From the NCBI RefSeq assembly GCF_038396675.1, contig NC_088926.1, positions 5,366,001-5,430,000 on the forward strand: a DNA stretch of 64,000 bases. The letters are read 5' to 3'. Source of the DNA: Hydra vulgaris. Taxonomy: Eukaryota; Cnidaria; Hydrozoa; Anthoathecata; Hydridae. Shown here in pieces: positions 1 to 64,000 of the stretch. Position 1 is the first letter of the stretch, and each line of letters starts with the position of its first letter. Made by a program: the position numbers and the translations under genes. A model generated the notes under the pieces. That model had not been told where the DNA came from and did not search any database. It was given only the letters and a program-made list of their open reading frames with translations.

Positions 1-2507
<2,507 letters not shown>

Positions 2508-2766
2508 TTTTGTAAAATAAATACTTCAATAAAATTCTTAGCACAAGTACATTTAAAAATAATTTTACTTTACATAGATAATTACAAACGTAAATAATTA
2601 TGTTATTTGTTATCATCATAATCATAATCATCAGCATCAGCAAATAGTGTTTTTATACACGAATAGGGAATACTGAACAGCAATTTTTTAAATTTGGGTT
2701 ATAAAGTTCAACACATAGTACAATTTGTTAAAATTTACCGATCTAAAAATAAGATAATAGCTTACT

Positions 2767-3081
2767 ATTCAATAAGCGAATAGTGTTATTCGATAAGCAA
2801 ATAGTGCTATTCTATAAGTGAATAGCGCTATTCGATAAGCGAATAGTGCTATCCGATAAGCGAATAGTGATATTCGATAAGCGAATAGCGCTATTCGATA
2901 AGCGAATAGCGCTATTCGATAAGCGAATAGTGCTATCCGATAAGTGAATAGTGATATTCGATAAGCGAATAGTGCTATTCGATAAGCGAATAGTACTATT
3001 CAATAAGCGAATAGTACTATTCGCTTATCAAATAGTACTATTTGATAAGCGAATAGTACTATTTGATAAGCTAACAAACTA
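2767..3081. repeat. 21-bp palindromic minisatellite upstream of SHQ1
   Basis: About 15 copies of a 21-bp unit (ATTCGATAAGCGAATAGTGC + T). Each contains an inner palindrome such as GAATAGCGCTATTC. The first 12 copies run one way and the last few are turned around (from about 3019). Because 21 is a multiple of 3, both strands stay open as a 7-residue repeat (NSTIRLS on the minus strand), which is not evidence of a gene. It starts 260 bp upstream of the SHQ1 ATG. Confidence 0.9.
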
Positions 3082-5080
3082 TTCGCCCATCAAACAAACT
3101 GTTGAAATGCTATTCCTGCTAACGAAAAGCTTGTCATTGCTCAAAATTGAAAAATGACAAAGCCCTTAATCAGCAGTATAGAAAACTTTGGGATGTGTCT
3201 GCGTTAAAACACTTCATTAAAATTTTAAATTCTTGACAAACAAAAGTAAACTTCTCTGCGCAAGACTAGATTATTTCTGAAAACAATATGTGTGTGTGTG
3301 TGTATGTAGTTAACAACTTTGATTGACTTTTTATTAAAGAAATTATAAATAGAAGCTAAATTCAAAATTAAAATTGAAAAAGTTATATTGTAATTATATC
3401 AAAATTATATTTTAATTATAGAGAATTTAATATTAAAAGTGCAAAATTTTACAATATCTAAAAAAAATTTCTTTTTTTTTTAATTTCTCAACCAAAAACT
3501 TAATCAACTTTTAAAGAATTTTGAATTGTACTTATTAATCTAATTAACTTATTATTATATACTTTTATTATATTATATTATTATTATTTTTATTATTATT
3601 ATTACTATTATTATTATTATTATATACTTCCAACAACTTAACTTATAAGTATTCATAATTTATTAAAGTAGTTACCATTATTGAAGTGTATAAATAATCA
3701 CAACAGTATGCAAAAAAGTAGAAGTATTCACACAAAAAGTTAAAGAACAAAAATAATAATAATAACAAGCTAAAGTTAAATGAAATAATAAATTAATAAA
3801 TATTTAAATGGATTGTTATCGTATAAAATATTTATCTGCTGAATACAAAATTTCATTACAAAATTCAGCACCCTTTAACTATTAGTCAAAAAAACTACTG
3901 AACAGATTTTTTTAATTTCTTTTTACACAATTAAACTGACTAAATTATTTATCTAAACCCATCCCATCAACCCATCATTCAGTTTTTATTTAAGGGCCCA
4001 TTTTGTGGTCCCTTAGATAAAAATTGAATATTTTTGTGAGTACTTGACATAATCTGTATTTTAAGTTGCTTTTTTTTAAACTGCTTCCTCCTTTTTCTTA
4101 AAATCTTCATCTGAATCTAATTTCTTGCCTAAATTGACCAATTTCAAGACTTCTTTGCTCAGGACAATTTGGAGTACTTTCTTCCTTAGATATAGTGTTG
4201 TAACCATGAATTATGTAAGATGAATTCTTATCTTACATAATGCATGGTGCGATTTTTAAACACAAAAGCAGCTTTATTTCAGTCTAAATATACTTAAATT
4301 TGTTGTTGTAATTAGTAAAAAATGATTTTTGCAATAGGTTTTATTGTCTTCAATAATACACAAACTTTCTCAGTTTAAAAGTTTATACATTTTTTTTAAC
4401 AAAAAATTGCTTTAATTTTTCCAGCAATGTATAGCTTTGGAGTTTTCTTTTTATGGTATGCTTTGGTATTGAATCATGATATTCTTGATATTTATGTCTT
4501 TTATCAAGCTTATCAAAGCTTGGCCGCACTTAAATTTTCTGCACTTTAGTTATATCTCTCTGCAAATGACATGAATTTTAGTTTGATGGAGCAAATGATT
4601 TTTTTCTGCTTGCTTTTCTTTCAATAGAATTAAGTTTTTTTATATCAATACAAAATAAATCTAACTGAAGATTGAGCAACACCAGTAATTTTGAAATTTT
4701 TTCTCTATTTAATGTTTATTTACTTATTTAACCTGATAACAATGATAACCAATACTCAACATTAATACAACTAAACATTAACACATTAACTTCCTTGCGC
4801 AAAAAAATTTTATAATCTTATATTTATTTTTAATTAATAAACAATTTAAGTGTGCTGAATTTTATTGTGTTCTAATTGAAATATTGTATATACTTCAATT
4901 ATCATAATAATATTTACCTTATATTGCAAACATATGATCATTTGTTTTTACAACTTAACAATCATATATTGCTTTAACAGCAACTTTATTATTTTTGCTG
5001 TAAAACTTGCTTTTATAAACTTTATTCAAAGTTTTAAAAATATTAGAAAAATAGACAAATATATTTAAAAAAATCAAAAT
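3082..5080. other. AT-rich intergenic stretch, SHQ1 to Asterix
   Basis: No exon, RNA gene or transposon was recognised. It holds a TG tract (3290-3306), an ATT/TTA microsatellite (3540-3626) and runs of A and T. The only other point is a short open stretch on the minus strand (4073-4175) that looks protein-like but has no matching family or splice context. Confidence 0.5.
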
Positions 5081-5085
5081 GAATT

Positions 5086-5091
5086 TTTATT
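5086..5091 (-). promoter_or_regulatory. AATAAA poly(A) signal of Asterix
   Basis: AATAAA on the minus strand, 57 bases after the Asterix stop codon, in the expected place for cleavage and polyadenylation. Confidence 0.65.
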
Positions 5092-5148
5092 CAATTTAAA
5101 AGTATACATAAAATTGATTTGACATTAAATAATTTGATTTATCATTTG

Positions 5149-5457
5149 CTACCAACTAACTGCCATCGGCTGTGGGTTTTGTAAATATGACATCACAATT
5201 GCAGAAACAGATAATAAAAAACTGCTAAACATTTGCCTAGCATCTTCTGAAGCTCTTGAGTTTGCAAAGCTAATAAACGAACAATACACAGCTGCCCATG
5301 CAGCCCATTTCAGTCTCATCATTAAACCACACATACTAAAAACCATTCCCAATAGATTGAGATAGTCAGCTATTGGGTCATCACCAGGTTTATTAGAGGA
5401 AGGCTTGTAACGATAAATACGATTTGGACGTCTTGGATCGCTTGACAGATTGCTCAT
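5149..5457 (-). CDS. WDR83OS: Asterix / WDR83OS, PAT complex subunit
   Basis: Small ER membrane protein. With CCDC47 it forms the PAT complex, which shields newly inserted transmembrane helices of multipass proteins. The 102-residue frame is complete in one exon. Landmarks: [14 protein letters not shown] at the N-terminus; [20 protein letters not shown] leading into hydrophobic segments; [18 protein letters not shown]; and a C-terminal MSYLQNPQP block. The family is about 106 residues and matches along its whole length. I start at the ATG of MSNLSSDP (5455-5457). An in-frame ATG 9 codons upstream (5484) is also open but adds residues the family lacks. The rc TTAAGTATAG just before the start could be a trans- or cis-splice acceptor. 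A (TA)n tract lies 30 bp upstream. Confidence 0.95.
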
Positions 5458-5485
5458 TGTAGTTTTATCTATACTTAAATACATA

Positions 5486-5488
<3 letters not shown>

Positions 5489-5578
<90 letters not shown>
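5489..5578. repeat. (TA)n microsatellite
   Basis: About 45 uninterrupted TA units immediately upstream of the Asterix 5' end. Confidence 0.95.
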
Positions 5579-5579
<1 letters not shown>

Positions 5580-5584
<5 letters not shown>

Positions 5585-7010
5585 ATATGGTAAATCCATT
5601 AAAGATATCTATTAAAATCAGGTATCTGCAATGGGATTAGTTCTTATAATAACTAAGGATTTAAGTTGATAAAATGTTGTAAGACAATAATAGGGGTAAA
5701 AAATGTTTTATTATCTCTAATAAACAATTTTTAGCTTTCACAACCAAGATTTTAAAATAGAAAATTGTCTCAAATTTTTATATTTTAGACAAAATATTAT
5801 TCCAATATAATTGCCATGTTTGAATCTAAATTTAAATTTAAAAATAGTCCAATGAATGATAAAATATGATAAAGCTTTTTGATTTTATCCTTAGCTTTTT
5901 ATAGGTTACATTTAAAAGAGATATACAAAAATATATAATTATATTATTTATAAATAAAGATAGTTCTTCAGATAGATAAATATCTTGATTCTAATAACAA
6001 TTACTGTAAATTTTTTGAACAAATGCGACACTTATTGTTTACAACTTTCGTCGGCCTCCAACATTTTACGCGCAATTTACGGAAGCTTTACCGATTATAC
6101 CAATGATCACTATAATAATTATCATTAAGATCAGCGGTTCTAATGAGATTCCCTTACAAAGAAATCTCATTTGAACGGTTCAGTTGGAAATCACAAAAGC
6201 GTCTTAGTGACGTCTATAATTTAAGTCATGCAATTTTGGACCCCCTTCCCCCTCTCTCGTCAGAACATCGTAACTCTTAAGTAACAAGCCCCGACGAGAC
6301 GTGACAAAATCACCCATTCCCCTAGAGCGTTGCGTAATTTATAGGTGAGCTCTTATTACAAACAGTGTCTGATAGTGGGTTTTGTGACTAACACCCTCAC
6401 TCAAGTTTTCTAATTTATGAAATTTTAAATGTGACTGACTTCATAGTCGTAGTTTCTTTCATGTACTTTAATAAATATTCTTACAATATTTATATATTAA
6501 TAGAAATATTGTAAGAATATTTTTTTAAGTACATTAATAAGCTTTAGTAATTATTAATTTTTTTTTTTTAAATTATTAAATTGATCAATGAAAAAAAGAT
6601 AATCCATACATCATTGGAGAGGTTATAATATTGGCTGCTAAAAAGTAAAAATAAAAAAATGATCTGAAAACTACTATTACTACTATTTTTGTGCATTAAT
6701 AGTAAAAAACTCTTTACAAAAATACTAAATTCAACTTTGATTTGAAATTAAAAAAGTATTCCTATTTGTTTTTTATATATTTTTTGATATTTTCTTAGTC
6801 GGTAGTGTTTACTAGCTACCCTGTGAAGTGTGGCTTCGATCTATGATGCTCTTTAGTTAGCTAAATTGTTTTTGCGGGTCTTGGTATGTGGCCAACTAAC
6901 CGGAGGAGGATAAACCACAATACCTTAAAAAAGTTGCGCATTTCTAAGAAATAGATGTAAAAACAAAATGCGAGCAGGAAATGAATTTACGACTTTCATT
7001 TAGGAAAAAA
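5580..7010. other. intergenic stretch upstream of Asterix, with MITE-like remnant
   Basis: No exon recognised. 6205-6356 is GC-richer and ends in GCGTAATTTATAGGTGAGCT then CTTA. That resembles the right end of the MITE at 40982-41404 (ACGTAATGTATAGGCGGCCC). It also has a C-rich block (6240-6257). I read it as a decayed copy of that MITE family, without a definable left end. Confidence 0.4.
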
Positions 7011-7094
7011 AGTTTACCTTTGACCACTTTAAGAAAAAAAAAGTACGACATAATACAACGTATGAAAATTGGCTCTGCCTATAAAATTTCAAAA

Positions 7095-7139
7095 TATTGA
7101 AAAAAAAATTAAGCACTTTAAAATCATGTTTGATCACCG
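7095..7139 (+). pseudogene. Tc1-like transposase, N-terminal piece before the insertion
   Basis: The frame KHFKIMFDH runs to the insertion point and, after removing the 3584-bp element plus one CACCG copy, continues without a break into RNKVSQKEAGQKFKCSKALI at 10726 onwards. This is the helix-turn-helix part of a Tc1/mariner-type transposase. See the entry at 10724-11450. Confidence 0.55.
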
Positions 7140-7622
7140 CACAGTGGTTTGAAATAATCAAAAAGTGCCATTAATTCAAGATTTGTGAAAATCCGATATA
7201 AAAAGTTCTGATTATGCAAGATTGTTGCAAATTAGTCATATTTTCATGTTCTGAAAGAATTAATTTTTTTAAACCACTTGGCCCTTACCCGCAGATGCTC
7301 AAAGTTGCCATTTTTTAAAGAACATTTATTTAGTGAAAAAGCAATAATTTCGAACTTTTATTTTATTTCTTAAACCGCACCTGTGATGTATGTTTCTGTA
7401 AAAATCTGAATACGTAGGGATTGATATGAACCGCATTCTGTATATTTCTGTAAAAATCTGAATACGTATGGATAAACTTCGACCCTTCTTCTTATAATCC
7501 AATATAGGTTGTGATGCCACCCGGACCCGCCCAAGAATAACTATTTTCAATTTAAAAATGTTTCTGCTTAAAATGAATTTTTTTTTTTTTTAACATAAAA
7601 CATGATAGTCATTTTCATTCAG
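7140..7622. repeat. left terminal inverted repeat
   Basis: Pairs with 10138-10723. Conserved blocks include the terminal CACAGTGGTTTGAAATAATC, CGCAGATGCTCAAAGTTGCC, a repeated TCTGTAAAAATCTGAATACG, and a GC-rich CCCGGACCCGCCCAA. Confidence 0.88.
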
Positions 7623-8008
7623 TGCTAAAAATGATTCTCTAATTTTATTTCTCATATATTCCTTAACATACATAAAATAAAATTATTAGATTAAAAATAT
7701 AATCAAAAAAATTGATTTTTTTTAAAAAGTACAAAGAGATTTTCCCTAAGTATGGGGACTTGTGGAATAAGAAAAAAACATGCAAAATAGAAGCACTGAT
7801 ATCATTTAATAATAATGGTTTCGAATGATTTTAATTAAAAGTAAATTTCGTAGTTATAGCTGAGTATTTATTCGCTATCGGATAAACTGCTATCGGCTCC
7901 AATATCAACGCAATCTAATTGTCGATAAACATGAATTAGTTCAGGTAAAACCTCTTAATCGACATCCTTACTTCTTGTGGAATTTTCAATCAATAAAAGT
8001 GGCAATAC

Positions 8009-9906
8009 CTATTCTGGTAGTACTGATTTACATACAGACTTCAAACGACTTTTCAAAATAATGCTGTAAATATAAGAATCTGATTTTTCTAAACCTCGAC
8101 AAAAAAAATCAGTTAAGTTGTTAATTCTTAAGGTTTTTTTTGCATGATCCATACGATCTTTTCTATGGCATTTGCAAAGACTTTCTCCAGCATTTTCGGC
8201 AAAAGTTCCAACTGGCAAAATTAATTCAACCATAATTTGAGCTCCGTTAGCTAACACTTTATGAACACAAGTAGGAAAATTATACCATGATTATATTTCT
8301 TATTGATAATTAAAACTGTTTTTAGACAATTTGATTGGATCAATTGAAATTTGACAAGACAAACATATTAATATTGTTTTTAAATGGACAATAAGATTTA
8401 TATCTATATCCAAAATTTTTGATAACAATATTGAATCAGAAATAGCTTGCCGTGCAGTATTGTCATTATTAGATGAACCAGTGCCACCTGGACGGGGTTT
8501 GTGCACTTGTAAATTTAATTTTTTCCAAAATGATTTTTGTATAAGACTTTTTCGAACTTTTACATAACCTTTATTTATTTTTCGTTTTGCCTGCCATTGC
8601 TTAATATCTAATTTGTACGACAAATGAAGGAGAGTTTCAATGAAACGGATCCAACAATGAAGTGGTCTTATTCCAAAGAGTAAAAATGCTTTCTCAGTGT
8701 TAAATAATTTATTTGTGTAGTTTCCAATGTGACTCATTTCCGTAGGTGTTGCTTTACAAAGCGGCACAATTGTTATGACCGTGTTTCAGTGATTTCCGCT
8801 TGACTATTAAAAATACAGAGTTTTTGGTATTAAGAACTTTTCCATTTGGTAGTCATATTGTGATATCAGAAAGTTCATTTATTTGTCGTTCAACAAAAAG
8901 ATTTGCTTCGAAAATAAGTTCTTTACTTTCTTTTACATACTTTAAGATCATTGGTCTGAAAAATCATTTTATTAGGAGTTGGATTTGCCCAAAACACATC
9001 CCAGTCATATGTTTGAGGTCTTAAAGGTACAATGGTAACAGAAAAAAGCGAATCATCTGATAAACTTTCAAGTAAATCATCGAACTTTTGATTGAATTGG
9101 GAAAAATTACTGGCTTCATCAAATCCCCAATTTACAACAAAAATCAACTCAACCATGTCCTTTTCTTTATTAGTAATTTTAGATACAATTTGCGCCTCTT
9201 GTGATTCTACTATTCTTTGAACAGTATGCATTAGAAGATTTCGTAATGGCACATTTGCCTCCTTGTCAGAGATGTGCATATTTTTCGGTCTACATTTTTT
9301 TTAGATTCCAGAATATCGCTGTAAAGCGGATAAATATTTGCACCTCTCTCTTTGCTTTCTAATCTTATCGCCATGTACTAAGATTTAGTAAAATCATAAT
9401 TTAATAGAAAAGCAAGTCCCTCTTCTGGAGACATTTTCTTTATTTCTTTGTCAATGTTTTTATTGATATTATACGCCAATTGTTAATCTTGTAGAATGCA
9501 CATGATTTTTTTCTAAGTTCTTATTACCTATTTGTTTGGCTGTGTATCTTGCTGTTTTGAGTATATACTTTGTATCATATCAACTTTTTCAGACAGATTA
9601 GAATTTGTTATTCTTTTAGCTCGTTTTCCTTTGTCTTTAAAAGGCAATGTTTGCCGCCCTTTCTTTAATTCTGGCGTTTCTAATACGTTTGAGAGTTTCC
9701 AGATAACTTCTTTAAATTCAAAATTAAATTCATGTTCTAACCAGGAAGCTAACTTTCTATGAAATTTATACTTGGAGTATTGAACATCCTTTATTTTGTT
9801 TGTACGTGGCTTGTAATGTTAATAACTTTTTTTCTAATTCTTTATCTTGAGCACCTTCAATTTTCATAACATTCTTCTTCTCCGAAAATTGCAAACATTC
9901 CGACAT
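8009..9906 (-). pseudogene. decayed transposon protein with HKPRPGGTGSSNNDNTAR motif
   Basis: Starts at an ATG at 9904-9906 (MSECLQFSEKK) and ends at a TAG at 8009. Several frames must be joined. Pieces in order: a Lys-rich N-terminus; KLASWLEHEFNFEFKEVIWK (about 9745); ELIFVVNWGFDEASNFSQF (about 9150); IVPLRPQTYDWDVFWANPTP; GIRPLHCWIRFIETLLHLSY (about 8660); HKPRPGGTGSSNNDNTAR (about 8480); then VHKVLANGAQIMVELILPVG (about 8230). These blocks recur in unnamed proteins of cnidarians and insects that I know only as hypothetical, multi-copy and transposon-like. The frame is broken at least three times, so this copy is dead. I assume it is the transposase because it is the only gene between the repeats. 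No DDE triad could be assigned. Confidence 0.65.
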
Positions 9907-10137
9907 TTTAATATCACAAAAGAAATAAAATCTTTGTTCTTTAACTTCATTAAAGACAATTTGTACTTTATTGTTTATTTACACAACTTTAAATTAACAA
10001 AAAGATTTTTTGTAAATTCTTTCATTTTGCAAAAGCTTTTGAGGTTATATTAATTTAAAGGAAGTATTTTAAGGTTATATTAATAGTAAGTCTTTAAGTT
10101 ACCACAAAGATATCTTTTTATGACAATATAATGCAAT

Positions 10138-10723
10138 TTGATTGAAAATGACAGTCGTGTTTTACGTAAAAAAAAAAAATCAATTTAAGTAGAAACATTT
10201 TTAAATTGAAAATAGTTTTCTTTGGGCGGGTCCGGGCGGCATCAAAACCTATATTGGCTTAAAAGAAGAAGAGTCGAAGTTTATCCATACGTATTCAGAT
10301 TTTTACAGAAACATACAGAATTTAATAAAAGTCACATTCAAACATGCTATTATTTCCAAGTCTAAAAAGTTATCTTTCTCTGCATTTTTACAGCATGAAA
10401 TGTAATTTTATAAATAATTTAACAATAAACTTTGAAAGCCTGTTTAATATTCTTCCGATTGATATAATATATGGAGGTTCACAGGTGTGGTTTAAGAAAT
10501 AAAATAAAAGTTTGAAATTATTGCTTTTTCACTAAATAATTGTTCTTTAAAAAATGGCAACTTTGAGCATCTGCGGGGAAGAGCCAAGTGGTCTAAAAAA
10601 TAAGTTCTTTCAGAACATGAAAATATGACTAATTCGCAACAATCTTGCATAATCAGAACTTTTTTATCGGATTTTCACAAATCTTGAATTAATGGCACTT
10701 TTTGATTATTTCAAACCACTGTG
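10138..10723. repeat. right terminal inverted repeat
   Basis: Inverted partner of 7140-7622. It holds GGGCGGGTCCGGGCGGCATC near its inner end and ends CAAACCACTGTG at 10723, followed by the CACCG target duplication. Confidence 0.88.
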
Positions 10724-11450
10724 CACCGTAATAAGGTTTCCCAAAAGGAAGCTGGTCAAAAATTTAAATGTAGCAAAGCACTGATTAGTTACTCGTCATA
10801 AAAAAAGAGCAGCATCCGTTTCTATAATACGAAAAAGATAACGATGCAAAATAATGACCAGAAAGAAAGAATTTGCAAAGGATGTGATTGTTTGTAGCAA
10901 AATTTTGTATGGAAATTGTGCATCATTGACGATGAACATTCTTTTACTTTGGCTCGCAGCGCAACCAAGTGCAATCATATTTTTTTACTCAACCAATATT
11001 GAACAAACTCCTGCGCGGTTAAATATAGAAAAACTGCAATTGCGTCTAGTTGTGCTTTTCTGATAAAGGGGTGTTAAAACCGCAATTTATTCTCTGTGAC
11101 CTTGTAGTTAACCAAAATCTTTTCTCGGAACATTGCATCAAAAGCGATTAGTGTCTTTTATTAAAGAATATCACAGAGATGACTAAAACTTATTTTGTCC
11201 TAACCTCGTTTCATTGCATTATGTTAAAACAGTGACGTCATTCTTTAAAAATAATTCCATAAATTATGTGACCAAAGTTGATAACCCGCCAAACATACCA
11301 TAATGTTGTCCAATTTTTTTGAGTATTTTGAAAAAAATCGTCTATGCAAAAAATAGGCAGGCAAGATATCTGAAACAACTTCAAATTTGGATAAATTCCT
11401 GCCACATAAAAAGTTGACAAGAACCTCTTAAAAAATGTAGTCAAGTCAAT
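10724..11450 (+). pseudogene. Tc1-like transposase remnant (C-terminal bulk)
   Basis: Continues the frame broken at 7139. Reads RNKVSQKEAGQKFKCSKALI at once (HTH). Later LHQKRLVSFIKEYHRDD and FCPNLVSLHYVKTVTSFF fall in the region before and around the second catalytic Asp. VDNPPNIP is followed by ILKKIVYAKNRQARYLKQLQ, covering the region of the third acidic residue. That last residue is lost: the block reads P-stop-CCPIF. Many stops and frame changes. The element at 7140-10723 inserted into it, so this is the older of the two. Confidence 0.65.
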
Positions 11451-13380
11451 TCGTTTTCAAATTCAAAAATCAGAAATAATTAACTGGTAGAAGAAGTTTA
11501 AAGGTAATACTAATAAAATACTAAATACTCTATACAAATACATTTTTGTTAAACTGGTAGCTTAAAATTTTAAAAAGTAATAGCCACTTTACATTTTTTT
11601 AAATTTCACTGATTTCTATTGAACACTCGTTCTTCAGGTCCAAACAATAATTTATTGAATTGCACAATGTCACAGAACAGTAGATTCTGTAGACCAATTA
11701 TGCTGGAGTATATAAAAGAAAAAAAAAGAGGATTTATTAAAAGTTATTGAGGTAAAATTATTGAGGAAAAAAAAATTCTTAGTTATTCATGTTTAATTAT
11801 TCAACATTAATTATTCATGTTAAATTACTCAGAAAAACTTTAGAAATTGATCAGGAAATTAATACTAGGTTGCATAGCATTCAATTGCAATAAATCAGCA
11901 CATGTACTAGCACATGGTGGTAAAATTATCAATAATTCAGAAGCAGCTGAATCTCGACATTAAACGCATGTAGTATGAACATGGATGTAGTATGAACATA
12001 GATGACCTATATTTAAATGTGGACAACGTTAACATAAATCTAGAATTAGATGATGACGAATGTATGAGGATAGATGTAGCCAAATAAGGTTCTAAACTGT
12101 GTATAATGTATAACTTTATAGTCTTTTGTTTACGATGTAAGTTTCTTAAATATATATTAAAAACTGCAATGATTAGGCTCCAGTTATTAAACATGGAAGC
12201 AAAAATACCCCGAAAATTCCTTGCACCCCAAACGTGAGGGGAATAAACTATTAAATAATTTTTGTTTTATCAATATTTACTTGTCCAACTTACATACATA
12301 CTTGGCCCAATTTTTTTTTCTTTTTTCTAAAACATATATTTACGCTCAATGATGTTAGAAAACAATATAAAACTACACTTTTCAACTTGAAAATAATTTT
12401 AAATCCATAAAAAAATAATTCTCTTAGAAATTATTTGAGTTTTTTTTTTTTAAATTTGAAAAAAGTATTGCAAATACGTTAATTTGACGTATTATTTTTT
12501 ACAAAGTAAGCATGCAAAAATAATCACTTAACAAATTATTAATTAAAAACTAAGCTCTGTTACATAATCAAATATTGCCTCCTTTTTATATTACTAAAAA
12601 TGAAAAAAATGTATAATAATATTACAAAATGGTTTTAACCCAGCGGGCACATGTACTTTCATTGTACGTAGAATGTGTATCCAAAGCACGTCCGTCCGCT
12701 CGTGAACTTAAAATGAACCTTTAAAATTAGTTTTAAATAAATCGAACCCAAATAGCAACTAAACTAAAAATATTTATATAAGCTTAGCCGTACACATAAT
12801 AAAATTCGTCGTTATCATCTACTATAATTGTAGCTTTATACGATTTTAATTTTTATAACTTAATTCTTAAATTAATCTGCGGAAGACAAACAAACGTGTT
12901 TTTCCAAGTGATGAGACCATTGCAAATGAAACGACAATAGTTAGACGAAAACTTTGCAAATCCATGATAGATCAAGAATGTCTTTGTCCATGATAAATAA
13001 ATGGAAAACAAAGTTTGAAGATGGATTGACCAAGTTTAGACTCTAGAGAGGATTCAATTCCGAAGAAAATGATCTAGATCTAAACAAATTATTGTCGTTT
13101 GTATACCAAGATATATACCAAAAAAATACTGCTGATACAGAATGAAATGAGCTTGGCTTTTCTTGATGCTACTACTAAACAATAGATATGCGCTGTCTCT
13201 CTTTTTCATTGTATTGAAAACTAACATTGATTACCATATTGGGAACGATGGCTGTCTAAAGGATAATGGTGTAGCATGGTAAAAAATGACAATTATTTAG
13301 TTGCATTTAATTGTGTATACAAAAGGTTGTTCGTAAATAATAAAAACCAAAATTTTTATACTCTTATTTGAGTGGGCGTG
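11451..13380. other. AT-rich stretch without recognised genes
   Basis: No exon or RNA gene seen. 11930-12110 (plus) holds a short acidic frame ending NINLELDDDECMRIDVAK-stop that may be the tail of a lost transposon protein. 12642-12720 begins CCAGCGGGCACATGTACTTT and contains TCATTGTACGTA. It matches, inverted, 24290-24345, so both are fragments of one dispersed repeat family. Confidence 0.4.
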
Positions 13381-13387
13381 ATATAAT

Positions 13388-13500
13388 AGTAGATATCGAA
13401 AAAATTTTACAATCCCGGCCCGTAGCAACGATAGGGTGGGGGGGAAGGAAGGGGGAGGCAGCAGGGGTATTTGTTCTCCTCCCCCCCCCCCCCCTTCCTT
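13388..13500. repeat. GC-rich left inverted repeat flanking the CR1 region
   Basis: Contains GATATCGAAAAAATTTTACA, CCCGGCCCGTAGCAACGAT, then poly-G/C tracts (13436-13498). The reverse complement of 19215-19322 carries the same order: AATATCAAAAAATATTGTTT, GCCCGTAGGAAC, then GAAGGGGCGGGGCAGGGG. Likely the two ends of an older DNA element that now encloses the LINE. Confidence 0.45.
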
Positions 13501-14165
13501 TAGTTTTTCAAATAAATAATTTTGAAGTTAGTTTTTAATAAAAAGCAAACGGTTACAAATTAAGAAATAAAGGAAACAAAAGGATCGAAAGGACCTAATT
13601 TGTTATTTGACAACAAACTTTGGCTTAACAAATTTTGGCTCTTTTTTTGACGGGAAAAAAAAATGGCGGCAGGTCGCTCGATTTCGGACTAGAATGATAA
13701 AAATTAAATTTTTAATATTTTATGTTTATTATTTACCCTTAATATTCTAAATAGTGCAGTGATTGCTTTGGATGCTTGACTTTGATTTTAAAACTGATTC
13801 GCTGAAGTGAGATTACAGAAAGCTAAGAGAGTTACATTAATATTTTGTTTCAAATCAGACTGGCTGTTCTGCACTTTGGCGTAAAGTATTGTTTTGACGT
13901 AAAGCAGTATTACTTTGTTTATTTACTTTATTCAAATTTTATTTACTTATTCAACTGTTTCACAACAAACTCATTACAGTGGTTCTCCTTTTTCTCAAGT
14001 CATTTTCAATCAGTTAAAGAGAATCTTGTGGCGATAAATAATTTCCTTCAATTAGTCAAGATAAAAATTAAAAATTACTCCAGTTTTAAATTTTTGCTGT
14101 TGTTCAATATTAACTTTTATTACTTCTATTAAAATACTCATAATTTGATCTATATATTACTCCAT

Positions 14166-14330
14166 AGTATATAAATTATCTATATTATATGTATATATTT
14201 TGATTGCATGTTTGTTTTATGATTATATATATGTGCATACTTATGTATGGATATATTTATATGTATATGTATGTATATATATGTGTGTGTAGATATGTAT
14301 GTATATATTTATATGTATATATAAGTTTTA
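14166..14330. repeat. mixed TA/TG microsatellite
   Basis: Irregular TATATG/TGTATA repeats in the leader of the CR1-like element. The short frames here are simple-sequence artefacts. Confidence 0.7.
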
Positions 14331-14998
14331 TCTTGTCATTTATATCTTATTTTATCACTTATATTTATCTTATTTACCTTACTATATCACTTATATTTAT
14401 ACTATAGTAGTATAGTTATATTATAAATCTTATTTATATTTTAAACTTATATACTTATAGTTATACTTTACTCTTTAATCTTAGATTATTTAGACTTATT
14501 ATTTAAATATAAAGATTATTTATACAGTATCATAATGCTTATATAGTATTTATATTATATCTATTATATTATTTATCATTATCTGATTCTTATAAGTTAC
14601 TATATTTTATACCACAATTATTTAATACATTATTTCTGTTTGAATATATAAGTTTCAAAAGGGTTACATACTTTACTTTTAAAATATTGTCACGTTCTCA
14701 CTTTTCATCAAAATCTCACACACAGTATTGCATAGGGTTCACTAGTATCTGTAATTAAAATATAGACTAAAATTTGATACCAATAATAAAATAAAACTTG
14801 TATAAAATAAAAGTATAAAAGTCATAAATAAAAATACAAAATTCTGTAAATTAAAATATAACTCTTAAATTAAAAATTAAAATATAAAACTCAAAATTAA
14901 AAATAGAAATAAAAACCTAATAAAAATACAAATATAAATTTAGTTCAACCAAGTACCCTTTTCTCATCTTCATTATCCTAAATGCTGAAGTGAATAAT

Positions 14999-17900
14999 AT
15001 GGTTGTTAAATCTCCTTGTGGTGTTTGTTATAAAACCGTAACATGCAATCAAAAAGCTATACAGTGTGACTCTTGCAATAAGTGGATCCACATTAGGTGT
15101 AATAATGTTGATAAAAAATTCTACAACTCTTTGATGACTGAAACTGGCTATTGGTACTGTTTTAATTGCTTAAATAACACTCTACCATACTCTTCCCTTA
15201 CAGATAAGGATTTTAAGGTCACTATAAATGGTGCAAACACTTCTACTCATAATTTATTTTATGACACTTCATCTAACCTAAATAATCTTTTTCAAAATAA
15301 ACTTGACAATGATAATATTAATTGTAAATACTATGATACAACAGAGTATAACAAAGCTATTAGTATTGATTCAAAAACCTATTTACATGTAAATATATCA
15401 TCCCTGACATATTACCTTGATGATCTAAAACTTCTGCTTTCCCTTATGAATAATAAACCTAATATCATTGCTATATCTGAAACTCGCTTAAATCGTAACA
15501 TAACACTTAGAACTGATATTGCTTTAAATGGCTATGTCTTTGAACATACTGATTCACATTCTAATAAAGGAGGAACTATTATATACATAAAATCTGAATT
15601 AAATTATAACTTAAGATCTGACCTCATAATCCAGAACAACAAAGAACTAGAATCAACCTTTATTGAAATTTTACTGCCATCAGAAAAAAATATTATTGTA
15701 GGTTGCATTTATTGCCACCCATGTATGAGCACTAGTGAGTTTAATATCACTTATATACAAACCTTACTTGACAAGTTATCACTAGAGAATAAAAATATAG
15801 TTCTTTTAGGAGACTTTAACATTAATCTTTTAAAATATGACTCCTGCAATGATGTTTCTAACTTTCTAGATCTTATGTGCTCTTTCTCCCTCTTCCCATT
15901 AATTACTCAACCAACCAGAATTACCCCAAAATCAAAGACTCTCATAGATAATATATTTGTAAACTTTCACACTCCAAATACTAAATCAGGCAACCTAACA
16001 GTATGTCTTGCTGACCATCTTGTTCAGTTCATATCCTTCCCATCCAAGAACTTAAAACAGTCTCATCCCAAATTATATCGTAGATGTTTTAAAAATTTTG
16101 ATGAAAAAAGTTTTTTAAAAGACCTTAAAGAAACTGATTGGCTTTCAATAAACCATTTAAACTACTGTGTTAATAACTCTACTTCAAAGTTGTTGGATGC
16201 ACTTAAAAGATTACTTGATAATCACACCCCTTTTAAAATGTCAACCAAAAAAGCTAATAAATCTTTATCAAAGCCATGGATTACTAAAGGAATCATTATG
16301 TCAATACAAATTAAAAATAAGTTGCACAAGAAGTTTATAAAATGTAAAAATGAGAATTTAAAGCTACAATACTTTCAAAAATTCAAATATTACAGAAATC
16401 AAATTAGTAACCTACTACGATACTCAAAAAAATCATATTATTCAACCTACTTTAATGAAAACTTAAATAACCTTAAAAATACCTGGAAAGGAATAAGGAG
16501 TATTATTTATATTAAATCAAAGATCAACAATAATATAGATAGTTTAAATATCAATAATAAAACTATAACTAACAAGAAAATAATTGCAAACACTTTTAAT
16601 GATTACTTCTCTTCAATTGCAGATAAACTTTCTAAAGAAATTATACCTCCTAGATTTCACTTCAGCCACTATTTGAAAAATCAAAATCCTGATACTTTTT
16701 TTATATCTCCAGTTACTCCTCAAGAAGTAAATGACTATATTTCCCTCTTGAATCCAAAAAAAAGCACCGGTCCCAATAGCATTCCTTCAAAAATAATGAC
16801 CTTAGCATCTCAAGAATTGAGCTTCCCCTTGAGTATTATAATAAATCAATCTTTTCAATCAGGGATATTCCCTGACTTATTTAAAGTTGCAGAAGTTGTT
16901 CCAATTTTTAAAAGCGGCTGTAAACAAGATCCATGTAACTATCGGCCTATATCCTTACTCTCAAATATAGGTAAACTAATTGAAAAATTTATGTATAACA
17001 GGCTGCTCAATTTTTTAAATCTATCAGATAGCTTATATAGTCTGCAATTTGGATTCCGAAAGAAACACTCTACTAACCAAGCACTCATAGATATAACTGA
17101 AACCATACGTGAGGCTTTGGATCAAAAGCAATTTGCTGGTGGAGTATTTGTTGACCTGCAAAAAGCTTTTGATACTGTCAACCATGAAATTTTATTATCA
17201 AAACTGTATCATTATGGTGTAAGGGGAATTGCACTGAACTGGTTTAAGTCATATCTAAACCATCGTCCACAAAGTGTTACTATTGGTAATATCTCATCCA
17301 CTACTAAGTTTACATCTATAGGTGTTCCTCAGGGTTCAACTTTGGGTCCGCTTCTTTTCCTTATCTACATTAATGATTTAAACACTTGTATTAAATACTC
17401 AAAGGTGTATCATTTTGCTGATGACACTAACCTTCTGATTGTAGATAAGTCTTTAAAAAAGCTAAATAAGTACCTAAATTATGACCTGGCATCACTGGTT
17501 CAATGGCTGCGATCAAACAAAATATCTTTGAATGTCAAAAAAACTGAATTAGTTCTATTTAAACCTCAAGGCAAAAAAATTACCAAAAAACTTAATTTTA
17601 GAATTAGTGGTCAAAAACTAAATATTGTAGATAAAATAAAATATCTGGGCATATTATTAGATGAAAATCTTTTGTTCATTCAACAAATTAAGTCCATATC
17701 AAACAAATTAAGTCGAGCAAATGGAATGCTTACCAAAATAAGGCATTTTGTGAATTACGAAACCCTTGTGAATATTTGGCATGCTATTTTTAACTCCCAC
17801 CTACGCTATGGTTGTCAGATATGGGGACAAAGTCCATCCATTTATAAAAAAAACCTTATAAATCTCCAGAATAAATCTTTAAGAATAATTCACTTTCAAC

Positions 17901-18214
17901 CTAACAGTTTTAGTTCTGACATACTGTATAATCTTTCTAAAATTTTAAAGCTTGACGAACTTATCTACTTATCAAACTGTGTTCTTGTATGGGACATTGT
18001 CCACCATAATACGCTTAGCTGCTTCACTAGCTATTTTAAATTCACAAATGATGTTCATAGTTATAAACTTAGGTCTGTATCTTATTGTAGTCTTTCTATG
18101 CCTTTAAAACAAACACACAAGTATGGCATAAAGTCAATCAAGTATCAATCAATTCTATGTTGGAACTCTCTTCCTGTTGAAACTAAAAAAAATATTCTCC
18201 AAAATATCAAATAG
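14999..18214 (+). CDS. CR1-like retrotransposon polyprotein: PHD, endonuclease, reverse transcriptase
   Basis: 1,071 codons with no stop or frameshift. I start at the ATG of MVVKSPCGVC; the frame is open a little upstream through a GTG at 14990. Order: a PHD-type C4HC3 finger (C7, C10, C23, C26, H31, C34 and a WYCFNC pair), which may bind chromatin. Then an AP-endonuclease-like domain, with ISETRLNRN, LLGDFNINLL (D272) and LADHL (D339-H340) as catalytic landmarks. Then reverse transcriptase with NYRPISLLSNIGKLIEK, FVDLQKAFDTV (motif A Asp719), GVPQGSTLGPLLFLIYINDL and FADD (806-809). A thumb and C-terminal tail follow. No separate ORF1 was found. All catalytic positions I can check are kept, so this copy could be recently active or protein-competent. 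Confidence 0.92.
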   Translation: MVVKSPCGVCYKTVTCNQKAIQCDSCNKWIHIRCNNVDKKFYNSLMTETGYWYCFNCLNNTLPYSSLTDKDFKVTINGANTSTHNLFYDTSSNLNNLFQNKLDNDNINCKYYDTTEYNKAISIDSKTYLHVNISSLTYYLDDLKLLLSLMNNKPNIIAISETRLNRNITLRTDIALNGYVFEHTDSHSNKGGTIIYIKSELNYNLRSDLIIQNNKELESTFIEILLPSEKNIIVGCIYCHPCMSTSEFNITYIQTLLDKLSLENKNIVLLGDFNINLLKYDSCNDVSNFLDLMCSFSLFPLITQPTRITPKSKTLIDNIFVNFHTPNTKSGNLTVCLADHLVQFISFPSKNLKQSHPKLYRRCFKNFDEKSFLKDLKETDWLSINHLNYCVNNSTSKLLDALKRLLDNHTPFKMSTKKANKSLSKPWITKGIIMSIQIKNKLHKKFIKCKNENLKLQYFQKFKYYRNQISNLLRYSKKSYYSTYFNENLNNLKNTWKGIRSIIYIKSKINNNIDSLNINNKTITNKKIIANTFNDYFSSIADKLSKEIIPPRFHFSHYLKNQNPDTFFISPVTPQEVNDYISLLNPKKSTGPNSIPSKIMTLASQELSFPLSIIINQSFQSGIFPDLFKVAEVVPIFKSGCKQDPCNYRPISLLSNIGKLIEKFMYNRLLNFLNLSDSLYSLQFGFRKKHSTNQALIDITETIREALDQKQFAGGVFVDLQKAFDTVNHEILLSKLYHYGVRGIALNWFKSYLNHRPQSVTIGNISSTTKFTSIGVPQGSTLGPLLFLIYINDLNTCIKYSKVYHFADDTNLLIVDKSLKKLNKYLNYDLASLVQWLRSNKISLNVKKTELVLFKPQGKKITKKLNFRISGQKLNIVDKIKYLGILLDENLLFIQQIKSISNKLSRANGMLTKIRHFVNYETLVNIWHAIFNSHLRYGCQIWGQSPSIYKKNLINLQNKSLRIIHFQPNSFSSDILYNLSKILKLDELIYLSNCVLVWDIVHHNTLSCFTSYFKFTNDVHSYKLRSVSYCSLSMPLKQTHKYGIKSIKYQSILCWNSLPVETKKNILQNIK

Positions 18215-19175
18215 AAATGCCTTTATAACCCATGTAAAAAACTTTATCTTCAGTAAAAATTATCAATGAACTATCAGTTATGCAATCACCCCCTAGTTAT
18301 TCTCTATAACTAAATTTTTAATATAATAAAAGTAACATAAAAATAAATGAAAATAACTCATAAATAAAAATAAAAATAAGAATAAATATATAAAACCAAA
18401 AATAAAAATAAAAATATAAAACCCATAAAATAGAAATAAAAATATAAAACCCATAAAATAGAAATAAAATAGAAATAAAAACATAAAACTAAAAATAAAA
18501 CATAAAAATATATAAATGTTCATTTAGTCACAATCAAGTACCCTCATTTTCATCATCCTGTAAAGTTATATGGCTCTAAAAATTGTGGCACTACTAAACC
18601 ATATAACATGTAATAAATAAACAATAAACTATTTTCTATGCAATCGTCCCGCTTAATTCTCTATAACAATTTTTTTTTTTTTTTTTTTTTTTTTCTTTTA
18701 CTTTAATTCATATTCAATTTTTCTATGCTTGAAAAATGCTGGATCACAACAAAACTCCTATGACTTCTACTTCTTTGACTCTACTTCCTTTATTTCCTTC
18801 TTTTTATTGTTATATTTTTTGTTATTGATATTGTTATGATTTTTATATTTTTTATTTATTTTTATTTTTTTTGCATTATCCTTATGATAATCACTATAAT
18901 ATATATAGATAAATATATAGTAAAATATATACCTATTTATAGTAAAATATATAGATAGTACTTATTATATTACTCTATTTAATATTATTATTACTATTTA
19001 TCACTATTATTATTACTATTTATTTTTATTTATTTTTTATTACTTTTTATTATTATCATTATTATTATGCTATATTTATACCATCATAGGTCTTTACGCG
19101 TCATTAGTTTATAACTGTTTGTAAATGTCCCGCAAGATTGTATATATATACAGTTATTATTAAAGTGAAAATATA
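18215..19175 (+). other. 3' UTR of the CR1-like element
   Basis: Holds an imperfect internal duplication. ATGCAATC...ATTCTCTATAAC occurs at 18273-18308 and again at 18639-18667, and the A-rich block at 18320-18510 resembles the leader. A T-run lies at 18669-18694. The last 60 bases before the tail contain a TATATATATA stretch. Confidence 0.6.
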
Positions 19176-19205
19176 TTGATTTGATTTGATTTGATTTGAT
19201 TTGAT
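19176..19205. repeat. (TTGAT)6 tail of the CR1-like element
   Basis: Six perfect pentamers end the element on the plus strand. CR1/L2-type elements end in such short repeats. Confidence 0.85.
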
Positions 19206-19214
19206 TTACTGCAA

Positions 19215-19322
19215 TTTGACTTTCCCAGTAGTGTTACCCCCCCTGCCCCGCCCCTTCCTCAAAATAACTTTTGTTCCTACGGGCTTGCAATCATGCAAAC
19301 AATATTTTTTGATATTGGTTTT
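19215..19322. repeat. GC-rich right inverted repeat flanking the CR1 region
   Basis: Inverted partner of 13388-13500, including CCTACGGGCTTGCAATCATG (reverse of the GCCCGTAG block) and a CCCCCCCTGCCCCGCCCC tract. Confidence 0.45.
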
Positions 19323-20312
<990 letters not shown>

Positions 20313-20496
20313 GTATACAGTACAATCTCTCTAGATTTTTCAAATATAGAAAGTTGACTTTTTTTTGAATATTTTTTTCAAAGTAACGAATAGAAATCAA
20401 ACAAATAGTAATTCTTTGGCCTAAAAGCAATATATATTATGTGTTTTAAACTTTTAAATTAAAAAAAAAAGTCAGTAATTGTAGATTTGAGCTTGT

Positions 20497-20905
20497 AAAT
20501 TCATGTCAAAGACACAATTTATATCTTTAAGAGCCTTTGTCAAATTGTCTCCAAATTAGTTTGCTTTTTCTTAAATTAGTCAAGCCATCCTTCCGAAGCT
20601 TGAAAATTTTTGAAGTATAACTCTATCGCAAAATAAAAAGCTTTTTATTTTACCAGCAAGCCACTAATTGGTACATTGTCAGCTCTCATTCGTTTGAACC
20701 ATATAGGTACAACTTTGTTTACTAGGTAATACGAATCAACTTTCACCCGTTTAGTCAAATTTTCTTGACAAAATGCGTCAAAGATTTAATCTTTATTCTT
20801 TTCCATGTTGAAAGAGTGTTTGGTGGAATATCAAAAATTTTCGAAACCTCTTTATTTGTTTATCCTTTCTTCAATTCCATTAGAGTTTTTTATTTCCGCT
20901 TCAAA
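20497..20905 (-). pseudogene. Tigger/pogo-type transposase, N-terminal fragment
   Basis: Frames on the minus strand read TLMELKKG-stop-TNKEVSKIFDIPPNTLSTWK (psq-type helix-turn-helix). Then KVDSYYLVNKVVPIWFKRMR, ADNVPISGLLVK, AFYFAIELYFKNFQASEGWL and a Phe-Lys-Lys-Lys end. The NVPISG...LA-EL---F-AS-GWL pattern is the CENP-B/Tigger DNA-binding domain. The DDE domain is missing and several stops interrupt the frame. The fragment ends within 10 bp of the start of the Penelope-like remnant at 20912. Confidence 0.65.
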
Positions 20906-20911
20906 AAGTCA

Positions 20912-22382
20912 TCATGGAGAAAATTAATTTTAACTACTCGTTAAAAAATATACCAGTACCAGACGAAACCAGTTTTAAACTGCAGCTGATAGAAAAAACA
21001 GAAAACTTCATCAAGCACACAACATTGCGTTTTTATTCAATTTGACATTTTTACCCCACTATTACATCAGAAATACTAAGTAATGCAATACTGTTTGCAA
21101 AAAAATACACAAGTATTAGCGAAGAGAACATCAGAGTCATTAAACATTGCAGAAAGTCCTTGCTATTTTTTAAAAACGAAACATGGAAGAAAAACTTAGC
21201 ACACGACTGCTTTGATGTCACAATGGATTGCTTTGACGGTGCAGAAGTTTGTGAACTGGTGGGCCTATATATATTAGACTCACTATCTAAAATAATAAAT
21301 AAAGAAGACGTTGGACTATATCGTGACGATGGTCTGATGATACTTCGTAAAAAAACTGGATCACAAATTGATAGAATACGAAAAAACATAATTAGAGTTA
21401 TAAAAACGATCGGTTTTAAAATAGAGATCCAAACAAACCTACCCGTAGTCAACTTCTTAGATGTATCCTTTAACTTAGAAAAAAGCTCCTACCAACCTTT
21501 CAAAAAACCAAATGAATATCTTCGTTACATCCACTCTGATTCCAACCACCCTCCGCAAATAATAAAGCAAATCCCCATCTCTATCAACAACAGGTTATCA
21601 CAAAATTCCTCGAATGAATAAACATTTAGTTTATCTATACCAGAATACGAAGATGAACTAAGAAGAAATGGCTTCACTAATTTTAATTTAAAGTATAACC
21701 CCCAAAAAAGAGAAAAAAAGACAAGAAAAAGAAATATAATATGGTTTACAATAAAAGCGTCTCTAACAATGTCGGAAATATCTTCCTGAACTTAATCGAC
21801 AAACACTTTCCAACATCCCACCCCCTAAGTAAACTATTCAATTGAAACACCATCAAATTGAGTTACAGCTGCACCATCGAAAGTATAATAAAAAGCCACA
21901 ACAAGAAAATTAGTTCAGAAAGACCAAAAGAATACCCACCCTGCAATTGCATAAAAAAAGAAAACTGCCCTATAATAGGAAAATGTAGAGCCTCTAATGT
22001 TATTTGTAAATGTATAGTATCCCCCCCTAACACCCCAGAAAAAGTATATGTTGGCCTAGCAGAAGGTGAATGGAAGAAAAGATGGGCTAACCACAAACAC
22101 TCATTCACAAACAAAAAGATGAAAAATTCAACCACCCTTTCAAAGTATATATGGCAGATAAAAGAAAACTTAAAAATAACACCAAAATTAACTTGGTCAA
22201 TAATTAAACAAGTCCCCGCCTACAGCAACGTAACAAAAAAATGCTTGCTTTGCCTTCATGAAAAACTTTGCATAATATCATACAAAGGTACGCAAAAATT
22301 ATTAAATAAAAAAACAGAAATTATTTCTAAGTGCCGTCACGAAAACAAGTTCTTGCTTGACAACCACGAGCCCAAAGATTAA
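20912..22382 (+). pseudogene. Penelope-like element: RT plus GIY-YIG endonuclease remnant
   Basis: Starts MEKINFNYSLKNIPVPDE. Through frame joins it gives FYPTITSEILSNAILFAKKY; DCFDGAEVCELVGLYILDSL; GLYRDDGLMIL, with the Penelope-type Y-DDG catalytic motif; VNFLDVSFNLEKSSYQPFKK; IIKQIPISINNRLSQ; and NLIDKHFPTSHPLSK. The C-terminal 174 codons (21858-22382) keep a Cys-rich stretch (PPCNCIKKENCP...CRASNVICKC), then VYVGLAEGEWKKRWANHKHS (GIY-YIG core) and CLLCLHEKLCII, ending CRHENKFLL. Domain order RT then GIY-YIG identifies a Penelope-like retroelement. Breaks: an in-frame stop after FYSI near 21042, a stop at 21619 with a frame change, and one at 21843. The endonuclease part alone is still open. 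Confidence 0.85.
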
Positions 22383-22564
22383 AAAACCAAACCACGCTCG
22401 CAAATAGTTATAGTTTTATAATTGTTTTTGAACGCCACGATGTTTATTAAGTATATTTTTTAACGAAAAAAACAATGCATTTTTTATCTGATGATTGCTA
22501 AACGCATGAAACTTTTAGTAGTAAAAATCATGTAGTTATTTTTATTTAATCTCGTCAAAAAATC

Positions 22565-22918
<354 letters not shown>

Positions 22919-22968
22919 CATTAATTAAGAGTAATTCAGCTTTAATAATTTTTTTTTTGTTATTTTAC

Positions 22969-24058
22969 AGTTTCGGTGCAACTCGCTGGGTAGAAGATTA
23001 ATTTGTGGTTTTTTGAGGAATTATTACTAAATATTGGGAATCACTGTACAAAAACAGATGTTCCAAAAACAAGAGCTTTGAGGCTCTTTTAAATCATTAT
23101 CTTGACAAGTTAGTACTTTTGCAAATGCATTTGCTTAAAGATTTTGCTTAAAAATTGAAAGAATTTCTAGTTCTATTTCAAACAGACAGACCTATGGTGG
23201 CATTTTCATTGAACATTTTAAAAAATATGTTGCGAAATTTGATGAAAACGATTCTCAAACCAAACATTTTAAATAAAGCTGCAACAGCATTTACTTTAAC
23301 AAAAATTGAAGTAGAGAAATCAACTAGAAGTCAAACCAAGAAGTAGACCGAATTGACATAGGAACAGCACTGAAACAGATGCTATATTCTCTTCATTGTA
23401 AACCAGAAGAGAAATTAGAATTTAGACAGATCTTCTTAAAATTACAAGAAAGATGTCCACTGAAGTATTCTTTAGTGAGGAATGCTTCATCTTTGTCTCC
23501 GAATGAAACAAGAATCAAAACAAGAAAGTTTCTACTCCGAAAATCAAGGGCCTTGCTGAGAGATTAAGTGCATTAAAATGGCTTTCAACTGATGTTGCAG
23601 ATGATGCAAAACAACAGTACAATTAATTTGTTGGTGCAAAATGTGTTTGATTTAGAGAAAAATTAGTCCTTTAATAAACTAACTGATTCTGTTGATAATT
23701 TTCTTGGTTTCTATTTGCACAAAACTCAAATGTATTGAGCATTGTAGAAAGTCTGTGCTATCATTTTTGTGTTATCTCATGACCAATGTGGTATAGAACG
23801 AGGATTCAGTGTTAAAAAGCAGTTGTTAATAGAAATTCTGCAAGAGTGATCTCTTGTTTCCCGAAGAATAGTTTATGACCACGTCAATTCCAATGACATT
23901 GTTATTCATCAGTATGAGCTTCTCAGTGACCTCTTAAAAAGCTGTAGGTTAGCATACAATAGGCACAATTCAATGTTGAAAGAAAATGAGGATCAGTTAA
24001 AAATTGACGAAGTAAGTAGGAAAGGTAAATTGATTGATGAAGAAATTATAATTATGTA
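22969..24058 (+). pseudogene. hAT-like transposase, C-terminal half, decayed
   Basis: Begins after a TTTTACAG with FGATRWVED, then frames with ALRLF, KEFLVLFQTDRPMVAFSLNI, LKNMLRNLMKTILKPNILNK and LKYSLVRNASSLSPNETRIK. Near the end CGIERGFSVKKQLLIEILQE is followed by a stop, then SLVSRRIVYDHVNSNDIVIH and LLSDLLKSCRLAYNRHNSML. The 'ERGFSVNKQLLVENL---SL--QRIVYDH' pattern is the dimerisation-region hallmark of a widespread hAT-like family. At least six stops or frame changes, so it is not functional. The N-terminal zinc finger and first catalytic block were not found. Confidence 0.6.
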
Positions 24059-24214
24059 AAAGAAAAAATAAAATTTTGCTATGTGCATCATAGCTCTTAA
24101 AACTGGTGCTGGCTAATTGAGCATTGAAGCAGAAGAAAAACAAAACTTCACTACCCTTACGTAGTAAAAAATAAGTATTCTTAGCATTGTAAATTCTGTT
24201 ATCAAATTTAGACG

Positions 24215-24345
24215 TACATTAGGCGTTCAAATTTGGACGTACATAGTACGATCAATTCAGAAATCTGAACCAATTCTGAACAAAAATTGTACGTTCCGTC
24301 CGGACATCTTTTGTACGTACAATGAACGTACTCGTGCCCACTTAA
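24215..24345. repeat. dispersed MITE-type fragment ending CTCGTGCCCACTT
   Basis: Rich in GTACGT/ACGTAC (five sites). Its right end, inverted, gives AGTGGGCACGAGTACGTTCA and TTGTACGTA. This matches 12642-12680 (CAGCGGGCACATGTACTTTC). The termini resemble the CAGTGGGCAC end of the complete small element at 55810-55910. Confidence 0.5.
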
Positions 24346-24849
24346 ATAATCTATATCTTCAAATATAAATAATAAAAGATATTGTTGTGTTTCTCAAAAG
24401 AGAGGTGATAGTATAGGTTCAAAAAACGTTGTTGAAATTAAAAATGAAAATATGTTGTTGAATATTTTAAACACAATCGATTAAATCTTATACAGGATCA
24501 GATCATTTGTTAGAACAATTTAAAATTTTTGAATAAAGCCTTTCATTGCTTGGTTTAAATCACAGAACTAACTTCATTTGTTGAAGATAGTTCTTACAAT
24601 AAATTAAATCCTAATGTTGTTCTTGAAAATTATGAAGATTTTTGTTCTACGAGTACTGATAATGGTTCTAAAAATTACAATTATGTTGATGATGGTGATT
24701 ATTGCGATCAATCTATTGAAGAAAATGCGATCAATATAGAAATCAATAGAATTGCAAATTCACATCGTATCTTTTTTATTTGTAAATGTGAATCTGGTTT
24801 GACTTCGTTTAGAAGAATACCAAATAAAGAGATAATCGATGATTTTATT

Positions 24850-24983
24850 AAAACAAACATACCAATACCAATTGATAGTCGGTGTTTTCAGTTTTTCACC
24901 GACTATCAATTGGTATTGATATGTTTGTTTTCATTAAAACAAACATACCAATACCAATTAATAGTCGGTGTTTTCAGTTTTTT
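24850..24983. repeat. 35-bp hairpin plus a third direct copy
   Basis: 24850-24884 and 24897-24931 are near-perfect inverted copies of a sequence containing AACAAACATACCAATACCAA, with a 12-base loop. A third copy in the first orientation follows at 24934-24983, including the loop. It lies inside the decayed transposase, so this is a local inverted and tandem duplication. Confidence 0.85.
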
Positions 24984-25105
24984 TTTTGACTGATAGTAAG
25001 TGGCTTAATGATGAATATTAAGATATATCAATTGTAAAAAAACTTAAATAATAATTATAATAATAAGCTTTTTAATAACTTTTTGTCTAGATTTTAAAAA
25101 TAGCA

Positions 25106-25322
<217 letters not shown>

Positions 25323-26665
25323 TAAAAACAGCATCACATCATCTAAGCATCGATAAGCATCGATATTTGCACAACTTAGTGATCTAAATAAAGTAACAAC
25401 TGAGTTTTGTCTCCAAAATACAAGTTTTACCAAAAAATGAAAACTCTATATATGCTAAGTGAATTAAAAACAATAAAAAAACTAAGCATATTTTTTTTTT
25501 CTTTCAAACGCTCGAAATAACAAGCTATTGTAGTTTATCTCGTTTGGTTAAAGATTGGTCTTGATCAAAATTTAAATGCTTGTTATTTTGGTTTGTTATG
25601 TCGGCTTAAAGTTCAGAAATATTGCCATCAGATAAGAGCCTTGCTTAATGGTGATTTTGTAGGCAAAAATTTATGAGCAAAATCACCATCACGAAAAAGT
25701 TGGATGCTAAACACAGATATGATCAAAGATATGTTTGACTTAAAACAGCTTGCAATTATAGCCGAAGTTAGTTATTTATTCTGTCAAAAAGGTTGCTTAG
25801 TGGGCAAAAAGTTATTAAAAGACATTTAGTTTAGCCTGTTGTAGTATGCACTGCAAATGGTTTTATTGTTGATGTTTATGGACCTTTTGTGGCAACTATT
25901 AATGACGCAACTATATTAAGTGTTTTAAAAACAAAAAGCGATTTAAGAGTTGAGTCTAAGGATTTATTAGTTTTATAAAGAGATTTCAAAAATATCATTG
26001 ATAAATTTAAAACTACTCATAAAGTATTTACCAAGATGCCAACTTGTTCTAAAAGTCAGTTTATAAGTTTAACAGCTATCCATACTAGGTTTCTTACAAA
26101 ATGCAAATGGGTATATTTGCCTAGGTACTATCTTTAGTTTTAAGTTGTAAAGTTTGTTAGATTTAATTAATAAACAGATTTAATATTTTAGAACTGTAAA
26201 ATCTATTAAACTTTTTAAAATTGTTCTTCTGTTAATGGTACATTCAAACAATCTTTTAATTCTTTGGAAAAAATAAGAAGTACAATGCTTCCTCAAATAA
26301 TGTTGTAATAATAGCTGCTTATTTGATTAACTGTTTTTATCTAAAATATATATCCGATAAAAAAAAAAGACAAAAAATATAGACATAAAGATATTGCAAT
26401 TTTAACGAAAAATAAAATTAATTAAAAAAATGAACTGGAATCATACATTTTGAATACAAAAAGCTAAAGTAAATTGCAATTTGAACCAGTTGACGCATTA
26501 GATATAAATGATTTCCCAAAGTTTTCTATAAAGGATATGCGAAAATACATCACATTTAATAGTTATCCGATAAAGCAAAGTTACAGTTATTCATCAGATC
26601 ATTTGAAAAAAACGGAAAATGTATTATTTTGGTTGATAAAATATTTAACAAGTTCAACATCATAA

Positions 26666-28280
26666 ATTGAATTCCGCTGAAATTCAGTCAAAGCATTCAA
26701 AAACTGCTAAGTATAGGCTACTTATTATATATTTGCCAAACATTGATAGTCCAGAATCCTTATTATCTTGAGCATGTGAGTGTTTTATACCCTCCACGAC
26801 ATGGGGGCTATTATTTGGTGTTATTTGGTACTATTATTTGTTTTATATTGCTCCCAATCGTCACTGACACTGGCTTTTCTTTAATTACAGCAAATACTCT
26901 TAGTTTACATATTTTAACGATATTCCAATTAAAGATGTCTACAGTGATAACGCTCGGGTCAAAGTATAAATCTCTTCCTAAAACTAAACAAAAAAGGCTT
27001 TAAAATATCGCTAAATTTGAAGTAAAATTTGGTATTCTTCAACCATTTAGCTCCTTTGATTAAATACATTTCCTAATAAAAAGCCAAGAAATCTTTTATG
27101 TTTATGTTAGATAACAGTAACTATGGACCTCTCCTAGTTGAATATTTTGGGTCTTGCGTCCCACCAATAAAATGTCTACAACATAATGATGCAACTAGTG
27201 AAAAGATAATTAGATGAGCTTTACGAGGGGTAGATATCTAAGTATAAATGGATCGAAAAAAAATATTTAATTATAATACATTTACTCCTCTAGAAATGAA
27301 CCACATCGAATTATCTCTGCATCAGTATTCTGCGTAGCATCTTAAAGCATTTATGTTTCACAAATGCGCAACTTAATTGTCATATTATAATATCTATTTA
27401 TCATGTATTTTGTTGCACTTATGGCGAACAACTTTATCTCCAACTGGGTTGTGTTCATCTTCATTGCCATTTATGGTAAAAGAAACTGCTCTGAAAAAGA
27501 AGTTAACATCTCTTTAGATTCTCTTAAAACAAAAAGTTAAGTTGATGCGTCCTACAGAGACATTTCTTAACATTTTAAAACTTTTTTCGCAATAATTTCC
27601 TCGCATCAAAGTTTGCACATTTTTTTATTCTTTCATGTTTTATGTCATCATTTGTGACCTTTGTAGATGAATTTAGAAAGATCAAGTCTGAGATTATTTC
27701 TAGTATCCTGCCCATAGCAGCAAATTGTATAAGAGTAGTTGCTTTTTTTTTCTTTTTTTTCTGAACTTATTAATTTGATGACGATCATTTAATAGAGAAG
27801 TCTCTATAGCTTTACTTTATAGATACTATATCGCTTAAAATATAGATTTGCTTTGTAAGATCCGTAAATTCTGATCAGAATTTCGGAAACTACAGGTTTT
27901 GTAAATAAGTTTCTATAAAATAAATTTTAATATATAAGAATAATATAATATTAAATATTGAATAATGATTTTACAGACATTTTGGTAAAATATTGGTAAT
28001 TTTTTTTATTTTATAAACTATGTTTATCATTTATATAAATATACATTACGACAGTTTTTGTTAGACCGAGTTGTTTTGCTAACATATTTCTGATTGGTTA
28101 TTTTATATTATAGGAATTAATGATAATTATTTTGTTAAACCTTCAAAAATACTTCTATATAAATTGTATAATCGGTCGATGAGTAATCTTAGGATTATAT
28201 TTTAAAGTTTTTTTTGTGCAAGTTTGGTTTGCGCTAATATTTTTAAAGAAAATTGTTATTGTTCGAAGAATCACATAATA
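26666..28280. other. decayed coding-like stretch and AT-rich promoter-side region of the TSR gene
   Basis: 26690-27240 (plus) has open pieces: YRLLIIYLPNIDSPESLL; LKTKQKRL then IAKFEVKFGILQPFSSFD; KSFMFMLDNSNYGPLLVEYF, GSCVPPIKCLQHND. They are interrupted by stops and I do not recognise them as a family. They could be the tail of the transposon at 24.5-26.7 kb or a separate dead gene. 27560-28280 shows nothing. Confidence 0.4.
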
Positions 28281-28289
28281 GTTGTAAAA

Positions 28290-28298
28290 ATGAATTGG
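28290..28298 (+). CDS. TSR protein exon 1 (start codon, 3 codons)
   Basis: ATG AAT TGG followed by GTAATA. Joined to exon 2 it gives MNWVFFSAVVLASNF, a normal signal-peptide start. A longer or different first exon cannot be ruled out. Confidence 0.5.
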
Positions 28299-31200
28299 GT
28301 AATAAAAATCAAACATTTATTATTTTATGTCATATATTTTATAAAACAAATATATTGAAAAATAATTGTAAAGTACATCTAGGGTTAAATAAAATTTTTT
28401 TTTTTTTTTAAGGTATTTTTTTCTGCTGTTGTGCTTGCATCTAACTTTATTGGATGTGAATCAGGTAAAACAAATAGAAAAGTGGTTTTAATTTTACATT
28501 ACTTTTAAAATAATTTGTAAATTGTTGTGTTTTTATCAAAAAGGGAACTGGATTGTTCCGTGCCAGGTTACTCCATGTTCGACGAGCTGTGGAGAAGGCA
28601 CTAGAACAGTTAACTATACTGTTTGTAACTCAACTGGAGCGAATGATACGTGTGATCCTAACTTACAAAATCTGCAAAACACACATTGTGAAAACGTTCC
28701 TTGTCCTGAAACTTGTAAGTATAAAATAATATCTTATGAAAACTGTTCAACAAGTGACGGAAGTAGTATATAATTATGTTATAATTTTAACTGTTATCAA
28801 TATATTACAGTTAAAACTATAATTATGCTATAACTTTAACTTGTTATAAATATTATAGATATATTATTTATACTAATTATAAATAAATATTTTAAGAATA
28901 CTATAGATAATATATTTTGCTATTCAAATATTATAACTATTATAGTATAACATGTTCTGCAAGAATAAGCCATAACCGAATACTCATTGATTCGGAAACA
29001 TGGAAAGAATACCAACACTGATTTAGAGTTCAAGTTTTATTATCGTTTTCAAAATAGTCAATATGTTTTAACTTCTTTCAACACTAGCAAATTTCCAAAG
29101 TAAATAAACTTTCCATTAATTTTTTTTTTCCTGTCATAAGCATTTTTAATAAAGTTCTTGTATCTTTTGGAAAAAAAAAACAACTATTACAAAAAGAAAA
29201 ACATGAAAAATGAATATGAAGATTATTTATACTTGAGCTATATTCATCATAATTTGATTTTTGTTAATGAAATAACATAATCATATAAAAATAAATTCAA
29301 AGTTTTCATTAAAATCATTTTGGTTGTTTTCAATATAATTCGTTAAAAAAATTATGTTGAAAACAACATTTCTGATTCTGTCGGAAACAACATTTCTAAA
29401 TCAGTTAAAAAAAGTTTAGTTAAATTTAAATAATGCTTAGGCACCCCATAATGTGTTGTCAATAAAATGACACTGAATTTTAAAAATAAACTTATAAAAG
29501 ATTTTAAGGGCTGTTATTTGCCCTAAATAATTAAAAAATTTTCTAATTTATTTTGGAAAAATATTTTTATTATCAATTATTGTTATTATTTATCATAGTT
29601 GTAGCCGTAATTTTATATATAATGTATACATATAGCGAGCAGGGAAAGCACCCCACTATAAACAACTAGTTTTATAAATATTTGTTCGAAAATTTTTTCT
29701 GCAACCAGGAGTCTAGTCTACTTTTGAAAGAAAGTGAAGTGATGTAGAAAGCTATTTGCTCAGGTAGTTTGTTCCAGTATTTTCCTGATCTATTATACAA
29801 ATGATAGTGTCTTGGAAGACAGTTTGTAACATGCTCACGCCATTTTTTAGAATGGTGGCCAGGAGACAAGGAGTTAATAAATCTTGGTAGATATATATCA
29901 TTAACTATATGAAAACAATGTATTGATTTAAAAATATAGATTAAGTCGCATCAAACTCAAGTAATGGTAGCGCTGAAACTCAAGTAATGGTAGATTTTAA
30001 AGTAGATTAACGTGGATCTCAATAAAAACAGTAGCTTTTTTGTATTGAGACAGAACTTTAACCACTGCAGCCGTGACGCAGGGGTTAGAGTTATGTTCTT
30101 TCCATGGTTATAGGTTTGCATAACATTTTGGTCCTCACTCTTCCGCGAGGCTCAGTGATATGACCGTTAAGTATTCTCAGAGCACTTTAATAAATATATA
30201 ATTAAAAAGTAATAGTAATTACAATTAATGTTGTGCAGGACAAAGCTAGCCAGCGTGTTTTTGTGCACATTGCGACAGCAATTTTGCTTGATTGCTACTC
30301 AGGTAGCAACTAAGAGCTCCTTTAAAACAATTAACGGATTTCACTGTTACAACTTCAATCGGAAGTAAGTTCTATGTATTTGCAATTCTTTTAAAAAGAA
30401 AATGTTCTTTTTGAAGGATGTTAAGCAAATTTTGTGTTCTATTTAAAGCAATACCCTTTTAAACAATATTTAAAAAACGGAAAACCTTTTCCACTTTTTA
30501 TCTTGTCAACACCAAATCTAGTTCAAATCTCCCATTTTTCTTTTCTTAGTTAGAGTTGTTGAGCCTTAGGCAATGAGTTGATCTTCATATTTGAGACTGC
30601 TAATTTATAAAAAAGTTTATTAGCACTTTACTGAATTTTTTCAATCGCAAGAAGTGGGCAAATGAATGTCAATACATAATAATGAGATCTCATAAGTCGA
30701 CAATTGAAGCTAACAAACAATTTCTTTATTATTTCTAGCATTTGGTTTTTTGAGTTTTACCAATATGAGTTTTACCGTCCTTGATTTATCTGACATATTT
30801 GAATCTTTTATCGAATTTTAGTACCATAAGCATATAACTTTATAGCGTTTTTGATTGTATCATTCAAAACATTAATGTAAATAACAATAAGTAATGTCTC
30901 GAGTTTCTGAAAAAAGGTATTATACATCTCATTACTAATTCATTAATACCATTACTTTTTAGCCTTAGCAGAAATCTATAATGAGCTACTGTGTCAAACG
31001 TCTTTGCAAAATCTAGTAAAACAACATCAACTAGAGTATGATTTTCAATGTTTAATGCTATAAAATCAATTGTTTACAATAGATTTGTTGTACATCAGTT
31101 TTTTCTTTAAAAATTTCTGTTGATATTCTGTTAGCAAACTTTTTGTATAATAATAAATTTTAATTTTGTTTAGAATTGTATCCTCTACACCTTTACAAGA

Positions 31201-34200
31201 AAAATTCGAAAGTTGTAATTAGGAAACGTGAGGTGTAATGAAGAAAGGGTTAGATACTCAAAATAAAATTCTTTGAATTATAATCAGTGACGGATCCCGC
31301 ACTTTTTAGTGTTTAAGATAACTTTCAGACAAGGAGCAAACTCCAAACATTTTTATGTTTATACTTATGTATAACAAATAAAATTTTATAAAGCATCAAA
31401 TAATGATGCTTTACAAAAAATTGGGATGATTGTAGGCTGGGAACAAAAAAGCCCTTAAATTTAGCCCTCCCCCTCCCCACCCCAAACGCGAGGGGAAACA
31501 AATTGATAAAACAATTTTTGTACTATTCTCAACTAGACTTATATTTATCGATAAATTTTAAATTTCATAGTATTTTTTTTCAGCGTTCAAAAATTATGAC
31601 CATATAAATTATAAACCCCCTCAATTTGAAAGGGTTACAAATTTTATATGATCATGTTTTTTAACGCTGTGAACGCTCGTTCCCAGCCTCCAACCGTCGC
31701 AATTTTTTGAAAAGCATCATTATTTGACATAAGTATAAAAATAAAAATTTATCTAAAACATAAAAAAAAATCCTGGATATGTCACTGATTATAACTTACT
31801 TAGTAATTTAAGGCTAAATCCGCCTCTGGCCACATAGATTTTACATGGTTTTCAATTAGTAATAAAGTTTTTTTTGACTAAACATTTTAAATTATTGCGC
31901 TTTATTATTGTAAAAAAATTTAATTTTAGAAATACTTATATGCATTAAAAGTACCCAAATGCATCAGCAAGTTTGCGAAAAAAAAAATTTCGTATTTTCT
32001 TAACCGATACAATGACAAAAGATTTATCTTTAACTATTGCGAATATGCTTAATTTATAAAAAGTTAATATTTTTCAGACAGTATTTTTTATCCTCTTTAA
32101 GAATCTGGTTTTAAAAAAATATTTAGAATTGAACTTTTTGAATAGTAATAATTTCAGTAAAATTACTTTAGTGGGGCATATCGGGACAACAAGCTATTTA
32201 TATAATTGAATATATTACTACCATTTGGTGATGCTGTTTACAGTTTAATGATTTTGTTTTTAATTTAAAATATTATTTTTCTTATTTAGAAAAGCAATTT
32301 AGTAATAAATCCAAAAAAGTTCTAATTTTTATAACTTCGTTTATTTATGAAATGATTTAAGAAAGATCAATCATCCAAAATGGGATGAAATTTAGTTTTG
32401 GCTTCAAGTGAAAAGGAACTTAAAACTAGAAAAGCTGCTGACACATATGGCATATTTAAGTTTGCTCTACATTGGCGTATTGCTAATGAGCCAGCTCAAA
32501 TATGTTGCCAAATAGCTTCAGGATATTTTTTTGTGTGATTTTTGTGATCCATAAAATTTTTTTGTTTAATTTCAAATTTAGTAGTAGTAACCAATTTAAT
32601 AATATATAGGTTAGAGTAGAGCGGAGGTATTTTATAATAAAAGACAAAAAAAAAGTTTATATGTTAGTTGTTATTTCTTTTTTGTGGTGTAGGAGTGTAG
32701 AGGCGTGTAATTTCTATGGGTATGTTACCTTTTTGAGAGTTTAATGTCTGAACATATTAAGACGATTGATAGCCTTCATTTTTCGTCATTTTTAAAGCTT
32801 TATAATTGACGAATAACAGCTGCTTTTTAACTGTCCTATTTTTTTTAACTGCCCTACCCACTTGCAAAATGTAAAAGTTATCTAGTCTAGAGTTTCGTTA
32901 CTTTGGTTGTTGTAACTTATTTAAAAAAATTTTTTTGTCTTTTTATTTTCTTATACCAATGAGTGTTAGGAAATTTATAAAAAACAGTTTTAACGACGAT
33001 TAGTTTATCCGCAGCTAGCATTTGTTTCTTAAGTGTCCCTATATGCCCCACTCTACCCTAAACAAATTTTGAGAAATAAAAGTTGACAAGGATTTAATTT
33101 AATAAAAAAATTTGGAGTCATAGTGTATTGACATGTAACAAAACGGCCTAATATTAAACGCCCTTGATATGTCCGAAAATGTCTTTGATATTAGCCTATA
33201 AACTTACAAAGTGGATTCGCAATTACAATTTACTCTTAATGAAAGTGCACACGCCTCTAAAGAACTCTTTGCATGGCAGGGTAAAGCTCATCATGTCCAA
33301 AAACTTTATTTTTGTTAAGACTCTGAAGCTGATTACAAACATCAATATAACTAATTTTGTCAGGAGATAAATCAGTTTGTAGCACAGTTTTTATCACTAT
33401 TAACAACAAATGCATTTTGAAAATATTTGTTCAAAATATTAGCAATTTTAACTGGATTTTGTGAAATGCATCCACTATCTTTTTGTAAAGCTTTTATTGA
33501 ATTTTTTATCCCTCACTGATTGTTAATATTATATAGGAATTTTAGATTTTGCTTTCCTTATTTAATAAATTCTTGTTTGTAATTTATTTTAAAACTCTAT
33601 ACTTCAGAATTTACAATCTGACATTGTATTTTATACTTATTATTTGAATTAGCATCTTTTCATTTTTGAGCACAGTTTATATATCTCAAATTTCTACTTT
33701 TCCTAACCAGAGATTTAAGTTCTTTATTTATCCAAGAAGTTTCCATATTTCTAATTTGTATAACATCAACAGTGAAAATAAATAAATTGCTCACAATGCT
33801 GTACTAATTATTCAATTTATTATACATACCTTGAACTAATATATTTTGGTACAATTGAACCCATTTTTTTTTTAATATTCATCAAAGGACATCACAACCC
33901 AGACTTTTTCAATTTTGTTCTGACTAAACTAAACATTTTGTTAAGCACATATGAGTCAATCGAAATTTTTACACACCTCGATCATTACATCTATCTTTTT
34001 TGCACCTATGTCTTCAATTGCCTTAATATTAATAACATCAAAAGGTTTTAAATAGACTTATTTGAAAATGGAGCAATTTCACTCATAAATAAACTAACTA
34101 GCGTAACTTCAACGTCAGCTGCTTTAACAGTAACATTATAATCGATATTTTTAACGAATCTCTTAAAAAAAGGTGATAAAAAGCGATGCTTCTGATCATT

Positions 34201-35330
34201 TTTCAAATTTCTTTACTCTATCAATGTTGATACCAAAGTATGTCAACAAAAAATATGTCTTTATATAACACTTTTCACCAATTCAAATCTCCAATCATTT
34301 GACGATCAATTATTTCTGATAAACCGTTCTAATTATCAACCAATATTAGAAGTATAACTAATTGGTTTGAAAGGTCTTTTTAGAATCTAAATACAGAATC
34401 TTTGTAGACTTACCAAAGGCGTTTGAAACTATTTACAGTAAGATAGTTTTTTAAAAACTAAATCATATGGCATCACAGGCAAATTTATAATGCCATCGCA
34501 AACAACTTCTCCACGTTAAAGGATCTTCTTTAAGCAATTTTCTAAATACATCATGTGAAGTTCCACAAAGATCTACACTAAAAGCTTTGTAACTTATGTT
34601 AATGTTCTAATTAATTATGTTAATTTATGTCAATGATAAAGCTTCAAAAACTAACGAAAATTATGTTTCCTGACGAGACAGCTTATAATATATTAACATC
34701 TTACTTAATAATATATTTAACAATATACTTATTTACTTTTAAATTATAATCAATTTCTTTAAGCATTATTTTATTTATTATTTAGCATATATGTAAAATT
34801 TATGAGAGATACTACTATATTTGAAATTTATGAGAGATACTATATAAAAACTATTATTTAAAAAAAGATAAAAAAATATTTAGTTAAATAGACAATAATG
34901 TACGAGCTTATTTTGAAGCCGTTAGGCTGCATCATTAATAAAATCTGTTGTAATCGGGTTAAAGAGTTAGCTGAAAAAAAAGAAGGAAAACTAGGTTGTT
35001 GCTGCAATCCCTAAGTTTTCTTTATTCGTGTACTATCACAAAAAGGTTAAAAATACTTCTAATCAATGATACTGACCTGGGTGTTATTTGGGTGGTATTT
35101 GGGTGTTATTGAAGAGTTTACCGATCTCTTTTCATTTACTTGCAAGATGTAAAGTTCAATTATAATCATTTTGAGCATGAAGCAAAAGCCTACGTTAATA
35201 CAGAAGAGTATTCTCTTGGCTTCGCTAGCGTCTCATAAAGCACCATGATAAAATTCTAGTTCTTAAGACACCGTGAGCACATTGGTAAAAAGAAAGTTGT
35301 CCTGACACACTCCTGAGCTTATTCACCAAG

Positions 35331-35416
<86 letters not shown>

Positions 35417-36651
35417 CCTGAAATATGAAATAACCCTAGATCTTCTGCTGTTTACTTTTATTATTAGTTATTTATAGTCTAACATGAATAGAAAGCCAAA
35501 ATTTGAATTCTAAAATTTCAAAAACAAACATATGTGTAGTTACCGAAGATGATAAAAACATGAAAATCAACTTATACAATAAATTGAGTAAAAGTTCTTG
35601 GAAATAAAAATATAGCAATTTTCTTCTACTAGAACAACCAGGGCCGTCCCAAACAGGGGATTAAGGGGTGTCCCTCCCACCTAAAGCTGTCATATAAGCA
35701 TTGGAGTTGGCATATTTAGCATTTAAGTTAGCAAGTTTTGAACTATAGTTAGCAAATTTCAAGTATTGAGGACCTTTTTTTTTTTTGGTGTCTCTAGTTG
35801 GCAAAAAATACATGCGACACCCCCCCCTCCATGAGAGACCTTTTCGGGACAGCCCTGACAACAACAACAAAGTAATTTTTTTAAGCTAGCCTCTGGCTGT
35901 TGTTGTTGTTGCTGTTTTGTGAACAGTAACTTATTAAAAATCTTTAATAAATAGAATACCGAACAATAATAGCAGGTTGCTCATAATGATTATTTTACTT
36001 ATTTTTCAGCAATATCAATGGTCAGTTATAACATCTTGAAACAATATTATGTCTAATATCAAAATCTCACTATTAATATCAGAACTCTAATATTTTATTA
36101 GGTGGTCAAACATCTTCAAGTCAAATGTACTTAAACTATGATTGTTATTGGTAATAGATAATAAAAAATAAAGCAAAAGTAACAGGGGTGGATGCAGGAT
36201 TTTTTGATGTTTCAAATATAACACTTGACATAGTGATAACTCTATCACAATGATAGATATATCTGTAATTTGCATATATTCATGGCTATTCCAAATGGAT
36301 GTTAGAAAAAAGCCGCAATTTTTTTAAAACATTGTCATTTAGAATCAGCGTGAACATACCTAAATTTGGAGTTTTTTAAAAAGGCTTAAAATGTCATATC
36401 CAAAACATCAAAAAATCCTCCGTCCACAGTAATCTGATAAGAAAAGAAAAATTTTGAACTTTTTCTAAATAAGTATGTGTAGTTATACTTTATTAATTAA
36501 ATATTTAACTAAGTAATTAGTCTTTAATTTTTTTTAAAATAAATTTTAATAAAAGTAAATTAAGTCGGCTTAAAACTGAAATAGTTAAGGCTAAAAGCTT
36601 TAAACTTAAAAATGAATTTTAATGTCAACACTGTTTACTATAAAACCAATT

Positions 36652-36684
<33 letters not shown>

Positions 36685-38620
36685 TATTTTGTTAAAAATA
36701 CTTTAGATACCAAGGTAATGAAAGATTTTATATGCAACAAGACAAACAGCGACTTTATGAATTTTGTACCATGTTACAAAAACTTAAATATCGATGAAAC
36801 AATTCTAAATGTATCAATCAGACTATTGACAAAATGGAATGCTGACTACTTCGAATCAAGATACAATGGTATTTTTTATTTTTATATTGATTAATTTTTT
36901 AACTTTAATTAATAATAATTTGTCTAGTTTTTAAGGTGATTCAAGAAGGCCTAACGGTCTTACCACAGAGCACCGTGGAGAAGCATTTAACCAGCACGCT
37001 TAACCCTCTAGTTGAAGCCATAATTTAGAGCATTCTATCATAGCTCATATATTGGTATACTTTAAGTTATAATATATTTTGTCATATTTCGAAGCATAGC
37101 TCCACGTTTTTTTAATTTTTAAAATACAAATAATTAAAGGTAATATTCAGGGAACAAAAGTAACATTCAGTGAACTAATTAGATGCAGATCAAAATACTA
37201 CATCTTTAAAGAGGACAAAAATATTTAAAAATTGCAACATACTTACCAGTGTAGTATTGAAAAGCTATAATTATTTTAGAAAATTGATTTAGAAGCAGCG
37301 TAAAACTTTATGTCACTAAAACAAAAATCACGAGTGTACTTTTGTGTAAATACGATTTGAACAAAAATCAAGAGTGTTTTTTGTTCAAATCGTAGATTTG
37401 AATACGATTTACGATTTGAATACTCATCATTATGGTTTTGGAACTTTCGAACTTTCGAATGTTTATGGTATTCAAAACTCACATTTGACTTTAAAATGTT
37501 AAGCATTATCTTTCACATAAAGGTTCAGAGCAACTAAACTAGTTCCTCGATTAAGAAATATGAACAACGAATCTCGATTGGTAAATTTACGATTAACTAC
37601 ACTTTCAGAACGATGAATGAGAGGCGATTTGATTCAGTATTTTAAAATCGACAAGAATTTTAATGAGGTCAAGTTCCTAAATCCAAATATAACACCCTCT
37701 TATTTTTCAAATTGTACTGCAGGAAACTTACAAAACAATCTCAACAACCATGCCATTGTCAGAAAAACTTCAAATAACTCGCATAGACATAACTTTGCAT
37801 CATGGCATCACAATCGAATACCTTGCCTTTCTCTGTTGTTTCCACACATTCTGTCAACAAATTTAAAAAAAAATCGAAAATTTTTGTTGCTCCACTAAAA
37901 TAAAGTCTAGTATAGCAAGGCGTCGTAAGATATGCAGTTCATAGATGACGTAAGATATGCAGTTCATAGATGACGTAAGATATGCAGTTCATAGATGACG
38001 TAAGATATGCAGTTCATAGATGCTAACTACTTCTATTGTAGATTATTTATAATAATAATATATCGATATCATGATTGATATAATGAAAAGTTATAAGCTA
38101 TTTGTTTATAGAACATTCTTGAATTAACTAAAATTATATAAATATTCTTGCTTTTGTTTATAATTACGCGAATAATTGTTAATATTAAGCCTCACCACAA
38201 TTTTTAATTTTGTCTAGAATGCAATTGTAGCGAGGACTTAATGAACATCATGATTTTGGAAATCGAAAAAGACTCAACGTTGTACTTATCCCCTACCCAG
38301 GTTACCGTAAATTCAGCAATAAGCCAAGTAAGAAATGTCGTTAACTGCATGCCAGGTGTTTTAGTTGGTAAAGTATGGGATGTTTATGATATGCTAATTG
38401 AAAAAAGTGCGATTTTATTGAACGTTGATAATGAGCTTAATCGATATATCGATTTCTTAAGAAATGCAATTGAAAGCTGCAAAGGAAAAGGTTTGCTTCT
38501 ATTTTTTTATTTTCATAGTAATTTCCGTTTAGAAAATAGTATGCTGACTGAATTTTTAAACATTTTTTTATAGTTAACCCTGTGGATTACATCAAAAGAG
38601 TGATTCAAACCGAGCTCTAA
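28290..38620 (+). CDS. predicted secreted protein with one thrombospondin type 1 repeat and a novel C-terminal region
   Basis: Six exons (28290-28298, 28413-28464, 28544-28714, 36707-36868, 38218-38490, 38574-38620) give 714 nt, 237 residues plus stop. All five introns have GT/AG ends and the phases (0,1,1,1,1) join without a break, which strongly supports the model. Residues 1-20 form a signal peptide (MNWVFFSAVVLASNFIG then CES). Residues 21-77 are a TSR: NWIVPC, CSTSCGEGTR, and Cys27, 32, 36, 48, 57, 69, 74; Asn44, 49 and 54 are in N-X-T glycosylation sites. Residues 78-237 carry CNKTNSDFMNFVPC, YNECNCSEDL, VVNCMPG and ESCKGK, probably helical with six or more Cys. No known family was recognised for this part. 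Likely exported, perhaps matrix or nematocyst/gland related (inference). The 3-codon first exon is the least sure part. No canonical AATAAA was found close downstream. Confidence 0.72.
28413..28464 (+). CDS. TSR protein exon 2 (signal peptide core)
   Basis: 52 nt between a strong poly-T/AAG acceptor and a CAG|GTAAAA donor. Encodes VFFSAVVLASNFIGCES plus the first base of Gly. Confidence 0.7.
28544..28714 (+). CDS. TSR protein exon 3 (whole TSP1 domain)
   Basis: 171 nt, phase 1 at both ends as usual for a shuffled extracellular module. Encodes GNWIVPCQVTPCSTSCGEG onward to CENVPCPET. Donor is T|GTAAGT. Confidence 0.85.
30070..30200 (+). repeat. tRNA-like SINE fragment (possible)
   Basis: GTGACGCAGGGGTTAGAG resembles a tRNA A box, and GGTTTGCATAAC about 34 nt later a degenerate B box. 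A unique-looking CCGCGAGGCTCAGTGATATG body follows. Compare 715-795. Confidence 0.35.
31285..31787. mobile_element. hAT-type MITE with 8-bp target duplication
   Basis: Ends CAGTGACGGATCC...GGATATGTCACTG, flanked by ATTATAAT (31277-31284) and ATTATAAC (31788-31795), 7 of 8 identical. Long subterminal inverted similarity follows: TTATACTTATGT, CAAATAATGATGCTTT, CAAAAAATTG, GGCTGGGAAC occur in both arms. 503 bp, no coding potential. CAGTG termini and an 8-bp duplication are hAT hallmarks. Confidence 0.85.
35331..35414. repeat. (TA)n microsatellite
   Basis: About 41 TA units in the large intron of the TSR gene. Confidence 0.95.
35639..35857. mobile_element. small hAT-type MITE
   Basis: 219 bp. 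Ends CAGGGCCGTCCCAAA...TTCGGGACAGCCCTG (13 of 15 match when inverted), flanked by AGAACAAC and ACAACAAC (7 of 8). The reverse-strand open frame inside it (35661-35870) is not a gene. Confidence 0.82.
36185..36430. mobile_element. MITE-like inverted-repeat element
   Basis: Left GGGGTGGATGCAGGATTTTT + TGATGTTT; right AAACATCAAAAAATCCTCCG + TCCAC. Inner arms also share ATGTCA-type blocks. The outermost bases and target duplication are unclear, so the superfamily is not named. Confidence 0.55.
36707..36868 (+). CDS. TSR protein exon 4
   Basis: 162 nt after a CTTTAG acceptor. Encodes TKVMKDFICNKTNSDFMNFV, PCYKNLNIDETILNVSIRLL and TKWNADYFESRYN, ending G|GTATTT in phase 1. Two Cys and two N-glycosylation sites are visible. 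An (ATA)n tract lies just upstream (36652-36683). Confidence 0.7.
37516..37898 (+). pseudogene. LINE reverse-transcriptase C-terminal fragment
   Basis: Plus-strand frame: RATKLVPRLRNMNNESRLVN, LRLTTLSER-stop-MRGDLIQYFKIDKNFNEVKF, then degraded sequence. The 'QRRATKLVPRLRNL-YE-RL--L-L-TLE-RR-RGDLIQ-FK' block is the standard tail of CR1-like RTs. The upstream RT is absent, as usual for 5'-truncated copies. It lies in the intron between exons 4 and 5 of the TSR gene. Confidence 0.7.
37923..38022. repeat. 25-bp tandem repeat, 4 copies
   Basis: Four almost identical copies of CGTAAGATATGCAGTTCATA + GATGA. The first begins after CGT at 37920. No spacers between the repeats, so this is not a CRISPR-like array. 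Confidence 0.92.
38218..38490 (+). CDS. TSR protein exon 5
   Basis: 273 nt after TTTTGTCTAG. Encodes ECNCSEDLMNIMILEIEKDS, then TLYLSPTQVTVNSAISQVRN, VVNCMPGVLVGKVWDVYDML and a helical stretch to IESCKGK. Donor AAAAG|GTTTGC, phase 1. Confidence 0.72.
38574..38620 (+). CDS. TSR protein exon 6 (last)
   Basis: 47 nt after TTTTTTTATAG. Encodes (V)NPVDYIKRVIQTEL and a TAA stop at 38618-38620. Confidence 0.68.
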
Positions 38621-39990
38621 AAGTTGTCAAGAATTGCTTAGTTTTATCAAGTCTGTTTATATTTTACGCATTTAATCACCTAAAATATATTTTCTTTGTT
38701 GCGCACAGTATTTATTTTTAATTTTTTTTTGTAATGTTCAAATAATTAAATTGTTTCATTTTTTTTTTTTTTGCTTGATAACTTAACACTTTTTTAAGAT
38801 AATTTAACGTTTTCATCTTCACAAGCGTGAAATAATTGAAGTTGAATTTAACTTTAGGAAGTTTATTCTAAACGATTAAATAATATTTGTTATTTTTATT
38901 TTTCAAGTACTCATCAGGTTTGCGTAAGACTTGCAAAAGTATTGCAAATCAGAGTTGCATTACTTAACCAGCTGATGATAAAGATGATGATGACTTGGGC
39001 TTCTCTCAAAAAAGAGATATGATTTATTCATTATGCATCAAGTCACTTCTTTTTTTGCGTGTGTTAATAATCGCTTTACGTTTTTATCTTCTTAAGCGGG
39101 AATAATAGTTGAACTTAACTTGATAACTTAATTCTAAAATCTTGCTGTTTTTTTGTAAAAATGAAATTTAATTTTTTGTAAGTCTTACGCAACCTTAATT
39201 ATATATTATGTTTTATTACATATACAACTTTATTACAACTTTATTTATTTATTATACTTTCTTATTACATATACTTTTCAATAAAGGTGATGAAGGAACT
39301 TTATAAATAGGTTGTAAAGCCCCGATGCTTTTCATGTAAAAAAATAAAAAAATCAGTTTAGAAAAAAATAGTAAAAGCAAAAATAGGAAAATTGTTTTGG
39401 TCCTAGAAATACAAAGTGAGACTATTTATCAATGGCCACCCGAATATCAGTTTAAAAGTAAATAGATTTTATTTTTAATAACAATTGTTGTAATATTAAT
39501 ATAAAATTATAGGTTATTATAATAATCGACTATTTAAATTTGCTCATCTTATTTTAAGTTAACCGGGATAAGGTTAAACAAAAAATTAAAGTGAACGGTT
39601 TGAAAAAAGTAAACGGTTTGAAAAATTAGTATATGGTTTAGAAAAAAGTGAATGGTTTATCTGCTTTGTTTTTGTTACATTTGTTTTGCTTCAGTAAAGT
39701 AAATTTTTTATTTTACATAATAAATAAATAGTTAGAATACAATTTAATCTAGCTTATATTTCAATAATAGCTCGCGTAGTCAATGTTCTACTTTAATATA
39801 ATCAAATAACAACTGCTAATATAATATGCATCTTTTATAATAAACTCAAGTAAAGTGATACAAAGTAGAAGAGAAGACAAGATAACAAGTGAGTGATAAA
39901 GTGTTAAATTTTACAGGATTTAAATTTCTAAATTTTAGAGCATTTAATTTAATAAGATGACAAGCGAGCGATTTTTGTAAAATTTTAGAG
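38621..39990. other. AT-rich stretch downstream of the TSR gene
   Basis: No gene recognised. An imperfect direct repeat of about 75 bp (38798-38877 and 39067-39142; shared pieces TTTAACGTTTTCATCTTC / TTTACGTTTTTATCTTCT and TTGAACTTAACTT) is followed by a short inverted pair (GTTTGCGTAAGACTTGCAAA near 38919; TGTAAGTCTTACGCAACC near 39176). Probably a small degenerate mobile repeat. Confidence 0.4.
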
Positions 39991-39994
39991 CATG

Positions 39995-40375
39995 CAAGAG
40001 AGACAAGACAGGAGAGCTACATGCGTTGAGAAAAAATATACATAACATAAAAAAAAAGCATTTAGGTTTTAGGCACGTGCGCAATATTGTGCAACACTTA
40101 GTACGTGCATTTACTACTTTTATAAGACCAATTATCAAACATTGCTCCCTAGTTTGGTCGCCGCACCAAACTAGGGAGCAATGTTTTGAATGTCTATTGA
40201 AAGTGTCATTAAAAAATTCACTTATGAAATTACTAACTCTAGTATTCTAAACTATCATAGCCGCTTACAGGTTTGTTACGTTTTTAAAGAAATTTTTTTT
40301 GTCAAGGAAAATATTAAATCTCTCCAGGACTTATTTATATACTATAGTATTTTTGCCGGATTTAAAATCAGATAG
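39995..40375 (+). pseudogene. LINE reverse-transcriptase C-terminal fragment
   Basis: FRHVRNIVQHLVRAFTTFIR then PIIKHCSLVWSPH is the RT thumb block (family: LY-S-VRP-LEYC--VWSPH). Near 40187, after a local inverted duplication, it resumes as ESVIKKFTYEI, NSSILNYHSRLQVCYVF. Stops and frame changes, so a pseudogene. A 22-bp hairpin sits exactly at SLVWSPHQTREQC. Confidence 0.6.
40137..40186. repeat. perfect 22-bp hairpin
   Basis: Arms 40137-40158 and 40165-40186 are exact reverse complements (core CATTGCTCCCTAGTTTGGT) around a 6-base loop CGCCGC. The left arm is authentic RT coding sequence, so the right arm is an inverted copy of it. Confidence 0.93.
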
Positions 40376-40981
40376 CTTTAATCTAAATACAGAAATATAA
40401 AATACATTTTGTAAATGGCATAAAAAATAAGTTATTTTTACTTTGTTCTCCCTCCAGCTACACTATACCTTATTAATTTTAATGAATGCGTAGTAACTTA
40501 CTATCAAATATAATATCAAGCTGTTGAAACACTCTGCGTTGAAAAAATTAATTTATAATTAGCCGATCTTAGATTAAATATACGCTAGATGATTTTTTTT
40601 TTTTTTAATACACCTCTTAAAAGTCGAGAAGACCACTTCAGTCAAGGAGGCTAATTTAATTGTAGTTACAATCCTATCTCAACTCTTTAACTCCGAAACA
40701 CGAGCATTGACAAACAAGGTCTCTGCACTTAGAAACAAGTTGAAAATTATGTTTCAATAATTTTCTATAGTAACCAAATATAAATCAAATTTTCAAAAGT
40801 AACCAAAGTATGCATTTAAGCATTACACTATGATGCAAAAAAATTGTTTTGACTTGCATGAAACCAAAAAACATCACTGTACTAAAAAATCAGATACGCT
40901 GACTAGAATTTCATTTAGAATACAACAGCATAAGTTGTATAAGGAGACCTGGATATAAAAAACTAATGCCATTGTAAGTTA

Positions 40982-41404
40982 AGAGCCATTCATATGTTGT
41001 GTACGCAAAAATCTCCAAATTTTGACCCCCTCCCCTTGTTCACCTCGTACATTTTTATACCCTTCCCCATGCGTTCGTTTGCTTGGTGGTCTCAACCCCC
41101 ACCCCCATATAAGTTTCATATGCTTAGTGGTCTAAACCTCCGACACCAATTCCATCCACACACACGAGCGTGATCACTTTTTTTTTCGCACTGTTCAACC
41201 TTTATAACCTTAAAAGACCATGAACATGAGCGGCGTTCACCTTTTATTAATGGGAAAGTGAACGTGAACCACCACCTCAATTTTTTGCGTTTGCGTACAT
41301 ACATTTGTTGAACCATCCCCTCCCACATACGCACTCGTAAGCAAGTTATTCAACTTGGGATACCCCCTCCCCCCTCGGTGCGTACGTAATGTATAGGCGG
41401 CCCC
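40982..41404. mobile_element. MITE with TTA target duplication
   Basis: Left AGAGCCATTCATATGTTGTG + TACGCA; inverted right end GGGGCCGCCTATACATTACG + TACGCA, about 18 of 26 identical. Flanks are TTA at 40979-40981 and 41405-41407. C-rich tracts lie near both ends. 423 bp, non-coding. TTA duplications suggest a Harbinger-type relative. A decayed copy may lie at 6205-6356. Confidence 0.7.
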
Positions 41405-42219
41405 TTATAGGTTATTCACACGAGGGTACATTTGACGGAACATTCCGTGGAACATGGACCATGAACAAATGTCCTCTCTTGTGAACACAACTTAAACAAA
41501 AATTCACGGAACATTTGAGGAACTTTTGTACCGTCCCGCCAACCCAGAACAAATAAATTTTCCGGAACATTTATTAGTTTTTGTATAAAATATGGTGGCC
41601 TAAATTCAACTATTTTAAAATACCGTATAAGCTAAATGACACAATAAAAATGCATCGCAAGTTGCAAATTTGTTGCAAAAGGCTCAAACTCTTCTTTTTA
41701 TAAAGTTGTTGTCATCTTAGCTAGAGTTTTTAGTCCTTGATCTCTGCATTATCCTTATGAAAGTAAGACCTTTATTCAGAATATATATTATTGATTGACC
41801 ATTGATAGGACTGTACCCTATATCTTTGCCACAGTGTGCTACAATTATTGACATTTAAAAATAAAAACAAACAATAGTGTTGACAGATCAATGTTGTTAA
41901 ATGACATAATTTTTACTTTGCATGGAAAAGTAATAATAAGAATAAAACTAGCATTTGAAAGTTTCTGTTCTCTTGGCTACCAGTTTTTAGCAGTTTAATA
42001 AATTATTTAGTAAGCCCATTATTTATTAAGCCTATAACATTAAATTATTTAATAAGCCCATAACATTTATACCAATTGTAAAGTTTAACCTTCTATTATT
42101 AATTCTATTATTAAGTATTTCTTTTCTTTCTTTTTGTTATTGTTATTGTTGCTAGATTGTACAAGCTTGTTGCTAAATGTACTTATCCTTTTAAGTAGGT
42201 AAAACTTTAATTTTACACA

Positions 42220-43560
42220 ATGTCTCAGCATTCAGATAAAGACAGTATTGATGCCAGTACAACACATACTGGTCTTTGCATATCTCCTGTAAATAAATTT
42301 GCATGGAATATTGCTAACACAAAAGTATTATTAGATTTGTGGAAAGATAATTACAAAGTGATAATATCTGCAAGAAGAAACACAAATGTTTACAAACAAA
42401 TGGTAGCTGAATTTTCAAACACATTTAACATCATACCTCTGTTAACTGGATCTCAAATTCAATCTAAAATTAGTAATTTGAGGATTCTATATTTAATATA
42501 TGTATCATATTCTATATATAATGTATATTATCATATTCTATATTTAATGTATGATACCTTACTGAAATGCTGAAAGTATTTTACAAAGTTAACATGTATA
42601 ATAATATCTAATTGCAATTTAGTTTGTAACTGAGTGTTAATTTAAAAATTACTTATTCTTATTCAGTATTGTAGATTTACAGCTCATTAATAATTTTTAA
42701 TTGTCACATTTAAAGTTATTTGATTCATATTATATAGTGTTAATGATGTGCTTATATTTACTTATATTTATGTATATTAACTTATATTTAAGTATATTTT
42801 TCATAGACGAGAAAAACTTCAAGTAGGTTCATCGGGAGGAACTCCTAGTTAATAGTGGCCTTACAATATTGTTGCCAAAATAATAGGTGGTGAAGCTTCC
42901 CTTGACAATGACCTTTTATCTCAAAGTCAAAACTTTTCTAGTCAAGATTTTCAAGATGATCATGTAAGCTTAGTATAATTTATTACTGTATATTTTAAAG
43001 TGCTATATATATATTTTTAAAGTAATATATACAAGAATGTTAAATGTTTTTACTATATTAGGTTTAAGAAGTTCTTAATTTTGCAACATTTGTCAGACTT
43101 AAAACATAAAGATCAAAAGCATATAATATGTTTTCAAATTATAAAAAGGGATCTTTTAATATTGGCAAGAGATCAATTTATAAAATGCTATTTTCTATAT
43201 AGATCCCTTCTGTTTGGGGGGGGGGGGGGAGAAGGGGGAGAGTAAAATGACTTCAAGTCAAGTCTTTCAAAGTCAAGAGAAATTTTGTTTGAAATAAGAT
43301 TTATAATCATTTCTCATATGTGTAATTTTTTAATGTGTATTTTTTAATTACATATTAAACCAATAGAAGATGGCAAGGAGACTATCGGTATTTTAAATAT
43401 TGAAGCTTTGGATGATACAAGTAATGTGAAATCTATTGTCACTATTCCTGATGAGGAACCAACTCAATCTACATCCGGCTGCAATAAACGAAAGAACTCT
43501 GATGATGAAAAAACTTTAAATAAAATAGCAAAAACTAAATTGGTAAGAACAAATAAAAAG
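42220..43560 (+). pseudogene. Harbinger ORF1, Myb/SANT-like DNA-binding protein (exons)
   Basis: First piece 42220-42480: MSQHSDKDSIDAS..., then FAWNIANTKVLLDLWKDNYK, VYKQMVAEFSNTFN and QIQSKISNLR, a Myb/SANT-like trihelix (W-----T--LL-LW...). It likely continues in exon-like pieces at 42806-42965 (LDNDLLSQSQNFSSQDFQDD) and 43366-43584 (LNIEALDDTSNVKSIVTIPD, KRKNSDDEKTLNKIAKTK). ORF1 proteins of this family bring the transposase to the nucleus and the ends. Splice sites and at least one stop near 42851 make an intact product doubtful. Confidence 0.55.
43222..43242. repeat. poly-G tract
   Basis: A G-run of about 13 bases followed by AGAAGGGGGAGAG inside the Harbinger element; a possible G-quadruplex or sequencing trouble spot. 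Confidence 0.6.
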
Positions 43561-44449
43561 CAAATTTCTCTTCAGAATTTTTAAAAATAGCAAATAAAAA
43601 TCTAGATGTTCAAATCCGTTCATAAGAGCTATGAATCAGAGAGGTTGCTGCTTTAGAGCATATGTGCGTATAATTGAAAATGCATCTCAAGCCCAAGTAG
43701 AAGTGTCTAGAGCCCAAGTAGAATATTATAAATTCTTTATAAAAAAATAAGATGTTCTATTAGTCAAGATATCTCTTAAGTAATTAATTATGTTAAAGAC
43801 AAAAGGTAGATGAATCTCTATTTATATATGTTTTTTATGTTGTCATATTACTATTATCAAAGGAATTTTTACTTTGTGATTTCAAGCATTTAAAATGCAT
43901 CTCTGGTGATATTTTTTCAATTTGTCATATTATTTTAACAAAGTGTATTTTTTATGGTACAAATATTTTTTTTTGGATCTCTATGCTATATATATATTTA
44001 GTATTTTTAACCAAAGAAATATTTTCTTTGCGATATGATACAAGCCTGTAGATGAATTATAGTGATGTTTTTTTATTATGCCAACGTAATTTGTTTTTTT
44101 ATCTATACAAATTGCATTACATGTGTCATTTTTATTTTTGTTAACAAATAATGCTGTATTAATTCTAACAATCGGTTTTTAACAATGTGTTCTAATTTGC
44201 CTTGAATTGTAATATAATAAATATTATATGTAAGGTATTTATATATTTTTTAGGGAGTATTGTTATGTAAGGTATTTATATAGTTTTTTATTTTTATAGT
44301 TTATAAGGAGATATTGTTGAAGGAAAAAACTATTAGAAAAACATGGAAAGCGTTTTGGCCGTACTTTGATCATCAAGTAGAACATTAATCGATGATGAAT
44401 CAATCACCTACCCATTTTCATATTTAAATTTAGCCTCCTTTAAGTTAAA

Positions 44450-45349
44450 TTAGTGAGAGGATCTAATTGAAAGAAAAGTTTGGGTTAAGCTGAAAAGTTC
44501 TCAATGGTTTAATGATATTTTTAATCAAATGGAGGAATGTGAATTTAAAGAACATTTTCGAGTAAATTGTAACACATTTAATTTCCTAGTTAATGAATTG
44601 CATCCACATTTAAGCAAAACTACCACAACTATGGGTGAACCTATTTCAGTAGTAAAATATGTTAAATTTCCATAGTCAGAAGAAAATTTAAATAAATAAT
44701 AGTAGAGATTTCGAAGCTATTCTTGGTTTTCCCCAATGCGTTAAAGCTTTTGATGGATGCCATATCCCTATTTCAGACTCTAAAGATCAAGCAATTTCTT
44801 ATTATAATTATAAAGGGTGGTATTCCATTGTACTTTTTGCCGTTGTAGACTGTAGATACCGTTTCATTTATACAAGTGTTGGATCGCCTGGTAGAAATAA
44901 TGACAGCTATATTTTGCAGAATTCTTCTTTGAAAACAATTTTAGAATCAAATCTTTTTGATAAATGTTAAAAAGAGCTGGGCGGTTGTTCCACTATGTTT
45001 GATAGGTGATTCAGCATTTCCTTTAACGCGTCATTTGTTAAAACCGTATCCTGAATATTTGGAGCTTAGTGAAGTTCAAAAAAACTACAATAAAATACTT
45101 TGCGGAGCTAGCAGAGTAGTTGAAAATGCTTTTGGACGCGTTAAAACTCGATTCTGTGTCATTTACAAACGTACGAAATGCGATATTAACTTTGCTACAA
45201 GAATTGTTTATGCTTGCACCACTCTTCACAACATTTGTGAATATTATAACGACATTATTATAATAGAATGGCTGATGCATAATCATGATTACAGTGTGGC
45301 TCAACCCAATACAGTTTCTACTTTTCTACGAAAGGGACAAATAAAGTAG
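44450..45349 (+). pseudogene. Harbinger DDE transposase (DDE_Tnp_4), frameshifted
   Basis: Pieces in order: RKVWVKLKSSQWFNDIFNQM, EFKEHFRVNCNTFNFLVNEL, a gap with stops at about 44674-44700, then GFPQCVKAFDGCHIPI (first Asp), YYNYKGWYSIVLFAVVDCRY, SVGSPGRNNDSYILQNSSL. A frameshift near 44965 leads into LCLIGDSAFPLTRHLLKPYP (second Asp) and VVENAFGRVKTRFCVIY (Glu), then TTLHNICEYYND near the C-terminus. The D-D-E residues are all present, but part of the N-terminal third is missing and the frame is broken twice or more. Confidence 0.75.
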
Positions 45350-45368
45350 TAATGTTTTTTTATTATTT

Positions 45369-45648
45369 AAAGCTTTAATTGTAATATGGTTATGTATTTA
45401 TTTGTTTTAAACTAAACTTACTTGAGTTTATTAAATGTGTCTAAATAAATAAATTTTAAATATGTATGAACACAAAATGAGAATAGTTTTAAATGGTCAT
45501 GGTCATATTTAAAGCTTTTGTTGTAATATGGTTATGTATTTATTTGTCTTAAACTTAACTTACTTTACTTGAGTTTATCAAATGTGTCTTAATAAATAAA
45601 TTTTAAATATGATGAACACAAAATGAGAATAGTTTTAAATGGTCATGG
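45369..45648. repeat. tandem duplication, about 140-bp unit, 2 copies
   Basis: Both copies contain TTGTAATATGGTTATGTATT, TTTATTTGT, TGAGTTTAT-AAATGTGTCT, AATAAATAAATTTTAAATAT and GAACACAAAATGAGAATAGT. They lie directly after the transposase stop, so the transposase 3' end with its AATAAA sites was duplicated. Confidence 0.85.
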
Positions 45649-46004
45649 GTAGCTTATTAATGTATAATATGTTTATTCAGCACTATACCACTGACGGGCT
45701 ACTATTGTGTCATCAAAAGCGACTAAAGGAGATATGACCTATCCATAAAGCCAAGCTTTATAAGAAACGGGATAACAAAATTCCAACGTCACCTGAGTCA
45801 ACGTCGGTTGAGTTTCTATAGTCTAAACCTGAGCTAGCTGGACCCTCAGCGTTATTTGCATTTAGTTTTACCTCTCGTAAAATAATAAATATTAAAAATA
45901 AAATATAAATAATGTGTATATCCAAAACTATTAGTCACTAATTTTTATTCGAGTTTCATTCGTTTGTTTTTCTCTTATGTACCGTCAAGCCGATTTTACG
46001 GTGG

Positions 46005-47150
46005 CCGGTTTTCAGGAATTCAGGAAAGGAATTCAGAAAATTCAGAATTCAGGAAAGCCTTTCTAGGAAAGAAACACGAAAATTCTTGCTATGATAGAAA
46101 AAAACATGATTACTTTTTAGGATAGAATAATTGAAGGATAGAAAAGAAGAAAGAAATACATATATCCTTTCTGGCAAAGAAAAATGAAAAACTTGCTAGC
46201 AAAGACTTTTTTAGGGTAGAAATCGCACAAGTAAAAGTCATTTTCTTTCTACCAAAGAAAATTGGAAAAACGTACTAGCAAAGAAATTTTAGAAAAGAAA
46301 TTTTAAAAACGTGCTAGCAAAGAAATTTTAAGAAAGAATTGGCGCGCAATTTGGTAATTACAGTTATGATTTTTAATTGAATAAATGTTAAATAATTATA
46401 ATCGCTACTACTGAGAACAACCATCCAGAGACAATGTCCAAAGTACAAATGAGCAGCAACAACAACTTAGAAACCTTAGTAAGGTTTGTCTTGCCAATCC
46501 TTTGGAAGTGGCCGTTTTTCCCTGTCTTTTTCCCTATGCCTTTGTCAAGACTGCTCCAGAATGATTCGAGATCAACCTACAGTCACTTGCCCTATCTGTC
46601 GATGTGTACCAACAGACTTTATAACTTTTTTCTGGTCTTAAATATTTCAGTTCAACCTTAAAAGACTATACCATTATTGCTTTATAATAAGCTAATATCA
46701 ATATATTTTTGAATGGTGTAAATTTTTTGATTCGAAGAAACATTTAATCGTCATTATTGATTATAAGTATAATATAATTCTAACAAAATCTTTGTGAAAT
46801 AATAAAGATTATCTGAAATTTCTGAATCATTCATCAGTGATTCACTTTTATTATAAATGGTAATTCTGTCCTAGCAAGTTTTTTTGGATTAATGAAATAA
46901 AATTCTGTCGTAGCAAGTTTTTTAGATTTATTAAATAAAATTCTTTCCAAGCAAGTTGTTTACGTTTATTAAAAAAGTATTCTTTCTTAGAAAGTATTTC
47001 AAGTTTCTTTTCAAAATTTCTGCCAAAAAATATTCTTTTGTAAAAATTCTTTTCTAGTAAGGTTTCTTTATTTATATCATAAAACATTCTATTCTGAAAT
47101 TATTCTTTCCTAGTTTTCTATCCTCATTTTATTCTTGTCTAGCATGGCAC
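46005..47150. repeat. fold-back block with CTAGCAAAGAA repeat arms
   Basis: The left arm (46060-46350) has irregular tandem units around GCTAGCAAAGAAATTTTAGA / TTCTAGGAAAGAAA. The right arm (46860-47145) has the same units inverted (TTCTTTCCTAGTTTT, AATTCTGTCCTAGCAAGTTT). The two arms could fold onto each other around the 46350-46850 centre. It is inside the right end of the Harbinger element, so it is either a nested insertion or part of its subterminal region. Confidence 0.65.
46450..46640 (+). pseudogene. RING-like fragment in the centre of the fold-back
   Basis: Frame 1 reads EQQQQLRNLSKVCLANPLEV then AVFPCLFPYAFVKT. One base later in another frame it goes on as CSRMIRDQPTVTCPICRCVP. Together this resembles a RING finger: Cys pairs, NPLEV--FPC, and a final CPICR. 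One or two metal ligands are missing and a frameshift splits it. It could be a captured host exon or part of an unknown element. Confidence 0.35.
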
Positions 47151-47221
47151 ACCGATTTTACATGTGAAAGCTACAAGGAACATTTGTTCCGCCAAACATC
47201 GCTAGTGTGAACATGGTATTA

Positions 47222-48620
47222 GGAAAAATTCTAGTTATAGAAACGGTATTGATTCGTGGAAAACAATGCTTTGCGTGGTCATTATGCTTTTATACCAATA
47301 ACTCTGGAAAAACAGTTTATATCAATTTTCTGGCGTTTTTGTGACACTAAGGGTGTATCGAGGACACAAAAAAACTCGCTTCCTAAAGGTGGTTGTCTGT
47401 TATTAGTGTAGTTTAAAAAAGAAATTTGTGCTCTTCTAGAAAATATACACTTTTACAAATTTTTCAAAATTAAATTTAGCTAAAATTTACTTCTTTCAAA
47501 GACATATACTAAGTTTTCCCCTTAACAACAACGATCTTTGGTTGTTTTGGGCCAACTACTTTAACCAAACAAGAAAATAAACTTTTCCTTAAGGAACCAA
47601 AGACTTTGAAGGATTTATTGATAAAGTACCGTAAAGAAGGAGATTAGTTACTCTAAAGGGTCATTTTAAAAATATCTTTTCTATTTTGTTAGTTTTCTCT
47701 CTTTGTAATTTTTCATACTTAAAACACGTATATCTCAGTTTCTATTACTCCATTTTGAATGAAATTTAAGGGTTTGTTTATCTGTATGTAAGATAGTATG
47801 TGAACCAGAATCAAATTATTTATATTTTAGAAATTATGGGATGGTTTTGTTTAATTTTACCCCCTTTTTACATTCCTCAAATAAGTATGCCTGCATTTAT
47901 GGATCTAAAAATAGTTATTTTATTGTTTTTATTTTAATTTATTTTAATTTATTTAATTATTTTATAATTAGTTTTTACTGATTCATATCCTAGTTTGATA
48001 TATATTCTGCATGCACACCAAAGTTCATGCAAGACAAATCTACAGATGGCTAGAACTCTTTGTTTTAAGAACATTTATGCTGATTCAGCATTAAAACATA
48101 TTTAATTTTTTTTTGCAATATAAGTAAAATTTTGTTATGTTGAAAAATAAACTTTGCTACAAAATGTTTTTGTTTTTTTTCACTAGATGACCACCTTATG
48201 TGCAGGAAACGCACGTTTTATCAATTACAAAAACATAAGACTCAAAATAGGTTCATAATGAATCAGCAGCCTCTTGGACTGTAGTGGACTACTTGGAGGT
48301 GTCGAAAGTAAAAAAACAACAACAAAAAAGTTGTCTCTTGGACTTTTACGAGGTCGCAAAAGTCCAAGAATATATTGAATCATACAAAAACACCGACATT
48401 TGGTGATTATTAAATTAATATGTAGGAGTCGCCCCCCCCCCCAAAAAAAAATAAAAAATGCAGTAGACGCATATCTCTCTCCTAAATGTGGCAAAAAAAT
48501 CATTTATCAATAATCATTCATCTCTTTATTTTTAAAACCCTCGACAATGAAAATATGACAACAATCGTAAAATGAGGAACAAAATATTTTAGCAAAATAT
48601 CGAAATAAATTAAATAATAA
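47222..48620. other. intergenic stretch between the Harbinger element and the HUWE1 3' end
   Basis: No gene recognised. AAGGTGGTTGTCTGTTA at 47391 and, inverted, AAGGTGGTCATCTAGTG ending near 48198 could be ends of an 800-bp non-coding element, but the arms soon diverge. 48431-48450 is a C-run/A-run. The open frame on the minus strand at 48225-48503 has no family features. Confidence 0.35.
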
Positions 48621-48622
48621 AG

Positions 48623-48642
48623 TTTATTATTAAAATTTTATT
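48623..48642 (-). promoter_or_regulatory. two AATAAA poly(A) signals of HUWE1
   Basis: AATAAA on the minus strand at 48637-48642 and 48623-48628, 113-132 bases after the stop codon. Confidence 0.7.
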
Positions 48643-48754
48643 GTAAATTTTCCAAATAACAAAATTTCGATAACAACATTAAAATATTTTTATACATAAA
48701 AAAGCAACCAATGAAAAATACTATAAAACAAAACTCAAGAATATCAAATATCTA

Positions 48755-64000
<15,246 letters not shown>

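Follow-up and report, generated by a model that had tools for sequence, protein, structure and literature searches.

The enzyme by which vertebrates shuffle their antibody genes has relatives among the transposons of the Transib group. Several members of this group are characterized in published work. Hztransib has a length of 3,518 bp, long terminal inverted repeats (TIRs) and a 5-bp target-site duplication (PMC1852546), and its active-site residues are numbered D126, D225 and E436 (PMC6941560). The Drosophila elements hopper and transib2 share the target motif CCANTGG and 5-bp duplications (PMC3276498), and duplications of this size are described as typical of Transibs (PMC4411706). In a figure legend of the latter paper, Hydra magnipapillata is found among the species abbreviations of a tree of the Transib superfamily. 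For Hydra AEP, CMC-Transib is listed among the putatively active elements, but not among the most expressed ones (PMC12220107). The recombination signal sequences (RSS) have the heptamer consensus CACAGTG (PMC8289069).

Here, a repeat-flanked element of Hydra vulgaris is characterized. It lies in a stretch of 64,000 nucleotides that was analysed as a whole and is referred to as the window. Judged from its sequence, the element is almost certainly a decayed autonomous cut-and-paste transposon of the Transib (RAG1-core) superfamily.

Boundaries, inverted repeats and insertion site

The element spans positions 7140-10723 of the window (3,584 bp, coordinates exact). Its features are listed in Table 1. 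A 20-bp end probe with up to three mismatches found just the two element ends in the window (0.00 expected from 100 shuffles). Of 60,300 window positions, 209 have identical 5-mers at the spacing of the element's flanks. Each TIR is composed of two blocks that pair with those of the opposite arm, with 95.5% identity over 247 columns for the outer block and 88.8% identity over 187 columns for the inner block. Between the blocks, 48 bp in the left arm and 157 bp in the right arm are unpaired, which accounts for the repeat length of 480-590 bp given in the initial annotation. In these intervening stretches the two arms are unlike each other, and the left one contains an extra copy of TTTCTGTAAAAATCTGAATACGTA.

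Both ends of the element read CACAGTG and thus begin with CAC, as expected for a Transib, and are identical to the RSS consensus heptamer. The second signature of V(D)J recombination signals, a nonamer at 12/23 spacing behind the heptamer, was not supported at the element ends: the best candidate matched 6 of 9 positions at a spacer of 11 and was equalled by 10.6% of 20,000 shuffles. Ends starting with CAC are also in line with Chapaev or another CACTA-like element, and PMC4411706 groups Chapaev with Transib in one superfamily. The 5-bp duplications and the match of the transposase to a Transib in the PDB sequences compared (see below) nevertheless leave such an assignment with next to no probability.

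Table 1 Positions of the element, its gene and the interrupted target in the window
Feature	Position	Strand	Remark
Left half of interrupted target repeat	7020..7134	+	searched stretch; other copies match from ~7083
Left target-site duplication CACCG	7135..7139	.	single copy in uninterrupted target relatives
Left terminal inverted repeat	7140..7622	+	begins CACAGTGG
Left repeat, outer block	7140-7386		
Left repeat, left-only stretch	7387-7434		
Left repeat, inner block	7435-7621		
Degraded Transib transposase gene	8009..9906	-	frameshifts and stops; first ATG at ~9906
Open piece with VHKVLANGAQ block and Glu motif	8009..8290	-	6pqn_A, E = 2.8e-5
Catalytic Glu codon (AENAGES; E436 of Hztransib)	8183..8185	-	alignment to 6pqn
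Open piece with HKPRPGGTGSSNNDNTAR block	8300..8785	-	6pqn chain 226-364, E = 1.7e-16
Open piece with first Asp motif	8923..9300	-	6pqn chain 63-155, E = 9.2e-10
First catalytic Asp codon (WGFD; D126 of Hztransib)	9118..9120	-	alignment to 6pqn
Right terminal inverted repeat	10139..10723	-	terminates in CCACTGTG
Right repeat, inner block	10139-10321		
Right repeat, right-only stretch	10322-10478		
Right repeat, outer block	10479-10723		
Right target-site duplication CACCG	10724..10728	.	
Right half of interrupted target repeat	10729..10859	+	

When the flanks are joined with one CACCG, the reading frame KHFKIMFDH/RNKVSQKEAGQ is restored within an open stretch of 36 codons. The joined flanks (251 bp) match 18 places apart from the two halves in the window, and 17 of these span the join. 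Two uninterrupted relatives were aligned (L043, L044); neither has a gap at the junction, and in L043 a frame of 67 codons continues through it. Because uninterrupted relatives extend across the join, the insertion target is a repeated coding remnant that predates the insertion. Searches of Pfam and the PDB for a name of the target gene gave nothing above cut-off. The target segment may be of Tc1/mariner type. A DNA transposon with these termini, the inverted repeats, the exact CACCG duplication and a nested insertion whose target frame is restored across the gap had all been proposed in the initial annotation, and each of them is reproduced here.

Further coding segments were observed elsewhere in the window. 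An open frame of 1,096 codons at 14924-18214 encodes reverse transcriptase, endonuclease and PHD-finger domains and looks like a non-LTR retrotransposon. A DDE_Tnp_4 transposase fragment, presumably Harbinger-type, is located at 44945-45349. The open frame at 61754-63457 contains a ubiquitin-binding (UBM) motif and is probably a host gene, which we take to be HUWE1-like.

Transposase gene

The space between the repeats contains transposase remnants only, encoded on the minus strand, with a C-terminal tail that may extend to ~7868. When the open pieces of the gene are joined with X between them, they match residues 8-445 of the 497-residue chain PDB 6pqn_A with E = 7.6e-52, and the encoded protein is thereby homologous to Transib transposases. 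The PDB names this chain only as 'DNA-mediated transposase'; we take 6pqn, 6pqr, 6pqu, 6pqx, 6pqy and 6pr5 to be Hztransib of Helicoverpa zea. For 6pqn this fits the D126/D225/E436 numbering, since the Asp of WGFD, the Asp of IDGK and the Glu are found at chain positions 109, 208 and 419, each 17 below the published number. In the window copy, the first Asp and the Glu are retained, and no Asp is aligned with the second active-site residue (D225).

The initial annotation had assigned the gene to an orphan protein with two blocks known only from unnamed proteins, and the element to no family. Both blocks, HKPRPGGTGSSNNDNTAR and VHKVLANGAQ, lie on the minus strand within the 6pqn match, where their counterparts in the chain are KQGSGTTNDGNTAR and VHKLLIHGGD. 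Neither 'orphan' nor 'unassigned' can therefore be upheld: the 6pqn match identifies a Transib transposase, the ends and the target motif are as published for Transib, as is the size of the duplication, and the window copy is an ordinary member of this known group. The RNase H-like fold suspected earlier is to be expected in a homologue of a DDE transposase of known structure.

A new superfamily of DNA transposons with an orphan transposase would agree with two observations. No Pfam model was found above its cut-off, with nothing meaningful for the five open pieces of the window copy, and the first ~160 residues are without a PDB match: the alignment of the joined query begins only at residue 164, and the piece at 9528-9818 has no PDB match. 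Such a reading is, however, exceedingly improbable in view of the highly significant match to a solved Transib transposase along most of the chain, and of the Transib-like ends, target motif and size of the duplication. Pfam was similarly uninformative for other sequences of the group. The 6pqn chain fragment matched RAG1 (PF12940) alone, with 16.7 bits at a cut-off of 25, and two stop-free Transib frames of the Hydra genome (614 and 670 codons) stayed below the cut-off of every Pfam family. That no Pfam model accepts even stop-free Transib frames would explain why the protein lacked a name. An apparently unnamed multi-copy protein family can now be named as Transib transposases. Among viral contigs, no relatives were confirmed.

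A remnant of a RAG-like (RAGL/ProtoRAG) transposon was also considered, which would share common ancestry, heptamer-like ends and 5-bp duplications with the element. The transposase, however, resembles RAG1L (6b40) in one piece only, with E = 2.1, whereas 6pqn matches the same piece with E = 2.8e-5. RAGL/ProtoRAG elements are recognized by a convergent RAG1L-RAG2L gene pair. The window copy has one gene only, and the ~250 bp spare on each side of the transposase remnant inside the repeats are too small for a RAG2-like gene, so that its gene content and spare space indicate the single gene without RAG2-like partner of a Transib. In addition, the ends CACAGTGG are unlike the protostome RAGL consensus CACTWMCAAACKTYKBB. 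A RAG-like origin is thus very unlikely.

Sister copies and target sites

A genome search with the left repeat gave 79 matches (best 40 of 285 candidates). Arms with the outer block, at least 40 in number, are found at at least 31 genome places including the window copy. The 30 other places were taken as 31 regions; L029 and L030, two pieces of one 10.5-kb place, are unpaired. L001-L008 correspond to the window or to places for which a larger region was used, and do not enter the counts. Transposase matches occur in 29 of the 31 repeat-bearing regions (all except L027 and L029), which bears out the link between gene and repeat drawn in the initial annotation. Outer and inner repeat blocks are both kept in sister copies. 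A conceivable but rather unlikely reading is a Hydra Transib lineage with two-block repeats of hundreds of bases (outer 247 bp, inner ~187 bp), in contrast to the 13-bp ends of another Transib copy of the same genome (see below); the inner block may then contain additional sites for binding or regulation.

Active-site residues were counted in tblastn rows from the 31 regions and the window. The first Asp is present in 15 of 25 rows, the second Asp motif (IDxK) in 8 of 18 and the Glu in 19 of 26; these counts leave aside L013, whose Glu lies in a different frame, and L011, whose second Asp motif is interrupted, for the respective residue. The DDE active site (D126, D225, E436) is thus found in the subfamily as a whole. 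The C-terminal 258 residues were used for a second genome search (best 147 of 4,772 candidates). The matches listed form an upper tier with ~52-99% identity, each with in-frame stops or partial cover of the query, and a second tier with ~35-44% identity to the C-terminal part of the window copy and many long stop-free frames. Among the matches listed, none from this subfamily covers the whole query without a stop. Within this set, the subfamily of the window copy looks dead, and the frames of other Transibs of the Hydra genome are complete-looking.

Target-site duplications were compared in 13 two-ended elements including the window copy; regions in which the second arm is represented by its inner part alone (L012, L018, L019, L028) do not belong to this set. 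The flanks agree at all five bases in six elements, among them the window copy, and at four bases in three, giving 9 of 13 with at least 4/5. A duplication of the size proposed from the window copy is thereby recovered in part of the other copies; the remaining four elements agree at three bases (two elements) or one base (two elements), for which our guess is decay or exchange of ends. As a control, flanks were cross-paired between elements (n = 156): 5/5 was reached in 6 pairs and 4/5 in 27 (33 with at least 4/5). Since the sites share a target motif, an agreement of 4/5 is weak evidence and the exact duplications count most.

The target motif was derived from 25 elements, after exclusion of 7 of the 31 regions plus window in which the outermost end base is unaligned (L010, L013, L022, L026, L027, L028, L030). 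The right flank was taken if both ends were usable; only the left one was taken for L032, L011 and others. Position 1 is C in 19 elements, position 2 A in 20, position 4 T in 19 and position 5 G in 19, and the third position is mixed (G 10, C 7, T 5, A 3). The GC content of these 5-bp sites is 57.6%, compared with ~28% in window positions 5001-13000. The elements hence display the CANTG-like, GC-leaning target choice of Transibs.

By analogy with Hztransib and RAG, transposase subunits would bind both CACAGTG ends, and the DDE centre would nick at the CAC border, with hairpins forming on the flanking DNA. The blunt excised element would then be joined to its target with a 5-bp stagger, leading to duplicated CANTG-like sites. 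The window copy inserted at a CACCG of the older repeated coding remnant. Its gene was later destroyed by frameshifts and stops, and the Asp motif at the second active-site position disappeared.

Comparison with known Transib elements

Other Transib families of the Hydra genome are represented by L040, L041 and L042. L042 contains a stop-free frame of 670 codons (6pqn_A, E = 4.6e-102) and has 13-bp ends CACAGTGGGCCAG with the flanks CACTG and CATTG. Its terminal repeats of 13 bp contrast with the ~480-585 bp of the window element, and long repeats are therefore not common to all Transibs of the Hydra genome. L040 and L041 belong to the same other family, with stop-free frames of 614 codons and 98.3% identity over ~3 kb. 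They have a common normal right end CCCACTGTG and the same internal-looking left start, without CACAGTG or a matching duplication. The CMC-Transib of Hydra in PMC12220107, probably from the same host, falls in the same named group as the window element, the level at which the two are compared here.

Hztransib resembles the window element in its transposase, homologous over 6pqn chain residues 8-445, in its long TIRs and 5-bp duplication, and in length (3,518 bp versus 3,584 bp). Unlike Hztransib, the window copy is broken, its flank is CACCG instead of GCTCG, and its gene apparently starts ~160 residues before the aligned part. The likeness to Drosophila hopper and transib2 consists of the 5-bp duplication and the CANTG core, the two features by which these elements were compared. 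With the CANTG core of Drosophila Transibs also present in a probable Hydra family, target choice looks conserved in the superfamily ancestral to RAG1.
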